Below, one piece after another: positions 1 to 64,000 of a stretch of DNA of 64,000 nucleotides. The translations under genes were made by a program, and so were the position numbers. Below the pieces are notes generated by a model. It worked only from the letters and a program-made list of their open reading frames with translations. It did not search any database and was not told the origin of the DNA. Each line of letters begins with the position of its first letter. Position 1 is the first letter of the stretch. Source of the stretch: Flavobacterium sp. IB48 (GTDB taxonomy: Bacteria > Bacteroidota > Bacteroidia > Flavobacteriales > Flavobacteriaceae); assembly GCF_016405855.1 (NCBI RefSeq), contig NZ_JAEFCA010000005.1, positions 124,001 through 188,000 on the forward strand, read 5' to 3'.

Positions 1-123
1 GTCCATTAACTTAAAAAGAATATCCGAAGGGGTTTTAAGGTTAGAAAAAAACTGTGGGATGGTCATTCATTTTTTTGCATGGCACAGAATAGCATTTGTC
101 AGTCAGCATAAGCTGATATGACT

Positions 124-1416
124 CTAAGGTTGCTCAAAAACATCCCTGAATTGATATAAAATCCGCTCAAGCAAACGCAAATCTTCCGTTATAATTTCTG
201 CTCTTCCTTTCATTTCTTGCCGAAACAAAATTTCTTTCTTGTAAGAGCTGCGCAATCCATCAGGTAAAGCCACATCCAATAGCAAATTGCCATCCTTATC
301 TGGAATCAGAGAAATATTCTTAACCTTGCCGTGCAATACGCCAAACTCTCTGTCTGGATAATTTGCCAGTCTGACATTTACTTTCTGTCCCACTTTTATT
401 TTTCCTGAATTCAAAACAGGCGCTTTTACTTTTCCTATATAACCATTTTTTAAAGCAGGAATTACTGAAAACACATTATCCCCAGCATTTATCGTTTGGC
501 TTTCTGTCCATACCTGCAGGAATGTAACAACTCCTCCTACAGATGCTTTTACCGTATAATTCAGCTCCCAGTCTTTTATTGCTTTTTTTAGCCGATAAAA
601 AGACTGCATTGTACCACGCCGCAGGTTGGCATTCTCTTTTGCATTGCTTATAGAGGAGCTTTGGCTATATTTTCTGTTATCTATCAAAGACGATTCGAGA
701 TTAGAAATAGATGTCAAAATGCCTTTATAGTCTTTTCGGGCCTGAAGATATCCTAAATTCTTGGTCTCCATCTCTTGAACTGAAATGATTCCTTTATTGA
801 AAAGGGTTTCAAAACGGGCAATTTCATTTTTTTTGAGTTGCAGTTCCCCCTCGCTTAAAGCTTTTTGCTGCTGCAGAATTTTCAGCCGCTCCTGTATCTG
901 ATTTTTTTCAGATAACTGCGCTCTGCTTTCAACTTCAAAAGGATGCAGATTTTCATTTAATTTCTGTGCCTGATAGTCTTCTTGAAAAGCGGCATACGCA
1001 TTTTCAATTTCTCCAAATTGTGCATTTTCAAGCAGCTTAAACGGAAAATCTATCTTTGTGCCGCTAATGCTATAATCATTGATTATTTTTTTTAATAAAA
1101 AAACATTTTTATAGCTGGCTGCATTTTCAATAACTGCCAAAATTGCATCTTTCTCCACGATTGATTTATCTTTAACCAAAATTGCTTCAATACGCCCTGA
1201 TGTTTTTGAAACTATTCTTTCTGGCGGAATATTGGTTGTAATTACGATTTCGGCATTGACAACATCCGGATATCTAATAAACCAAGACACAAAAAAAAGC
1301 ATAAAAAGTATTGCAAATATTAAAACGGCTCCCCAACGTATCATCCAGTGCGGCATTTTGGTAAGGATGTCCTGAACTTCTTCGCTTCTTAATTCAATTT
1401 GTTTATTTTCGGGCAT
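124..1416 (-). CDS. HlyD-family membrane fusion protein of the lanthipeptide exporter
   Basis: Periplasmic adaptor that should couple the inner-membrane ABC exporter encoded just upstream to an outer-membrane channel. The 430-residue protein has a short cytoplasmic N-terminus, one membrane segment at about residues 27-49, a lipoyl-like half around 65-95, a long coiled coil at about 150-260, and a second lipoyl/beta-barrel part (AGDNVFSVIP, then GQKVNVRLANYP). This is the usual order for HlyD/CvaA adaptors of bacteriocin exporters. It is the last gene of the operon, 36 bases after the ABC gene. No outer-membrane TolC-type gene is present in the window, so a housekeeping channel is probably used. 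Confidence 0.9.
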   Translation of the reverse strand: MPENKQIELRSEEVQDILTKMPHWMIRWGAVLIFAILFMLFFVSWFIRYPDVVNAEIVITTNIPPERIVSKTSGRIEAILVKDKSIVEKDAILAVIENAASYKNVFLLKKIINDYSISGTKIDFPFKLLENAQFGEIENAYAAFQEDYQAQKLNENLHPFEVESRAQLSEKNQIQERLKILQQQKALSEGELQLKKNEIARFETLFNKGIISVQEMETKNLGYLQARKDYKGILTSISNLESSLIDNRKYSQSSSISNAKENANLRRGTMQSFYRLKKAIKDWELNYTVKASVGGVVTFLQVWTESQTINAGDNVFSVIPALKNGYIGKVKAPVLNSGKIKVGQKVNVRLANYPDREFGVLHGKVKNISLIPDKDGNLLLDVALPDGLRSSYKKEILFRQEMKGRAEIITEDLRLLERILYQFRDVFEQP

Positions 1417-1452
1417 ATCGTGTCAAGTCTTTTAAATTAGTTTGGATGCGGA

Positions 1453-3672
1453 TTAAGAGCCTAAATTTAACTGGTTCCTAACCAATTCATAATAAGCCCC
1501 CTGAAATCCCACCAATTCCTGATGGGTTCCAACCTCAATAATCTGCCCCTTGTCCAGAACCACTATCTTATCCGCATTGATCACTGTGCTTAATCTATGG
1601 GCTATGATTACCACTGTCCTATTTTCGAAAAAAATTGATAAATTCTTCATTATAACTTTTTCATTGTTGGTATCCAAAGCTGAAGTTGCCTCATCAAAAA
1701 ATAAAATTTCAGGATCTTTATATACGGCTCTCGCAATAAGCAATCTTTGTTTTTGTCCTGTGCTCATACCTGTGCCTTCACTTCCAATTTTAGTATTATA
1801 GCCTAACGGAAGCCCTAAAATATAGCCAGATATATTGGCCACTTCTGCCGCATATTTTAATTTATCCTTATCAATCTTATCAGCTCCAACTGCAATATTA
1901 TTAGCGATGGTGTCATTAAAGATAAAACCTTCCTGCATTACTGTTCCAATATTATTGCGCCATACTTTTTGAGCAATGTTTTTTAAATCAATGGCATTGT
2001 TCTGTTCATCCAGCGATTTAGGCATCAGTGTAATTGCGCCATTTTCCAATTCATAAAACTTTAACAATAATTTCATCAGGGTGGATTTTCCGCTTCCGCT
2101 TGTACCGACAATAGCCGTTATTTTGTTAGCCGGTATCAGCAGATTTAAATTATCTAAAACGGTATTATTGGAACCTGCATACCGAAACGACAGATTATTA
2201 ATTAAAATATCGAATTGAGAAGGCAGTTCATGGGTCTGATATTCTTCCTGCTGGCTTTCATCTTCTTTTTCGTGAATTTCAGATAGTCTCGCCAGAGATA
2301 TTTTTGCGTCCTGAATTTCTCTCACAAAAGTGATGATTTGCACTATAGGTCCGTTTAAACCTCCAACTATACTGCTTATGGCGAGCATCATACCAAGAGT
2401 AATTTGTCCGTCAATAACAAATTTAGCAGATAAAAAAATTATAATTATATTCTTTATTTCATTAATAAAATTCGATCCCGCAATTTGGGCCTGTTCTAAA
2501 GCCAGCCTTTTAACTGATACTTTAAACAGTCTGGCCTGAATAAATTCCCAACCCCATCTTTTTTGCTTTTCAGCATTGTGAAGCTTGATTTCCTGCATTC
2601 CGCTTATTAATTCTATCACCTTGCTTTGCTCCTGACTTACTTCTGCAAACCTTTTGTAATCTAAAACCGATCTTCTTTTTAAAAACAATATGATCCATAA
2701 AAAATAAAAGGCGCTTCCTAAGAAAAAAACAACAAATATTTTGGCGCTGTAATAAGCTAGCACACCGCCCATAATAATCATGTTGACTATCGAAAATAAA
2801 ACGGTTAGCGATGAAGAAGTTAAAACATTTTCAATTCTCTGATGATCGTTAATGCGCTGCATAATATCGCCAGTCATCCTGACATCAAAAAACGAAATAG
2901 GCAGATTCATTAATTTTATGAAAAAATCCGAAATCAAAGATATATTGATTCTTGCCGACATATGAAGCATAATCCAGCTTCGTATAAGATCCAGCGCAGT
3001 TTTACCAATAAATAAAAAAAGCTGGGCAAAGAGAATGAGATAAATAAAGTTGATATTCTGGTTCTGTATTCCAACGTCAACAATGCTCTGCGTCAAAAAT
3101 GGAAAAATTAACTGCAGCATTGTTGTTGCCAGCAATCCTACCGCTAACTGAACCAGAAATCTTTTATAAGGAATGATGTATCTAAATAATAATGAAAATC
3201 CAAATCTATTTTCTTCATGCCCCTTTTCTTCATTTTCGCTAAAAAGTGGAGTTGGTTCTAATAACAGCGTTATTCCTTCTTCGGTTTCACGATTTGAGTT
3301 GCTTCCTATCCATAATTTTATGAATTCTTCTTCATCGTATTCCAGTAAGCCAAATCCCGGATCTGATATAAAATATTTCCTATTCTTAACTTTATACAAT
3401 ACGACAAAATGGATTTTATTCCAGTGCAGGATGCATGGCAGGGGAATCTCGTCTAGTTTTTCGCAGCTAAGTTTTGCGCCTAATGTTCTAAAACCGATCT
3501 TTTCGCAAGCGTCACTCAATAGCAGTAAATTGCTGCCTTCTCGATTGGTTTCACTGTAAGTTCTTAAATCCTGAATATGAATAATTTTGCCATAATGTTT
3601 GGCAATAATTTTTATGCAGGTCGCTCCGCAATCTTTAGAGTCAGCCTGAATATAATTGGTGAATTTTTTCAA
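1453..3672 (-). CDS. C39 peptidase-containing ABC transporter (bacteriocin processing exporter)
   Basis: Exports a double-glycine-type precursor peptide and removes its leader. Residues 1-130 form a C39 cysteine protease: Gln9, catalytic Cys15 (KDCGATC), His88 (IHFVVLY) and Asp104 (SDPGFG) are all present, so the protease should be active. A six-helix transmembrane domain follows at about 165-445. The ATPase has Walker A GTSGSGKST, signature STGQKQR, Walker B ILFFDEATSALD and an H-loop in IIAHRLS. The precursor at 11009-11179 ends its leader in Gly-Gly, matching C39 specificity. No separate LanP-type subtilisin is seen, so this protein is the likely leader peptidase. It begins 2 bases after the stop of the gene upstream. 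Confidence 0.95.
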   Translation of the reverse strand: MKKFTNYIQADSKDCGATCIKIIAKHYGKIIHIQDLRTYSETNREGSNLLLLSDACEKIGFRTLGAKLSCEKLDEIPLPCILHWNKIHFVVLYKVKNRKYFISDPGFGLLEYDEEEFIKLWIGSNSNRETEEGITLLLEPTPLFSENEEKGHEENRFGFSLLFRYIIPYKRFLVQLAVGLLATTMLQLIFPFLTQSIVDVGIQNQNINFIYLILFAQLFLFIGKTALDLIRSWIMLHMSARINISLISDFFIKLMNLPISFFDVRMTGDIMQRINDHQRIENVLTSSSLTVLFSIVNMIIMGGVLAYYSAKIFVVFFLGSAFYFLWIILFLKRRSVLDYKRFAEVSQEQSKVIELISGMQEIKLHNAEKQKRWGWEFIQARLFKVSVKRLALEQAQIAGSNFINEIKNIIIIFLSAKFVIDGQITLGMMLAISSIVGGLNGPIVQIITFVREIQDAKISLARLSEIHEKEDESQQEEYQTHELPSQFDILINNLSFRYAGSNNTVLDNLNLLIPANKITAIVGTSGSGKSTLMKLLLKFYELENGAITLMPKSLDEQNNAIDLKNIAQKVWRNNIGTVMQEGFIFNDTIANNIAVGADKIDKDKLKYAAEVANISGYILGLPLGYNTKIGSEGTGMSTGQKQRLLIARAVYKDPEILFFDEATSALDTNNEKVIMKNLSIFFENRTVVIIAHRLSTVINADKIVVLDKGQIIEVGTHQELVGFQGAYYELVRNQLNLGS

Positions 3673-3674
3673 AA

Positions 3675-5003
3675 TTAATTGTGTATGCTGATTATTTTCA
3701 ACTTAATATAATTTTTAAGTTTCGTTTTTAATAGTTCCGAAATTTCATTGACAGATTCCTGGTCATCATCTTCCAAATATTCTTTTACAGTTTCTGCGAG
3801 ATGAAAATAGGAAACCGGAATTTTTAGTTCCTCTAATAAAATTTCATCCAATTCATCCAATTCATATTCTCTAAAAGGCGCATTAAGCTCTTCAATTATT
3901 ATGCAGTCTTGATCTGAAGCAGATTCCTTTAGTTCAAAACCATTTAATTTTACAATCTTAAAATCCCTATTGTCGTTAAAAAAAACATCTATTTTTTTAT
4001 ACAGATCTACACTGTAGAGATCTCTTTTTAGCAAAAAGCGAGTCGAATCAAAGCTATCGTTTTGCAATTCAAGGTGAAATTCATCCAACAATTCCTGAAC
4101 AATTTCTGAATTTAGAATTTCAATTTCTGAATCCCTTCCATTAAACTCATTGATTAATGCTCCAAGATTTGCGTAAGATTCCGGATAAATTCTCATGATG
4201 TAGCTTTCCATAAATTTGCATATTACAGGCTCTTTTTTATAGTTCCCCAGCAAATGCAGATATGTTTTGTCAGGAACTTCATGAAAGTCAGCAAAACCGA
4301 AATATTCATTGTCAACCGGCATTTCAGGAAATAAAAATTCAACTTCCTGCTTCATTGATTCTGCGTGCTTGCAAAACAGAAGCTGCTCAAAAAACACATT
4401 AAAATGCAAACCGTTTATCTGGTCCCAGGAAACCTTATTGGCATCGACAAAATCAATGCTTTTTTCACAGTAGTCTTTAAAAAAACTCATATTATTTCCT
4501 CCTACAATACCCATATTGTATGAAATATTGCTTTGGTCGTTATGAAATTTATGCAATTCTTCTGGCAGATAAACCAATTCTGGATAAATGTCTTTCCAGA
4601 TGTTGCGGTAATACATATCCGTAACTTCCATGCTTTGAACAGCTAAATTTGAATTCTTAAATTGGTCTGTTAAGGAACTCCACACAAAAACATCGCCATC
4701 GACATGCAGAAAAGGTTCGTTTTGTTTTTGAAAAGTTTTGACTTTTGCAATTGCCCAAAAATCCTTTGGATAGCCATTGGCTTCGTCTAAAGTGACATGG
4801 ACTTTGGTATAGGGCAGCTTTAATTTTTCAATTAAAATTTTATAGCCGAAGCTGTCCGTATACAATTCTACATGATCATGATATCTAATGAGCTGATGAC
4901 AGCTCAAAATCCAGCTCATCCAATGGTATCGGTAAGAATACCATCCTCCGGAATTATCAAAATTATTTTGATTTCCGCTCCAGAAACTTTGTATAATTTT
5001 CAT
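3675..5003 (-). CDS. GT-A-like protein of the lanthipeptide operon, paralogue 1 (DUF6734-like)
   Basis: Function not established; I recall this family as DUF6734 but cannot verify the name. The N-terminal ~270 residues look like a GT-A glycosyltransferase: an opening MKIIQSFWSG, a DxD-type PFLHVDGDVFVW, an NMGIVGGNN segment (as in GT8/GT32 enzymes) and a late YLHLLGNYKK resembling their HxxGxxKP motif. The last ~170 residues are a separate acidic domain (LLKRDLYSV, DELDEILLEELKIPVSYF). No signal peptide or membrane segment, so cytoplasmic. It is paralogous along its whole length to the next gene upstream and lies between LanB and the exporter. Glycosylation of the lanthipeptide is an inference from fold and position. 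Confidence 0.75.
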   Translation of the reverse strand: MKIIQSFWSGNQNNFDNSGGWYSYRYHWMSWILSCHQLIRYHDHVELYTDSFGYKILIEKLKLPYTKVHVTLDEANGYPKDFWAIAKVKTFQKQNEPFLHVDGDVFVWSSLTDQFKNSNLAVQSMEVTDMYYRNIWKDIYPELVYLPEELHKFHNDQSNISYNMGIVGGNNMSFFKDYCEKSIDFVDANKVSWDQINGLHFNVFFEQLLFCKHAESMKQEVEFLFPEMPVDNEYFGFADFHEVPDKTYLHLLGNYKKEPVICKFMESYIMRIYPESYANLGALINEFNGRDSEIEILNSEIVQELLDEFHLELQNDSFDSTRFLLKRDLYSVDLYKKIDVFFNDNRDFKIVKLNGFELKESASDQDCIIIEELNAPFREYELDELDEILLEELKIPVSYFHLAETVKEYLEDDDQESVNEISELLKTKLKNYIKLKIISIHN

Positions 5004-5010
5004 TTTTTAT

Positions 5011-6351
5011 TCAATTAAAGCTGTGAATGCCAATGATTTTTAAAGTGATGTATATTTCAATTTTACCCTTTATGACAGCCTCCATTTCCTGTACGGCCTC
5101 CTGATGGTCCTCATCTTCCAAATACAGATTCATTTGGCTAATAAGATTGAAATAAGATATCGGAGCCAGCAGCTCCTCCATGAGAATTTCATCTATCTGA
5201 TCTAACTCAAAAATTCTTAAATCTGAATTGCATTCTTCTATTTCAAGTGTTTTTATTTCATCTTTTTCCACAATTTTAAAGCCAGGCAAACGAACTATTA
5301 TAAAATCATTTTCTTCTTCTAAAAAATTTTTATAGTCGCTATTCAAACTAACATTATTAAGGTCTCTTTTTAAAAGAAAATCAGATTCCGAAAATTTATT
5401 CTCTCGAACATCCGACTCAAACTCCTCTAATAATTGAGCTACAATATTATCATTCAAAGTATGAACCTTCCCTATTGCAGCATCATCTTCTAAGAGATAT
5501 AGTTTCATTAGCCGGGAGTAATATTTCGGGTAAAATTTCATTACATATCCTTCCATTGCTTTGCACACAGAGATGTTTCTTTTAAAATCTCCCAATAAAT
5601 GCAGATACGTTTTTGGGTGGGGAACATGATGGAAATCTCCAAAACCTTTATATAAATTATCTTCCCAAATTTCAGAGAATAAATATGCTATCGGCAAACT
5701 ATCGATCTCGGCCATTTTATAAAAAAGAACCTGTTCAAAAAAAATATTAAAATTAAATAGATTTATATCAGTCCAGATCCGTTTGTTCTTTTCAACAAAC
5801 TCAAAAGCTTTTTTTGCATATCGTTTGTAAAATGAAATGTCTGTGCCTCCGGCAATTCCCATATTAGCGCTAAAATTTGAAGCATTCTTGCCAAAATCCT
5901 CAATCTCAACGGGAATATAAGATAAAAAAGGAACTATACTATTCCACATAAAATGATAGTAATTTGTGGTTATTTCCTTATTTTGGGCAATTAATGCAGC
6001 TGTTTTTAAATTATTTGAAAATTCGCTCCATACAAAAACATCGCCATCAACATGAATAAACGGTTCTTCCTGTAGTGAATAAACTTTAATCTTTGCCAGA
6101 GCCCAAAGCTCCGCCGGATATTCATTAAGACCATTTAAAACCACATGGACTTTCGTATAGGGCAATTGCAGCTTGCCAATGAGAATCTCATATCCAAAAT
6201 CATCCGTATAAAGCTCTACCCTATCATAATACTTCACTAATTGATTTACACTGAGTATCCATCCCATCCAATGATACTGAGACTTGGACCAGCCGTACCC
6301 GGCATCTATCTTCTTCTGATTTCCGGACCAAAAGCTTTGTATGATTTTCAT
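5011..6351 (-). CDS. GT-A-like protein of the lanthipeptide operon, paralogue 2 (DUF6734-like)
   Basis: Tandem paralogue of the neighbouring 442-residue protein, 446 residues. The same landmarks occur in order: MKIIQSFWSGNQ, LPYTKVHVVL, PFIHVDGDVFVW (DxD), NMGIAGGTDISFY, TYLHLLGDFKR, then the acidic C-terminal domain with DFLLKRDLNNV and DEILMEELLAPISYF. Both copies keep the presumed metal and donor residues, so neither looks like a decayed duplicate. They may act on different substrates or as a heteromer. It starts 12 bases after lanB ends, so the genes are probably co-transcribed. Glycosyltransferase activity is inferred from motif resemblance only. Confidence 0.75.
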   Translation of the reverse strand: MKIIQSFWSGNQKKIDAGYGWSKSQYHWMGWILSVNQLVKYYDRVELYTDDFGYEILIGKLQLPYTKVHVVLNGLNEYPAELWALAKIKVYSLQEEPFIHVDGDVFVWSEFSNNLKTAALIAQNKEITTNYYHFMWNSIVPFLSYIPVEIEDFGKNASNFSANMGIAGGTDISFYKRYAKKAFEFVEKNKRIWTDINLFNFNIFFEQVLFYKMAEIDSLPIAYLFSEIWEDNLYKGFGDFHHVPHPKTYLHLLGDFKRNISVCKAMEGYVMKFYPKYYSRLMKLYLLEDDAAIGKVHTLNDNIVAQLLEEFESDVRENKFSESDFLLKRDLNNVSLNSDYKNFLEEENDFIIVRLPGFKIVEKDEIKTLEIEECNSDLRIFELDQIDEILMEELLAPISYFNLISQMNLYLEDEDHQEAVQEMEAVIKGKIEIYITLKIIGIHSFN

Positions 6352-6363
6352 TCGATTAGGGAG

Positions 6364-9219
6364 TTAATTCGCTAAGTTTTTAAATTTCAATTGATTCAGA
6401 TAGCATTTAGTCAGATAATAGGATTTGAATTCATTGAATCTTTGTTTTTCATTAAAATGCCTGTTCATGCTCATGTGAATTACAAGCCATATATAAGAAG
6501 CCGCCGGAATTGTATTTTGCTTTAATTCTTCTGACAATCTGCTTTTTAGTTCTGCATCATTTACAAAACTGGTATAATTATAGGTCTCAGCGCTAAATCT
6601 TATTTTAGCATACTCTTCATTAAATTTCTTTCTTAAATCTGCAGTCAGCTTAAATTCTTTGGAGAAATTTTCAATACAGTTTTCGCAATAATGAATCATC
6701 TGATCATTTGTGAAGCCAGCTAGGTCTAGATAATTTATAATTTTATGCATAGCGACAATAGAATGCTCCGCAGAGTCGAGATCTTTCAGAATTACATTTT
6801 CTATCAGGTCCTTACTGTCTAAATTGAAAATAAACTCGGCAAAACGCATTAATGTTGAACCTCCATATCTGAAAATTTCCGGTTCATAAGGTAAGATCTG
6901 ATACTTTTTAATCATATTCCTCAACTTTAGATTATCCACAAAATTTATAATATCTCTCTTATTATCAACCGAATCAGTTTTAAAGCGCAATCGTAATTGA
7001 CGGCCATTGCTGTCATAATGGACAAAGAAAAATTCTGTAAATTTATTTGCGGTGCAGAGTTCGCTGTATATGCTTTTTAAAATATCATTGTCTGCATAAG
7101 AATTACAGTACGCCTCAAAATAGATCCAATCGGAAACCAGCGGGATATTCGCATTGCCAGCGCTGTTTATAACAATATCTCTAGTAAATTCTTCCGATTT
7201 ATAATGGCTGTTTTTTACGCTCACAATCAGCTCATGCGCATAATTGCCAGAATCATTCTCTACTGCAGGATGAAATTGTTCGTAAATATTCTCTGAGACA
7301 TAACAATAATCCCTAGTTTTAAGACTGTCATAAATAATTTTTAGTTCTTCATCTTTGGATGCATCAATAATTGAATTTCCTTTCAGGTAGTAAAAATTAA
7401 CCGTTCTGCTAAAATCGAACTTCCGTATTTTTTCAAGAAAATAGCTTTTAAATTCTTCAAAACTATAATTATTGTCTACTAAAAGAATCTGAGCCGGCGC
7501 CAAAAGTATGTTGCTTTCTAAATATATTCTAGGAACAAAATCTCTGAAGCATGAATAGGCATTAAAATCGAAATTGATGCCATATATCTCTTCATTATAA
7601 ACTTCAAAATCACACAAAAACTTGTATAGCTCAGACTCCGACATCTTAGGATTGATAGCTGATACTTTTTTGGGTTTAATCTCTTTTTGATGTTCTTTTG
7701 ACACCAGACGCATTTTTCCGCTTTCCAAATAGGCATATATATCTGATGCAAATATTGGATTTTTACTTTCTGCATAAGAGGTATTGATCGGGATGCAGTA
7801 ATCGTACAATTGCTCTTTGGGCGAAATATTAATGCTTCTAAAGTTTCCAACACAATTTACATCTGCAAGGATTATGTTCTTATTGGCATTCTTCTCATAA
7901 TCAATTATTTCTCTGCATAATTCGGAATTGACTTCACTGAATCGCGAAATGATATCGACTGCAGAGCCACCGCCCAAACCGCGCATAAATACAATCTCTT
8001 CACCTGTGTCTTTGCTTTTTAAAATCTCTATTAAAACATTAAAAGTAAGCGGGAGCTGTTTTTTCTTTTCATCAAGATTGGCTTCTCCCGGCAGATTTAG
8101 AAATAATTCTTTTTCTGTTGAGGCTATAATTTTACAGAAAATATCCTGATGGAGTTTCAGAATAAAATCTGAATTATCATCCTGATAACGGATTCCCGAG
8201 TAAGGGTTAAATATTGAATTCAAGGGAATGAAACCATCATTATAGTTTTCTGCCACTTTAGCTATAAATTCGTTAATTTTTCCCGTAACAGGCTTTGTAT
8301 TAAAGTTGTAGCTTAAAATAAAATCTATATACTTTTCTATTAGCGGCTGAATATTTGAATTGACGGAACCAATCTGCAGATCAAAAGAATTAATAGAATG
8401 GGAAAAGCGTTTATTTTCAGTTTCTTTGAAAAATAAATCCTGTTCCAGAATATATTGATCATTAAATAGCTTCGCGTCTTTACTGCCATGCAAGTAGTAA
8501 CTTTTTTTATTTATCAGATCAGAGAAATAAACTGGGAAACTGGCCTCTAGTTTTTTTCCATAGGGATTAAACAGAAAATTTTCAATCAATAATCCAACAT
8601 CAATTAACTGCAGCAGATAAACCTCAACTTCATCTGCATCAAACCCTTCCAACAGTAAATCATTTATTACTCGACCGATATCTGCACTCTCTCTGAATTT
8701 TTCCAACAGCCATTCTAGATTGTCATCATAATCAAGCTCAACAAAATTTATCTCAATTCTATCATTTTTTTTCGCCTCAGAATTATAAAAGCCAATTTTA
8801 TCGCTACCTAAAAAATGCAGCGAAGGATTTATTGAATACTTAAGTCCCTTCCAGTCTGCCTTAAGTTTGCTATTCTGGTGCAAAGACAAAAAAAGATTAT
8901 CATGGGTAATGGATAGCTTAATGCTTTTTGATTTGGGCAACTTTGTAGAAGTTCCCCAATTTGCAAGGCCTACGCTACTAAATAGTCCAAATGGCGTTGG
9001 ATTAAAATGCGCTCTGGTATAATATTTTGATAGTGAACTTTCAATCTTATCTCTTTTATTCTTTTTTACATCATGATAAAGGCTGTTTGAAGAAATTAAT
9101 ACTGAAAGCTGAAATAAATCGTTTGCATCAAAAAAATCTACTACATCATTTCGATGGATGCTATATGATTGAACCGAAAAGTTTGTAGCCCTCTTGATAA
9201 TTGCGTCAAAAAAAATCAT
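6364..9219 (-). CDS. lanB: Class I lantibiotic dehydratase LanB, full length
   Basis: Dehydrates Ser and Thr of the precursor core using glutamyl-tRNA, giving Dha and Dhb. The 951-residue protein has both parts of the family: an N-terminal glutamylation domain (family hallmark NPTPFGLFSSVGLANWG at about 73-89) and a C-terminal elimination domain of the thiopeptide-type bacteriocin biosynthesis family from about residue 690 (DWIYFEAYCNS, then EFFFVHYDSNGRQLRLRFK). Length near 950-1000 residues matches full-length LanB rather than the split enzymes of thiopeptide clusters. It starts 47 bases after the lanC stop. Cytoplasmic, presumably working with the LanC encoded just upstream. Confidence 0.93.
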   Translation of the reverse strand: MIFFDAIIKRATNFSVQSYSIHRNDVVDFFDANDLFQLSVLISSNSLYHDVKKNKRDKIESSLSKYYTRAHFNPTPFGLFSSVGLANWGTSTKLPKSKSIKLSITHDNLFLSLHQNSKLKADWKGLKYSINPSLHFLGSDKIGFYNSEAKKNDRIEINFVELDYDDNLEWLLEKFRESADIGRVINDLLLEGFDADEVEVYLLQLIDVGLLIENFLFNPYGKKLEASFPVYFSDLINKKSYYLHGSKDAKLFNDQYILEQDLFFKETENKRFSHSINSFDLQIGSVNSNIQPLIEKYIDFILSYNFNTKPVTGKINEFIAKVAENYNDGFIPLNSIFNPYSGIRYQDDNSDFILKLHQDIFCKIIASTEKELFLNLPGEANLDEKKKQLPLTFNVLIEILKSKDTGEEIVFMRGLGGGSAVDIISRFSEVNSELCREIIDYEKNANKNIILADVNCVGNFRSINISPKEQLYDYCIPINTSYAESKNPIFASDIYAYLESGKMRLVSKEHQKEIKPKKVSAINPKMSESELYKFLCDFEVYNEEIYGINFDFNAYSCFRDFVPRIYLESNILLAPAQILLVDNNYSFEEFKSYFLEKIRKFDFSRTVNFYYLKGNSIIDASKDEELKIIYDSLKTRDYCYVSENIYEQFHPAVENDSGNYAHELIVSVKNSHYKSEEFTRDIVINSAGNANIPLVSDWIYFEAYCNSYADNDILKSIYSELCTANKFTEFFFVHYDSNGRQLRLRFKTDSVDNKRDIINFVDNLKLRNMIKKYQILPYEPEIFRYGGSTLMRFAEFIFNLDSKDLIENVILKDLDSAEHSIVAMHKIINYLDLAGFTNDQMIHYCENCIENFSKEFKLTADLRKKFNEEYAKIRFSAETYNYTSFVNDAELKSRLSEELKQNTIPAASYIWLVIHMSMNRHFNEKQRFNEFKSYYLTKCYLNQLKFKNLAN

Positions 9220-9266
9220 TCTTATACTGTTTATTGATTGTAATTCAGGATTGGTAAAATGCTTTA

Positions 9267-10427
9267 TTAATGTAAATTCACCAGTTCAAGCCACCTGTGG
9301 TCAATCTTGTTTTCCAACGTTAGCAAGATTAAGCCTAGACCAACTGAGCCTTCTAAAAGGTTTGTTTCTGCATGATAGCTGCCTTTTTCATAAGCTACAA
9401 ACTGCTGATAATCGGAAGTTTGCATCTTCACTATATTCATCCATTTTTGAATGTCTTCCGTAAAAGCAGTTTTATGTTTTTTGGAAGCCAAATGATATTG
9501 AATCGCTATTCCGGCTGATCCATGACATAATCCAAAATCATTTACGAAGGATTCTTGAAGTGATATTTTTTGGCACGATGCTATTAGCTCTTCCGATTCT
9601 TTTATTAGATGATCATCATTTAAATAAATTCCACAATTATACAAGGAGTTGGCAATTCCAAAATCACCCTGACACCAAGACAATCTTGAATTGACAATTG
9701 TATTTGAATGTATTAAAAGTAAATTTGGATAAAACTGCTTCGAGTTTTCATCAAATTTTTTATAGGATTTTAAATAAGAAATGCATTTTTGCAAAGAGGA
9801 CGTGATATCTGTTTTCAATTCTGAAAAATTGCTTTGCAGATAAAGCAAAAAATTTAAATAACCGGCAATGCCATGAGCAATGCCAAAATAAATGCAGAAT
9901 CGATCATCATTATCTAGCGCCACTTCTGAAATTAGAATCTCCTCTAAGCTATTATTTATTTTATAAATTAAATTTTCAGAAAAATGGTTTAATGCCGCTA
10001 TATTCTTTTCATTCTTATCAGATTTGCATCTTTCAATGAAATACATTGCAATTCCCATTGAACCATGCAGGAAATCATAATGATTCGCTTCACAGCAAAT
10101 CTTCAAATCTTCTAATAAAACGGAATCGATGCTTTCAAAATATTCTGCATCGATATCAATTATATCATCTTCCAAACTCAGCAGCACGAGACCAAATCCG
10201 GCCAATCCAGAACACAGTGTGGTTATAGACGACTCATTTTCAAGCATATCATTTACTTTCTCTACAATTGTTGTTAATTTTATCAGATATTCATCCCGTT
10301 TGTAAACTGAATGCATTTTACTGTAAAAAAAAGCCATTCCGGATAGACCTGTCAATAGTCCAATCCTATTTTCATCTTCAAGAGATTCCCAAATATTTTT
10401 TTCAACCTTTAGTATTGCATCTTCCAT
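9267..10427 (-). CDS. lanC: Lanthionine synthetase C family cyclase (LanC)
   Basis: Zinc enzyme that adds Cys thiols to dehydrated residues to form lanthionine and methyllanthionine rings. All three zinc ligands are visible: Cys252 (WCQGDFG), Cys301 and His302 (LCHGSAG). His195 lies in GIAHGIAGY, matching the acid/base His of NisC. Seven glycine motifs spaced through 386 residues (for example GLLTGLSG, CSGLAGFG, LHGSMGIA, LEGSVGLG) fit the alpha/alpha toroid. The gene lies between the small secreted protein and lanB, as expected for a class I cluster in which LanB and LanC are separate proteins. Confidence 0.95.
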   Translation of the reverse strand: MEDAILKVEKNIWESLEDENRIGLLTGLSGMAFFYSKMHSVYKRDEYLIKLTTIVEKVNDMLENESSITTLCSGLAGFGLVLLSLEDDIIDIDAEYFESIDSVLLEDLKICCEANHYDFLHGSMGIAMYFIERCKSDKNEKNIAALNHFSENLIYKINNSLEEILISEVALDNDDRFCIYFGIAHGIAGYLNFLLYLQSNFSELKTDITSSLQKCISYLKSYKKFDENSKQFYPNLLLIHSNTIVNSRLSWCQGDFGIANSLYNCGIYLNDDHLIKESEELIASCQKISLQESFVNDFGLCHGSAGIAIQYHLASKKHKTAFTEDIQKWMNIVKMQTSDYQQFVAYEKGSYHAETNLLEGSVGLGLILLTLENKIDHRWLELVNLH

Positions 10428-10470
10428 ATAGCAAAAAAATTAACACAGTTAAATGTAGAAACTAAGATTT

Positions 10471-10854
10471 CTAATCTTTTTTTATGCAAAAGCCCCTTTG
10501 AAAAGTTTTCTCAGCAGTGTTCTCTTTGTTTTTATACAATACAGATACCGTAAAACAATCATCTTCAGTATTAATTATTGTGTATATGAGCCTGTCGCCG
10601 GGATATATAGGTTCCGAACCCGTATTTTTTGTACACACAACTTCATATTTGCATTCCGACAGCCAATTTAAGCTCCAGGTAATTTCTAATTTACCATCAG
10701 TGTAATTTTCCTGAATTGAATCTTTCATAATAGCATATTGTCCGGGATGAGCCGGAGAATAATACTTTACATTTTTAAATCTTGCACAATTTAAACTTTG
10801 GGAATACCCTGCAAATCCAATTAAGAAGGCAGCAAGAAGCATGATTTTTTTCAT
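10471..10854 (-). CDS. Small secreted protein of the lanthipeptide operon, function unknown
   Basis: A 127-residue protein with a clear signal peptide (MKKIMLLAAFLIGFAGYSQS), so about 107 residues in the periplasm or outside. The mature part has five Cys (near 23, 68, 75, 100 and 122) and a WSLNWLSECKYEVVC segment. That segment resembles small secreted Bacteroidota proteins with a 'W-x(n)-CeY' core, but I do not recognise a characterised family. It lies between the precursor gene and lanC in the same orientation. Its position suggests self-protection or help with maturation, but nothing in the sequence proves either. No LanI or LanFEG immunity genes are visible, which makes it the best immunity candidate here. 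Confidence 0.7.
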   Translation of the reverse strand: MKKIMLLAAFLIGFAGYSQSLNCARFKNVKYYSPAHPGQYAIMKDSIQENYTDGKLEITWSLNWLSECKYEVVCTKNTGSEPIYPGDRLIYTIINTEDDCFTVSVLYKNKENTAEKTFQRGFCIKKD

Positions 10855-10924
10855 TATGTAATTTTTGTTTTTTAAGCGCTGCCATGATTTCTCACGACAG
10901 TAATTTTATTTATTGGTTTCAGTC

Positions 10925-10956
10925 AAAGGATATTTTCATATCTGAAAATACCCTTT
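10925..10956 (-). terminator. Hairpin between the precursor gene and the modification genes
   Basis: Two 14-base arms (10925-10938 and 10943-10956) pair with one mismatch around a TATC loop. It lies 53 bases after the lanA stop and 71 bases before the next start. On the transcribed strand no clear T-run follows, so it may be a leaky terminator or an mRNA-stabilising stem that lets the precursor be made in excess over the enzymes. Confidence 0.5.
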
Positions 10957-11008
10957 GCAGAAATTTAAATTCAGGTTTTAGACTTTATTTAATTTCAAAA
11001 TCTTCGCT

Positions 11009-11179
11009 TTAGCAGCTAAAGACCATTGTAGTGTAGCAATTAATTGGCCATACGGACGTCTGGTTGCATGAATTTGCTCCAGAGTTTCCGCAAGTTCCGC
11101 TTCCGCCAGTGATTGTAGATTTTTCCTGATCTGATAATTTAACAACTTTTAAACTTTTTAAACTTAGTTTCTTTTTCAT
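11009..11179 (-). CDS. lanA: Class I lanthipeptide precursor peptide, GG leader
   Basis: A 56-codon ORF (ATG at 11179, TAA at 11009-11011). The leader is 26 residues: a Lys/Leu-rich start (MKKKLSLKSLKVVKLS), then DQEKSTITGG. This matches the Bacteroidota pattern of K/L-rich leaders ending in I-x-Gly-Gly. The 30-residue core begins SGTCGNSG and ends in SC. It has four Cys (core positions 4, 12, 22, 30), nine Ser/Thr (1, 3, 7, 11, 15, 16, 24, 25, 29) and no Lys or Arg. Up to four thioether rings are possible, including one at the last residue. It is the first gene of the lan operon, and its Gly-Gly suits the C39 exporter. The core is rich in Gly, Asn, Ser and Thr, with one Trp-Pro pair. Confidence 0.88.
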   Translation of the reverse strand: MKKKLSLKSLKVVKLSDQEKSTITGGSGTCGNSGANSCNQTSVWPINCYTTMVFSC

Positions 11180-11295
11180 CTTTAATTTTGTTTGATGTTT
11201 AACATTATTTTATAGTTCCATCTTAACTAAAAACCTATTCTAAACCACGTCGACTTATGATAAAGACAGGTCAATTTTTCAATCAAGACTGGATT

Positions 11296-11348
11296 CAAAA
11301 ATAGGCTAGTTACAATTTAAGTCTTATGCATTTTTTATGCAATTTTAA
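11296..11348 (-). promoter_or_regulatory. lanA promoter with paired TTATGCA boxes
   Basis: On the minus strand, a Bacteroidota -7 element TATTTTTG lies at 11303-11296, placing the transcript start near 11289 and leaving a leader of about 110 bases. No TTG is found at -33. Instead, two TTATGCA boxes (plus-strand 11324-11330 and 11335-11341) are spaced 11 bases apart beginning 20 bases beyond the -7. The same layout occurs before the S41 gene. The rest of the 315-base gap 11180-11494 shows no other clear element. It is shared with the divergent XRE gene. Confidence 0.6.
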
Positions 11349-11494
11349 TATGTTATTGTTTTTATTTCACACATTATATTGCTTTACAAATAAAAAATAT
11401 CACAAAAAAGAAACAAAAAAACAAAAATCATTCTAAACAAATCTGTTGGTATATTCTTATAAATTGTTTATCATTGCTTAAAAAAAACTGAGAA

Positions 11495-11815
11495 GTGATT
11501 AAAATAAAATTGCAGAAAATGCGATTGCAGAAACAATTGTCGCAGGAAGAAATTGCCGATCTCATTGGTATGACGCAGTCAACCTATAGCCGAAAAGAGA
11601 AGGGGATTACAAATATAACGATGTCGGAATGGATAAAAATCGCTAAAGTTTTGGGTGTCGAAAAAGACGAAATATACCAAGCAGGCATTTCCAAAAAGGG
11701 TATGTTTAAGGTGTTGGAAAATCTAGATATTCACCCTGATTTTTTGGATAAAATCAAGTTTTTGCAAAAAGAAAATTTTGAACTCCAAGAAAAATTGAGG
11801 AAACTTCAAAAATAG
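11495..11815 (+). CDS. XRE-family HTH regulator, copy 1
   Basis: A 106-residue DNA-binding protein with an N-terminal helix-turn-helix of the Cro/C1 (XRE) type (LSQEEIADLIGMTQSTYSRKEKG, about residues 15-37). A second part ends in a short coiled coil (KIKFLQKENFELQEKLRKL). The GTG start is chosen because the second copy at 13978-14322 has the same GTG with the same GAAGTG context and the reading frame is conserved from that codon. A downstream ATG at 11519 is possible. It is divergent from lanA, about 315 bases away, and is a likely regulator of the lan operon. The first ~62 residues are almost identical to copy 2. Confidence 0.85.
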   Translation: MIKIKLQKMRLQKQLSQEEIADLIGMTQSTYSRKEKGITNITMSEWIKIAKVLGVEKDEIYQAGISKKGMFKVLENLDIHPDFLDKIKFLQKENFELQEKLRKLQK

Positions 11816-11882
11816 CACTCCCGAAATTGCACTTTCTTTTTTAATGGAGCTGGAAAAAAGATAAAGTTGGCGCATTGCTTTT

Positions 11883-13571
11883 TCAATTTCCCCTCTTAGC
11901 AAACAATAAGGCCCTTTCAAGGAATTCGTCTCTTTTCTGCTGAATCCCTAAAATTGTCTGTTTCACTTTAATATCAGGCACTATTCCAATTCGCTGGGTT
12001 TCTTTTTTATTGGGATAGAAAACACCGTAGCTGCTAAATTGCGTCCAAAATCCATTTATGATTTCAAACCGTACAACTCCTCCGTCTGCTCCTGAGGTTT
12101 GGGAGCCAATTACTGTTGCGTCTGGTGCCGTCTGAAAATTCATTGCGGTATATTCGCCATGGCTTTGGGTAACTTCATTTACTAATATAATGACCTTTCC
12201 CTTATAATAGTCAGGATTAATCTTTCCGCATTTCTCGATTTCTTTTCTCCAGACAAATCTGCCGGGCGCGCTTAAATCGCTGTCGATAAATTTCACAAAT
12301 TCACGTGGTTCCGGATTCAGATATTCTGATATTATATAATTGGTGCCATTTGAATTATTTCTCAAATCAAAAATAATTGCCTTACTATTCAGACATTCTT
12401 TCATAATTGCGGGAACATCACCTTCCGCAATTGCACTCATATCGATATAGGCCACATTATTATCCAGAAATTTCCATTTCTCTTTTTCAGCCGCCTTCAT
12501 TCTTATATTCTGGTAGGGATATCGCTTTATATACTTTACAGCTTTTTCTCCTGCCCTATTATATTCAATTTGCAGAGAATCTGACTTTCCATTAAAAATC
12601 GCCCAGTAAATATTACGCAGGATAGCCGCTTCGTTAGACCCCTCCACATACTTTCTGTTTTCCTTGATTAAAAAATCAATGGTTTTTCCATCCACTTTTG
12701 TAATAACATCCCCTATTCTTATATCGGAAACAGTTGCCAAGGAGTCATTTTTCAAACCTATAACTACTGCTTTTCTATCAATAATTTTAAAATCAGCCGG
12801 TACAAACTTATCTCCAAATTTTTCAAACATTTTACCTGTTCCAATAGATGCATGGCTGTCATTTAATTTAATCGATAATTCCCGCATTGCTAAATGAAAT
12901 TCAAGCTCACTTTTTGCATTTACAAATTCTGGCAAAATGTCGACAAGGACTTTATCCCAATTTTCATCCATTTGATATTTATAGGGAAAAAAATAAGCAA
13001 CATAATTCCAATATCTGAACAAGGCTAAAAGCCTCATTTTTTTGTCAGACCAATCAAATTTTGAATATTTAACTTCATTGGTAAACTGCAGGGGGGATGC
13101 ATTTGGGTCGGATGCTTGAAAGGACACATAAAAGTTGAGACCTTGAAATCTATTTGCTTCAATGGCTTCTAATTTTTCCGACAGTTCTTTCGAAAAAAAA
13201 ATTCTATTCTTAAACCAGGCAAAATCTAAATTTTTGTCAAAATAATTGTTTTTAGGCGATATTTCCGGCAGGCTTCCTCTTTTAACTTCCCCCAAAGAGC
13301 CAATCCACCTGCAAATAGCATCTGAAAATTCTTCTTGTGTTTGTATTTTATCTACTTCTTGCAAAATCATAAATAACTGATTATCCCAATTTTGGCTGCC
13401 ATTGGCAACATTTGGATGGTAATATTTCAAAAAACCCCAAACTTTAGCTATTGCATGCAGCTTTTCAATTTCAGTTAATGCATTGTTACGAGAATCACTA
13501 CCAGTTCTCAATGTTGCCGAATGGGCATATACCCCGGCTAAAAACATAAAAAGCAAAATAATTTTTTTCAT
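11883..13571 (-). CDS. Secreted S41-family serine peptidase with PDZ domain
   Basis: A C-terminal-processing/tricorn-type protease of 562 residues. A signal peptide (to about residue 17) sends it to the periplasm. A helical N-terminal region (about 30-250) is followed by a PDZ domain (about 255-330, RIGDVITKVDGKTID) and the S41 catalytic core. The core has FDLRNNSNGT and NEVTQSHGEYT, in which Ser470 is the expected nucleophile, followed by IGSQTSGADGG. It is convergent with XRE copy 1 and downstream of XRE copy 2. Its promoter copies the lanA promoter layout, so it is likely co-regulated with the lanthipeptide. Substrate unknown. Confidence 0.9.
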   Translation of the reverse strand: MKKIILLFMFLAGVYAHSATLRTGSDSRNNALTEIEKLHAIAKVWGFLKYYHPNVANGSQNWDNQLFMILQEVDKIQTQEEFSDAICRWIGSLGEVKRGSLPEISPKNNYFDKNLDFAWFKNRIFFSKELSEKLEAIEANRFQGLNFYVSFQASDPNASPLQFTNEVKYSKFDWSDKKMRLLALFRYWNYVAYFFPYKYQMDENWDKVLVDILPEFVNAKSELEFHLAMRELSIKLNDSHASIGTGKMFEKFGDKFVPADFKIIDRKAVVIGLKNDSLATVSDIRIGDVITKVDGKTIDFLIKENRKYVEGSNEAAILRNIYWAIFNGKSDSLQIEYNRAGEKAVKYIKRYPYQNIRMKAAEKEKWKFLDNNVAYIDMSAIAEGDVPAIMKECLNSKAIIFDLRNNSNGTNYIISEYLNPEPREFVKFIDSDLSAPGRFVWRKEIEKCGKINPDYYKGKVIILVNEVTQSHGEYTAMNFQTAPDATVIGSQTSGADGGVVRFEIINGFWTQFSSYGVFYPNKKETQRIGIVPDIKVKQTILGIQQKRDEFLERALLFAKRGN

Positions 13572-13583
13572 AGATTGAGTTTA

Positions 13584-13625
13584 ATAGCCTGCAAAGCCAA
13601 TTAATGTTTTTTTGAAGAAGCATAT
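13584..13625 (-). pseudogene. Possible remnant of a signal-peptide coding sequence
   Basis: The stretch just before the S41 start resembles, base by base, the signal-peptide coding part of the small secreted protein gene at about 10805-10848. The shared blocks are CCTGCAAA, CCAATTAA and GAAGCAT in the same order and near-equal spacing. It is not in a usable frame. It may be debris from a duplication that also copied the promoter and the XRE gene. The remainder of the 406-base gap 13572-13977 holds the S41 promoter and small ORFs that I do not believe. Confidence 0.3.
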
Positions 13626-13689
13626 TGTAAAGAAAATAATTTGCTTGACAGATCGATGTGCAGAAAAACATTCATACAGTACCTCAAAT

Positions 13690-13753
13690 CAAAAATACTA
13701 TATAAACGGTATGGATATTATGCAATTTATATGCGTTTTTAAACCCTTATGCA
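13690..13753 (-). promoter_or_regulatory. S41 gene promoter with TTATGCA boxes
   Basis: On the minus strand, TATTTTTG (13697-13690) is a -7 element about 120 bases before the S41 start. Plus-strand TTATGCA at 13718-13724 and the variant ATATGCG at 13729-13735 are spaced 11 bases apart and begin exactly 20 bases beyond the -7, as in the lanA promoter. A further TTATGCA lies at 13747-13753, and an inverted copy (TGCATAA) at 13844-13850. Over 25 bases the two promoters' box regions match at 21 positions. Confidence 0.55.
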
Positions 13754-13977
13754 ATTCAGCTTTTTCAGCAGCCTGCAAGATCAAATAAGGTCGAATATGA
13801 GTGGATTTGCACATGGATTGATTCCCTACATTTAATAGAATTTTGCATAAAAGCACAAAAGCATTTATAGAGCTTGCCAAATGGCGTAAACTCCAAAGCT
13901 ATATCTATAGCTAAAAGTCCGAAAGGAAATGACAGTGTGAGGTTCGACATCGACTTTCAAACGGGCTCCTTATCAAT

Positions 13978-14322
13978 TCATTGCAAATTACAGCGCTCTT
14001 TTTGAAGTATTCTTATTTTTTCCTTAAGCTCATAATTTTTCCTCTGCAAAAAATCGATTTGCTCCAAAACGTAAGTAACAATATGGTGATTCTGATTCTC
14101 TGGCACATCTAGCATATCTTTTCTGGAAATGCCCTCCTGATAGATTTCATCTTTTTCGACACCCAAAACTTTAGCGATTTTTATCCATTCCGACATCGTT
14201 ATATTTGTAATTCCCTTCTCTTTTCTGCTATAGGTTGACTGCGTCATACCAATCAGATCGGCAATTTCTTCCTGCGACAATTGTTTCTGCAATCGCATAA
14301 TCTGCAATTTTACCTTAATCAC
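13978..14322 (-). CDS. XRE-family HTH regulator, copy 2
   Basis: A 114-residue paralogue of the regulator at 11495-11815. The HTH region is identical or nearly so through LGVEKDEIYQ, and the proteins diverge after about residue 65 before ending in a similar coiled coil (IDFLQRKNYELKEKIRIL). A GTG start is again used. The identical recognition helices imply the same DNA target, probably the TTATGCA boxes before lanA and the S41 gene. The different tails could alter partner choice or dimerisation. It lies upstream of the S41 gene in the same direction, with a 406-base gap that contains the S41 promoter. Confidence 0.85.
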   Translation of the reverse strand: MIKVKLQIMRLQKQLSQEEIADLIGMTQSTYSRKEKGITNITMSEWIKIAKVLGVEKDEIYQEGISRKDMLDVPENQNHHIVTYVLEQIDFLQRKNYELKEKIRILQKERCNLQ

Positions 14323-14843
14323 TTCCGAATGAGTTTATTAAAAAAAATAATGCCTATCCTGTTTCATTCTGCCTGTTTCTATTTTACAAGATAAAAAGGA
14401 CTGAAAGGTAAACGTCAAGAACATAAAAAAGCAATAAACGCTAAGGTATGCCCCCTTATTAAAAAGCGGTGAAAAATGATTTTTCATAAATTTAGTTTTT
14501 AGCTATTAAAATGTCTTGCAAGGAAAAATCTAAACTATATGAAAAATAATAATGATAAAAAATGTCCGACAAAAATCAAGATTTAAAAAACTATCTACTA
14601 CATTTATAGAATTAATTATCAGCAAAATACACTTATATCGCCGTAAAAAAAATCAAGAAAAAATATAGAAGATTCAACAGATAAATCATCGCAGCAGCAT
14701 GGTAAAGAAGCATAAAAGGTTCTTAAGGAAGGAAGGACATAACGCTTAAGACGCCAAAAGAAATTTGGCTTATATTGATGAAGACAAATGGCCCTTAATG
14801 AAATTTGACGCATGCACGTTAAGATATTTTCTCTATAGTTTTT
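14323..14843. other. 521-base AT-rich intergenic stretch, nothing recognised
   Basis: No credible gene, repeat family or RNA was seen. A short palindrome (TGAAAAAT-G-ATTTTTCA, about 14470-14486) is present but has no clear relation to a gene end. A 64-codon minus-strand ORF here has no recognisable domain and an atypical composition and is not accepted. Confidence 0.5.
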
Positions 14844-15344
14844 TTATTCCTGATAATTCCAGCCAAACGGGAATTTTCCGGAGGTGTGCTTCCTAATGTT
14901 ATGCTTTTTAATTAAAAAGTATAGACCTGTCCGGCTTATGGTACAGCACTCGTTTAAATCCAATATTTGGGGTTCAGCAGCAGGTTTTGCTTCAGCTGCT
15001 TCATTTACAGCAAACAGAGCTTCTATGCTCTTAGTGCTGACAAGCCTGCGTCTGCCCAGTTTTACAGTTTCCAAATCCTTTCTTTCAATCATTCTGTACA
15101 ATGTTCTTCTGCTTATCCCGAAAAACTGAACGCAGTTATTTATGCTTAAATACTGCCTCTTTTTTACTACCTCAAAATCTATCGTTCGGATCCTTTCCGT
15201 TTCCTTATTCCTAACATCAACTATGTTGTGCCTGGTAATTAATTTGTAGTTTCTACTGCTGCATTTTAGCGAGCAGTACTTAGTTTTCGTGGTTTTTGCC
15301 GTAAATTCCTGATTGCAGAATTGGCAGATTCTTGTAATTCGCAT
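14844..15344 (-). CDS. Zinc-ribbon plus excisionase-type HTH DNA-binding protein
   Basis: A 166-residue protein beginning with a four-Cys zinc finger (CQFC at 7-10, CSLKC at 24-28). Next comes a helix-turn-helix of the excisionase/MerR-like type (YLSINNCVQFFGISRRTLY, about 68-86, then KLGRRRL). A second, degenerate HTH-like segment lies near the C-terminus (DLNECCTISRTGLYFLIKK). Such proteins are common in Bacteroidota mobile elements, usually beside an integrase, but none is present here. An ATG at 15344 is preferred; a GTG at 15356 would add four residues. The gene lies immediately downstream of mnmE and behind a phased TGGCAC repeat, which it may bind. Confidence 0.75.
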   Translation of the reverse strand: MRITRICQFCNQEFTAKTTKTKYCSLKCSSRNYKLITRHNIVDVRNKETERIRTIDFEVVKKRQYLSINNCVQFFGISRRTLYRMIERKDLETVKLGRRRLVSTKSIEALFAVNEAAEAKPAAEPQILDLNECCTISRTGLYFLIKKHNIRKHTSGKFPFGWNYQE

Positions 15345-15413
15345 GTTTGAACTCACAATTTTTTATTTTTTTTAGTTATGTGCCCTATATTGTCCATTAA
15401 GTTCTCTTCTGAT

Positions 15414-15459
15414 GTGTCATTTTGTGCCATAAGGTGCCAAAGTGTGCCAAAATTTGACC
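15414..15459 (-). repeat. Phased 10-base TGGCAC direct repeats upstream of the HTH gene
   Basis: Read on the gene's strand, hexamers TGGTCA, TGGCAC, TGGCAC, TGGCAC and TGACAC occur at exact 10-base steps (plus-strand starts 15454, 15444, 15434, 15424, 15414). One helical turn per repeat places all of them on one DNA face. They lie 70-115 bases before the start of the zinc-finger/HTH gene, so they look like an operator or iteron array for cooperative binding. Confidence 0.6.
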
Positions 15460-15548
15460 AAACCATTAATTTTTGCCTGCACCGTTGAACCCGAGGTACA
15501 AATATTAACAAAACATCACCTAAATATTCCAAAAAACAATTGAATAAA

Positions 15549-15589
15549 AAAATAGCTAAAATGTTAACTATTAACATTTTAGCTATTTT
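15549..15589. terminator. Strong hairpin terminator after mnmE
   Basis: A perfect 19-base inverted repeat (15549-15567 and 15571-15589) with a 3-base loop lies 33 bases past the mnmE stop. On the mnmE strand it is followed by a T-run. It separates mnmE from the HTH gene and could also work in the opposite direction. Confidence 0.8.
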
Positions 15590-15621
15590 ATTTGTTTTTA
15601 TTTTGTGTTTCTTTGCGCCTT

Positions 15622-17022
15622 CTATTTGCCGATGCAGAAATTAGCAAAAATATTCCCCAATAATTCGTCATTAGAAACCTGACCAGTAATAAGTCCAAAT
15701 TGGTATAAAGCTTCTCGAATATCAAGTGCCATTAGGTCGCTTGAAAGACCAGATTCTAAACCAAATTTTACTTTCTGAATTTCATCCAATGCTTTTAACA
15801 AAGAATCATAATGTCTCGTATTGGTAACAATTGTTTCATTGTTTCGCAGTGCGCCAGTATTTACAAAGGATAATAATTCATTTTTTAAATCCTCTACTCC
15901 TATTTTTTCTTTTGCTGAAATTAATAGCAATTTTGCATTTAAATTTTCTAACTGATTAGTTATATTAGCTACTTCATCAGCAGATAAAATATCTTTTTTA
16001 TTAACCACAATAATTAGCGGTTTTAGCGGATATTTATTCTTAATCTGTTCAATTTCATTTACAAATTCAGAACTTGATGTTTGGAACTTTAATCCGTCAA
16101 ACAAATAAATTACAACCTGAGCTTGTTCTATTTTTTCGAAAGTTTTCTTGATTCCGATACTTTCTACAACATCTTTAGTATCACGAATTCCTGCAGTATC
16201 AATAAATCTAAATCCGATGCCACCAATTACCAATTCGTCTTCAATGGTATCACGAGTTGTTCCGGCAATGTCAGAAACAATGGCACGCTCTTCGTTTAAT
16301 AAAGCATTTAACAAAGTTGATTTTCCAACGTTTGGTTCACCTACAATCGCAACTGGAATTCCATTTTTAATTACATTTCCAACAGCAAACGAATCAATTA
16401 AACGTTTTAAAACAAATTCAATTCTATTTAATAATTCATGAAATTGTGTTCGGTCTGCAAATTCTACATCTTCTTCTGCAAAATCCAATTCCAATTCAAT
16501 TAAAGAAGCAAAATTTAAAAGCTCTTCTCTTAGTTTCGCAATTTCATTACTGAATCCGCCACGCATTTGCTGCATGGCAATTTGGTGAGAAGCTTCATTA
16601 TCTGACGAAATCAAATCTGCCACTGCTTCTGCCTGTGATAAATCCAGTTTTCCATTTAAAAAAGCTCTCAATGTAAATTCACCAGCATCAGCCATTCTAC
16701 AGCCATTTCGAAGCAATAACTGAATAATCTGCTGCTGAATATACGTTGATCCGTGACAAGAAATTTCAATCGTATCTTCTCCCGTATAAGAATTCGGACC
16801 TTTAAATACCGAAACCAAAACTTCGTCTAATGTTTTACTTCCGTCTACAATATGCCCTAAGTGAAGCGTATGTGTTTTCTGTTTCGTTAAATCTTTGTTT
16901 TTAATAGATTTAAACACCGAATTGCCAATTGTGATGGCCTCGGCTCCAGAAATACGAATTATGGCAATGGCTCCAGCTCCCGAAGGCGTAGCCAAAGCAA
17001 CTATAGAATCTTGATTTATCAT
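15622..17022 (-). CDS. mnmE: tRNA modification GTPase MnmE (TrmE)
   Basis: With MnmG, installs the carboxymethylaminomethyl group on U34 of certain tRNAs. The 466-residue protein has the N-terminal formyl-THF-binding domain (IVALATPSGAGAIAIIRISG), a helical domain and an inserted GTPase with GEPNVGKSTL, DIAGTTRD, DTAG and NKKD. It ends in the family's FCIGK, including the essential Cys. The ATG at 17022 is chosen because the family starts at this point and because the -7 element lies directly before it; an upstream in-frame ATG at 17085 would add 21 unrelated residues. Confidence 0.97.
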   Translation of the reverse strand: MINQDSIVALATPSGAGAIAIIRISGAEAITIGNSVFKSIKNKDLTKQKTHTLHLGHIVDGSKTLDEVLVSVFKGPNSYTGEDTIEISCHGSTYIQQQIIQLLLRNGCRMADAGEFTLRAFLNGKLDLSQAEAVADLISSDNEASHQIAMQQMRGGFSNEIAKLREELLNFASLIELELDFAEEDVEFADRTQFHELLNRIEFVLKRLIDSFAVGNVIKNGIPVAIVGEPNVGKSTLLNALLNEERAIVSDIAGTTRDTIEDELVIGGIGFRFIDTAGIRDTKDVVESIGIKKTFEKIEQAQVVIYLFDGLKFQTSSSEFVNEIEQIKNKYPLKPLIIVVNKKDILSADEVANITNQLENLNAKLLLISAKEKIGVEDLKNELLSFVNTGALRNNETIVTNTRHYDSLLKALDEIQKVKFGLESGLSSDLMALDIREALYQFGLITGQVSNDELLGNIFANFCIGK

Positions 17023-17026
17023 GCTG

Positions 17027-17034
17027 CAAAGGTA
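17027..17034 (-). promoter_or_regulatory. Promoter -7 element abutting the mnmE start
   Basis: TACCTTTG on the minus strand ends only 4 bases before the ATG at 17022. Transcription would begin at or beside the start codon, implying a leaderless mRNA. No clear TTG is found at the usual -33 distance. Confidence 0.45.
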
Positions 17035-17148
17035 TAAAAAAACGCTCAAATTCTTTTCTGTGCCAATACAACTCGATTCAAACAAGAAATCTACAAATTA
17101 ATTGAGATTAATAAATCATTAAGTGTTAAAATACTGATAAATATCAGG

Positions 17149-17177
17149 TTGTTTTCTTTGCAGAATGAGTAAATTTG
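17149..17177 (+). promoter_or_regulatory. Bacteroidota promoter of the universal stress protein gene
   Basis: TTG at 17149-17151 and TAAATTTG at 17170-17177, separated by 18 bases, match the TTG/TAnnTTTG consensus. The predicted start site near 17184 lies upstream of the ATG at 17204 and excludes the earlier in-frame ATG at 17165. Confidence 0.7.
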
Positions 17178-17203
17178 AGAGACAAACCTTAATCTTAAAT
17201 ACT

Positions 17204-18037
17204 ATGAAAAAGATATTATTTCCAACCGATTTCTCTGACGCTGCCACCAATGCATTTGTTCATGCTTTAGAATTTGCTAAAGTTGTAAACGCCGAATTAA
17301 TCTTACTTCATACATTCGAGATTCCTGTTTACGACAGCCAGTTCTTTCCAGAGAATTATGCTTCTATATACAGTTCAATTGAATTAGCAAAATTCGAAAT
17401 GTTTAAAGATGAAATTCCAAAACTGCGCCAAATTGCAGCCGAACGTAAATTAGAAGATATTGTAATCAAACACCGTTTAATGGATGGTGATCTTATCTAC
17501 AATTTAAAAAACGCTGTAGAAGAAGATCAAGTCGATTTTGTGATTATGGGAACCAACAGTGCTTCTGACTGGACTAAATTCTTTACAGGTTCTAATACCG
17601 AATCTGTCATTTCTGGAGTCGAAGTTCCTGTTCTGTGTATTCCTATCGATGCCAAATACAAAAAAGTAAAAACGATTGGTTTTACAACACGCTACCGTGA
17701 AAAAGATAAAAAAGAACTGAAAAAAATTCTGAAAATTGCTAAAAAAACCGGTGCTAAAGTAAAAAGCTTATACGTTAAAACTTCTAATTCTGATGTTTCA
17801 GAAGAAGTTCGAAAAGAATGGGAAAAAGAATTCTCTGAAGAAAATGTGGAGTTTCTAGTTTTGCCAAGTGACGATGTAAAAGAAACTATTCTTGATTTTA
17901 TACTTTACAAAGACATTGATATTTTGACCACAATAACACATAAACGTTCTTTCTTTGAAAGTCTTTTTGATTCTAGTTTTTCAAAAAAAATAGCCAAAGA
18001 AGTTACCATTCCGATTTTGGTTATGCATGAAGATTAA
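17204..18037 (+). CDS. Tandem-domain universal stress protein
   Basis: A 277-residue cytoplasmic protein with two UspA-type alpha/beta domains. The first opens with KKILFPTDFSDAATNA and ends with an IMGTNSAS and VPVLCIPID stretch that resembles the nucleotide-binding GxxGxxx region in degenerate form. The second starts near residue 155 (KTIGFTTRYREKD) and is more diverged, ending VTIPILVMHED. The ATG at 17204 fits both the family start and the promoter. The specific stress role cannot be read from the sequence. Confidence 0.9.
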   Translation: MKKILFPTDFSDAATNAFVHALEFAKVVNAELILLHTFEIPVYDSQFFPENYASIYSSIELAKFEMFKDEIPKLRQIAAERKLEDIVIKHRLMDGDLIYNLKNAVEEDQVDFVIMGTNSASDWTKFFTGSNTESVISGVEVPVLCIPIDAKYKKVKTIGFTTRYREKDKKELKKILKIAKKTGAKVKSLYVKTSNSDVSEEVRKEWEKEFSEENVEFLVLPSDDVKETILDFILYKDIDILTTITHKRSFFESLFDSSFSKKIAKEVTIPILVMHED

Positions 18038-18070
18038 ATAACAATAGTGATGATTTTGTGACTTAAAAGC

Positions 18071-18078
18071 TATATTTG
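18071..18078 (+). promoter_or_regulatory. -7 promoter element before the MutS-like gene
   Basis: TATATTTG matches TAnnTTTG. It overlaps an in-frame ATG at 18076, so the start at 18100 is preferred. No good -33 TTG at standard spacing. Confidence 0.5.
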
Positions 18079-18099
18079 TATTTCAACCAAAATAATAGA

Positions 18100-19872
18100 A
18101 TGAAAGCATATCCAGACAACGTTACAAAATACTCAGAACTCTATAATAAAACCAACAAAAAATACAACAGCATAAGTCTTTTGAGACTATTAAGTATTTT
18201 CCTTTTCTTGTTTTTTATGTTTTATTACATCAAAACAGATCAAATACTTTATGTCATTCTAGCTGTTCTATCTTTTGCTGGTTTTATTTTTTTTATGAGA
18301 ATACATTCGAGAGTGTCATTTCAAAGATTGCTTGCAGAAACACTTTTAAAAATTAATCAGAATGAAATTGCCTTTCTGAGAAGAGAAAAAACGCCTTTTG
18401 AAAATGGAGCTGAATTTATCGATTTCCATCATCCGTATGCTTACGATTTGGATATTTTTGGAGATCATTCTTTATTTCAAAATCTAAATAGAACAGCATC
18501 TTTTATCGGAAAAAAAACACTCGCAGAATTATTGCTTCACACTCTTCCTGAGGCTGAAATTTTAGAAAATCAGGAAGCTATAAATGAATTAAAAAACAAA
18601 ATTGATTGGAGGCAAGAATTTCAGGCTTTAGCAATCATAAGTCAAGATTCTAAACAATCTTACGAAGCAATAAAACATTGGACTTCTTTTACAAATAACT
18701 CCTTACCTAAAGTTTTAGTTGCATTATCATTTATTCTTCCAGTAACGTTTTTTGGATTTCTGGCAGCGTATTTTATTACATCAAAAACTATTATACTTTC
18801 TTATTTAACGTATGTTTTTATTGCCAATTTAATTGTTTTAGGAAGAGCAGTAAAGAGAATTCAATCGGAAATAGCAAAAGCTGATAATGTCGCTAATATC
18901 ATAAAGCAATACAGTTTATTGATTGAAAAAATTGAACGTGAATCTTTCCAATCTAATAAACTAATTCGCTTACAAGAACAGCTTAACTTTAAGAATGCAA
19001 AAGCAAGCCAGCATTTAAAACAGCTTTCTGAGTTATTTTCAAGAATGGATACGATAAATAACTTTGTAACAGCCACTTTATTCAACGGAACATTCTTATT
19101 CAATCTGCATGTTTTAAAAGCACTTTTAAAATGGAAAGAAGATTATGCGTCAGAAATGAATCATTGGGTTTCTATTATTGGCGAAATTGAAGCACTAAAC
19201 AGTCTGGCAAATTTGGCGTATAACAATGAAGATTTCGTTTTTCCTGAAATCAATTCTGATTATAAAATCGAGTTTAAAAATCTAAGCCATCCGTTATTGA
19301 ACCCCTCGACAAGAGTTGGAAATGATACTCAATTTCATCCACAATCTTTTGTGATTTTGACTGGATCTAATATGTCCGGTAAAAGTACCTTTTTAAGAAG
19401 TTTAGGAATCAATATGGTATTGAGCGGAATTGGTTCAGTTATTTGTGCATCAGAAGCTAAAGTACATCCACTTCCAGTATTAGTTTCAATGCGATTGTCA
19501 GATTCTTTATCTGATTCTGAGTCTTACTTTTTTGCTGAAATTAAACGTTTAAAACAGATCATGGATGAACTTGAAAATCAGCCTGCTTTTGTTTTATTGG
19601 ATGAAATTTTAAGAGGTACAAATTCCGATGATAAAAGAAATGGGACTATTGAAGTAGTGAAAAAGATAATTTCTAAAAAAGCTATTGGCGCCATCGCAAC
19701 ACATGACATTGAAGTATGCCTAACAACAAACGAATTTCCTAATATTTTAACCAATCAATGTTTCGAAGTTGAGATCCAAAACAACGATTTACATTTTGAT
19801 TACAAACTCCGAAACGGAATCTGCAAAAATAAAAGTGCTACCTTTTTAATGCAGAAAATGGGGGTTATTTAA
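18100..19872 (+). CDS. Membrane-anchored MutS-family ATPase
   Basis: A 590-residue MutS-related protein without the mismatch-recognition domain. Hydrophobic segments lie near residues 28-68 and 205-250. The C-terminal ATPase has Walker A TGSNMSGKST (about 430), Walker B FVLLDEILRGTNSDDK and ATHD. Bacteroidota commonly carry such short MutS-like proteins. The membrane segments argue against classical mismatch repair, and the cellular role is unknown. The start is set at 18100, because the -7 element overlaps the upstream ATG. Confidence 0.85.
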   Translation: MKAYPDNVTKYSELYNKTNKKYNSISLLRLLSIFLFLFFMFYYIKTDQILYVILAVLSFAGFIFFMRIHSRVSFQRLLAETLLKINQNEIAFLRREKTPFENGAEFIDFHHPYAYDLDIFGDHSLFQNLNRTASFIGKKTLAELLLHTLPEAEILENQEAINELKNKIDWRQEFQALAIISQDSKQSYEAIKHWTSFTNNSLPKVLVALSFILPVTFFGFLAAYFITSKTIILSYLTYVFIANLIVLGRAVKRIQSEIAKADNVANIIKQYSLLIEKIERESFQSNKLIRLQEQLNFKNAKASQHLKQLSELFSRMDTINNFVTATLFNGTFLFNLHVLKALLKWKEDYASEMNHWVSIIGEIEALNSLANLAYNNEDFVFPEINSDYKIEFKNLSHPLLNPSTRVGNDTQFHPQSFVILTGSNMSGKSTFLRSLGINMVLSGIGSVICASEAKVHPLPVLVSMRLSDSLSDSESYFFAEIKRLKQIMDELENQPAFVLLDEILRGTNSDDKRNGTIEVVKKIISKKAIGAIATHDIEVCLTTNEFPNILTNQCFEVEIQNNDLHFDYKLRNGICKNKSATFLMQKMGVI

Positions 19873-19877
19873 TTGTG

Positions 19878-19948
19878 AATTGTAAATGGTGAATTATTAA
19901 TTATTTTCTGTATGCAAAGAAGACATTCACAATTCACCATTTACAATT
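19878..19948. terminator. Long-loop inverted repeat between convergent genes
   Basis: Eighteen-base perfect arms (19878-19895 and 19931-19948) flank a 35-base loop, between the end of the MutS-like gene and the end of the antiporter gene. The right arm overlaps the antiporter stop codon. Similar 'AATTGTAAATGGTGAATT' palindromes look like a dispersed intergenic element doing duty as a two-way terminator. Confidence 0.55.
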
Positions 19949-21551
19949 AATTTTCCTCGTACATTTCCATCCATAAACGGGTTTCTTCCAGATCTAGTTC
20001 TTTTTCGATTTTGCGAAAGATTTCTTCGTTGACAGAACCAAATTTATGCATCGATTCTAATTTTCCTCTTTCTACATTTAGCAAATCAATTTGAATTTTA
20101 GTGAAATCATTAAAAATTTCACCTCCAAGAAGTTTTCCATTTCCAAAGAAATTTGCAGGAAGTTCAGTCTTTTGCAGACGATTAAATTTTACTTCGTATT
20201 TACTTTTTATGTTATGAAGCAATTCATCATTCAATAAAGAGAAATTATCTTCTATATGCGCAATGGTTTCTGAGACAATCACATTTCGAATATTATATTC
20301 TTCTGCAAGTATTGAATAACGTTCGATTTTTAATTTCTTTATAAGCCAAGGAAGTGTCAAACCTTGAATTACTAAAGTCGAAAGTATAACACAGAAAACT
20401 AAATATATAATCAAATTTCGAAGCGGAAATTCTTCTGTTTTATTCAACATTAACGGAAGTGCCAACGCTGCCGCCATAGAAACGACACCTCTCATTCCCG
20501 ACCATCCAAAAATGATCATATTTCGATAATCAAATTGTTCTTTTTCTCGAATCTTTTTACTAATTATTCTTGGTAGAATTGTAGCAGGAATAACCCACAA
20601 AAAACGAACTAGAATCACCACGATACTTATAACTGCTCCCCAGATAAATAATGAATTTCCAGAGTAATTGCTAATTCCAGCAATAATTTGTCTTAACTGA
20701 AGTCCGATTAAAATAAAAATCAAACCGTTCAGAATATTATTAAGCACATCCCAAATGGTATTGGTCATTATTCGACTTTCATGCGAAAAAATCGTACCTG
20801 ATCTTGCTGCCAAAAAAAGTCCTGTTGTTACCACAGCCAAAACTCCCGATCCTTCAAAATGCTCGGCAAGAAGATAGGAAGCAAATGGTGTCAATAATGT
20901 AAGCGTTACTTCGATAATATCGTCGCAAACAAATCTTTTATGGATATAATACATGATAAAGCCAACAGCCAAACCAATTCCTATGCCCAAAGCTGACATT
21001 AAGACGAAATTTAATCCGGCTTGCCACAAAACAAAATTTCCCGCTGTAATTGCCGTAAGCGCATATTTGTATGCAACAAGACCACTAGCATCATTTACTA
21101 AACTTTCTCCTTCTAGAATAGCAATCAATCTAGGATTAAGACCTAACCCTTTTGTAATCGCTGTTGCCGAAACTGCATCGGGAGGCGAAACAATTGCACC
21201 AAGTAAAAAAGCTAACGGCCAAGACATATCATCTATAAGCCAATGTGCAAAAACAGCAACTAATCCTGTTGTAAAGAAAACCAAACCAACAGCAGCAAAA
21301 GTTATTGGACGTATAGATTGCTTAAAGTCTGACCAGCTGGTATGCCACGCCGCATGATACAAAAGCGGTGGTAAAAATATAATAAATACAATTTCAGGAC
21401 TTAAAGCAATCACAGGAAGTCCAGGAACAATACTAATAACAACGCCACATAAAACCAAAACAATCGGAATGGGAAAGTTATATCTTTTGCTAACAAGACT
21501 AAGAAAAGCAACGCCGAAAAGCAGCATTATAATAACGGTGATATTCTCCAT
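19947..21551 (-). CDS. CPA1-family Na+/H+ antiporter
   Basis: Inner-membrane cation/proton exchanger of 534 residues. About 12 hydrophobic helices fill residues 1-410, followed by a 120-residue soluble tail. Family landmarks include FLPPLLYHAAW, SPPDAVSATAI and GESLVNDASGLVAYK, which carry the conserved acidic residues of the NhaP/NHE ion site, and the FGWSGMRGVVSMAAALALPL loop. The C-terminal tail is charged and helical and may sense pH or interact with partners. It is a single gene, convergent with the MutS-like gene. Confidence 0.93.
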   Translation of the reverse strand: MENITVIIMLLFGVAFLSLVSKRYNFPIPIVLVLCGVVISIVPGLPVIALSPEIVFIIFLPPLLYHAAWHTSWSDFKQSIRPITFAAVGLVFFTTGLVAVFAHWLIDDMSWPLAFLLGAIVSPPDAVSATAITKGLGLNPRLIAILEGESLVNDASGLVAYKYALTAITAGNFVLWQAGLNFVLMSALGIGIGLAVGFIMYYIHKRFVCDDIIEVTLTLLTPFASYLLAEHFEGSGVLAVVTTGLFLAARSGTIFSHESRIMTNTIWDVLNNILNGLIFILIGLQLRQIIAGISNYSGNSLFIWGAVISIVVILVRFLWVIPATILPRIISKKIREKEQFDYRNMIIFGWSGMRGVVSMAAALALPLMLNKTEEFPLRNLIIYLVFCVILSTLVIQGLTLPWLIKKLKIERYSILAEEYNIRNVIVSETIAHIEDNFSLLNDELLHNIKSKYEVKFNRLQKTELPANFFGNGKLLGGEIFNDFTKIQIDLLNVERGKLESMHKFGSVNEEIFRKIEKELDLEETRLWMEMYEEN

Positions 21552-21692
21552 TTAAGATGGTATTTATTAAACTTTCGATTATGGAATTTGGGTACTAAAT
21601 TAAGATTTTATGACAACTTAATTAGATTAACATTAAAAAAATAGAATGTCGATTTATTGACTTATATCAAACTTTTTAGTTTCAAACAATTT

Positions 21693-21700
21693 TAGATTTG
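21693..21700 (+). promoter_or_regulatory. -7 promoter element before ribB
   Basis: TAGATTTG matches TAnnTTTG and lies 28 bases before the ATG at 21728. It overlaps the TTG at 21698 that would otherwise open the frame, so the ATG is taken as the start. Confidence 0.55.
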
Positions 21701-21727
21701 TCACTTATTATTTCTAAAAAAACTTTT

Positions 21728-22390
21728 ATGATAAGTACAGAATTAAGTCCGTTAACCCAATTTGGAATTTCGAGTAAAGAACGTGTTGAAAATGCCTTGG
21801 AGCAACTTAAAAGCGGAAAAGGTGTTCTCGTAACCGATGATGAAAATCGAGAAAATGAAGGCGATCTTATATTTTCTGCACATCATATGAGTGCTCAAGA
21901 TATGGCTTTAATGATTCGTGAATGCAGCGGAATTGTTTGTCTTTGCTTGACTAACAATAAAGCAGACGAATTGGAACTTCCTTACATGGTAAAAGAAAAC
22001 ACAAGCAGTTTTCAAACTCCATTTACCATTACGATTGAAGCTAAAAATGGAGTAACAACAGGAGTTTCTGCAAAAGATAGAATTACAACCATAAAGACTG
22101 CAATTGCAATGAATGCGAGACCAGAAGACTTAGCGAAACCTGGGCATGTTTTTCCGCTTAGAGCGAATGAAAATGGTGTTTTAGGTCGAAATGGTCATAC
22201 AGAAGGAAGCGTAGATTTAATGAAATTGGCTGGCTTACAACCCGAAGCCGTTCTTTGCGAATTGATGAACGAAGACGGAAGCATGGCGAAACTAGACAAA
22301 ATTGTTAGCTTTGCACAAGAACACGATTTGATGGTTTTATCTATTGAAGATATTATTTATTACCGCAAATTTGTGAGAGATTATAATTAA
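21728..22390 (+). CDS. ribB: 3,4-dihydroxy-2-butanone 4-phosphate synthase
   Basis: Converts ribulose 5-phosphate to 3,4-dihydroxy-2-butanone 4-phosphate and formate for riboflavin synthesis. At 220 residues it is the single-domain RibB length, without a fused GTP cyclohydrolase II. Key motifs are [13 protein letters not shown] (acidic metal loop), [18 protein letters not shown] and GHVFPLRA...[17 protein letters not shown]. It is followed with no gap by a Crp-family regulator gene. No FMN riboswitch was seen in the short leader. Confidence 0.96.
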
Positions 22391-22963
22391 ATGATATACG
22401 AACAACTTGGTAATTCCATTCGAAAAAGCATTAACGTTTCTGATGAAGATTTAGAAACCATTCTTTCCTATTTTAAACTTATCAAAAAAGGAAAAAATGA
22501 AATTTTGCTGGCTCAGGGACAAATAAGTCAAGAAACATTTTTTGTTGCAAAAGGTTGTTTGAGAATCTTTTTTATTAATGAAGAAGGAAAAGATGTTACA
22601 AGATATATTGCTTTCGAAAATCAATTTGCAACAGCTTTAGTTAGTTTTATTACCAAAATGCCAGCAGCAGAAAATATTCAAGTTGTAGAGAAATCCGAAT
22701 TGCTAAGCATCTCACACGAAGATTTTAATCATTTAATGAAAATTATTCCTCAATGGCGTGAGTTCTACAGCAATTATTTAGAAAAAGCTTATGTGAATAA
22801 TGCCAATCGGTTAATGTCTTTTACCACAATGGATGCTTTGGAAAGATACAATCAGCTTTTGAAAATTAATCCTGCGATTGTAAAAAGATTACCGAATAAA
22901 ATTGTGGCTTCTTATATTAATATTTCTCAGGAAACTTTGAGTAGGTTGAAGTCTAAGGTTTAA
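22391..22963 (+). CDS. Crp/Fnr-family transcription regulator
   Basis: A 190-residue protein with an N-terminal cyclic-nucleotide-binding-like beta roll (about 25-115, including ILLAQGQISQETFFVAKGCLRIF in pieces) and a C-terminal winged helix (about 135-190, IVASYINISQETLSRLKSK). It lacks the arginine/glutamate pair of true cAMP-binding CRP, as is usual for Bacteroidota members, so the ligand is unknown. Its ATG follows the ribB stop directly, suggesting translational coupling. Whether it controls riboflavin genes is unknown. Confidence 0.88.
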   Translation: MIYEQLGNSIRKSINVSDEDLETILSYFKLIKKGKNEILLAQGQISQETFFVAKGCLRIFFINEEGKDVTRYIAFENQFATALVSFITKMPAAENIQVVEKSELLSISHEDFNHLMKIIPQWREFYSNYLEKAYVNNANRLMSFTTMDALERYNQLLKINPAIVKRLPNKIVASYINISQETLSRLKSKV

Positions 22964-22986
22964 TTTGATTGCGGAGCTACTTGTGA

Positions 22987-23010
22987 AGATGTCTCCTTCG
23001 TCGACATGAC
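22987..23010 (+). repeat. Dispersed palindromic repeat, diverged copy
   Basis: Matches 22 of 24 bases of the element core found at 57043-57066 and 61618-61641 (CTCCTTCGTCGA centre). It lies between the Crp-family gene and the nrdA terminator. Confidence 0.6.
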
Positions 23011-23071
23011 AAACAGTATGAAAAAACTTTGACAAAAAATCTGCGTGAAATCTTTCGACAACATTCTAAAT

Positions 23072-23107
23072 AAAAAAGCCGAATCTAAATTAAGATTCGG
23101 CTTTTTT
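23072..23107. terminator. Bidirectional terminator between the Crp-family gene and nrdA
   Basis: Perfect 15-base arms (23072-23086 and 23093-23107) with a 6-base loop; A-run on one side and T-run on the other, lying between convergent gene ends. Confidence 0.85.
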
Positions 23108-23111
23108 ATTT

Positions 23112-24809
23112 TTATGATTCACAACTGCTGCAAGAAACAAGACTTGTTACTAATTCTTTAGAAACGCTCTGGCTTCTTTGATAGTATAAACTTTTTACTC
23201 CTTGTTGCCAAGCTTCAATCATCAGACGGTTTACATCTTTAATTGCCAATTCTGCTGGGATATTAAGATTTAAACTTTGTCCTTGATCAACAAATTTCTG
23301 ACGAATTCCTGCTTGTTGTACAATTTCTAATTGGCTGATTTCTTTAAACGTCTTGAAAACGTCTTTTTCCTGCTGAGTCAATTGTTCCATGTGCTGAACA
23401 CTTCCTCCATTTAGCATAATTCCTCTCCAAACCTCTTCATTATCCAAACCTTTTTCTTCAAGCAGTTTTTTAAGATATTTATTTTTACGCATAAAATTAC
23501 CTTTGCTTAATCCTGCTTTATAATAATTACTGCTGAAAGGTTCAATTCCTGGCGAAGTTTGTCCTAAAATTGCAGAAGAAGATGTTGTTGGAGCAATTGC
23601 CATTGTTGTAGTATTGCGTCTTCCGTAACCTTTTAACAGTTCTGGTTCTCCGTAAATTCTAGCCAACTCTTGACTTGCTTTATCAGCTTTGTCACTAATA
23701 TGTTTGAAAATCTCTGTTGTTTTCATTTTAGCTTCCATTCCTTCAAACGGAATCATATTTTTCTGTAAATAAGAATGCCATCCTAAAACACCTAAACCAA
23801 GTGCACGGTGTCTTTTAGCAAATTTATTTGCTGCAGAAAGATAATAGTTTCCTTCTGTTTTTTCAATAAATTCTTGTAAAACAGCATCTAAGAAAAAGAT
23901 CGCTAATTTTACTGCTTCAGTATCTTTCCATTCTTCATATAATTCTAAGTTCATAGAAGATAAACAGCAGATAAATGATTCGTCATGCGTAGACGGAAGC
24001 ATAATCTCGCTGCATAAATTACTAGCGTTGATTCTTAGATTCTGATCTTTATAAACTTGCGGTTTATTTTTATTTACATTGTCGCTAAAGAAAATATAAG
24101 GCAATCCTTTTTGCTGACGGCTTTCTAATACTTTTGCCCAAACTTGTCTTTTTTCAGCATCTCCATCAATCATTTCTTGCATCCAGTAATCTGGCACACA
24201 GATTCCGGTAAACAAGTTCTGAATTGGGTTTCCAATACTTTTAATTTTCAAGAACTCTTCAATATCTGGATGATCTACATCTAAATAAGCGGCAAAAGCA
24301 CCACGACGAACTCCTCCTTGAGAAATGGTATCCATAGCCGTGTCAAAAAGCTTCATAAAACTCACTGCTCCACTACTCTTTCCGTTATCGGTTACAGCAC
24401 TTCCGCGTTCGCGTAATTCACCAAAATAACCAGAAGTTCCACCTCCAATTTTGGTTTGCATAATTACTTCTCCAAGTTTATGTGTAATTCCCTCAATTTT
24501 ATCTGGAACGTGCACATTAAAACAAGAAATTGGCAATCCTCTTTCTGTTCCCATATTTGCCCAAACTGGCGAACTGATACTCATCCAACCTCTTTCGATC
24601 ATTTCCATGAAAGACTCTTTCAATTCTGGTTTGTAAAGCCTTTTTGCTGCAGCCGTACAAATTCTATCAATTGCTCCTTCTACAGTTTCTCCTTTTAAAA
24701 GATAACCGCGGTTTAAAATCTGTTCACTTTCAGAATTTTTCCACCACATTTTACTATCATTTTGTGGCTCAAAATTATTATTTGCTGGGTTTGTGTCTAT
24801 CGTATTCAT
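23112..24809 (-). CDS. nrdA: Ribonucleoside-diphosphate reductase subunit alpha, short form without ATP-cone
   Basis: Catalytic subunit making deoxyribonucleotides. At 565 residues it is far shorter than the ~760 residues of E. coli NrdA. The N-terminus goes straight into the helical domain (NSESEQILNRGYLLKG) with no ATP-cone. Catalytic features are present: SCFNVHVPD and FICCLSS give the redox Cys pair candidates, NASNLCSEI carries the Asn-x-Cys-x-Glu active site, and the extreme C-terminus has CSSC for re-reduction by thioredoxin or glutaredoxin. It is 19 bases downstream of nrdB, in one operon. Confidence 0.94.
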   Translation of the reverse strand: MNTIDTNPANNNFEPQNDSKMWWKNSESEQILNRGYLLKGETVEGAIDRICTAAAKRLYKPELKESFMEMIERGWMSISSPVWANMGTERGLPISCFNVHVPDKIEGITHKLGEVIMQTKIGGGTSGYFGELRERGSAVTDNGKSSGAVSFMKLFDTAMDTISQGGVRRGAFAAYLDVDHPDIEEFLKIKSIGNPIQNLFTGICVPDYWMQEMIDGDAEKRQVWAKVLESRQQKGLPYIFFSDNVNKNKPQVYKDQNLRINASNLCSEIMLPSTHDESFICCLSSMNLELYEEWKDTEAVKLAIFFLDAVLQEFIEKTEGNYYLSAANKFAKRHRALGLGVLGWHSYLQKNMIPFEGMEAKMKTTEIFKHISDKADKASQELARIYGEPELLKGYGRRNTTTMAIAPTTSSSAILGQTSPGIEPFSSNYYKAGLSKGNFMRKNKYLKKLLEEKGLDNEEVWRGIMLNGGSVQHMEQLTQQEKDVFKTFKEISQLEIVQQAGIRQKFVDQGQSLNLNIPAELAIKDVNRLMIEAWQQGVKSLYYQRSQSVSKELVTSLVSCSSCES

Positions 24810-24828
24810 AATGTATTATGGGCTTGTA

Positions 24829-25803
24829 TTAGAAAAGATCGTTTGCTGTGATACTCTTATCGTGTTTTGTATATTCTACTGGACGTTTCGCAAAGAAATC
24901 ATCTAAACTATTTGCAAAAACTTCTTCTTCAAACCAAGTCATTTTTGAATACTCTTCTGGAGAAACATTAAAAATCGTTTCGATATTGATTTGCTTTAAA
25001 CTTTCATCAATTCTAAATTTCATGAAGTTTACCAAGTCTTCTTTGTTTATCGTTTCAATCGCTCCATTTTCAAAAATCCAATCTAAAATATCGGCTTCCA
25101 CAGTGATTGATTCTCTAACAGTTTCTCTAATTAATTCGAGAGTTTCTGCGTCGAAATATTCTGGAAACTCTTCACGGATTTTATTAATGATATAAATTCC
25201 GCCATTAGCATGAATCTGCTCATCGATTGAAGTCCAAGCAATAATATTACTCACATTCTTCATATATCCTTTGAATCTTGTGAATGACAATAAAATAGCA
25301 AACTGGCTGAAAAGAGAAACGTTTTCAATTAAAATACTAAACAAAATCAAGGAAACCATGTATTTTCTGTTGTCCTGAGATTTTGTGTCTTTTAATACAT
25401 TCGAAAGATAATCTACACGTCTGCGAATTACAGGAACATCCAATAATCTTTCAAATTCATCATTATATCCTAAAACTTCCAACAAACGAGAATACGCTTC
25501 AGAATGTCTAAATTCACATTCTGCAAAAGTAGTTCCCAATCCGTTGAATTCTGGTTTTGGAAAATGCTCATATATATTGCCCCAAAAACTTTTTACAGCT
25601 ACCTCAATCTGCGCAATTGCCAATAAACTATTTTTAATAGCTGTCTTTTCTGCCAAATCCAAATGCGCATGAAAATCTTGCGTATCGGCAGTAAAATCTA
25701 CTTCAGTGTGTACCCAGTAAGCTTTATTAATAGCTTCAGTAAATTGCAGAACCTCAGGATATTCAAAAGGTTTATAATTGATTCTTTTATCAAAAATTGA
25801 CAT
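24829..25803 (-). CDS. nrdB: Ribonucleoside-diphosphate reductase subunit beta
   Basis: Class I radical-generating subunit, 324 residues. A ferritin-like helical bundle carries the metal ligands: DLAEKTAIKNS, FAECEFRHSEAYSRLLE and SIDEQIHANGG supply the expected Glu/His set. The tail ends TKHDKSITANDLF, the type of C-terminus that docks to alpha. No N-terminal ATP-cone is present, although some flavobacterial NrdB proteins carry one. It is the first gene of the nrdBA operon. Confidence 0.95.
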   Translation of the reverse strand: MSIFDKRINYKPFEYPEVLQFTEAINKAYWVHTEVDFTADTQDFHAHLDLAEKTAIKNSLLAIAQIEVAVKSFWGNIYEHFPKPEFNGLGTTFAECEFRHSEAYSRLLEVLGYNDEFERLLDVPVIRRRVDYLSNVLKDTKSQDNRKYMVSLILFSILIENVSLFSQFAILLSFTRFKGYMKNVSNIIAWTSIDEQIHANGGIYIINKIREEFPEYFDAETLELIRETVRESITVEADILDWIFENGAIETINKEDLVNFMKFRIDESLKQINIETIFNVSPEEYSKMTWFEEEVFANSLDDFFAKRPVEYTKHDKSITANDLF

Positions 25804-25886
25804 ATATATAGAGTTTTAAGTGACTATTTTGAAATAGAAATCCGAGCGCTTATTTTGGGGAGGTATTAGCGTGATTTCTATAATTA

Positions 25887-25918
25887 CAAATTTAACCCAC
25901 AGTTATTCTATTGTCCAA
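25887..25918 (-). promoter_or_regulatory. nrdBA promoter
   Basis: On the minus strand, TTG (25918-25916) and TAAATTTG (25894-25887) are separated by 21 bases and lie about 85 bases before the nrdB start. This is a fair match to the Bacteroidota consensus. Confidence 0.55.
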
Positions 25919-25943
25919 TTTTTGATGTTAAAAATCTGCCCAA

Positions 25944-26111
25944 TTATCAACAGTTTTAAAACTTCAAAAAATCACGATTTTGCAAATTTTATCAACATGA
26001 AAATAATACGCTGTAATTTACAATGAGCTAGCAGTTTCCCTAAAAATAACACTAAGTTATCAACATGAAAAAAAGTACTTTCTGAGGTCAAAACGAAAAC
26101 AGTTATCAACA
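25944..26111 (+). promoter_or_regulatory. Four TTATCAACA nonamers upstream of nrdBA
   Basis: Identical TTATCAACA sites lie at 25944-25952, 25989-25997, 26057-26065 and 26103-26111, all on the plus strand with gaps of 45, 68 and 46 bases between starts. Each differs by one base from the DnaA box TTATNCACA. They lie upstream of the nrdBA promoter in an otherwise featureless 788-base AT-rich gap (25804-26591). Confidence 0.5.
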
Positions 26112-26472
26112 TTCGTTTTGATGAAAGAGAAATTTGAAAGTAAATTTTTCAGCAAAAAAACGTCAGTTATTTATAATAATTCCAAATAATTACTACATAC
26201 AAAAAAATTATAACATACTTTATTACAAAAACTTACACTCAAACCCATAGTAAAAAAGCAAAAGATATTATTAAAATCAACGCCTTACAAAAGAACTATT
26301 GCAACAATTCTTGCCATTTAATCTTATTAGAGCTATAAAAGAGAAAAAACATTCAAAAATCATTTTGCCACTTCCAAAAAGAGATCGAATTAAAACAAAA
26401 TTAAAATTTACTTAAGAGATTCTTAATTTTTGAAAAAATACCTTCAAATTCCCTTTTTACAGTAAATTATTC

Positions 26473-26502
26473 TTGGTTTAAGAATATTAATTTTTACATT
26501 TG
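26473..26502 (+). promoter_or_regulatory. Promoter of the ankyrin-DUF2271-PepSY operon
   Basis: TTG at 26473-26475 and TACATTTG at 26495-26502 with a 19-base spacer, a very good consensus match. The start codon at 26592 lies about 85 bases beyond the predicted transcript start. Confidence 0.7.
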
Positions 26503-26591
26503 CTTTTATTTTTATTTATTCTAAATAGAATAAAATATTCCCAAAAAATAAATTAATCTTGTACAATTCAATAACCATAAATTATCGAAAT

Positions 26592-28082
26592 ATGAAAAAG
26601 AATCTTTTTGTTTCTTTTGCATTTGCTGCTACTCTATTTGTAAGTGCTCAGCAAAAAAATGCGTTGCTAGATGCGGCTTTCTGGAAAACTTCTCCAACTG
26701 TTGAAACGGTTCAGGCAGAAATCTCTAAAGGAAATAATCCAGCTGAAGCCAATGCAAACGCATTTGATGTTACCACCTTAGCCATTAATAATGACGCGCC
26801 TTTTGCAACGATCAAATTTTTGGTTGAGCAACCTGGAAATTCAATCACAAAATTAACTCACGATAATCGTATCTATCTCCATTGGGCAGCATATAGAGGA
26901 AATACTGAATTGGTTCAATATTTAATTGCTAAAGGTTCTGACGTAAATTTTGAAGACAGCCACGGAACCGCTCCTGCTGATTTCGCTGCTTCAAACGGCC
27001 AGTCAGATGCTGCGATGTATGATGCTTTCTTTAAAGCTGGACTTAATCCGACAAAAAAATATGCGAATGGAGCAAACCTTTTGCTTTTGGCCATTGCATC
27101 TGATAAAGATTTAAAAGCTGCTGACTATTTTTCTACTAAAGGAATGTCTTTAAAAGATGTAGATAATGACGGAAACACAGCTTTTACTTATGCTGCAAGA
27201 TCTGGAAATATTGCTCTTTTGAAAAAACTTGTAGAAAAAGGCATTAAACCAACTAGCGATGCGCTTTTATTTGCTGCACAAGGAAGTCGAAGAGAAAGTA
27301 ATACTTTAGAAACTTATAAATATTTGGTTGAAGAAGTAAAAATTAAAGCAACTGCTCAAAATAAAGCAGGACAAAATGTATTGCACTTCTTGGCTGGAAA
27401 ACCAAATCAGGCTGAAATTATTAAATATTTCTTAGGAAAAGGTGTTGATGTAAACAAAGCTGATAAAGAAGGAAATACGCCAGTTATGGTTGCTGCTGCG
27501 GCTAGAGAAACTGCTGTCTTAGAATTGTTTCTTCCTTCTGTTAAAAACATAAATGCTCAAAATCTTAAAGGAGAATCTGCTTTGACTTTTGCTGTTAGAA
27601 ATGGAACTTCAGAAGCTGTAAATTTACTTTTGACCAAAGGTGCAGATGTAAATGTGAAAGATAAAGACGGAAATAATTTAGGTGTTTACTTAGTACAATC
27701 ATATCGCCCTGCAGGAAGAGAAAAAGCTGCTACTGATCCTTTTGATGCTAAAGCAAAATTACTTCAAGACAAAGGTTTAAACCTTGCAGCTCCACAAAAA
27801 GACGGAAACACTTTATATCATTTAGCTATTACTAAAAATGATGTTTCTCTTCTTAAAAAAATCACTGACTTAAAAGTTGACATCAACGCTAAAAATAAAG
27901 ATGGTTTAACGGCTTTACACAGAGCGGCAATGACTTCTAAGGATGATGCTATTTTAAAATATTTAGTTTCTGCTGGAGCTAAAAAAGACATCAGTACAGA
28001 ATTTGACGAAACGGCTTACGCTTTAGCGAAAGAGAATGAGCTTTTAACCAAAAACAATGTTTCTGTTGAATTCTTAAAATAA
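26592..28082 (+). CDS. Periplasmic ankyrin-repeat protein
   Basis: A 496-residue exported protein. The signal peptide ends near LFVSAQQ, and ankyrin repeats run over most of the length (recognisable units include NRIYLHWAAYRGNTELVQYL, DKEGNTPVMVAAAARE and KDGLTALHRAAMTS). Ankyrin proteins mediate protein contacts. Here it is the first gene of an iron-related operon, 100 bases before the DUF2271 gene. A chaperone or scaffold role for the downstream redox or uptake proteins is a guess. The start at 26592 is chosen because a signal peptide begins there; the ORF extends 11 codons further upstream. Confidence 0.88.
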   Translation: MKKNLFVSFAFAATLFVSAQQKNALLDAAFWKTSPTVETVQAEISKGNNPAEANANAFDVTTLAINNDAPFATIKFLVEQPGNSITKLTHDNRIYLHWAAYRGNTELVQYLIAKGSDVNFEDSHGTAPADFAASNGQSDAAMYDAFFKAGLNPTKKYANGANLLLLAIASDKDLKAADYFSTKGMSLKDVDNDGNTAFTYAARSGNIALLKKLVEKGIKPTSDALLFAAQGSRRESNTLETYKYLVEEVKIKATAQNKAGQNVLHFLAGKPNQAEIIKYFLGKGVDVNKADKEGNTPVMVAAAARETAVLELFLPSVKNINAQNLKGESALTFAVRNGTSEAVNLLLTKGADVNVKDKDGNNLGVYLVQSYRPAGREKAATDPFDAKAKLLQDKGLNLAAPQKDGNTLYHLAITKNDVSLLKKITDLKVDINAKNKDGLTALHRAAMTSKDDAILKYLVSAGAKKDISTEFDETAYALAKENELLTKNNVSVEFLK

Positions 28083-28182
28083 ACAATTAATTAATAATCA
28101 ATATTTGAAATTCCAAATTCCAAACTTTACATTTGGGATTTGGGATTTCACATTACAAATCCACACAAATACATAATTTCAG

Positions 28183-28668
28183 ATGAAATCAATATTAAAA
28201 ATTGCTCTTACAAGCGCTTTTATCTTTTTAGTTTCTTTCCAATCTCAAGCGCAATCAAGCAAATACAAGATTATGCTACAAATGAATAACTATATGGGAG
28301 AAGGTGCTTATATCGTTGTTTCGCTAGTGAATTCGGCAGGAGAATACGAAAAAACTCTTTACGTAATGGGCGATGATAAAAAATGGTACAAGTCTTTAAA
28401 AGAATGGAATAAATTTCACACTGCTCAAAAATCAGATGATATCAGCGCTAAAACTGGAGCTTCTGTAACGGGAGGTGATCGTAGTGTTACTACAATCGAA
28501 ATTGAGAATTCTAAAATTAATAAAGGTTACAAATTACGTTTTGAATCTGCTGTAGAAGATCAGAAATATTATGTAAGCGATCTTGAAGTTCCGCTTACAA
28601 CTGAAGGTCTTGCAGAAAAAACAGATGGTAAAGGTTACATCAAATACGTAAGATTAAGTAAAATATAA
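28183..28668 (+). CDS. Exported DUF2271 protein with a flavinylation-like motif
   Basis: A 161-residue secreted protein (signal peptide to about residue 23, SQAQ) matching the DUF2271 family. The segment D86-ISAK-T91-GAS-VT resembles the [S/T]GA[S/T] site where ApbE attaches FMN in NqrC-type proteins. An ApbE gene lies two genes downstream, so covalent flavinylation near Ser94 is plausible but not shown. It lies 27 bases before the PepSY reductase gene. Predicted role: a periplasmic electron carrier between the membrane reductase and an acceptor such as a ferric complex. Confidence 0.8.
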   Translation: MKSILKIALTSAFIFLVSFQSQAQSSKYKIMLQMNNYMGEGAYIVVSLVNSAGEYEKTLYVMGDDKKWYKSLKEWNKFHTAQKSDDISAKTGASVTGGDRSVTTIEIENSKINKGYKLRFESAVEDQKYYVSDLEVPLTTEGLAEKTDGKGYIKYVRLSKI

Positions 28669-28695
28669 TACCATTACATTTCTAGAATACACTCA

Positions 28696-30879
28696 ATGAC
28701 TCTTTCTTTTTGGCGTTACGCACACTTGGCTTTGGCCCTATTTTCTTCTATTTTTTTGCTTTTGGCTTCGGTAACAGGAATCATTCTGGCGGTCGATGCG
28801 GTTCAGGAAAAAACACTTCCGTACAAAGCAGAAGATTTTAATAAAATAACCTTAGGCGAAACGCTTCCAATTTTAAAGAAAAAGTATTCTGAAATTACAG
28901 AATTGAGTGTAGATTACAATCAATTTGTAACGCTTCAAGCTATTGATGGAGATGGAAATGACGTTAAAGCATACATTGATCCAAAAACTGGAAAAGTATT
29001 AGGAACTCCTGCAAAGAAAAGCGAATTCATAAATTGGATTACGAGTTTGCACCGTTCACTGTTTCTTCATGAAACAGGACGTTTTTTTGTGGGCGTAATT
29101 TCTTTTTGCTTGCTATTAATATCAATTTCGGGTTTCGTACTGGTTTTAAAAAGACAGCGCGGCATCCGAAATTTCTTTTCTAAAATAATCAAAGAATATT
29201 TTGCACAATATTACCATGTCCTTTTAGGAAGATTGGCTTTAATTCCGATTTTAATTATATCGCTTACAGGAACTTATTTATCCCTAGAAAGATTTAACTT
29301 TTTTATGGGGGAAGAAAAAGTAAAACCTGTAAAAACAGAACTCTCAGAGAAAGCACAAACAAGTTCAATTTTTAATACCGCTTTATTATCCGATGTAAAG
29401 AAAATCGAATTTCCTTTTACAGATGATCCTGAAGAATTTTATATTATCGAATTGAAAGACAGAGAAATTGAAGTCAATCAGGTTACAGGAGCTGTAATTT
29501 CTGAAAAGCTTTCGGCAATGAGAACTCAATTTGCGGCATTAAGCTTAGATCTTCACACAGGAAGAATTAACGGAATCTGGGCGATTATTTTGGCTATAGC
29601 CTGCATTAACATTCTGTTCTTTATTTATTCTGGTTTTGCAATTACGTTAAAAAGAAGATCTAGTCGAATTAAGAATAAATTTAAAGCTAGCGAAAGCACT
29701 TTTATTCTTTTGGTTGGTTCAGAAAACGGAAGCACTTTCCGATTTGCCAATTCAATTCAGAAACAATTAATTGATCACGGGCAGAAAGTTTTTGTCAGTG
29801 AATTGAATAAATTTTCCGCATATCCGAAAGCAGAACACATTATTGTTTTTACTTCAACTCATGGTTTAGGAGACGCTCCTTCTAACGGAACGCAATTCAA
29901 AACTTTATTAGAGAAACAAAATCAAGATCAAAATATTAATTTCTCTGTAGTTGGTTTTGGCTCGAAATCGTATCCAGATTTTTGCCAGTTTGCTATTGAA
30001 ATTGATCAGCTTTTAGAAAAACAAAAATGGGCAGATCGTTATTTGAATTTACAAACTGTTAATGATAAATCGGCGGTTGAGTTTGTAGAATGGATAAAAT
30101 TATGGAGCGAGAAAACAGGAATTCCGTTGGCTACAACTCCATCATTATACAACCATATTCCGAAAGGTCTGCAAAAATTAATGGTTTTGGATAAAACACC
30201 AATTTCTGAAACCGAACATACTTTTATTCTGACTTTAAGAGCTAGTTCTAGAGTTAAATTTAGTTCGGGCGATTTATTGGCAATTTATCCTGCTAACGAT
30301 TCTAGAGAACGCCTCTACTCGATTGGAAATCATTCTGGAAATATTCAATTGGTTGTAAAATTGCATCCAAACGGATTGGGGTCTGGCTTTTTGAATGCTT
30401 TAGAACCAGGAAATGTTATAAAAGCTCAGATTGTAAAAAATCCTGCTTTTCATCTTCCTAAAAAAGTTCAAAAAGTGGCTTTTATTTCTAACGGAACAGG
30501 AATTGCTCCTTTCTTAGGAATGATTGAACAAAATAAAGCAAAACAAGAACTTCATTTGTATAGCGGATTTAGAATGGAGACACCAACTTTAATGGCTTAC
30601 AAAAAGTTTGCTGACATTATGATTCAGAAAGAACATCTAGATAATTTTCATGTCGCTTTATCGCGTGAAGCAGAACATATTTATGTAATGGATTTGATTA
30701 AAAGAGATTCCTCTTTCTTTACGAATCTATTTAAAAAAGGTGGTGTCGTTATGATTTGTGGTTCACTTGCCATGCAGAAAGATGTCGAATCAATCTTAAA
30801 TGAATTGTGTCTTTCAAAAGGACTAAAAACACTTGAAGAATATAAAGCGAATAAACAATTTTTAACGGATTGTTATTAG
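28696..30879 (+). CDS. PepSY membrane protein fused to flavodoxin and ferredoxin-reductase-like domains
   Basis: A 727-residue inner-membrane flavoreductase. Four hydrophobic segments (about 8-33, 132-153, 173-195, 294-317) frame two PepSY regions, with His residues (LHRSLFLHE, YYHVLLGR, LDLHTGR) suited to bind heme. A flavodoxin domain follows (GSENGSTFRFANS, about 345; FTSTHGLGDAPSNGTQF). Then comes an FAD/NAD(P)H reductase part (RERLYSIG, GTGIAPFLG). The predicted path is NAD(P)H to FAD to FMN to membrane heme to the periplasm. In Bacteroides the PepSY protein XusC serves the XusA/XusB siderophore system; the reductase fusion here would add ferric reduction. Confidence 0.88.
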   Translation: MTLSFWRYAHLALALFSSIFLLLASVTGIILAVDAVQEKTLPYKAEDFNKITLGETLPILKKKYSEITELSVDYNQFVTLQAIDGDGNDVKAYIDPKTGKVLGTPAKKSEFINWITSLHRSLFLHETGRFFVGVISFCLLLISISGFVLVLKRQRGIRNFFSKIIKEYFAQYYHVLLGRLALIPILIISLTGTYLSLERFNFFMGEEKVKPVKTELSEKAQTSSIFNTALLSDVKKIEFPFTDDPEEFYIIELKDREIEVNQVTGAVISEKLSAMRTQFAALSLDLHTGRINGIWAIILAIACINILFFIYSGFAITLKRRSSRIKNKFKASESTFILLVGSENGSTFRFANSIQKQLIDHGQKVFVSELNKFSAYPKAEHIIVFTSTHGLGDAPSNGTQFKTLLEKQNQDQNINFSVVGFGSKSYPDFCQFAIEIDQLLEKQKWADRYLNLQTVNDKSAVEFVEWIKLWSEKTGIPLATTPSLYNHIPKGLQKLMVLDKTPISETEHTFILTLRASSRVKFSSGDLLAIYPANDSRERLYSIGNHSGNIQLVVKLHPNGLGSGFLNALEPGNVIKAQIVKNPAFHLPKKVQKVAFISNGTGIAPFLGMIEQNKAKQELHLYSGFRMETPTLMAYKKFADIMIQKEHLDNFHVALSREAEHIYVMDLIKRDSSFFTNLFKKGGVVMICGSLAMQKDVESILNELCLSKGLKTLEEYKANKQFLTDCY

Positions 30880-30917
30880 AGTAATTTTAGATTGTTGATT
30901 TTCAACTTTCGCCTTTT

Positions 30918-30973
30918 GACTTTGGACTTTCGACTTTGGACTTTCGACTTTGGACTTTCGACTTTGGACTTTT
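30918..30973. repeat. Four tandem 14-base repeats
   Basis: GACTTTGGACTTTC is repeated four times without gaps (the last base differs in copy 4). Each unit is itself two 7-mers. It fills most of the 106-base gap between the PepSY reductase and apbE and is a likely site of slippage between strains. Confidence 0.85.
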
Positions 30974-30985
30974 TAATACATTTTC

Positions 30986-31978
30986 ATGCATAAATTATTA
31001 TCATATAAAATTTCATTGTTTTTTGTAATTATTTGCTGTGTATCTGCACATTCGCAAGTATTACGAAAAAGAACTACGCTTTTGATGGGCGGACGTTTTG
31101 ATATTTCTATTGTCGACAAAGATTCTCTTTCTGCAGAAAAAAATATAGATGAAGTTATCGCTGAAATTACGCGAATTGAAAATTTAATCTCCGATTGGAA
31201 ACCCACTTCTCAAGTTTCTGAAGTGAATCAGAATGCGGGAATAAAACCCATTCAAGTAGATCGCGAAGTTTTTGAACTGGCACAAAGAGCGATTAAACTT
31301 TCTGAAATTACAAATGGCGGATTTGATGTTAGTTTTGCTGCTTTAGACCGTATTTGGAAATTTGACGGTTCGATGACTGAAATGCCTTCGGTGGAAGCCA
31401 TAAAAAAATCTGTTGAGAAAGTTGGCTATAAAAACATCATTTTAGACAGCACAGCATCGACTATTTTCTTAAAGTTAAAAGGAATGAAAATTGGTTTTGG
31501 TGCTTTAGGAGAAGGTTATGCAACTGATAAATGCCGCGCCATGATGATTGCAAAAGGTGTTCAAGCTGGCATTGTAAACGGTTCTGGTGACATGAGCACT
31601 TGGGGAAAACAACCCAATGGAAAAGATTGGAAAATCGGAATTACAAATCCGTTTAAACCGGAGAAGATTTTAGCTGCCGTTCCGTTAAAAGAGGGCGCTG
31701 TAACAACTTCTGGCAGTTATGAAAAGTTCGTTGTTTTTAACGGAAAACGTTACTCGCACATTATAAATCCTGCAACTGGTTATCCTGCAACTGGTTTATG
31801 CAGTGTTACGGTTTTTGGTCCGAACGCAGAAACCGCTAACGGATTAAGCACTTCTATGATGGTTTTGGGACAGAAAGAAGGTTTGCTTTTACTTCAAAAA
31901 TTTCCTAATTATAGTTGTGTAATGATTACTGATAAAGGGAAAGTTGTTAAGTCTAAGAACTTCGCTTATAAGTTATGA
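30986..31978 (+). CDS. apbE: FAD:protein FMN transferase
   Basis: Transfers FMN from FAD onto Ser/Thr of exported proteins. The 330-residue protein has an N-terminal signal sequence (ISLFFVIICCVSAHS; the Cys pair might act as a lipobox), so it works in the periplasm. Family motifs are GFGALGEGYATDK, AGIVNGSGDM, TSGSYEK and YSHIINPATGYP. It is in line with the DUF2271 and PepSY reductase genes, and its probable target is the TGAS motif of the DUF2271 protein. Confidence 0.94.
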   Translation: MHKLLSYKISLFFVIICCVSAHSQVLRKRTTLLMGGRFDISIVDKDSLSAEKNIDEVIAEITRIENLISDWKPTSQVSEVNQNAGIKPIQVDREVFELAQRAIKLSEITNGGFDVSFAALDRIWKFDGSMTEMPSVEAIKKSVEKVGYKNIILDSTASTIFLKLKGMKIGFGALGEGYATDKCRAMMIAKGVQAGIVNGSGDMSTWGKQPNGKDWKIGITNPFKPEKILAAVPLKEGAVTTSGSYEKFVVFNGKRYSHIINPATGYPATGLCSVTVFGPNAETANGLSTSMMVLGQKEGLLLLQKFPNYSCVMITDKGKVVKSKNFAYKL

Positions 31979-31994
31979 GTTATGAAGTATGAGT

Positions 31995-32127
31995 TATGAA
32001 TTGCCTCCAACTTTAGCTGGGGGATAAATAAATTCTACATAAAAGGCTTTAGCCAAACTTATTTTGGCTAAAGCCTTTTTCATTTCTTTTAAAAATGACC
32101 TCCAGCTAAAGCCGAAGGCAACTCATA
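31995..32127. repeat. Nested inverted repeat with inner terminator, downstream of apbE
   Basis: Outer arms of 29 bases (31995-32023 and 32099-32127) match at 24 positions. Inside is a perfect 17-base hairpin (32041-32057 and 32063-32079, 5-base loop) followed by a T-run, a convincing terminator for the rightward operon. The rest of the 376-base gap 31979-32354 contains an AT-rich promoter region and a CCTTCGACTTCGCTCAGG stretch (about 32184-32201) that is itself a short palindrome. Confidence 0.7.
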
Positions 32128-32321
32128 AATGAACTCTGCGTCTTCGCGACTTAGCGAGATTAAAAAATTCTCTTTGCACATATCCTTCGACTTCGCTCAG
32201 GAAGACAATCAAATTATCAACTCATAACTCAAAAAAACAATATTAAAATAACATTAGAACCTTCATTGTAATTCTAATAATCTTCTAATTACTTTATTTA
32301 GATTAAATTTAAATTATCATA

Positions 32322-32329
32322 TAAGTTTG
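32322..32329 (+). promoter_or_regulatory. -7 promoter element before the TonB-dependent receptor
   Basis: TAAGTTTG matches TAnnTTTG and lies 26 bases before the ATG. No TTG at -33, so expression may need an activator. No Fur-type palindrome was recognised. Confidence 0.45.
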
Positions 32330-32354
32330 CAGCACTTTTACACGCAGACTCAAT

Positions 32355-34751
32355 ATGAGAACAATTTTACTACTATTTTTATTTACCATTTCAGCGTGGT
32401 CACAAACTGGAAATCTTAAAGGAAAAGTGACTTTTGGAACCGATGAATTAGCTTATGGTTCATCAATTATTATTAAAGGAACTCAAAAATATGCTATTGT
32501 TAATGATTTTGGTCGTTACGATTTTAAGGGTTTAAAATACGGAGAGTATATCTTGGAAACCTCTTCTATGGAAGGTCAAACAAGAACTACAAAAATTACT
32601 ATCAACAAACCGAATACAGAACTTAATATTTCTTTAGACCGAAATGGCCCTAAAGATTTACAAGAAGTTGTAATCAAAAAATCTTCTATTAGAAAAGAAA
32701 TGATGGAGAAAGGTTTTGCTGTAAATGTTATTGAAACACAGGAAGCGGCAAAAAGAAATCTTCAAACCAACGATTTATTGGATCGTTCTGGAGGTGTTAG
32801 AATTAGGCAAAATGGAGGTTTAGGTTCTGCTGTAACTTACAACATTAACGGGATGTCTGGAAATGCTATTCGTATTTTTATTGATGGAATTCCTATTCAA
32901 ACTTATGGTGCTTCATTTAGCTTAAATAGTATCCCGCCAGCTTTAATTGAAAGAATTGAAGTTTACAAAGGTGTTGTTCCTGCAAATTTAGCAGATGATT
33001 CTCTTGGTGGCGCCATTAATGTGATTCTTAAAAAAGGATCTAAAAACATGATTGCGGCTTCGGTTTCTTATGGTTCTTTTAATACTATCCAATCGAACTT
33101 TAGTACCACTTATAGAGACAAATCTGGTTTTACTGTTAAAGCCAATGGATTTCAGAATTATTCTGACAATGACTATGAAGTTTGGGGAAGATTTGTATAT
33201 AATATTGCTCCTAACGGACGCTATGAATATATTAGGGCGAAACGTTTTGAAAGCATGTACAGATCGTATGGAGGAAGACTTGAAGCGGGTTTTACTGATG
33301 TAAAATGGGCAGATAATTTTTCTATCAGTTATAATGGTTCTGAAGATTATAATCAGATTCAGCACGGTCAGTACATGACTAAACCTTATAAAGGACGTTT
33401 TAGTGAATCTGCTGCAAATGTTTTTAGTCTTAATTATAATAAAAAAGATTTCTTAATCAAGAATTTAGATTTCTCGATAATTTCTGTTTATAGCCATAGA
33501 AATGATATGGTTAACGATACGGTAAAGTGGAATTACAACTGGAATGGTGAAAAAGCTATAGGATTATATGGCGAGCCTATTTTATCTGTATTTGGCGCAC
33601 AGCAGGGAGCACCTACAATGAACCATCAAAAATTGAATATTTTTAATACAAGAGCCGGTTTAACTTATAACATTTCTAAAAACCATAAGATTCTTGCAAA
33701 CGGAATGTTTTATACTGTTGACAGAAATGATAAAGATGAGATGCTGCCAGAATTGATTCGTAATTTTTTGGCTACGCGAGATTTGGATAAATCTGTTACT
33801 TCTTTTGCTTATGAAATGCAGGCTTTTCAAGCACGTCTAAAAGCTAACTTTTTTGTCAAAAATTATTATTTAAAAACAGAACAAGTTACCCCAACAATAT
33901 TAGTCGGCCAAGATGGTCAGAGGTCTGTGATTATGGATACTGACATTAGAAATACGAACTTTACAGGATATGGTTTTGCATCTTCATATGCTGTTTTTCC
34001 AAAGGCATTGATTATGTTTTCTGCAGAAAAAGCAATTCGATTGCCAAATGAGAATGAAATATTTGGACTTCCGGGCCAAAACATTTTAAGCAATCCTAAT
34101 TTAGGTCCCGAACAAAGTAATAATTTCAATATTGGTTTACGATTAGGGCCTTATTTAATTAATAATCATAAGTTTTCATTCTATGGAAATGCTTTTTGGA
34201 GAAATATTCAAGATAAAATTGTACAGCAAATAAGTAATCGAGTTAATGAAGCCGTTCAAGCTACCCCATTCGTAAATTTAGGAAAAACACAATCTGTAGG
34301 TTTTGAAACATCTATTCAATACTCATTTAAAGAAAGATTATTCGCAGGAGTAAACCTTTCTAAATTCAATTCTATTTATAAAGATAGGTACGATGAAAAT
34401 GGAAATACCATTATTCATTATAATAAACAGCTCCCAAACGAGCCTTATTTTACTGTAAATGGAAATCTTCAATATAATTTTAAAAATGTAATTCAAAGTA
34501 AATCAGAATTAAACCTTTATTACTACTGCGGTTATGTAGCTCCTTTTTACACTTCTTGGCTTGAAATTGACAGAACAACAGCTCAGTTTCCTCAGGATTT
34601 AGGTCTAAGTTATGCCTTTCCAAACAAACAATTTGTAGTGAGTTTTGATGCTAAAAATATTTTCGATGAGCAAGTCTATGACAATTTCGCCGCTCAAAAA
34701 CCAGGTCGAGCTTTTTACATTAAGCTCAATTATACGATCAGTAAATTTTAA
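32355..34751 (+). CDS. TonB-dependent outer-membrane receptor, XusA-like
   Basis: A 798-residue outer-membrane transporter. A signal peptide (ends near SAWSQ) is followed by a carboxypeptidase-regulatory-like beta-sandwich (about 22-100), a plug domain (about 125-230, VTYNINGMSGNAIRIFIDG and IERIEVYKG) and a 22-strand barrel ending in an aromatic-rich strand (FYIKLNYTISKF). It is shorter than SusC proteins and lacks a SusD partner, fitting an iron/siderophore receptor. A DUF4374 lipoprotein gene follows 37 bases later, the pairing seen in the Bacteroides xus locus. Ligand identity is inferred. Confidence 0.9.
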   Translation: MRTILLLFLFTISAWSQTGNLKGKVTFGTDELAYGSSIIIKGTQKYAIVNDFGRYDFKGLKYGEYILETSSMEGQTRTTKITINKPNTELNISLDRNGPKDLQEVVIKKSSIRKEMMEKGFAVNVIETQEAAKRNLQTNDLLDRSGGVRIRQNGGLGSAVTYNINGMSGNAIRIFIDGIPIQTYGASFSLNSIPPALIERIEVYKGVVPANLADDSLGGAINVILKKGSKNMIAASVSYGSFNTIQSNFSTTYRDKSGFTVKANGFQNYSDNDYEVWGRFVYNIAPNGRYEYIRAKRFESMYRSYGGRLEAGFTDVKWADNFSISYNGSEDYNQIQHGQYMTKPYKGRFSESAANVFSLNYNKKDFLIKNLDFSIISVYSHRNDMVNDTVKWNYNWNGEKAIGLYGEPILSVFGAQQGAPTMNHQKLNIFNTRAGLTYNISKNHKILANGMFYTVDRNDKDEMLPELIRNFLATRDLDKSVTSFAYEMQAFQARLKANFFVKNYYLKTEQVTPTILVGQDGQRSVIMDTDIRNTNFTGYGFASSYAVFPKALIMFSAEKAIRLPNENEIFGLPGQNILSNPNLGPEQSNNFNIGLRLGPYLINNHKFSFYGNAFWRNIQDKIVQQISNRVNEAVQATPFVNLGKTQSVGFETSIQYSFKERLFAGVNLSKFNSIYKDRYDENGNTIIHYNKQLPNEPYFTVNGNLQYNFKNVIQSKSELNLYYYCGYVAPFYTSWLEIDRTTAQFPQDLGLSYAFPNKQFVVSFDAKNIFDEQVYDNFAAQKPGRAFYIKLNYTISKF

Positions 34752-34788
34752 TCACATTATAAATAACTAATTTTTTAAATCCATAAAT

Positions 34789-36120
34789 ATGAAAAAAAAC
34801 ACATTAAAAGTATTAAGCTCTGGTTTATTACTAGGTGCGTTAGCGCTAACCATTTCTTGCAGCAGTGATGACAATAATAAAAATACAGAACCAGTAAATC
34901 CAGTAACAGACGGAAGATGGATTACTGTAGCAGGAGCTTTAATGCAAACTGATCCAGGAGATGGAAATGGTGGAACAAGAGTTTATTCTATCAGTAAAGA
35001 AAACGCAATCGATCCTAATTTTTCTGTAAATGTTTACGATAATGGTATGGCTGTTCAATCTAGCAGAACGGCTCGTTTACAGTCTTCTGTAGACGGAAAT
35101 ACTCTTTTCAACATCACTTACACAGGTGCAAATGGCGGAGAGTTTATGACTTACAAAGTAAACGGAGGAAAAAGTTTTACCGAATCTACAGCAAAAGTTA
35201 ACATCTCTCAATATGCAGGAACATCTCCAAGATGGAATAAAATTTTTGATGGAGATAAAACTGGTATTGCAGTAAATGTAACTGCTCCAGTGGTAAACAC
35301 GAATCCAGATAAAACATACAAGTACACTAGAGGAACTGCTACTGTATTATCTTTAGATATGCAGCAAACTTTAATTTCTGCTTTCAAACAATATGAACTT
35401 CCATTAACCGCTGAAGAAGAAGCGCAAGGACACCACATTTTCCGCTTAGATGCTCCAACATTAAACAAAGCTGGAGATAAATTAATCATTGGAACATGGA
35501 TGCGTAAAACAGATCCTGCAACAGGGCAAAATCAGGCAACTTTTACACGTTTAGGATCTAAATCTCTTATAGTTGATTATCCTGCTTTAACAAATCCTCA
35601 AATTATTACTTCGACAGTTGCTTTTGGTGATACAAGTGGTTTTAGAAGCTTTAATAGTTTTGTTGGAACTGACGGAAATATTTATCAAGCAACACAAAGA
35701 GATACTGAAAAAGGTTCTTATATTTTAAAAATCAATCAAAACAATCAATATGACAATTCTTATGTGTTTAGCTTAGATACAGCTTTAGGAGTAAAAGGAA
35801 CTTATATTGATGCTTGGAGATATGCTGGAAACGGAATTGCTTATGCGGTTTATACTCAAAATGGGACTGATCAAGGTTTCTTAGCAAGACTTGATTTAAA
35901 CGCAAGAACAGCTACAAAAGTAGAAGGTATTGAGTATGATGCTAATTTAGATTTTGGTCAATACCAAGGTTTTGTAGTTGATGGAAATAATTTCTACATC
36001 GCTGTTACGCCAGTTGGAAAGGATGGTAACATTTATGTAATTGATATTCCTTCTGGAAAAGTTACTAAGGGTGCAAAATTGGTTAACAAACCAGGAAACC
36101 ACTACATTGGTGTGTTCTAA
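34789..36120 (+). CDS. DUF4374 surface lipoprotein, XusB-like
   Basis: A 443-residue lipoprotein: the signal sequence ends in the lipobox TISC with Cys24. The SSDD directly after it resembles the acidic lipoprotein export signal that sends Bacteroidota lipoproteins to the cell surface. The rest matches DUF4374, a beta-propeller family (repeating strands such as RVYSISKEN and IYVIDIPSGKVTKG). In Bacteroides thetaiotaomicron the DUF4374 protein XusB binds xenosiderophores for its receptor XusA. It is the last gene of this unit, followed by a terminator. Confidence 0.88.
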   Translation: MKKNTLKVLSSGLLLGALALTISCSSDDNNKNTEPVNPVTDGRWITVAGALMQTDPGDGNGGTRVYSISKENAIDPNFSVNVYDNGMAVQSSRTARLQSSVDGNTLFNITYTGANGGEFMTYKVNGGKSFTESTAKVNISQYAGTSPRWNKIFDGDKTGIAVNVTAPVVNTNPDKTYKYTRGTATVLSLDMQQTLISAFKQYELPLTAEEEAQGHHIFRLDAPTLNKAGDKLIIGTWMRKTDPATGQNQATFTRLGSKSLIVDYPALTNPQIITSTVAFGDTSGFRSFNSFVGTDGNIYQATQRDTEKGSYILKINQNNQYDNSYVFSLDTALGVKGTYIDAWRYAGNGIAYAVYTQNGTDQGFLARLDLNARTATKVEGIEYDANLDFGQYQGFVVDGNNFYIAVTPVGKDGNIYVIDIPSGKVTKGAKLVNKPGNHYIGVF

Positions 36121-36180
36121 AAATATACAACTGTGAAAACAGTCTGTGAAAAATTCATCACTTGAGTTTTTTTTTAATCG

Positions 36181-36215
36181 AACATTCCGCTTCTATTTAT
36201 AGTAAGCGGAATGTT
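36181..36215. terminator. Terminator after the DUF4374 gene
   Basis: Perfect 12-base arms (36181-36192 and 36204-36215) with an 11-base loop, followed by T7. It may also serve the convergent GDCCVxC gene. Confidence 0.8.
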
Positions 36216-36240
36216 TTTTTATGATAGTTTCATTTCATTA

Positions 36241-36447
36241 TTAACAGCATTTCTTGTTTTCTTGAATCGGAGGACATTTTACAGAACCGAAACTGCAATA
36301 AACGCAACAATCACCTTCTAAAGGTTTTAGAATTGTCTTGCACTTTTCGCATTCGTAAAAATACTGGCAAGCATTTGTTGGCATTGTCTCTTCTTTTTTG
36401 TGTCCGCAGTTAGGACAAGTTAGTATGGATTGTAATTCGATTTTCAT
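36241..36447 (-). CDS. GDCCVxC-domain small cysteine-rich protein
   Basis: A 68-residue protein with four Cys pairs or clusters: CPNC, CEKC, GDCCVYC and a C-terminal KKCC. The GDCCVYC block is the signature of the GDCCVxC family, commonly found beside mercury transport genes in Bacteroidota. Probably a cytosolic metal-binding protein. Its start overlaps the merTP stop by 4 bases (ATGA type), so it is translationally coupled. Confidence 0.88.
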   Translation of the reverse strand: MKIELQSILTCPNCGHKKEETMPTNACQYFYECEKCKTILKPLEGDCCVYCSFGSVKCPPIQENKKCC

Positions 36448-37049
36448 CCTATTATAGTTTTATTTTCTAATGCTGTGTAACCTGTAGCGTTGATTGCTTT
36501 TTCTATCTCTTCAATGCTGACTTTTGTATTGTCAAATCTAACAATCGCTTTTCCTTTCTCATAAGAAACCAACACTTCGATAATGCCTTCGAGTTTGTTT
36601 ATTTCCGTTTTAATATGATGCTCGCAACCCGAACAAGTCATTCCTTTAATCGTAAACTCAACTTTCTGAATTTTGGACGCATCCACAGCAATTATTTTGT
36701 TTTCAGAATCTGGAAAGAAGATATGAGCATACGATGGAAATGCTAAAAGCAAAACTGCTACTACAGTGATAATTGCTAAAAATGATTTGGTCTGCGTAAA
36801 ATTTGTTTTCTCATCGGTTTCGCAATTGCAATCTATTTTCTTTTGTGGTTTTAGTTTTTGATACCAAGCAAAAGCGAGCACTAAAATTGTTAAGCCAATA
36901 AAATACGGACGAAAAGGTTCAAGCCAAGAAAAAGTTGAAGCAAGTCCGCTAGTTCCTGCTATAAGAGCTAGTATTGGTGTAATGCAACATAATGAAGCTG
37001 CAAACGCGGTCAAAAGTCCAGTGCCGATTAGTTTCTTATTCATTTTCAT
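36444..37049 (-). CDS. merTP: Fused mercuric transport protein MerTP
   Basis: A 201-residue membrane protein. The N-terminal part resembles MerT, with helices at about 8-35, 48-63 and 90-112 and the Cys21-Cys22 pair in the first helix (SLCCITPIL). The C-terminal part, from about residue 130, is a heavy-metal-associated MerP domain with GMTCSGCEHH. The fusion is typical of Bacteroidota. Mercuric ion import is the known role, but no MerA or MerB is encoded nearby, so a different metal or an incomplete resistance set is possible. Its start overlaps the upstream regulator gene by 14 bases. Confidence 0.9.
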   Translation of the reverse strand: MKMNKKLIGTGLLTAFAASLCCITPILALIAGTSGLASTFSWLEPFRPYFIGLTILVLAFAWYQKLKPQKKIDCNCETDEKTNFTQTKSFLAIITVVAVLLLAFPSYAHIFFPDSENKIIAVDASKIQKVEFTIKGMTCSGCEHHIKTEINKLEGIIEVLVSYEKGKAIVRFDNTKVSIEEIEKAINATGYTALENKTIIG

Positions 37050-37419
37050 TTGTTTCGAAAATTTTGTTATCGTTAAGTATTTTAAAAAATGGATTCAACA
37101 TTTTTTCATACTCTTCTGTCAATGAATAAAAAATAGTTTGTGCTTCTCTTTCAGTTATGATAAGCTTTCGATCTTTGAGTTTTCGAAGATGTTGAGAAAC
37201 AGCAGAAATTGTCATATTTAGAATATCGCTTAAATCACAAACACAAAGCCGTTTTTCTTCATAAAGCAGAAATAAAATTCTCAATCTTACATTATTTCCT
37301 GCCAATTCAAGTCCATTCGATAAATAATCAAAAGAATTATGCAGCTCCGAAATTCGTTCCTTACAACGATTAATTTGTTTAATGTCTGCCTTTTGCCTAA
37401 TACAAGAATTATTGTCCAT
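37036..37419 (-). CDS. ArsR/SmtB-family metal-responsive repressor
   Basis: A 127-residue winged-helix protein. Residues ~40-105 match ArsR: RLRILFLLYEEKRLCVCDLSDIL, with the CVC metal-site motif in the alpha-3 helix, then MTISAVSQHLRKLKD as recognition helix. The CVC motif is the classic ArsR/CadC metal sensor site. It is the first gene of the merTP-GDCCVxC unit and overlaps merTP, so it should autoregulate the operon. Confidence 0.92.
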   Translation of the reverse strand: MDNNSCIRQKADIKQINRCKERISELHNSFDYLSNGLELAGNNVRLRILFLLYEEKRLCVCDLSDILNMTISAVSQHLRKLKDRKLIITEREAQTIFYSLTEEYEKMLNPFFKILNDNKIFETNENE

Positions 37420-37510
37420 AAGACAAAAATAACTAATTTGTTTATTTAAGCAAATACTAAAATAATACCAATGCTTTTAATTCTACATCTACATCAATTT
37501 TTTAAAACAA

Positions 37511-37551
37511 AAAACGGCATCTATTACATTTAATAGACACCGACTTTTTTC
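37511..37551 (-). terminator. Imperfect hairpin after the NAD(P)-binding oxidoreductase gene
   Basis: Arms around CATT pair imperfectly (CTATTA with TAATAG plus further CGGYRTC/GACACCG pairing), then a T-run on one side. The right half is almost identical to the hairpin at 38905-38942. Confidence 0.55.
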
Positions 37552-37606
37552 AAATAACAAAAACTATGTTTCTATGTATTAAATCATTTTAACCAACAGC
37601 TTATAA

Positions 37607-38482
37607 TTAAAATTTTGAAGCAAATTCTTTTGCAAAATCCTCTAATTTGATTTTACCAGTTGCAATTCCATCATTATTTAAGAAATCGGCAGCAATGGTT
37701 TCGTTTCTTAATCCAGATCCCATTTCCGTATATAAACCAGCCATTTCTTCTGGAACTCCAGCTTGAGTCATTCCACCAAAATATTGCTCATCTGTAAATT
37801 CAATCCAAGGAAGTTCTGGTTTACCAATTGCGGTTCCAAATGCTTTTACAATTTCTGAAGGTGTTTTTACATCACTAATGATGTAACGAATATTTTTACC
37901 TTCTTGATTTTTCTGTAATTCTTCTGCAGCAGCATTTGCAATGTCTTCTGGATGTACTAACGGAATACGATTTGATGCTGGGAAATTTGCTCCCATAATC
38001 CCTGCTCCTTTTATCATCGGGATGTCATTATAGAAATTAATGTAGAAATATCCTGCTCTTAAAAATGTGACAGAAACGTCTAATTTCTCGTAAATCTTCT
38101 CAATATTATACAAACCTGCAATTGGTCCGTTTCCTGTTGGCAAATCAGCCCCAATGCTGCTTAACATTACTACTCTTTTAATGTTTGCTGTTTGGATTGC
38201 TTTCGCGAAAGCCTTACCAGCATCTGTAGTATTTTTAATAATATTTACTCCACCCATATTTGGAGGAGTCATAGCAAAAAGAGCGTCAGCACCAGTAAAA
38301 GTTTTAGAAAGAAAATCAGCATCGCTAAGTGATCCTATTGCGGCTTTTGCGCCTAAATCTTCAATAGCAGATTTTCTATCTGCATTACTGCTTATAACGG
38401 TTACATCGTGACCTGATTGTACTAATTGTGCCGTTAGTGGCTTTCCTATGTTTCCTAATGAACCTGAGATTATAATTTTCAT
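37607..38482 (-). CDS. NmrA-like NAD(P)-binding oxidoreductase
   Basis: A 291-residue atypical short-chain dehydrogenase of the NmrA/quinone-reductase-2 type. The N-terminal Rossmann motif is SGSLGNIGKPLTAQL, followed by a typical VVMLSSIGADLP segment. Such enzymes bind NAD(P) and act as redox sensors or quinone reductases. It is divergent from an HxlR-family regulator, the usual partner of redox or quinone-responsive oxidoreductases, and is probably controlled by it. Substrate not predictable. Confidence 0.88.
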   Translation of the reverse strand: MKIIISGSLGNIGKPLTAQLVQSGHDVTVISSNADRKSAIEDLGAKAAIGSLSDADFLSKTFTGADALFAMTPPNMGGVNIIKNTTDAGKAFAKAIQTANIKRVVMLSSIGADLPTGNGPIAGLYNIEKIYEKLDVSVTFLRAGYFYINFYNDIPMIKGAGIMGANFPASNRIPLVHPEDIANAAAEELQKNQEGKNIRYIISDVKTPSEIVKAFGTAIGKPELPWIEFTDEQYFGGMTQAGVPEEMAGLYTEMGSGLRNETIAADFLNNDGIATGKIKLEDFAKEFASKF

Positions 38483-38515
38483 CTTAAAATGTTTTTTTAT
38501 TTAACAAGACAAAGG

Positions 38516-38562
38516 TATCTTTGTACTTACTTTTATACAAGTACTTACCCTAAAGTATGTAT
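38516..38562 (+). promoter_or_regulatory. HxlR-gene promoter and probable operator
   Basis: TATCTTTG (38516-38523) is an ideal -7 element. Directly after it, GTACTTAC occurs twice at an 18-base step (38523-38530 and 38541-38548), with a weaker GTATGTAT at 38555-38562. Placement over the transcript start suggests an autoregulatory operator for the HxlR protein. Confidence 0.5.
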
Positions 38563-38563
38563 C

Positions 38564-38929
38564 ATGACAGCAATTAAAGAATCGTCTACTATTCAGGAAA
38601 ACAAGCAGTATGCGTTGGAAAAATGTCCTGTAACTTTTGTTATGGAGAAAATTGGAGGCTACTGGAAACCTATTATTTTATATCATTTATCGACTGGAGA
38701 TAAACGTTACAGCGAATTGAAAAGAGCAATTCCCGCTGTAACAGAAAAAATGCTTATTCAGCATTTAAAACAGCTAGAAGCAGATGGATTGGTCATTCGT
38801 GAAGCAAAACCCGTTGTACCTCCATTTGTAACTTATAGATTAAGTAATGCAGGAACTGGCCTGCTGCCCGTTATTGATGCTATGGCTTCATGGGCTTTCA
38901 AAATGAAAGACGGTGTCTATAACATTTAA
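38564..38929 (+). CDS. HxlR-family transcription regulator
   Basis: A 121-residue winged-helix protein: CPVTFVMEKIGGYWKPIILYHLSTGDKRYSEL with the N-terminal Cys used by redox-sensing members, then ITEKMLIQHLKQLEADGLV in the reading helix and wing. The ATG at 38564 is selected because the HxlR fold starts there and the -7 element lies upstream; the frame is open 25 codons further upstream. It is divergent from the NmrA-like oxidoreductase gene. Confidence 0.92.
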   Translation: MTAIKESSTIQENKQYALEKCPVTFVMEKIGGYWKPIILYHLSTGDKRYSELKRAIPAVTEKMLIQHLKQLEADGLVIREAKPVVPPFVTYRLSNAGTGLLPVIDAMASWAFKMKDGVYNI

Positions 38930-38942
38930 TAGACACCGTCTT
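38905..38942. terminator. Terminator overlapping the end of the HxlR gene
   Basis: Perfect 15-base arms (38905-38919 and 38928-38942) with an 8-base loop; the stop codon (38927-38929) lies inside the hairpin. Shares an 18-base half with the hairpin near 37511-37551. Confidence 0.75.
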
Positions 38943-39043
38943 TTCTAACAAACAAAAACTAATTAACTTAACTTTTTATGTGAAACTGAACAGGCATTAA
39001 TTTCACTAGTCGACTTAATTTATTGTATTGAATAATGCTTTAT

Positions 39044-39997
39044 TTAATTCTGTTTGATAAAAACCAAAGCTTCTTCATAATTGGCAATTTGTATGAGCAC
39101 ATTATAAATATATTTAGCAACTAACGCTCCTCCATTTGAATTAATCAGCTCAATATCATCATCTGGCGTATGGTATTGCGGATGTCCGCCTGTATGAAAA
39201 CCAACTGCTGAAATGGATTCTTTGTAAAAAGAAACATGATCTGAACCGCCGACATCTCCCGCATGAATAACAGGGTTTAATCCTGAGTTTTCTTGCAGTT
39301 TTTTCATTAATTCTACACCGTTCGGAAAAGTTCCTGCTCCACCCATATAAAGCTCTTTTTTATCGTTCAATCTTCCGACCATATCCATATTGAGCATTAC
39401 TTTTATGGCTTCTTTTGAAACTGGAGGGTGATTAATAAAATACTTTGAACCGAGTAATCCTTCTTCTTCTCCACTAAACGAAATAAAAATGATGCTTCTT
39501 TTTGGTTTTACTTTTTGTTTCGAAATTTCTTCTAAAATGCACAACAAAGCTGAAACTCCCGACGCATTATCATCTGCTCCGTTATGAATGGCAAAAGCCT
39601 CTTTCTTTTTACTTCCAGAACCTTGTCCGCCCCAGCCCCAGTGATCGTAATGCGCTCCGATTACTATGTATTCGTTTTTTAAATTAGGATCTGAACCTTC
39701 AATATAACCCACAACATTTTGCGTTGCCACTGTATCCGATTTCATTTTATTGATTCCTTCTTTAACAAATACTTTGAAAGGCTGATAGTAACTATCTTTG
39801 AATTGCTGTAAACCATATTTCTCAAAATATTTTTTGATATATGCAGCTGCATCATTATTTCCTTTAGTTCCCACAAAACGACCTTCTAATTTATCTGATG
39901 AAAGATATTTGTCATGTTTATAAAAGGTCTTAGCCATTTGTGCATTCACAAAAGTGCAGCAAAGAAATGCGGTCGTAAAAAGAAGTTTTAATTTCAT
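39044..39997 (-). CDS. Secreted M28-family zinc aminopeptidase
   Basis: A 317-residue exported metallopeptidase (signal peptide to about residue 19, VNAQ). Zinc and catalytic motifs are complete: GAHYDHWG, HNGADDNASGVSALL, FSGEEEGLLGS, MLNMDMVGR and QYHTPDDD. The family removes N-terminal residues from peptides. It is downstream of the glycan utilization locus and in the same direction, separated by a repeat-filled gap, so it could release amino acids from deglycosylated peptides, though co-regulation is not shown. Confidence 0.93.
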   Translation of the reverse strand: MKLKLLFTTAFLCCTFVNAQMAKTFYKHDKYLSSDKLEGRFVGTKGNNDAAAYIKKYFEKYGLQQFKDSYYQPFKVFVKEGINKMKSDTVATQNVVGYIEGSDPNLKNEYIVIGAHYDHWGWGGQGSGSKKKEAFAIHNGADDNASGVSALLCILEEISKQKVKPKRSIIFISFSGEEEGLLGSKYFINHPPVSKEAIKVMLNMDMVGRLNDKKELYMGGAGTFPNGVELMKKLQENSGLNPVIHAGDVGGSDHVSFYKESISAVGFHTGGHPQYHTPDDDIELINSNGGALVAKYIYNVLIQIANYEEALVFIKQN

Positions 39998-40017
39998 AAT
40001 TGTTTTTCTATAGATTG

Positions 40018-40140
40018 GACGCGGATGAAACGGATTTGCTTTGCAAAGACGCGGATAAACACAGATATTATATAAAAAATAGAATAAAAAAATCCGTAAA
40101 AATCAGCGTTTTCACGAAGTGAATCCGTTTTATCAGCGTA
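40018..40140. repeat. Palindromic intergenic repeat
   Basis: Contains GACGCGGATGAAACGGATTTG on the left and AATCCGTTTTATCAGCG on the right, which are roughly inverted copies of each other (CGGATnAAACGGATT against AATCCGTTTTATC). It fills the gap between the M28 peptidase gene and the sialidase-like gene. It looks like a dispersed flavobacterial element. Confidence 0.5.
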
Positions 40141-40148
40141 CTATTATC

Positions 40149-41195
40149 TTATAAATCAAAAGAAGTATGTTTAATATATTTTCGATCATAAGTATACAAA
40201 ATGTGTATTTTCTTGTCTGTGGTTTGAATTATGGCTGGATAACTGAATTCTCCTTTTTCCTGTTTTTCGAGATCGAATAATTTCGTCCATTTTAAACCAT
40301 CTTTAGAATATTCTACGTCTAAAATATTACGTCCGTTAAACCAGTCTTTTCCAATTGGAAGTGGATTATTTACCAGCAAAAACAAATTTTTATTGATTGT
40401 TAAAGCATCTATACCCGAATTTGAATTAATGACATTTATCGTATTGGTTCTAATCCAGCTTTTACCATTGTCTCCTGACCAGCTCGAAACTACTTTATTG
40501 TGTTTGCTTCGAGACAGCATCTGAATATCGCTCTTACTATGAATTAAAAATGTGGGCTGAATGATATCGAAATTCTGATTGTTTTCTACCGCTATTTTCT
40601 TCCAAGAATCTGTTGCTTCTGTATATTCTTCAACATGCACGCGCCATTCGTCTGTACTCACACTTTCTGTGCTGCTTCCGCATAAAATTACGCCAGGAGT
40701 AGTTTCGATTGGTTTGTTCCGAATTGGACCTAAAAATCCTTCTGGAAGATATTTTGGTTCTCCCCATGTTGTTCCGTTATCTTTCGAAATCATCATAGCA
40801 CCAAACCATTCTCTTGGATTTTTTCCAATTTTATAAAACAAATATAAATTCTGACTTTTGCTTTTAAACAAAACCGGATTCCAACAAGGAAGTGTATCTC
40901 CGTTTTTAATCAATGGCTGAATTAATTCTTTTGGTGCAGACCATTTCTTGTCTTTATAAGCCGAAATATAAATTCCGACATCTTTTGCACCTTCATATTT
41001 TCCGCCAAACCAAGCTGCTAAAATCTCATTTGGTTTATGCTCAACCAAAGTTGAGGCATGACTATTTGTTGTCACAGGCGGATCGGCAATATAACTGCTT
41101 TTGATATTAACAGCCTTAATTTGTGCTTTTATTCCACTAGAAAAAAGAAATAAAGCCAATAGCGCTGCAACAGTATATTTTGTCTTTAAAATCAT
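40149..41195 (-). CDS. Secreted sialidase-like (BNR-repeat) protein
   Basis: A 348-residue exported six-bladed propeller protein (signal peptide ends near SSGIKAQ) of the predicted neuraminidase family. The segment SHASTLVEHKPNEILAAWFGGKYEG and several Asp-box-like SKDNGTTWGE, SGDNGKSW and SKDGLKW repeats support the call. The classical FRIP arginine motif of GH33 is not evident, so the true substrate may not be sialic acid. It is the last gene after susC-susD. Confidence 0.8.
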   Translation of the reverse strand: MILKTKYTVAALLALFLFSSGIKAQIKAVNIKSSYIADPPVTTNSHASTLVEHKPNEILAAWFGGKYEGAKDVGIYISAYKDKKWSAPKELIQPLIKNGDTLPCWNPVLFKSKSQNLYLFYKIGKNPREWFGAMMISKDNGTTWGEPKYLPEGFLGPIRNKPIETTPGVILCGSSTESVSTDEWRVHVEEYTEATDSWKKIAVENNQNFDIIQPTFLIHSKSDIQMLSRSKHNKVVSSWSGDNGKSWIRTNTINVINSNSGIDALTINKNLFLLVNNPLPIGKDWFNGRNILDVEYSKDGLKWTKLFDLEKQEKGEFSYPAIIQTTDKKIHILYTYDRKYIKHTSFDL

Positions 41196-41339
41196 TTTAT
41201 TTTGATGAAAATTAATAATTGTATGTTATGAATTAAAGTTGGGGCAAAAATTCATTGTTCTTCATAAAAAACAAAAGGAGAGTTACCTCTCCTTCTGCTC
41301 AAGTAACAAATCGATTGATCTTTTACTTTACCAAATTAA

Positions 41340-42926
41340 TTATTTTGTGTCCCACCAAAGTCTTGTTCCACCAGAATCTGGACCTCCTAATTTAGAGATT
41401 CCTTCATCTACGCCTGCTTTGTTTGATGAGTACTCATTTGTCGTGTAAATAATTCTTTTCATCAAAGATTTACCCACTCCAGCATCAGGATTATCTGTAT
41501 TTAAAACTGGATAGATAACTTTAGCATCGCTTCTACGTAAATCTGCCCAAGATTCCCAAGATTCAGGGAAAATTGCTAAGTACTTTTGAACTGCAATTTG
41601 TGTTCTTTGATTTGATTCTGTTGAAGACCAAGCAACTGGCAATTTTACTGGAATATCTTGTAAATCTAATGTTGGATATACTGTTAAAACGTTTGGTAAA
41701 GTTGGTAAAGTTGATCCTGAAATATAAGCATTAATTGCTGTTGCATCAGTAATTCCCCATTGTAACATAGATAATCTAATACCAGTCTCATACAACGTTT
41801 TAGCATCTCCGCCCATATTCCATCCATTTAAAGCTCCTTCTGCTCTACTTAAGTAGTTTTCAGAAGCCATAAAGATTTCGATGTTTTTAGTTTCGCTAAG
41901 TGTGTTAGCTGCCCCATTTCCTAAAACATCATTATTAAAAGTAGAGAATTTAGTAGCTCCAAACTGATCTTGTAATCCTCCAACTGGTTTTCCTCTATAA
42001 ACGCCTGTATCAATTGGAGAGAACCATTTTGCTAAACGCGGATCGTTGTATCCTACTAAAATACTTTCCATAGAAGAAGTCATTACATAGCCCCAGCTGT
42101 TTACAATCATGTTTAAATTGTTTGGAGTAATGTTACTAACTTTAAAATATGCACTTTGATCGTTTGTTTGCATAACTCCTGCTGCTACTGCAGCTTCAGC
42201 TTGAGTTTTTGCTCTTGCAGGATCTTTGTCAGAAATTCTTAAAGCTAAACGTAATCTCAAACTATTTCCAAAAACTCTCCATTTGTCAACACTTCCTGCA
42301 TAAACTCTATCATTTGGTGCAAGAGAGGCAACAGAGGTCATAGAAGCAGAAGCTAATGTTGCATTTGCCTCGTTTAATAATTTAAAGAAATCATCGTAAA
42401 TAAAATCTACACTATCATAAGATACACTTTCTTTACCATTACCAGCCTGAGTGTAAGGAAGTGGTCCATAAGCATCAACCATTTGGTTGTACATAAAAAC
42501 TTTCCAAATTTTTAATACTGCTAGAGCTTCTGCATTTCCTTCAGATGCTTTAATTGCATTGTTTAAAGCTGGAACTGCAACAGTATAAAATTTTGACCAT
42601 GCACGTCCTTCATACCCATTAACAAAAGCATTTCTTTCTGTACCATAAGGAACACTATTATATTGCACAAAAGTGGATGGCAAAATACCAGTTGCAATAC
42701 CCCATGTTCCATGATCATCAACTCCTGGAGACGAATAAGAGCCGTTGTGAATTCCCGCATATAATGCAGATGCAAATGCTGGACCGGCTAATGTTGCATC
42801 CAACTGATCTTCAGTTAATGAATTAGGATCTTTGTTTATTTCATCAAAATCGCCAGTACAGCTTGATAAAATCGAAACTGCCATTAATGCAACTCCTAAT
42901 GTTTTTATTTTAAAACTATATTTCAT
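41340..42926 (-). CDS. SusD/RagB-like surface glycan-binding lipoprotein
   Basis: A 528-residue lipoprotein (lipobox around SSC, Cys23, followed by TGDFDE, a likely surface export signal). The sequence matches the SusD-like family with the TPR-type fold (ATLAGPAFASALYAGIHNG, RVFGNSLRLRLALRIS, AEGALNGW). It captures oligosaccharide and forms the lid on the partner SusC pore encoded 16 bases upstream. Confidence 0.93.
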   Translation of the reverse strand: MKYSFKIKTLGVALMAVSILSSCTGDFDEINKDPNSLTEDQLDATLAGPAFASALYAGIHNGSYSSPGVDDHGTWGIATGILPSTFVQYNSVPYGTERNAFVNGYEGRAWSKFYTVAVPALNNAIKASEGNAEALAVLKIWKVFMYNQMVDAYGPLPYTQAGNGKESVSYDSVDFIYDDFFKLLNEANATLASASMTSVASLAPNDRVYAGSVDKWRVFGNSLRLRLALRISDKDPARAKTQAEAAVAAGVMQTNDQSAYFKVSNITPNNLNMIVNSWGYVMTSSMESILVGYNDPRLAKWFSPIDTGVYRGKPVGGLQDQFGATKFSTFNNDVLGNGAANTLSETKNIEIFMASENYLSRAEGALNGWNMGGDAKTLYETGIRLSMLQWGITDATAINAYISGSTLPTLPNVLTVYPTLDLQDIPVKLPVAWSSTESNQRTQIAVQKYLAIFPESWESWADLRRSDAKVIYPVLNTDNPDAGVGKSLMKRIIYTTNEYSSNKAGVDEGISKLGGPDSGGTRLWWDTK

Positions 42927-42942
42927 GATATCTCTTTTTTAA

Positions 42943-45900
42943 TTAAAATCCGAATTTAACATTCACTCCATAATCTCTCGTTGATGGAATGTTGAAAGAT
43001 TCTATTCCTTGTAAGTTACCTGTACCTGCACCAGCTTCTGGATCAAAGTACTTAGCTTTGTTTAAGAAGAAGAACAAGTTTCTACCTACTAATGAGAAAT
43101 CGATGCTTGTAAATCCTGAGTTACCTAATAAACGTTTTGGCATTGAGTAACCAAAAACAAGTTCTCTTAATCTGATGTTTGTTGCATCATAAATAAATGG
43201 TTCTGCAATTGGAGTTCTTTGTCCGATAGCTGTCCAATATTGTTCAGCGTTAATGCTTGTTGTGTTTTTAGTGTAAGTTCCGTTTCCGTTATCTACAACA
43301 CCATCAACAATGATTCCGCCATTTCTTCCTGCTAAAGTGATATCGCTTACCCCTAAACCAGCTTGTCTAGCTTGAGTGTATGAAATAACTTCACCACCAA
43401 TTCTGAAATCAACTAAGAAGCTTAAAGAGAAATCTTTGTATTTGAAGTTGTTCTTGAAACCTGCAGTCCAATCTGGATTAAAGTTACCAGCACGAACATC
43501 AAAACCATTTGTTGCTAATGGAATACCAGCACTATTTACAAGGATTTCTCCAGCATCATTTCTTTGGAAACCTTTAATGTATAAATCACCATACTCACCA
43601 CCTTGAACAACTTTACTTCTAACTAAACGTCCTTCACCAATTACTAACTCATCTCTTCCTTCAAAGATAGATTTTACTTTTGACTTGTAAGAAGCGTAGT
43701 TTGCTGTAATATCCCAAGTAAAGTTTTCTGTTTGAATTGGAGTTGCAGTAAGTGTGAACTCGACACCTTTATTCTCAATATCTCCACCATTTACGATTGC
43801 TCTAGAATATCCAGAAGATTCAGGAGTATTGATGTAGAAAATTTGATTATTAGTTAATGTCTTAAAGTATGTAAAATCTAAACCTAAACGATTATTGAAA
43901 AATCTAACATCAGCACCAAACTCTGTAGAAGAAGAAATCTCAGGTTTTAAGTTTGGATTTGCTTTTGTGTTTTGTCCGTATAACATACCACCATTTCCTC
44001 CAATGTAAGAGAATCTTTGTTGTGTTTGATACGGATCTGTATCGTTACCAACTTCTGCGTAAGAAGCTCTTAATTTAGCAAAACTAATTACTTCTGGCAA
44101 TGTAAACATATCAGAAAGAACAGCAGAAAGTCCGAAAGATGGATAGAAATAATCTGTTGGTAGTGTAGAAGACCAGTCATTTCTAGCTGTTAAATCTAAG
44201 AATAAATAGTTTCTGAAACCAATTTGACCAAATCCGTAAACAGAGTTAATTCTTTTTTCTGAAGCTGTAGAAGTAGATTGAACTGTTTGCACGTTTGATA
44301 ATGCGAAGTAATTTCTTTTACTTAATACCCCACCAGAATTTAAAGCTGAACTATTTTGTTGCAATGAACTCGCACCAGCGTTAAGACCAATAGAGAAATC
44401 TCCGAATTTTTCGTTGTAAGAAAGTAAAGCATCAATGTTTAATTCGCTTACTGTTTCATAAGATTCGCTATAAGAACCTAAGTTGCTGTTGAAAGCAGCT
44501 GTTGCATATCTGTTTCTTACGTTTTTGTTTGTCATTTGGTCTAAACCTGCTCTACCTTGTAAACTTAAAGTTTTTGTAAACTCATATTTAAGAGAAGCTA
44601 AACCAATAAATCTATTTCTTTTATCTGTACGAGCATCATCTCTTAAAGCAGACCAAAATGGGTTTCCACCTGGAGCTCCTGTTTCGTCAAGGAAATAGTT
44701 TACTTGTCTTTGTCCTGCAGCATCAATATATTCGAAGTCTTTGTAATCTCTATAAGCGATACTACGAGGCAATAAATAAGCAGATGTTCCGATAGATTCT
44801 TCACCAGTTCTCAATAAGTTATCAATATCTTGAACGATGTAGTTTGTTTTTACATCTAAAGATAATTTATCAGAAATTTTGCTTGTCAATCTTAAGTTAA
44901 GATTGTGTCTGTCCATTTGGTTTCCTCCAACAATACCTTCAGCACGTGTGTTAGTATAAGAGAAATAACCTTGTGCTTTTTCGTTACCAGCAGTAACTGT
45001 TAACGTGTTTGCCAAGTTATAACCTGTTTTGTAGAAATCAATAACGTTATTTGGCTGTGGAGAATAGCTTTGTGTAGCTGGTCCAGCATAATTTGGATTA
45101 CGAACTAACTGCCAAGCAGAAACCTGACGTCCGTCTAGAGGTGCTCCCCAGCTTGAACTTGAGTTAGAAACATAGTTTCCGTTTGTACCTTGACCGTACT
45201 CATTTTGTAAATTCATCAAGTTGTAAGCAGAAGATGCCATAAAGTTTGATGATAACGAAACTGAAGTTTTTCCAGATTTACCAGATTTAGTTGTAATTAC
45301 AATTACACCATTTGATGCTCTAGAACCGTAAAGAGCTGCCGCAGATGGTCCTTTAAGAACTGTCATCGAAGCAATGTCTTCTGGATTAATGTTAGAAATA
45401 CCATCTGGTTGAGTAGTTCCTCCTGTATCAATATCAGGATTTGTGTTTGTTGTTCCGTTACTAATTGGCACACCATCTACTACATAAAGAGGCTGGTTGT
45501 TTCCGTTAAGAGATCTGTTACCTCTTAATGTAATTCTAGAAGAAGAACCAACACCGTTTGATGTTGTAGAGAAGTTAAGACCTGCAACTTTACCAGAAAG
45601 CGAGTTAGCAACATTTAATGATCTTGCTTCTGATAACTCATCTACAGAAACGTTTTGTGCAGAATAAGTAATTGCTTTTTTCTCTCTTTTAATACCAAGA
45701 GCGGTAACAACTACCTCTCCTAATTGCTGCGTATCTGGACCTAAAGATACGTTAATTGTAGATTGTGATCCAACAGCAACTTCTTTTGTAGAAGATCCTA
45801 CATAAGTAAAAACTAAAACTGCTGATTGATTAGGAACATTAATGCTGTATTTACCATCAAAATCTGATGAAGCACTTGTTTTAGTTCCTTTAACAATAAT

Positions 45901-46029
45901 ATTTGCTCCAGGAATCGGAATTCCGCTTTGAGCATCTGTTATCGTTCCTTTTACTGTTGTCTGCGCTTGTAGGCTTTGGAACCCAAAAAGGCATATGACA
46001 AACAGTAATTTTAGTACGCTTTTAATCAT
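42943..46029 (-). CDS. SusC/RagA-family TonB-linked outer-membrane importer
   Basis: A 1028-residue outer-membrane transporter. Signal peptide, then a carboxypeptidase-regulatory-like domain (about 22-100, TVKGTITDAQSGIPIPGANI), a plug (about 115-240, with LYVVDGVPI and LYGSRASNGVIVITTKSG, hallmarks of SusC) and the barrel ending RDYGVNVKFGF. Together with the SusD protein it imports glycan fragments, probably from N-glycans judging by the neighbouring enzymes. A separate promoter region and terminator upstream suggest it is transcribed apart from the GH3-GH92 unit. Confidence 0.95.
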   Translation of the reverse strand: MIKSVLKLLFVICLFGFQSLQAQTTVKGTITDAQSGIPIPGANIIVKGTKTSASSDFDGKYSINVPNQSAVLVFTYVGSSTKEVAVGSQSTINVSLGPDTQQLGEVVVTALGIKREKKAITYSAQNVSVDELSEARSLNVANSLSGKVAGLNFSTTSNGVGSSSRITLRGNRSLNGNNQPLYVVDGVPISNGTTNTNPDIDTGGTTQPDGISNINPEDIASMTVLKGPSAAALYGSRASNGVIVITTKSGKSGKTSVSLSSNFMASSAYNLMNLQNEYGQGTNGNYVSNSSSSWGAPLDGRQVSAWQLVRNPNYAGPATQSYSPQPNNVIDFYKTGYNLANTLTVTAGNEKAQGYFSYTNTRAEGIVGGNQMDRHNLNLRLTSKISDKLSLDVKTNYIVQDIDNLLRTGEESIGTSAYLLPRSIAYRDYKDFEYIDAAGQRQVNYFLDETGAPGGNPFWSALRDDARTDKRNRFIGLASLKYEFTKTLSLQGRAGLDQMTNKNVRNRYATAAFNSNLGSYSESYETVSELNIDALLSYNEKFGDFSIGLNAGASSLQQNSSALNSGGVLSKRNYFALSNVQTVQSTSTASEKRINSVYGFGQIGFRNYLFLDLTARNDWSSTLPTDYFYPSFGLSAVLSDMFTLPEVISFAKLRASYAEVGNDTDPYQTQQRFSYIGGNGGMLYGQNTKANPNLKPEISSSTEFGADVRFFNNRLGLDFTYFKTLTNNQIFYINTPESSGYSRAIVNGGDIENKGVEFTLTATPIQTENFTWDITANYASYKSKVKSIFEGRDELVIGEGRLVRSKVVQGGEYGDLYIKGFQRNDAGEILVNSAGIPLATNGFDVRAGNFNPDWTAGFKNNFKYKDFSLSFLVDFRIGGEVISYTQARQAGLGVSDITLAGRNGGIIVDGVVDNGNGTYTKNTTSINAEQYWTAIGQRTPIAEPFIYDATNIRLRELVFGYSMPKRLLGNSGFTSIDFSLVGRNLFFFLNKAKYFDPEAGAGTGNLQGIESFNIPSTRDYGVNVKFGF

Positions 46030-46152
46030 ATTAGTTGTTTTTTTAGAGTTAATAACATGTTAAACTTAAGAATACATTCTGTTAACAAAATATAATTTCG
46101 ACAAATGACAATTTTTCAAAGGTGTTGGTAAATCTTTCGTCATATATTGAAA

Positions 46153-46164
46153 GAAAACGTTTTC
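46153..46164. promoter_or_regulatory. Perfect palindrome upstream of susC
   Basis: GAAAACGTTTTC, a 12-base perfect palindrome with an AACGTT centre, lies about 125 bases before the susC start. The AAACGTTT core resembles LacI-family operators. No regulator gene is present in this part of the window. Confidence 0.4.
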
Positions 46165-46188
46165 ATTTGTAATCCTACTCTGCCTTAT

Positions 46189-46234
46189 AAAAAAGGCCAA
46201 AATCTATTAATCGAATAGAAATTGGCCTTTTTTG
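46189..46234. terminator. Terminator after the GH3 gene
   Basis: Twenty-base arms matching at 18 positions (AAAAAAGGCCAA... with ...TTGGCCTTTTTT), lying 58 bases past the GH3 stop. It separates the enzyme genes from susCD. Confidence 0.8.
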
Positions 46235-46291
46235 ATTGTATTCATTTTTTTAACTAAAAATCGTTTAAAATTATTCGGTGTTTAACACTTT

Positions 46292-48952
46292 TTAGTTAGA
46301 AACCTTGAATTTGGTTTTTAGAAGATCTATTGAGTTTCCGCCAACCATTACTTCGAAGTCTCCTGGCTCTACAACAAACTTCATTTGCCTGTTATACAGG
46401 CCTAATTCGTCCTTTGTAAGTGTAAATTCAACATTTTTTGTTTCTCCTTTTTTAATGTTTAATCGTTTAAAACCTCTTAAAGTTTTCTCTGGAGTCGTTA
46501 CAGAACTGTAAACATCATTTACATATAATTGTACAACTTCATCTCCATCTAAATTTCCGGTGTTTTTCACATCAACAGAAACTTTTACGTCTCCGTCTGG
46601 TTTGATTTCGTTTGCACTGATTTTTAAATTAGAATATTCAAACTTCGTGTAACTCAATCCGTAACCGAATGAATATAGAGGGTGTTCGCTTTCTGCAACG
46701 TATTTATGTATCGCAGACGGCTTTTGATTATAATATATAGGTAACTGTCCAACCGATTTTGGAACCGTAATCGGTAATCTACCACCTGGATTGTAATCTC
46801 CAAATAAAACATCTGCTACAGCTCTTCCTCCTAATTCTCCTGGAAACCATCCTTCTAAAACTGCTGGAATATTTTCAGCAATCCAGTTTGTCGAAAGCGG
46901 ACGACCGTTTAATAACACACAAACTACTGGAGTTCCTGTTTTTTGAATCGCTTCAATCAATTCTTGTTGCATTCCGTGCAAATCCAAGCTTGCAACGTCT
47001 CTATTTTCCTCAACCAATTCGTTTGATTCTCCTAAAACTACAATTGCAACATCTGCTTTTTTAGCGGCATCGATTGCTGGCTGCATGTCTACTTTTTCTA
47101 AGTTCCAACGTAAGTGAGCTCTAGCTCCCCAGCCGCCTTCCCACATTTCAATGCGGACTTTGTATTTCTTTCCTGCTTCAATATTTTTAGGAGTGGTAAC
47201 AATGCTTGTTGCTCCTTTTGTCCAGTTGTCGATAACCAATTGATCATCAACCCACATTCTGATTCCGTCATCTGAACTTAAACCTAACCAACCATCAAAC
47301 GATTTGTCTGATTGAATATAGCCCGTCCAACGAATAGAAAAATCATCCACATTTACACCATCGCCAGGAGCCCAAGGCCAGTCAAATTCTAATTGGCTGT
47401 CAATACGAGTTAAAGCTGGAGTTCCTTGTAGCTCTCTGTTATTGAAATATTCTCCCTTTAATCCGTTTTGAGATCCGTCTGAAGTGAATAAATATTTAGA
47501 TGGAATAGCCTGACCCTTTACGATCAAAGGAACACCTTCTTGGTAAACAACATTTGCTGTTTTTCCCATTATTTGTTGCACACCTTCGTAAACCGTCATT
47601 CCAACGCTGTTTTTAGGAGCATAACCTCCAAGTCTTGAAGCGTTTGCATTTGGCCCGATAACAGCAATGTTTTTAAGATTTTTACTTAATGGTAAAATAT
47701 TATTGTCATTTTTTAATAAAACCATTGATTTTTGAGCTGCTTCTAAAGCAACAGCTTGGTTTTCTTTAGTATGAAAACGCTCTTTAATCAAGTTTTTATC
47801 TGTGTACGGATTTTCAAATAGACCCAATAAAAATTTCAAACGTAAAACTGCTCCCGCTGCACGGTCGATGTTCTCCATTGTCAATTTCTTTTCATTTACT
47901 AATTCAATAATTGTATTTTGCCAGAATTCATTAGAAAAATCGTAAAACTGCATATCAACTCCTGCAGAAACAGCTTCTCTAATCGCATCTTTTGGAGAAT
48001 CAGCCACTTTGTGAGTTGTCTGAATGTATTTAATTGCTCCCAAATCTGAAACTACAAGTCCTTTAAAACCCCATTCGTTTCTCAAAACATCAGTCAATAA
48101 CCAGTGATTTGCTGCACAAGGAATTCCGTCTAACTCAGAATATGCACACATTGTTCCTAACGCGCCGCCTTTTGTAAATGCTTTTTGGAAAGATGGCAAA
48201 TGATCTTCTCTAGCCGAACGTTCTCCAACTAAAATTGGAGAAGAATTTCCTCCTGCCTGTGGAATACCGTGAACCGCGAAGTGTTTAGGCTCAGCAATAA
48301 TAGAACGATCCGATTTTAAATCGTCTCCTTGCAATCCTTTGATGAATGCCAAACCAATTTCACTGTTTAAAAATGCATCTTCACCAAAAGTTTCTGCAAC
48401 TCTTCCCCATCTTGGCTCGCGTCCTAAATCTAAGTTTGGTCCAAAACCAAAATGAACTCCATGAGCTCTGGCTTCCATACCAATAACTTTACCCACTTTG
48501 TCTAAAACAGAAGTATCCCAAGTTGCTCCAAGTCCAATGTTCATTGGAAAAGCAGTACTTCCTTCGTCTAAATATCCGTGAAGCATTTCACACATAATCA
48601 GTGCCGGAATTCCCCAACGGTTTCCTTTGATTACATTAGTCTGCAAATCATTGATCATTTTCGCTGAACGCGGATAAAGATCATGAATTGCTCCAATCCC
48701 CAATTTCCCTATTTTTTCAGCCGACTTACCTTTAGCAAAATCTTCCTTCTCCTTAAAAAAATCTCCTCTATACATATCCATCTGACGCACTTTTTCTTCA
48801 AGTGTCATATGGCTTAACAAGTCTTTTACTCTATCTTCAACAGGAGCTTTTGCATCTTGATAAAGATACTTTTTCTGGGCATGGGTATGGTTTAAAAAAC
48901 CAACAGCCATTACAAAAATAATGGCCGTTTTCCTCATTCTTAATTGTAACAT
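46292..48952 (-). CDS. GH3 beta-glycosidase with inserted PA14 domain
   Basis: An 886-residue exported glycoside hydrolase. The (alpha/beta)8 domain has the nucleophile Asp303 in GLVVSDLGAI and the KHF/H dyad region EPKHFAVHG. A PA14 carbohydrate-binding domain is inserted at about 495-640 (LKGEYFNNRELQG, WVDDQLVIDNW). The second catalytic sandwich (LGESNELVEENRD) and a fibronectin-III-like C-terminus follow. Activity could be beta-glucosidase, beta-xylosidase or similar; the usual SDW is SDL here. The starts at residues 1 and 6 are both plausible. It starts 12 bases after the upstream GH92 gene. Confidence 0.92.
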   Translation of the reverse strand: MLQLRMRKTAIIFVMAVGFLNHTHAQKKYLYQDAKAPVEDRVKDLLSHMTLEEKVRQMDMYRGDFFKEKEDFAKGKSAEKIGKLGIGAIHDLYPRSAKMINDLQTNVIKGNRWGIPALIMCEMLHGYLDEGSTAFPMNIGLGATWDTSVLDKVGKVIGMEARAHGVHFGFGPNLDLGREPRWGRVAETFGEDAFLNSEIGLAFIKGLQGDDLKSDRSIIAEPKHFAVHGIPQAGGNSSPILVGERSAREDHLPSFQKAFTKGGALGTMCAYSELDGIPCAANHWLLTDVLRNEWGFKGLVVSDLGAIKYIQTTHKVADSPKDAIREAVSAGVDMQFYDFSNEFWQNTIIELVNEKKLTMENIDRAAGAVLRLKFLLGLFENPYTDKNLIKERFHTKENQAVALEAAQKSMVLLKNDNNILPLSKNLKNIAVIGPNANASRLGGYAPKNSVGMTVYEGVQQIMGKTANVVYQEGVPLIVKGQAIPSKYLFTSDGSQNGLKGEYFNNRELQGTPALTRIDSQLEFDWPWAPGDGVNVDDFSIRWTGYIQSDKSFDGWLGLSSDDGIRMWVDDQLVIDNWTKGATSIVTTPKNIEAGKKYKVRIEMWEGGWGARAHLRWNLEKVDMQPAIDAAKKADVAIVVLGESNELVEENRDVASLDLHGMQQELIEAIQKTGTPVVCVLLNGRPLSTNWIAENIPAVLEGWFPGELGGRAVADVLFGDYNPGGRLPITVPKSVGQLPIYYNQKPSAIHKYVAESEHPLYSFGYGLSYTKFEYSNLKISANEIKPDGDVKVSVDVKNTGNLDGDEVVQLYVNDVYSSVTTPEKTLRGFKRLNIKKGETKNVEFTLTKDELGLYNRQMKFVVEPGDFEVMVGGNSIDLLKTKFKVSN

Positions 48953-48964
48953 AGTTGTGTGTGT

Positions 48965-51214
48965 TTAGTTTTGAATCACTTTAAGCTTTGTTCCATTCAC
49001 AAAATCGTCGTGCGAAATAAAAAAGCTGTTAAGTGTTTTTCCGTTTATCTCAATCGAATTGATTTTTCCACCATTATTTTCTTGTCTTTCAATTATGATG
49101 TTTTCTTTTTTATAATATCTTGGATCTAATTTAATAGTCACTCTATGAAACATTGGCGTGGTAATGGTATAAATTGGATCTCCTGGAGAAATTGGATAAA
49201 TTCCCATCATCGAATACACTAACCAAGCCGACATTGTTCCGGTATCATCATTTCCTGGCAATCCTTTTGGTTCATTTTTGAAATATTCCTGAACCAATTT
49301 CTTTACCATATCCTGAGCTTTATATTCTTCGCCTTTTACATAATTGAATAAATACGGATTGGCAATGTCTGGTTCGTTTGCCATATCAAACTGTTTGATA
49401 TCAAAAATTTTCTGCAATTGTGCCGAAAAAGCTTGATCACCACCCATTAATTTCTTTAATCCGATAATGTCGTGCGGAACCATAAAAGCGTACTGCCAAG
49501 CATTTCCTTCGATAAAACCAACATTTTCTTCAAAATTAGCTCCAGAAGCAGGATCAAAAGGTTCGTACCATTTTCCGTCAGGCGTTCTTGGACGAAGCAG
49601 ATTTAAGTTTTTATCGAATAATTTTCTGTAGGATAAAGAACGTTCTTTAAAACGTTTTACATTGTCTTTATCACCGAATTCGTTGGCCATAAGCGAAATG
49701 GAATAATCTGAAATATTGTATTCCTGAGTCGTCGAAACTGGACCTTTATGATCCGTTGTCAAATATCCTTTTTTGATATAATCTCTCAATCCCGGACGAA
49801 GCGGATTATTTTCAATATTATCTGCGCCTTTCAACATCGCGTAATATGCTTTACTAACATCAAAATCATGAATCCCTCTCATATAAGTATCTGTAATTAC
49901 TATACTTGCAGGATCTCCAACCATGGTAAAAGTTTCAGTCGAATTCAATTCCCATTTTGGTAACCAGCCGTTTTCATCGAACATACTCAACATACTTTTT
50001 ACCATATCCGATTGCTGTTTTGGATAAACCAAAGACATTAACGGGTGGACATTTCTATACGTGTCCCACAAAGAAAATACGGTATAACGAGTATCTTTGG
50101 TTTTACGAATTTCACTTCTTTTGATTACTGGATATTCTCCGTTAATATCATTTAAAGTATTTGGGTGAATTAGAGTATGATACAAAGCCGTGTAGAAAAT
50201 CGTATTGTCATCTTTTGAACCGCCTTCAACCAAAATTTTAGAAAGTTCTTCATTCCATTCGTTATAGGTTTCTTTGTAAATTGCGTCAAAAGATCTGTTA
50301 CCCACTTCTTTTGCTAAGTTTTCACGAGCATTTTCGATACTTACGTACGAAATTCCGATCTTCACTTCAACCGTTTCTTGTTTATCGAATTTATAGGTAA
50401 AATAGCTTCCAATACTATCCCCCACAACGGTTTTTATCGTATTTTCCATCATTCTGGTTTTTCCGTTGTAGCCCATCCATTGTGCTTCGACACCGTTGTA
50501 TTTCGCAGTTTTTTTCCAAACTCCGAATTTATCGGCAGGTTTAGAAAATTGAGCCACAAAATAAACCGGATAAGCATCTTCTGGACTATTGTAACAGAAT
50601 GATCCAACAGAACGCATTCCTTCAATTTCTGTTGAAGAAACCACTTTTATCATGGCACCTTCTTCATTCGTTAATCCTAAACCAAGATTTAGCAAAATAT
50701 TAGATTGCCCTTTCGGGAAAGTGAATCTGCTAATCCCAACTCGTTTTGAAGCTGTAAATTCTCCTTTTACTTTATACTTGTCGATGTTTACGCTGTAATA
50801 TGCAGCTTTAGCAACTTCATTCGAATAAGTAGAACCATATTTTAAATGATCGACTTCTACTGCTCCAGTCGTTGGCATCAATAAAATAACGCCCAATTCT
50901 GGACAGCCGACTCCACTTAAATTAACTTGACTAAAACCTGTCAAAAAAGTATTCTCATTCACATACGGATTCGAAAGCCACTGACTGTCTTTTTCCATAG
51001 GTGTATTTTTTACTCCAGCCACATTAAACGGACTAATACTTGCCATTCCGCGTGGTGCAATTGGTCCCGGATAAGCCGCGCCATAATTGGAAGTCCCAAT
51101 AAACGGATTAACAAAATCGGCAGGTTCTTGCGCAAAAATAGTAATGCTAAAAAACAGCATGCAAAAAATACATGCTGTTTGAAATTTGTTTGTATTTAAA
51201 ACCATAGGTTTCAT
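48965..51214 (-). CDS. GH92 alpha-mannosidase, variant motif
   Basis: A 749-residue exported, calcium-dependent exo-alpha-mannosidase of family GH92 (signal peptide to about FAQEP). Typical blocks are DFVNPFIGTSNYGAAYPGP, FSLWDTYRNVHPLMSLVYP and EGNAWQYAFMVPHD. The C-terminal motif reads GNDDTGTMSAW, whereas most members, including the partial GH92 at the right edge, read GN[DE]DCGQMSAW. This change may shift specificity. It starts 2 bases after the end of the GH29 gene, in one transcription unit. Confidence 0.93.
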   Translation of the reverse strand: MKPMVLNTNKFQTACIFCMLFFSITIFAQEPADFVNPFIGTSNYGAAYPGPIAPRGMASISPFNVAGVKNTPMEKDSQWLSNPYVNENTFLTGFSQVNLSGVGCPELGVILLMPTTGAVEVDHLKYGSTYSNEVAKAAYYSVNIDKYKVKGEFTASKRVGISRFTFPKGQSNILLNLGLGLTNEEGAMIKVVSSTEIEGMRSVGSFCYNSPEDAYPVYFVAQFSKPADKFGVWKKTAKYNGVEAQWMGYNGKTRMMENTIKTVVGDSIGSYFTYKFDKQETVEVKIGISYVSIENARENLAKEVGNRSFDAIYKETYNEWNEELSKILVEGGSKDDNTIFYTALYHTLIHPNTLNDINGEYPVIKRSEIRKTKDTRYTVFSLWDTYRNVHPLMSLVYPKQQSDMVKSMLSMFDENGWLPKWELNSTETFTMVGDPASIVITDTYMRGIHDFDVSKAYYAMLKGADNIENNPLRPGLRDYIKKGYLTTDHKGPVSTTQEYNISDYSISLMANEFGDKDNVKRFKERSLSYRKLFDKNLNLLRPRTPDGKWYEPFDPASGANFEENVGFIEGNAWQYAFMVPHDIIGLKKLMGGDQAFSAQLQKIFDIKQFDMANEPDIANPYLFNYVKGEEYKAQDMVKKLVQEYFKNEPKGLPGNDDTGTMSAWLVYSMMGIYPISPGDPIYTITTPMFHRVTIKLDPRYYKKENIIIERQENNGGKINSIEINGKTLNSFFISHDDFVNGTKLKVIQN

Positions 51215-51216
51215 TC

Positions 51217-52701
51217 TTATCTGTTAATCGCTTCGATTTTTAAAGTCCAAGCTTCTTTTGCAGGAAGATTGTTTCTTAAGCTTTCTGGAATTACTACTTT
51301 AAATCCGTTTCCTTCTTTTGTCCATTTTAAAGAAGTTTTAGAACCTAACATCGTAATCTTTGTTCCTTTTTTAGGACTGATATCTTTTACAGTAACTTCA
51401 GCAGGAATTTTGTCTTCTCCTTCTTTAGCTAAATAAAATGCAAATACATTACCTGCTTTATTTTGTGTAAAACAAATGTTTTCTTCTTTATAAGGTTCGA
51501 TTGGTTTTGTGTTATAAATCGCTGTGCTGTTTACTTTCATCCAATCTCCGTAAGCTTGCAATAAATCATAAGCGCCTTTATCCCATTCTCCTTCTGGACT
51601 TGGAGCAACGTTTAATAATAAGTTTCCGCCTTTAGCTACAATATCAATTAACAAATGGATTCCTTGTCTTCCTGTCATGTATTGAGCACCTGGAGAATAA
51701 GACCATCCACCACCAGCTGGAATACAAGATTCCCAAGGATAAGGCAATGTTTTATCAGGAACGCGTCCTTCTGGAGTTAAATAGTTTTGGTTTTTACCGT
51801 GAACGGCTCTATCAACCACAATTAAACCTGGTTGTTTTTGACGTGCTTTTACAACCAATTCATCCATTTTTGGATCTTGGTCTACCACTCTGTGTTTAAT
51901 GAAACCGTTTTTAGATTCGTTTTCTGTAAACTTCTCGTCGTAGTTTTCTTTGATGTTAACCTGGTCTCTTTTTCTAACCCAGCCACCATCTAACCATAAA
52001 ATATCTACTTTACCGTAGTTAGAAAGAATTTCTAAGATTTGGTTGTGAGTGAAATCAACATATTTTTGCCATTTTTCTGGATATAAAGAAGGATCGTAGT
52101 TTACGTTTCTGTCGAATGGAGGAAAATAAGGATCCCAGTAGTTTTCGTTATGCCAGTCTGGTTTAGAGAAATAAGCTCCAGTTGAAATGCCTTCTCCTCT
52201 AAAAGAGTTGAAAATTTCTTTTAAAACATCTGCTTTCGGGTTCGTATGAAAAGGAACATCTTTACTAGTAATCTTGTAATCAGAATATTTAGTATCATAC
52301 ATATTGAAACCATCATGGTGTTTGGTGGTAAAAACCATGTATTTCATTCCCGCATATTTAGCCGCTTTTGCCCATTTTGCAGGGTCGAATTTTACTGGAT
52401 TAAAAGTCTTTCTTAAACCTTCGTAATCTTTGATATAATCATTATAATTAGATGGATTGCTTCCTTTTTTACGTTCACACCATCCATAATCTTCTGGACA
52501 AATAGACCAAGATTCTACAATACCCCACTGGCTGTAAGTTCCCCAGTGCATTAGCAAACCAAATTTTTTGCCTTGCCATTCGTCTAAGTTCTTTAAAACT
52601 AACGGATCTGTTTCTGGTACGTATCTTTCATCTTCATAAATCGCCTGCGCGAATATCTGAGCTGAAAATAAAAGGGCGATTATGAATATTCCTTTTTTCA
52701 T
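51217..52701 (-). CDS. GH29 alpha-L-fucosidase
   Basis: A 494-residue exported retaining fucosidase. Signal peptide (ends IFAQA), then the catalytic barrel with KFGLLMHWGTYSQWGIVESW (substrate His), YMVFTTKHHDGF and the nucleophile Asp238 in ILWLDGGWV. A C-terminal beta-sandwich follows. In this gene set it would remove core or antennary fucose from N-glycans. Removal of core fucose is needed before glycosylasparaginase (encoded at 57206-58228) can act. Confidence 0.94.
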   Translation of the reverse strand: MKKGIFIIALLFSAQIFAQAIYEDERYVPETDPLVLKNLDEWQGKKFGLLMHWGTYSQWGIVESWSICPEDYGWCERKKGSNPSNYNDYIKDYEGLRKTFNPVKFDPAKWAKAAKYAGMKYMVFTTKHHDGFNMYDTKYSDYKITSKDVPFHTNPKADVLKEIFNSFRGEGISTGAYFSKPDWHNENYWDPYFPPFDRNVNYDPSLYPEKWQKYVDFTHNQILEILSNYGKVDILWLDGGWVRKRDQVNIKENYDEKFTENESKNGFIKHRVVDQDPKMDELVVKARQKQPGLIVVDRAVHGKNQNYLTPEGRVPDKTLPYPWESCIPAGGGWSYSPGAQYMTGRQGIHLLIDIVAKGGNLLLNVAPSPEGEWDKGAYDLLQAYGDWMKVNSTAIYNTKPIEPYKEENICFTQNKAGNVFAFYLAKEGEDKIPAEVTVKDISPKKGTKITMLGSKTSLKWTKEGNGFKVVIPESLRNNLPAKEAWTLKIEAINR

Positions 52702-52738
52702 CTTTAATCTAATTTATAATTTATTATTCTTTGTTTTT

Positions 52739-54592
52739 TTAGTTTAGTTTATCAAGTATCGGTTGATCTGTAAAAGTTAATTCTTTTGGAGTGTTTTCGT
52801 TAAGTTGCTCCAATACAACAAACTTATTTTCACCTTTGTTCAACCAACAACCTGGTACGTATAGCGTTTGCTGCGGGCCTACTTTCCAGTAGCGTCCAAG
52901 ATTGTGTCCGTTAACAAATACAATTCCTTTTCCCCAAGCAGACATATCAAGAAAAGTATCAGCTGGTTTATCGATGTTTACTGTAGCTTCATATAAAACT
53001 GGACGTCCTGGTTTTATCGTTTCGTTTTTAATAGCTGGCACTTCACTCATTGGCATTTTATACATTTCCCAACCACCACTAATTTCATATTCATTAATGA
53101 ATACTGGAGAAATAATTCCTTTCGTATTATGTACAATTTCGGCACCGTAATTAATGCGTCCCATATTTTCAACCAGAATTTCTAAAATACCATTAAAAGG
53201 AATAGAAACTGTCAGTTCGTAATTTTTGAAAACTCTATTCAATTCACCCACCTTAACTCCATTTACATAAACGGTAGCAAAGTCTCTCAATCCCTCAATT
53301 TTCAATTTGCCAGAAGAAATTGGCTGCGTAAATCTTTTTCTATACAAAACATATCCATTTCCCTGACCTAACTTTTCAAATGTTAAAGGCTGATCATTTA
53401 CAACCGCTTTTTCTTTTTTGATCCAACTTAAAACATCCATACTGGCTTGGACAGGCTGATTTGGATATTTTGTAACCGGTATTTTCTCTGGAATCGGTGC
53501 TAATTTTGTTTTAGAATACTTTTGCATTACTTCACGAATGGCCATAAATTTTGGTGTTGCCCAACCTGCTTCGCTAATTGGGGCATCATAATCGTAGCTT
53601 GTAATATCCGGCTGAATATCACTTTCTTCATTATAATTTGCTCCAGAAGTAAATCCGAAATTAGTACCGCCATGCACCATATAATAATTAAAAGAAACGC
53701 CTGCATCAAGGTACTTTTTAGTTTGGCTTGCAATCTCCTCAGATCCAACTTTAATAAATGGCTCTGCCCAATGATCCAACCAACCAGAATAAAACTCTGC
53801 TACCATATAAGGCCCTTGCCCTTTGTGGTATTTATCAACCTGCTTCTTTAAATTTTCTATATTTGATTCCCCATTTGCAGTTGGCAATACGCCTTCAACC
53901 ATGCCGCCTTCAAATAACCAAGAACCATCAGAAGTAAAAAATGGTTCTGGGAATCCCGTTTCTTTAAGTATATTGTAAATTGCAGTTTTGTATGCTTTAT
54001 GATCTTCAGCACTAATATCAGTTCTTTGAGAAACATAAGAACCAAATTCATTTTCAGCCTGAACCATAATGATTGGGCCTCCCTGATTAGCAAAATTTCC
54101 CTTTACGACTGCGTATAAATGTTCCAGATACGTTTTACAAGCTTCTAAAAATGCTTTGTTATTGGTACGAATTACTAAATCTGGATTGTTTTGCAACCAC
54201 CAAGGATATCCTCCAAATTCCCATTCACCACATGCATACGGGCCTGGTCTTAGAATCACATATAATCCTTCACTTTTAGCAATGCGTAAAAACTCTGCCA
54301 AATCTCTATTTCCCGTCTTAAAATCCCATACACCTGGTTCTATTTCGTGATAATTCCAAAACACATAAGTTGCCACGGTATTCAATCCCATAGCTTTAAT
54401 CATTTGCAATCGATGTCTCCAATACTCTTTAGGAATACGCTCATAGTGCATTTCTCCCGAATGTATTTTTATAATTTTCCCATCTTTTTGAAATTCTCCA
54501 TTAGATATAGAAAATCCTTTGGTTTGCGCCTTTGTAAAAAACGGCATCACGCAAATCAATAATACACCGAGCTTAAATAATATCTTATTCAT
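52739..54592 (-). CDS. GH35 beta-galactosidase
   Basis: A 617-residue exported retaining beta-galactosidase. Signal peptide to about KAQTK. Catalytic barrel markers are SGEMHYERIP, GLNTVATYVFWNYHE and RPGPYACGEWEFGG. The acid/base Glu182 lies in MVQAENEFGSY and the nucleophile in MVAEFYSGWLDHW. C-terminal jelly-roll domains follow (GKGIVFVNGHNLGRYW). It would remove terminal galactose from complex glycan antennae. Confidence 0.95.
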   Translation of the reverse strand: MNKILFKLGVLLICVMPFFTKAQTKGFSISNGEFQKDGKIIKIHSGEMHYERIPKEYWRHRLQMIKAMGLNTVATYVFWNYHEIEPGVWDFKTGNRDLAEFLRIAKSEGLYVILRPGPYACGEWEFGGYPWWLQNNPDLVIRTNNKAFLEACKTYLEHLYAVVKGNFANQGGPIIMVQAENEFGSYVSQRTDISAEDHKAYKTAIYNILKETGFPEPFFTSDGSWLFEGGMVEGVLPTANGESNIENLKKQVDKYHKGQGPYMVAEFYSGWLDHWAEPFIKVGSEEIASQTKKYLDAGVSFNYYMVHGGTNFGFTSGANYNEESDIQPDITSYDYDAPISEAGWATPKFMAIREVMQKYSKTKLAPIPEKIPVTKYPNQPVQASMDVLSWIKKEKAVVNDQPLTFEKLGQGNGYVLYRKRFTQPISSGKLKIEGLRDFATVYVNGVKVGELNRVFKNYELTVSIPFNGILEILVENMGRINYGAEIVHNTKGIISPVFINEYEISGGWEMYKMPMSEVPAIKNETIKPGRPVLYEATVNIDKPADTFLDMSAWGKGIVFVNGHNLGRYWKVGPQQTLYVPGCWLNKGENKFVVLEQLNENTPKELTFTDQPILDKLN

Positions 54593-54604
54593 TTTTTAAA
54601 ATAT

Positions 54605-56917
54605 TTAATTCACCAAAATCTCATCTACAAACAACCAAGAGCTTTCTCCTTTTGGACTTTTCTTTAAGTTGCCACCGATTACTTTTACAAAACGTGCATT
54701 TTGTTTTTGGAAATTGATTTTGAAATCTTTCAACTCCGGAACTGGATTTGCTGCATACGGACGTGTTATTTTTCCAACTTGCGTATATTTAATTCCATCA
54801 GTAGAAATTAAAACTTTCACTTGAATTGGGAAATTAACTCCTGCGCCTTGACTTTCTAAAGCTCCAACTGATACTTGCTCAATACTTTCTACTTTTTCAA
54901 GATCAATTACCAATTCCATATCATTAACTAGCCAAGCTTGCCATTGCCCATCGTGAAAATTCTTGCTTCCGCGAATGGCATTTACCATAGTATTAGCATC
55001 TCCCTTATAATTCTCATTAAAAGGTGTTAAGTATTTCACTTTTTTCGCAAATCCTTTATGGAAAACAATAGTATCTGTAAATGTTTTTCCAACTGGTTTT
55101 TCGTCTTGAAATAAAGAAGCTTTTAAAACTGTAGTTTCTTTAATTTCAATTGGCGTAGTATATTTTATAGCATGGTGATCGATGCTTTGGTTTCCTAAAA
55201 CATAGCGGATATCTGGATTTGGGAATTCATTTTTCAACTCTACTTTGATTTGTTTATTCCCTAAATCAGCTGTTGAAGAAGCGGTTACCAAATAAGCGCT
55301 TTTCGCATAATTTAATCCCTGATAATCGTAACGCTTGAACATTGAAAACAATCTTGACGTAAAATCGTTCCAATTACGTTTCTCTTTCGGACTCCATAAT
55401 GTTTCTGATAAAGCGGCTAATCTTGGGAAAATCATATATTCAGAATCTTTTGGACCAGCGATATGTTCTGCCCATAAATTGGCTTGTCCGCCTAAAATAT
55501 GCGAAGCTTCTTCAGGAGTCATTCCTTGTACAACTGGATCAAACTGATATACTTTATTTAACGGATTATAAGCATCAAAAGCTAAAGGTTCTTCATTTTG
55601 AGGTCCTTGATAGAAGTTAAAATAACAAGGAGATTCTGGAGACATAATTACATCGTGGCCTTGTTTAGCAGCCTCTGCACCAATTTTTTCACCTCTCCAG
55701 CACATAATTGTTGCGCTTGGATTTAATCCACCTTCCAATACTTCGTCCCAGCCAATTAGCTTTTTACCTTTAGAATTAACATATTTTTCAATACGTTTTA
55801 CAAAATAACTTTGTAATTCTGCTACACTTTTTAAGTGCTCGTCTTTAATTCTTTTTTGACAGTGCGGACATTTTGCCCAATTGGTTTTAGTCGCTTCATC
55901 ACCTCCAATATGAACATATTTTGAAGGGAAAATGGCCATTACTTCGTCTAAAACATTCTGTAAAAACTCAAACGTAGTTTCTTTTCCTGCACAGTAAATA
56001 TCTGTTAAAGGCCAAACTCCTCCAGAAGGAACTCCAATTCTCTGATCGAAACAAGCCAATTCCGGATAAGATGCAATGGCACTGCTTACGTGAGCTGGCA
56101 TTTCGATTTCTGGAATTACTTCAATTCCTTTTGTGGCTGCATATTTTACAATTTCTTTTAATTCTTCTTGTGTGAAGAATCCACCATAAGTTCCTTTTTC
56201 GTCAGGATTTGTGGTTAATCTGGCATTCCAGCTTCTGTTTTCCTGATCTACTCTCCATGCGCCAACTTCTGTTAGTTTTGGATATTTTTTGATTTCAATT
56301 CTCCAACCCTGATCGTCTACTAAATGCATGTGAAGAACATTCATTTTATGTGCTGCCAAACGGTCTATTGTAGCTAAAACATAATTTTTATCAAAGAAAT
56401 GACGTGAAAAATCCAGCATTAAACCTCTCCATTTAAAACGAGGTTCATCATTAATAGTCAAACTTGGAATCTGCCATTTTGCAGAAGTAATCGCAAACTG
56501 ACTTTCAATTGCTTCAGGAAGTAATTGTCTGATGCTTTCTAAAGCATATAAAAAACCATTATTCCCTTTTGCAGAAATAACAATATTAGTCGGATTTACA
56601 TCTAAAACGTAAGCTTCATTTTTTAAATTCGGGTCTGTTTTCAATAAAACATAATTACTCGCAGGAGCTTTTGTAGTCACTTCTGGTTTCCATCCTGCAG
56701 CAGTCCCAAATTTAGAAGCCAAAGCATTTGCAACATCTTTTTGAAAATCACCGTTTACTACAAACTTTGTATCTTTTGTAAATTCAAAAACACCTGTTTT
56801 AATCAGAGTTTGAGTCGGTTTCGGAATGATACGTATATCACTTTCCGTGTAAACTTTCTGCGCGTTAGCCGAGAAAATTGAAGTGATTACGGTTAATAGG
56901 AATAGTAATTTTTTCAT
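54605..56917 (-). CDS. GH20 beta-N-acetylhexosaminidase
   Basis: A 770-residue exported exo-hexosaminidase. Signal peptide (to about FSANAQ), GH20b-like N-domain (about 20-150), catalytic barrel with FKWRGLMLDFSRHF, HLVDDQGWRIE and the Asp340-Glu341 pair in VHIGGDEATK, and a C-terminal domain of the F5/8-type sandwich kind. It releases terminal GlcNAc or GalNAc. The ATG at 56917 is chosen because the signal peptide begins there; an upstream ATG adds 13 residues. Confidence 0.95.
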   Translation of the reverse strand: MKKLLFLLTVITSIFSANAQKVYTESDIRIIPKPTQTLIKTGVFEFTKDTKFVVNGDFQKDVANALASKFGTAAGWKPEVTTKAPASNYVLLKTDPNLKNEAYVLDVNPTNIVISAKGNNGFLYALESIRQLLPEAIESQFAITSAKWQIPSLTINDEPRFKWRGLMLDFSRHFFDKNYVLATIDRLAAHKMNVLHMHLVDDQGWRIEIKKYPKLTEVGAWRVDQENRSWNARLTTNPDEKGTYGGFFTQEELKEIVKYAATKGIEVIPEIEMPAHVSSAIASYPELACFDQRIGVPSGGVWPLTDIYCAGKETTFEFLQNVLDEVMAIFPSKYVHIGGDEATKTNWAKCPHCQKRIKDEHLKSVAELQSYFVKRIEKYVNSKGKKLIGWDEVLEGGLNPSATIMCWRGEKIGAEAAKQGHDVIMSPESPCYFNFYQGPQNEEPLAFDAYNPLNKVYQFDPVVQGMTPEEASHILGGQANLWAEHIAGPKDSEYMIFPRLAALSETLWSPKEKRNWNDFTSRLFSMFKRYDYQGLNYAKSAYLVTASSTADLGNKQIKVELKNEFPNPDIRYVLGNQSIDHHAIKYTTPIEIKETTVLKASLFQDEKPVGKTFTDTIVFHKGFAKKVKYLTPFNENYKGDANTMVNAIRGSKNFHDGQWQAWLVNDMELVIDLEKVESIEQVSVGALESQGAGVNFPIQVKVLISTDGIKYTQVGKITRPYAANPVPELKDFKINFQKQNARFVKVIGGNLKKSPKGESSWLFVDEILVN

Positions 56918-56979
56918 TCTTTGTTTTTTGGTTTCTCTAATTGTTTGTTCAAACATTTAAAGATGTAGTTTTTAGGTTT

Positions 56980-57066
56980 AGTTTGTCATTTCGTTAGTAG
57001 CTCCTCAAAGTAACTCGCCAATCTTTGTAGAGTTTCTTGCGAAGATTTCTCCTTCGTCGAAATGAC
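56980..57066. repeat. Dispersed palindromic repeat copy in the PUL
   Basis: Carries the 24-base core at 57043-57066, identical to 61618-61641, plus GCCAATCTTTGTAGAGTT, which occurs inverted in the copy at 61571-61590. The left arm is shortened. Beyond it (57089-57106 and about 57174-57191) are two further small palindromes around ATCCGTT and TTAATCC. Together these fill the 288-base gap 56918-57205. Confidence 0.75.
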
Positions 57067-57205
57067 AAATATTGCATTTCATATCTTCAACGGATTAAAA
57101 TCCGTTGCTACAAAATAATCCGTTCTTTCGGAACTTTTTATGAAAGAGCCATTGGCTCGAAATATATTGTAGGGATGGATTTTAATCCATCTAACGTAAT
57201 CATAT

Positions 57206-58228
57206 TTATTTATCCCAAGACATTTTAAATTTCGCATCTTCCATTCTATGTCCTTTTGCATCATCAGAAACAGCGAAATTAAATCCTGATCTTAAGCTGT
57301 AACCTGCGTATTCACCGTTTTTATTCAAAGCAATAAAACCAACTTGCAGGTATTCCATGTCTTTGTGGTTTTTATGTTTGTTGTAAATACGTTCTGTAAT
57401 TTCTTTACAAGCATCATAAGGAGATTTTCCTTGACGCATTAATTCGACAACCATTGCGCTTCCAGCAGTTCTAATAACGGCTTCGCCCAAACCTGTTGCC
57501 GCTGCAGCTCCTACTTCGTTGTCCAAGAAAAGACCTGCGCCGATTATTGGGGAGTCACCGACGCGTCCGTGCATTTTCCAAGCTGCACCGCTCGTGGTAC
57601 ATCCGCCAGAAAGGTTGCCATCTTGGTCTAACATTAGCATGCTTATGGTATCGTGATTTTCTATATTAATAACTGGTTTGTATTTGGAATCTTCCAGCCA
57701 TTTTTTCCAGTCTTTTTCAGATTCTGGAGTCAGTAAATTTTCCTCTTTAAAACCTTCAGATAAGGCGAATTGCAATGCGCCTTGTCCCGCTAACATTACG
57801 TGAGGCGTATTTTGCAATACTCTTTTCGCAACAGAAATTGGGTGCATTATTCCTTGTAAAAAACAAACAGAACCGCAATTGCTGTTATGATCCATAATAC
57901 AAGCATCTAAGGTAACTTTTCCTTCGCGATCCGGATATCCTCCATAACCAACACTACGTACAGTTGGATCTGCTTCAGGTATTTTCATTCCAGCTTCGAT
58001 TGCATCTAAAGCTGATTTTCCTTCTTTTAGGTTTTTCCAAGATTCTTTATTTGCAGGCAAACCGTGATTCCATGTCGAAATAATAATTGGTTTGGTCTGC
58101 TTTTTTTCTTTTGGTTCTGCTGTTTCTTCATTTTCATGATTAGCAGCAAATCCGCTTACGCCCAAAACAGAACTTATGGCTAAAGTGCCTAAAGTGGTTT
58201 TCTTAATAAAATCTCTTCTATTTGACAT
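57206..58228 (-). CDS. Glycosylasparaginase (N4-(beta-N-acetylglucosaminyl)-L-asparaginase)
   Basis: Ntn-hydrolase that cleaves the GlcNAc-Asn bond. The 340-residue precursor has a twin-arginine-like signal (NRRDFIKKTTLGTLAISS). The autocleavage and nucleophile Thr194 lies in NHDTISMLMLD, followed by GCTTSGAAWKMHGRVGDSPIIGAG, the glycine-rich substrate site. The ATG at 58228 is preferred, because it begins the signal; the frame extends 11 codons upstream. Glycosylasparaginases need a free Asn and no core fucose, implying that proteases and GH29 act first. Confidence 0.93.
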   Translation of the reverse strand: MSNRRDFIKKTTLGTLAISSVLGVSGFAANHENEETAEPKEKKQTKPIIISTWNHGLPANKESWKNLKEGKSALDAIEAGMKIPEADPTVRSVGYGGYPDREGKVTLDACIMDHNSNCGSVCFLQGIMHPISVAKRVLQNTPHVMLAGQGALQFALSEGFKEENLLTPESEKDWKKWLEDSKYKPVINIENHDTISMLMLDQDGNLSGGCTTSGAAWKMHGRVGDSPIIGAGLFLDNEVGAAAATGLGEAVIRTAGSAMVVELMRQGKSPYDACKEITERIYNKHKNHKDMEYLQVGFIALNKNGEYAGYSLRSGFNFAVSDDAKGHRMEDAKFKMSWDK

Positions 58229-58318
58229 GTCTTTTGGTTTTAATTCAACTTTCAGAAACAAAACGTTCTTAATGTTGCTAAATTAATCAGTAATAATTTT
58301 TAATCCCAGTAAAATCGA

Positions 58319-59437
58319 CTACAAGGCCGATTTTACGGCTGCAATTGTTTTTAAATTACTATCCGATAAGGCATTTCCGTCAAAAAATGAAACTCCTGTT
58401 GCACCATTTTTCTTAGCCAGCAAAATCGCTTCTTTCAATTCTGCATCCGATTTTAATCCCGGAATATAAATTCCTGTATTTACTTTCGTTTGTTTTCCTT
58501 CTAAATCGGCTACACCTTGTTTGGTTGCGTAACCTACCCAGTCAATTTCTTCATCATAAAAACTATGATAAATCATTGGATATACTTCGTCAATATTCCA
58601 TTTGTCCCAACGCTGGCGCACCATGTGATCTGCCATTTCCGGATAAGGAAATACTGCTGCCGTTAATTTTTTATTGTATTTGTGTGCGATTTTATACGCA
58701 TCATCAACTACCGCTTTTACTGCATTTAATCTGAAGTTTTTCCACTCCATATCAATTGAAGTGTTGTGGCTATTTTTCGGATTTTTATGATGTTCTTTTT
58801 CGAATTTGCTTACGCAGGCATCACAATAACAGAAATCAAATTGTGGTAGTTCTACATCCTGAACCAAGTTGTATTTTGGCAGCAAACTAATTGGCAGAAA
58901 AATATCTGGGAAACGAATGTAATCTAAGTGCACACTTTCAATTCCTTCTACTTTTGCTAAACCTTCAACCAAACCTAAAACGTGATTTCTAGATGCTTCT
59001 TTAGTTGGGCAAAGCCATTGGTAATAATCTACATACGGACGGTTATCAAAACAAGATTTTCCTTCTTTGCTTACTTGATACCAATCTGGATGTTGTAGAG
59101 CAACTGAATCATTTGGACGGTTCATTGCCATAATCCAAGCATGCACTTTTAGTCCTTCTTTTTTTGCAAGCGGAACTAATCTTGCTAATAGTTTCGGATC
59201 GGTTTGTGTGTTAATTAAAACTTCATCGATTCCGCCATCTTTGTATTTTTTGAATTCTTTTGAATAATCTGCATCCGATTTTTTAGCATCAGCAGTTGTC
59301 CAGACTCCAAAAGTGAATTTACCGTTTTGCTGATCTTTATTTTCTTTTTGTCCGCATGAGAATAAACTCAGCGAAAGCGCTAATACTAAAACTTTTGATA
59401 GTTTATGCAGCTTATTCGTTCGTAATAATTTTACCAT
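58319..59437 (-). CDS. GH10-like lipoprotein glycoside hydrolase
   Basis: A 372-residue lipoprotein (lipobox LFSC at about residues 25-28) with a TIM-barrel sequence of the glycosyl-hydrolase-like 10 type: FGVWTT, DEVLINTQTD, HAWIMAMNRP, VHLDYIRFP (a likely catalytic acidic site), VYPMIYHSFYDEE and GVSFFDGNAL. A C-x2-C pair (CYCDAC) is notable. Substrate unknown. It overlaps the CBM9-like gene by 26 bases, so the two are translationally coupled. Confidence 0.8.
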   Translation of the reverse strand: MVKLLRTNKLHKLSKVLVLALSLSLFSCGQKENKDQQNGKFTFGVWTTADAKKSDADYSKEFKKYKDGGIDEVLINTQTDPKLLARLVPLAKKEGLKVHAWIMAMNRPNDSVALQHPDWYQVSKEGKSCFDNRPYVDYYQWLCPTKEASRNHVLGLVEGLAKVEGIESVHLDYIRFPDIFLPISLLPKYNLVQDVELPQFDFCYCDACVSKFEKEHHKNPKNSHNTSIDMEWKNFRLNAVKAVVDDAYKIAHKYNKKLTAAVFPYPEMADHMVRQRWDKWNIDEVYPMIYHSFYDEEIDWVGYATKQGVADLEGKQTKVNTGIYIPGLKSDAELKEAILLAKKNGATGVSFFDGNALSDSNLKTIAAVKSAL

Positions 59438-60485
59438 CTTCTTTAATTATTAAGGTTTTGTTTGAAAAAGGACTCTTTACCAAGATATTAAATCCTGATG
59501 AATGATTTTCTAAAACTGGTTTTAAAACTTTTCCATCAACAACTATATTTTTTTTACTGATACTTTGCAGTGATTTTGCCCAAGATTTATTTTTATCAAA
59601 ATATCTCTTTTGAGCACGGTACAACGTATACAGTTCCCATTTTACTTTTTCTTCCTGTGGAATTGTAAAAGTATCCTGTCCTTCTATTTCTTTTGAAGAG
59701 AAGTATACATAAGCCCATTTTTCGGGCTCATGCATATTAATGACTCCCATAGGCGACCAAACCCAATTGTATTCTGGGAGAAACTTTCCTTCTGAATCTT
59801 TTTTTCTTTCGTATTTTCCGTCAACGATAGAATGCTGCCAATTCACCCTAGAGAAATTGACTCTCCAAAATTTATCCTTCGGAACAATGTCATCAAAATA
59901 AGATGTTTTATAAACCGACCACGGAATGGCAATTTCTAACGTCCAGCCTTTATCTGTGTCTGAAGCATTATTTAAAGTTCCATCAACCTTTACAGCCGAT
60001 TTTAATCCGTCGATATTCCAATCGTTTAAAACCGTGTTTTTTTCGCGGTAAGGTTTATTAATAAATAAATCCCAAGCCGTGTTTAACGCATTAATTTCTA
60101 ATTCATAATAATTGTGCGTATCATTATCCGGATCGATAAAAACCTCAAAATCATTATTATAAAAAATAATCGTATCGCGTTGTTTTAGATTTGCCCAAAC
60201 GTGAGGTTCTTCTATTTTAGCGAGAATATAGTAGTAATTATCGTCCCATAGCATTTTTACCTGAGTCTTGTATTTTGGAGTTTCAACACCTTCTATGTCG
60301 ACAAAAGGAGTTGTCCAAGATGCTTTTTCCCAGTCTTTATCTGCGCCGTCTCCGTCAATAACAATTTCTTTTGAAGTTTTATAGGCAATATAACTTTTTG
60401 GTGTAACCTCTTTTTCAGATTGCGCATAACCCATCAATCCAACAAAAAAAACGGCAAGGGACAATAAATTACTTCTACTATGCAT
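59412..60485 (-). CDS. CBM9-like carbohydrate-binding protein
   Basis: A 357-residue exported protein (signal peptide to about GYAQSEK). Most of it is a CBM9-type sandwich: IVIDGDGADKDWEKASW, VKMLWDDNYYYILAKIEEP, NDFEVFIDPDNDTHNYYELEIN and IPWSVYK. Members without a catalytic domain are frequent in Bacteroidota PULs and usually bind glycan. It overlaps the GH10-like gene and follows the GH130 gene by 7 bases. Confidence 0.88.
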   Translation of the reverse strand: MHSRSNLLSLAVFFVGLMGYAQSEKEVTPKSYIAYKTSKEIVIDGDGADKDWEKASWTTPFVDIEGVETPKYKTQVKMLWDDNYYYILAKIEEPHVWANLKQRDTIIFYNNDFEVFIDPDNDTHNYYELEINALNTAWDLFINKPYREKNTVLNDWNIDGLKSAVKVDGTLNNASDTDKGWTLEIAIPWSVYKTSYFDDIVPKDKFWRVNFSRVNWQHSIVDGKYERKKDSEGKFLPEYNWVWSPMGVINMHEPEKWAYVYFSSKEIEGQDTFTIPQEEKVKWELYTLYRAQKRYFDKNKSWAKSLQSISKKNIVVDGKVLKPVLENHSSGFNILVKSPFSNKTLIIKEDGKIITNE

Positions 60486-60492
60486 CTTTATA

Positions 60493-61458
60493 TTATAAAC
60501 TATTTTCTTTTGTAAACTGAATTACTTCACTTAATTTTCCGAAAGCGATTGCTACATGCGTATCTGCTGCACCATAATAAACTGCTAATTTATCTTCTTC
60601 AATATCGTGTAAGGCAGCACAAGGGAAAACTACATTCGGAACGTCTCCAACCATTTCATAAGTCTCTGCTGGTCCTAATAAATAAGGTTGTGTTCTGTAT
60701 TTTACTTGGTCTGGCGAATCAACATCTAAAAGTGCTGAACCCATTGCATAACGGAAACCGTTGCAAGTATTGATTACTCCGTGGTAAATCATTAACCAAC
60801 CTTCGTCTGTTAAAATCGGAATTGGTCCTGCACCAACTTTTGTACATTGCCAAGCACTTTGTTCAAACGGACTCGGTTTCATAACCAATCTATGTTCTCC
60901 CCAATATTTCATATCTGGGCTGTAACTGATCCAGATATCTCCAAATGGCGTGTGTCCGTTATCACTTGGACGGCTTAACATCGCGTATTTCCCGTTAATT
61001 TTTTGTGGGAATAAAACACCGTTTCTGTTGAATGGCAAGAAGGCATTTTCGCATTGGAAAAATTCCTTAAAATCGAAAGTATAACCAATACCAATTGTTG
61101 GTCCGTTGTAACCGTTGCACCAAGTAATCCAGTAACGGTCTTCGATCCAAACCACACGAGGATCATATTTATAAGCAGATTCGATCATTTCTGTATTTCC
61201 AGATTTCATCTCAATTGGTTCGTGGTTGATGTCCCAATTGATACCATCTTTACTGAAACCAGCAAAAATGTTCATTTGAACCGCTTTATTATCACATCTG
61301 AAAACCCCAGCATATCCGTCTCCAAAAGGTACAACTGCACTATTGAATATACTGTTTGATGAAGGAATCGAATATCTGTCGATAATTGGATTCTCAGAAT
61401 ATTTCCACATTACATCTTTACTGTTTTCGGGTCTGTCTTGCCAAGGAATAGTACTCAT
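60493..61458 (-). CDS. GH130 beta-mannoside phosphorylase
   Basis: A 321-residue cytoplasmic five-bladed propeller enzyme (no signal peptide). Motifs include [56 protein letters not shown] and VFPCAALHD. The size and motifs fit subfamilies that phosphorolyse beta-1,4-mannosyl-GlcNAc or mannosyl-glucose; Man-GlcNAc, the N-glycan core disaccharide, fits the context. It would act on disaccharide imported by the neighbouring symporter. Confidence 0.92.
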
Positions 61459-61541
61459 TTTTTGTTTTTTTATTTATTAGTTTTTTATTCTTTATATTCT
61501 TTTGTTTGTGACTGTTGTTTTGAACTGTCACAAACAGTTTT

Positions 61542-61641
61542 GTCATTTCGACGAAGGAGAAATCTCCACGAGTAACTCTACAAAGATTGGCAACTTACGA
61601 GATGGAGCTTCTTGCGAAGATTTCTCCTTCGTCGAAATGAC
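61542..61641. repeat. Full-length dispersed palindromic repeat
   Basis: Perfect 24-base inverted arms (61542-61565 and 61618-61641, TCGACGAAGGAGAA and its complement) with about 52 bases between them, extended by partly matching flanks. The same core recurs at 57043-57066 and, with two changes, at 22987-23010. Confidence 0.85.
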
Positions 61642-61655
61642 AAACTGTATGGTAA

Positions 61656-61688
61656 AACTTTGTCAAAGTTCGAAACTTTGACAAAGTT
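61656..61688. terminator. Terminator after the sodium:solute symporter gene
   Basis: Perfect 15-base arms (61656-61670 and 61674-61688) with a CGA loop, 10 bases past the symporter stop. Confidence 0.65.
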
Positions 61689-61698
61689 GCTACACGTA

Positions 61699-63576
61699 TT
61701 ACTCTTCTATCTTTCTAACTCTATCCAACCAAGTAAACTTCAACACAGTAGTCGTCACTAAGAAAACCACCAAAGCAACTCCAGCTTTCGGATAATCTCT
61801 GATAATGAAATAAATTGGAAGCAGAATCATACTTGACTGCCATACAATTCCAATTACACAATTCATCATATCTAGATAGAAATCATTATTTTTTTGAAAA
61901 GATTGGTCTTCCGCTTTTAATTGCTTGTAAACTGGATTCCAGAATCCCCATGGTCTAACATTACTGTAGAACGATTTTAGAACCTCCATATCTGTTGGTT
62001 TGCTTAAGTAAGTTCCTAAAAGACAACCTAATATTGACATTCCGAAAATTAATGGGAATAAGTAGATTGATGGTACTTGCGAAAGGTCATGCAAGAATGT
62101 TCCAGCTGCTAAATTTCCTTTGTTTTGATCTAAAACGAATTGAAGAGAAGCTGCAATTAATCCGCCGACCATTCCCCAGAAATACCCCCATCCGTTGAAA
62201 CGCCACCAAATCCATTTTAGGAAGTTTGCTGCAACGTAACCTCCGTATAAAGCACTTGTAATCCAAAGTGTTAATGAGTTGATAGAATCTGCAAAGAATC
62301 CCATGAAAACTCCAAGACCAACAACCAAGAAAGAAGAAATCTGACTTACTTTAATATAGTGTTTGTTTGAAGCAACAGGTTTGAAATACTTTTTATAAAT
62401 ATCATTTACAATATACGCTGGACCTGCATTTACGAAGGCTGAGAATCCAGACATGAAAGCGGCTAATAATCCTGCTAAAAGAATTCCTTTAATTCCAACT
62501 GGGATATAAAGATTTACAACTTTTGGCATCAATAATTCTAAATCTGCTCCTGTTAGATTAACGTTTGCGTTTAATTCTGGAGCTAAATTTACTAAGGCAA
62601 TAACTACAATTCCTGTGATTAATAAATACCTCGGAATGAATAAAATCAAGTTGGTAAAACCACTCATGTAAGCCGCTTCTTTTACCGATTTCGTAGAAAG
62701 AACTCTTTGTAAATCGTAACTTGGAGTTGGTCCTGCAACACTCGCAAAAAATCCTTTGAATAAAGTCATTCCAATAAAAGCGCCGAACATTTTGTAACCT
62801 TCAGTATCAATTAATCTGTTGAAAGTTTCGAATTTATCGCTCCATTGCGTTTCAAATTCCCATCCGAAGAAAACATTTTTCCATTCTGGTGTAATAACCG
62901 AATTGATTTGAATATCTGTATAATTAATGAATGCATAACCCGCAATTAAAACTCCCGCAACAATCATAATAATATATTGCACTACTTCTGTCGCTACAAC
63001 AGAAAACATTCCGCCTTTAACCGTATAAATGGTTGTTAAGAAAATGATTAACAAAGCATAAGCTTGTTCAGATGTTAAGAAAACACCGCCATTCATATGA
63101 ATCGTTAAATCCCAAGGAAGAATAATGGTTACAAATTTTCCGATTCCAACGAAGAAATACGCGATGAAACCAATTGTCGAAATAATAGCAAAAATAGCTA
63201 CAATAATATGCGATGCTTTTCCTGCTTTGTCGCTTCCAAAACGAGTTAAAATCCATTCAGATCCCGTCATTACTTTTGATCTTCTAATCCAGACTGCGAG
63301 AAACATCATGACAAAAATCTGATTCCAGATTGGCCAAAGCCACATAAACATGAAACTTTTTACGCCATATAAAAATAAAACTCCAATCATCCAGGAAGTT
63401 CCTGAAACATCAAACATTCCTGAGCCATTGCTCAATCCTAAGAAATACCATTTGATTGATTTCCCTCCAAGGAAATAATCATCAAGTCCTTTTGATGCTT
63501 TTCTTGAAATCCAGATTCCGATACCGACCGAGAGTACGATATAGATTAAAATGATTGATACGTCAATAATGTTCAT
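61699..63576 (-). CDS. Sodium:solute symporter family sugar transporter
   Basis: A 625-residue inner-membrane Na+-coupled symporter with about 14 hydrophobic helices. It opens with SIILIYIVLSVGIGIWISRK and SKGLDDYFLGGKSIKWYFLG, the family's N-terminal signature, and contains AGLLAAFMSGFSAFVNAGPAYIVND (the SSS Na+-site helix). Lying beside GH130 it is a plausible importer for Man-GlcNAc or another oligosaccharide. It lies between GH130 and the partial GH92, 22 bases after the latter. Confidence 0.93.
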   Translation of the reverse strand: MNIIDVSIILIYIVLSVGIGIWISRKASKGLDDYFLGGKSIKWYFLGLSNGSGMFDVSGTSWMIGVLFLYGVKSFMFMWLWPIWNQIFVMMFLAVWIRRSKVMTGSEWILTRFGSDKAGKASHIIVAIFAIISTIGFIAYFFVGIGKFVTIILPWDLTIHMNGGVFLTSEQAYALLIIFLTTIYTVKGGMFSVVATEVVQYIIMIVAGVLIAGYAFINYTDIQINSVITPEWKNVFFGWEFETQWSDKFETFNRLIDTEGYKMFGAFIGMTLFKGFFASVAGPTPSYDLQRVLSTKSVKEAAYMSGFTNLILFIPRYLLITGIVVIALVNLAPELNANVNLTGADLELLMPKVVNLYIPVGIKGILLAGLLAAFMSGFSAFVNAGPAYIVNDIYKKYFKPVASNKHYIKVSQISSFLVVGLGVFMGFFADSINSLTLWITSALYGGYVAANFLKWIWWRFNGWGYFWGMVGGLIAASLQFVLDQNKGNLAAGTFLHDLSQVPSIYLFPLIFGMSILGCLLGTYLSKPTDMEVLKSFYSNVRPWGFWNPVYKQLKAEDQSFQKNNDFYLDMMNCVIGIVWQSSMILLPIYFIIRDYPKAGVALVVFLVTTTVLKFTWLDRVRKIEE

Positions 63577-63598
63577 TAAATTATTTATTTTGAATTAG

Positions 63599-64000
63599 TT
63601 AGTTTAGACCCCAATTTTGGTTTGGCTGTGCTCCCATTACAAAATGAAGTACACCGCCTTTTTGCATTTCTTGGTGAGAAATGGCTGTTTTATTAAATGT
63701 TTTTCCGTTTAAAGTAGCCGATTGGATGTAGAAGTTTTTGTCTGAAACATTTTCTGCTTCAATCACAAAAGTTTTTCCATTTGGAAGATTTAAAGTTGAT
63801 TTCTCAAAAATCGGACTTCCAATTTCGTATTCACCAGAAGCTGGATTCATAGGATATAATCCCATTGAGCTAAATACATACCAAGCCGACATTTGTCCAC
63901 AATCTTCGTTTCCGCTTAGACCATTTGCAGTCGTATTATATTGCGTATCCAAAATATGACGCACCCAATATTGCGTTCTCCAAGGCTGACCTGCATGGTT
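63599..64000 (-). CDS. GH92 alpha-mannosidase, 3' part only (runs off the window)
   Basis: 134 codons of the C-terminal end of a second GH92 enzyme; the frame is open to the right edge. Sequence begins NHAGQPWRTQYWVRHIL and contains GNEDCGQMSAWYVFSSMGLYP, the canonical GH92 end. It has the standard Cys-Gly-Gln motif, unlike the GH92 at 48965-51214. It is the first gene visible of the leftward PUL, whose upstream part lies outside. Confidence 0.93.
   Translation of the reverse strand, partial: NHAGQPWRTQYWVRHILDTQYNTTANGLSGNEDCGQMSAWYVFSSMGLYPMNPASGEYEIGSPIFEKSTLNLPNGKTFVIEAENVSDKNFYIQSATLNGKTFNKTAISHQEMQKGGVLHFVMGAQPNQNWGLN

Follow-up and report, generated by a model that had tools for sequence, protein, structure and literature searches.

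What peptide is made by the lanthipeptide-like operon of Flavobacterium sp. IB48, and what do the two genes of the Pfam family DUF6734 (PF20508) within this operon do to it? The operon lies on the minus strand of the window, that is, the whole 64,000-nucleotide stretch of DNA analyzed here. The original prediction had named a 56-codon minus-strand ORF as the precursor gene, opening an operon of lanC, lanB, a C39 exporter and HlyD, and had read the product as a secreted lanthipeptide. This ORF is present at 11009..11179 (minus strand), begins with ATG, encodes 56 aa and is the first gene of the minus-strand run that holds all four of these genes. Its 26-aa leader (MKKKLSLKSLKVVKLSDQEKSTITGG) is K/L-rich and ends in ITGG, and its 30-aa core carries Cys at positions 4, 12, 22 and 30 along with nine Ser/Thr but lacks Lys and Arg, exactly as described. 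The calculated monoisotopic mass of the unmodified core is 3131.26 Da. Thus precursor, LanB, LanC and C39 export stand; what the prediction had passed over are a gene for a 127-aa protein (10471..10854), the two DUF6734 genes, and an S41 peptidase gene that recurs in related clusters.

A LanB match was present in 22 of the 249 genomes of the genus, and a separate contig scan yielded 26 loci. Here, we compared 17 distinct close clusters, all found through LanB (the window, L031-L038, L076, L078-L081, L084, L086 and L089). Second copies of listed loci (L077, L082, L083, L085, L087 and L088) were not counted separately, and F. collinsii LanB fragments (L090 and L094) as well as more distant LanB loci among L013-L030 and L091-L101 fall outside the 17. 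The lanC gene lies beside lanB in every cluster (truncated in L084), and a precursor with a GG leader is found in 16 of them, the exception being L084.

The closest relatives of the precursor are those of L036 (78% identity), which belongs to genome G088 assigned to the same species, and of L076 from Flavobacterium collinsii (68%). All four Cys are kept in both, and the three precursors share the motif C..NSG.NSCN.TS.WPINC together with the final Cys. Nucleotide differences are concentrated at third codon positions in both comparisons, with dN/dS of 0.169/1.62 = 0.10 between the window and L036 and 0.238/1.65 = 0.14 between the window and L076. The four Cys kept in two relatives, a dN/dS of about 0.10-0.14 and the presence of a GG-leader gene in 16 of 17 clusters indicate that the ORF is a genuine coding sequence under purifying selection.

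A search of the precursor against its own genome returned only itself, with no second copy, and under a strict GG-leader rule, which requires E-x5-GG in a short ORF lying outside any larger one, 11009-11179 was the only match within the 64-kb window. The genome also holds a split-LanB locus on contig C11, where a second gene for an elimination domain lies along with further short ORFs of the GG type; this could suggest that the true substrate is encoded there or elsewhere and that the ORF of the window is incidental. We consider this very improbable, given that precursors of the same leader type also occur in the lan clusters of relatives, that the C11 locus has LanB pieces and short ORFs of its own, and that the only LanC found in the whole genome is the one at the window locus.

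With regard to leader type, 22 of the 25 precursors were aligned, one each of L031, L032/L077 and L080 being left out. Glu at -8 is present in 19 of 22 leaders, and the core of 15 precursors contains CN..S. Class I leaders ending in GG, accompanied by C39 proteases, have been described in Bacteroidetes (Walker et al. 2020; PMC7268733), and the window shares with those LanAs the K/L-rich GG leader, LanB plus LanC and a C39 protease in the cluster. The motif printed there, LxLxKx5L, fits in its spacing (LxLxXx5L) 19 of the 22 leaders, whereas its Lys is replaced by Asn in 20 leaders and by Ser in two, so that the exact motif occurs in none. Since GG-leader class I precursors of Bacteroidetes are in print, the peptide joins an already reported type. 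Membership of a named NCBIfam leader family was also considered and was rejected on scores: the window precursor stays below the curated cut-offs of TIGR04149 and NF038153 (lant_leader_L1a; 19.7 vs 25 and 11.4 vs 22, respectively), and none of its 10 scanned relatives exceeds either one. The L078 precursor, compared with the pinensin leader model NF038180, scored 17.0 (cut-off 24).

The modification enzymes point to class I chemistry. LanC (9267..10427, minus strand; PF05147, E 1.2e-39) has H185, C252, C301 and H302 invariant in all nine sequences aligned; the Cys, Cys and His zinc ligands of NisC are matched by C252, C301 and H302 here. LanB (6364..9219, minus strand) is full length and combines, in one 951-aa protein, the glutamylation and elimination domains (PF04738, E 5.1e-35; PF14028, E 7e-34). 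Its nearest solved relatives are 9g04 (profile E 2.6e-42) and NisB (E 2.3e-12). In NisB, loss of R786, R826 or H961 blocks elimination, according to the relevant part of PMC4979651. R786 and R826 align with R745 and R784 of this LanB, and H915, which lies in a conserved IHMSMNR block aligned to 9g04, probably corresponds to H961; all three residues are invariant in the eight LanBs aligned. Downstream of the two DUF6734 genes lie an ABC exporter with an N-terminal C39 peptidase that would cleave after GG (1453..3672, minus strand; PF03412, PF00664 and PF00005) and a HlyD-type membrane fusion protein (124..1416, minus strand; PF13437, E 1.3e-13). Judged by gene content, with a two-domain LanB, a LanC, a C39 exporter and HlyD, the pathway is a full class I pathway. 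The elimination residues, the LanC metal site and the conserved precursor bearing Cys, Ser and Thr in the same cluster all agree with this assignment.

The glutamylation domain differs in part from that of NisB. We take R83, R87, D299 and R464 of NisB as glutamylation-domain residues. R83 and R464 are kept (as R69 and R426), whereas the R87 position is Asn in all eight LanBs of the window's clade (Ser in Aquimarina L089) and the D299 position is not conserved in this clade. Arg occupies the R87 position in all nine further distinct LanBs of Bacteroidota that were aligned (11 rows including two duplicates). Because of these two changes, glutamylation by this LanB clade may be altered. It could even be proposed that this LanB follows a non-standard chemistry and installs another modification, in which case the peptide would not be a lanthipeptide. 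Such a reading appears improbable to us: both LanB domains, the R83/R464 equivalents and the elimination residues are kept, and LanC accompanies LanB in 17 of 17 clusters with metal-site residues invariant in nine of nine sequences aligned.

How many rings could such a class I peptide contain? The original prediction allowed up to four, one of them closing at the last residue; this holds only as an upper bound, for a ring at C4 lacks support from conservation. In the three closest cores (window, L036 and L076; n = 3), Ser/Thr are conserved at S7 and S11 before C12, at T15 and S16 before C22, and at positions 24 and 25 before C30. In the F. collinsii core, the first Cys is preceded by a single Ser/Thr, a Ser directly next to it, and a ring between these two neighbours could hardly form; for this reason three rings are the conservative count. 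We therefore infer about three thioether rings, closing at C12, C22 and C30; the cores of the window and L036 could in addition form a fourth, between S1 and C4.

The two DUF6734 genes follow lanB and precede the exporter gene, and only 12, 7 and 2 bases separate these four genes. The first (5011..6351, minus strand; PF20508, E 6.6e-109) and the second (3675..5003, minus strand; PF20508, E 6.8e-106) encode proteins that are 49-50% identical. In Pfam, PF20508 was the only match of note for either protein, and sequence profiles gave no glycosyltransferase match. A sequence search against solved structures returned weak matches that looked unrelated (a restriction enzyme, E 0.056, and methane monooxygenase protein B, E 0.016) and were set aside.

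Structure prediction was more informative. A first AlphaFold2 model of the 5011-6351 product, based on six sequences, had a pLDDT of 61.6 (71-86 in blocks 341-440), and its residues 1-286 matched glycogenin. A second model based on 28 sequences reached a pLDDT of 92.2 and a pTM of 0.90. This model aligned with glycogenin (3v8y) at Z 12.9 and rmsd 3.9 over 211 residues and with LgtC (1g9r) at Z 11.9; the 50 matches listed for it were all GT-A-type transferases, with glycogenin first. In a Foldseek search, the blood-group and alpha-1,3-galactosyl transferases came first (E ~1e-5). H100, D102, D104, H251 and K257 are invariant in all 28 aligned DUF6734 sequences; these residues fit DxD and the HxxGxxK of GT8, the family to which glycogenin, the best fold match, belongs. 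Thus, the N-terminal domain of the modelled protein (residues 1-286) is predicted with high confidence to adopt a glycogenin-like GT-A fold with an invariant DxD.

The C-terminal domain (about residues 350-445) resembles a RiPP recognition element (RRE). In the first model, residues 352-442 superposed on the TbiB1 RRE with bound leader (5v1u_D) at Z 9.1 and rmsd 2.6 over 83 of 83 residues and on region 242-355 of TbtB (6ec7) at Z 8.9, values to be read knowing that a Z of 7-8 is common without relationship. At 351-436, the second model repeats the strand and helix order of the first. RRE structures were absent among the 50 matches listed for this model, which is no evidence either way because the glycosyltransferase domain fills the list. 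Sequence comparisons gave little: the only match of the C-terminal domain profile to the PDB at E<=10 was a lasso PqqD-family chaperone, at a non-significant E of 0.098, Pfam PqqD (PF05402) matched none of 17 DUF6734 C-terminal domains, and a profile-profile comparison with the RRE region of LanB found nothing (probability 0.6, 17 columns). From the weaker model, the secondary-structure order in the second model and the genomic context, we assign the domain as RRE-like with fair confidence.

DUF6734 matches were present in 32 of the 249 genus genomes (31 above cut-off), whereas the 14 control genomes had none. Surroundings were fetched for every place at E <1e-40, except for one broken copy (G088:C1:3098808-3099655), and for three weak ones; 12 other genomes with weak-score places were left out. 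Two forms were distinguished, a long form (>=420 aa) and a short form (<=330 aa) without the C-terminal domain. An ORF satisfying the strict GG-leader rule occurred in the fetched stretch of 17 of 20 long forms and 0 of 11 short forms (Fisher p 4.3e-6), and without the five lan loci in 12 of 15 and 0 of 11 (p 4.9e-5); as the stretches share ancestry, the p values should not be taken as true probabilities. L111, a short-form locus with C39 and HlyD, shows GG peptides once the rule is relaxed, and its inclusion gives 12 of 15 against 1 of 11 (p 0.001). The long-form misses are L117, where a GG peptide with Gln at -8 can be seen by eye, L113, where a GG leader starts a 444-aa ORF, and L128.

Among the 15 non-lan long-form loci, eight combine a VKOR-thioredoxin gene with C39 and HlyD (L110, L112, L115, L118, L119, L120, L127 and L129) and two have C39 and HlyD without VKOR (L113 and L114). 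The exporter-less L116, L117, L123 and L124 carry, within ~420 bases, a gene for a peptide of 51-75 aa whose core starts by eye with YQ.P.LC; L128 is the fifth exporter-less locus of this kind.

Among the 17 lan clusters, DUF6734 was present in five (window, L031, L032, L034 and L036), and of the 12 without it, four are cut by a contig end (L033, L076, L079 and L080). By eye, no feature of the core separates the five DUF6734-bearing clusters from the rest. This scarcity (no DUF6734 in the fetched stretch of 12 of 17 clusters, four of them cut), along with the lack of a sequence match to any known glycosyltransferase, would suit an ordinary, sugar-free class I lanthipeptide, with DUF6734 acting elsewhere, for example on a cell-surface glycan for self-protection, or serving as a leader-binding scaffold. 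However, long DUF6734 forms track GG-leader peptides even in clusters lacking LanB, the modelled protein carries an RRE-like domain, and both genes are tightly packed within the operon, with lanB on one side and the exporter gene on the other, which makes a sugar-free product rather unlikely in our opinion. It is probable instead that a secreted class I lanthipeptide is produced here and that leader-guided glycosyltransferases glycosylate it as well. As a broader proposal, to which we lean only slightly, DUF6734 proteins would be leader-guided glycosyltransferases (GT8-like plus RRE) that modify GG-leader peptides throughout Flavobacterium, whether these are lanthipeptides or independent of LanB, with a glycosylated class I lanthipeptide as the product of this locus.

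The remaining genes around the precursor were also examined. A divergent Xre-type HTH regulator gene (11495..11815, plus strand; PF01381) lies upstream of the precursor and has the same position and direction in L036 and L076. Moving upstream from the precursor, this opposite-strand gene comes first, and then the S41 peptidase gene on the precursor's strand (11883..13571, minus strand; PF03572, E 2.6e-15; signal-peptide-like N-terminus by eye). An S41 peptidase gene is present in 12 of 17 clusters, and in L037, L038 and L086 its place is occupied by a large gene, erythromycin-esterase-like (PF05139) in the copy that was scanned (L087 = L038). The 127-aa protein gene (minus strand; signal-peptide-like N-terminus by eye) adjoins the precursor also in L036 and L076. 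Its product had nothing above cut-off in a Pfam search, and the relative in L076 had one weak Pfam match under cut-off. One close paralogue (49% identity) is found elsewhere in the genome, beside S41, HlyD and C39 genes. A role in immunity is a guess.

Upstream of the precursor, a conserved 5' element, AAGTCGACGTGGTTT (11242..11256, minus strand), has its sole exact copy in the genome at this site. The sequence TA[TC]TTTTG is conserved there in the window, L036 and L076 and fits the Bacteroidota -7 box TAnnTTTG. Across the same three clusters, the 5' element reads AAGTCGAC[AG]TGGTTT; its centre, GTCGAC[AG]TGG, also occurs upstream of the L078 precursor and is absent from 16 other stretches scanned. 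With up to two mismatches, the 5' motif was not enriched in the genome (18 vs 65 for the reversed control), so only exact, syntenic copies are counted.

A comparison with G088 gives some indication of locus history. DNA flanking the cluster is 98.2% and 95.3% identical, whereas the cluster itself is only ~70-72% identical, implying that strongly diverged versions of the operon occupy one and the same site in the chromosome. Several reading frames of L036 are split (lanB, the second DUF6734, C39 and HlyD). A neighbouring 487-aa gene, which we take to be MnmE-like, is split too, and sequencing indels are for this reason the likelier cause. A plasmid origin was rejected, as positions 1-14000 of the window had no match in a plasmid collection.

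The locus may also be compared with known systems. Pinensins (leader family NF038180) are likewise class I lanthipeptides of Bacteroidota. They were the only lanthipeptides isolated from Bacteroidetes at the time of PMC7268733, and their LanB is split over two proteins, an arrangement ruled out here by the single 951-aa LanB. In the sections considered, that paper names no glycosyltransferase for the class I clusters of Bacteroidetes. F. hungaricum Kb82 has likewise been reported to contain a class I lanthipeptide cluster (PMC9076710). NAI-112 and cacaoidin do combine a lanthipeptide with a sugar, but they belong to classes III and V, respectively, and the corresponding part of PMC10373908 names no glycosylated lanthipeptide of class I. 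The glycocin enzymes SunS and ThuS, treated in the same part, are GT-A-fold enzymes for glycosylation of a bacteriocin precursor, a similarity that is predicted for DUF6734; here, however, LanB and LanC are also in the cluster, and DUF6734 is glycogenin-like with an RRE-like domain. Fusions of an RRE with a glycosyltransferase are mentioned in portions of PMC7470986 and PMC12710340, the Pfam family named in the latter being PF00535 and not DUF6734. DUF6734 was not found in the text considered of PMC7470986, nor in the DUF passages of PMC12710340; the same texts lack the terms Bacteroid- and Flavobacter- (PMC7470986) or Bacteroidota and Flavobacter- (PMC12710340). In the open-licence PMC literature, we found no paper on DUF6734, DUF6625, PF20508 or PF20330. 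The locus is thus set apart from the reported ones by its two predicted RRE-glycosyltransferases.

Every chemical step of the following pathway is deduced from family, sequence and model. The 56-aa precursor would be bound via its leader, and LanB would dehydrate Ser/Thr of the core with glutamyl-tRNA chemistry, as expected from its family. LanC would then connect the Cys residues with the dehydrated positions, and about three rings would result, at C12, C22 and C30 as suggested by the three precursors, while C4 may form a fourth ring or a disulfide or stay free. Both DUF6734 enzymes, with their GT8-like and RRE-like domains, would bind the same leader and move a sugar from a nucleotide sugar onto the core, the fold having been predicted for one of the two and the activity being presumed. 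From what is known of these families, the C39-ABC/HlyD system would cleave after GG and export the product. Control of the operon probably falls to the divergent HTH gene, and we can only guess that the S41 peptidase and the 127-aa protein serve in final trimming or self-protection.

The precursor adds one member to a large and barely characterized group of class I lanthipeptides in Bacteroidota. In addition, a testable function is proposed for the so far functionally unassigned Pfam family DUF6734, namely a sugar transferase steered by the precursor leader; such a coupling of leader recognition and sugar attachment would be unusual for class I lanthipeptides. If this proposal is true, the locus would provide a modular enzyme for peptide glycosylation together with a candidate glycosylated class I lanthipeptide, and DUF6734 would be a marker for glycosylated ribosomal peptides in Bacteroidota.

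Across window positions 133-13478, the comparison with the matching locus of G088, a genome called the same species, gave an identity of approximately 70-72% for the operon and 95-98% for its flanks. On these alignments, one slot is occupied by diverged versions of the operon in the two genomes. Upstream of the precursor gene, the element AAGTCGACGTGGTTT (window 11242-11256) is kept in both G088 and F. collinsii, and its core is also present in the related lanC-lanB cluster L078. It has a single exact copy genome-wide and is possibly a regulator site or an RNA element. Two closely similar HTH genes (13978-14322 and 11495-11815) flank the S41 gene and point in opposite directions to each other, and the G088 locus also carries a second copy (16121-16489). 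In another related cluster, L034, a precursor-like ORF (5208-5330) has a core of just 10 residues (AYWTLFYQKC), and this cluster contains three predicted transferase-type genes (two DUF6625 and one DUF6734).

Contig C11 of the same genome carries a second RiPP-type locus (C11:863000-882900), in which LanB is in two pieces of 733 and 281 aa (8693-11744 in locus coordinates, as are the following). Short GG-type ORFs lie at 1579-1785, 1873-2067 and 6748-6918. A LanC gene is absent from this locus, and a genome search identified the window's LanC as the sole PF05147 match. Elsewhere on this contig (C11:705000-717000), a paralogue of the 127-aa protein adjoins S41, HlyD, C39 and a Cys-rich GG peptide, flanked by the same kinds of genes as the lanBC cluster of L035 and its second copy, L085. 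This looks like a cluster from which lanBC was lost or was always absent.

Among Flavobacterium stretches lacking lan genes, DUF6734 occurs without an exporter in L116, L117, L123 and L124, each time adjoining a gene for a 51-75 aa peptide of one family whose leader ends in MGG or LGG and whose core reads YQ.P.LC...YYKC. In eight others (L110, L112, L115, L118, L119, L120, L127 and L129), Cys-rich GG-leader peptides are clustered with VKOR-thioredoxin, DUF6734 and C39/HlyD, and some of these clusters also contain DUF6625. Their products look like disulfide-bonded bacteriocins, which are perhaps glycosylated.
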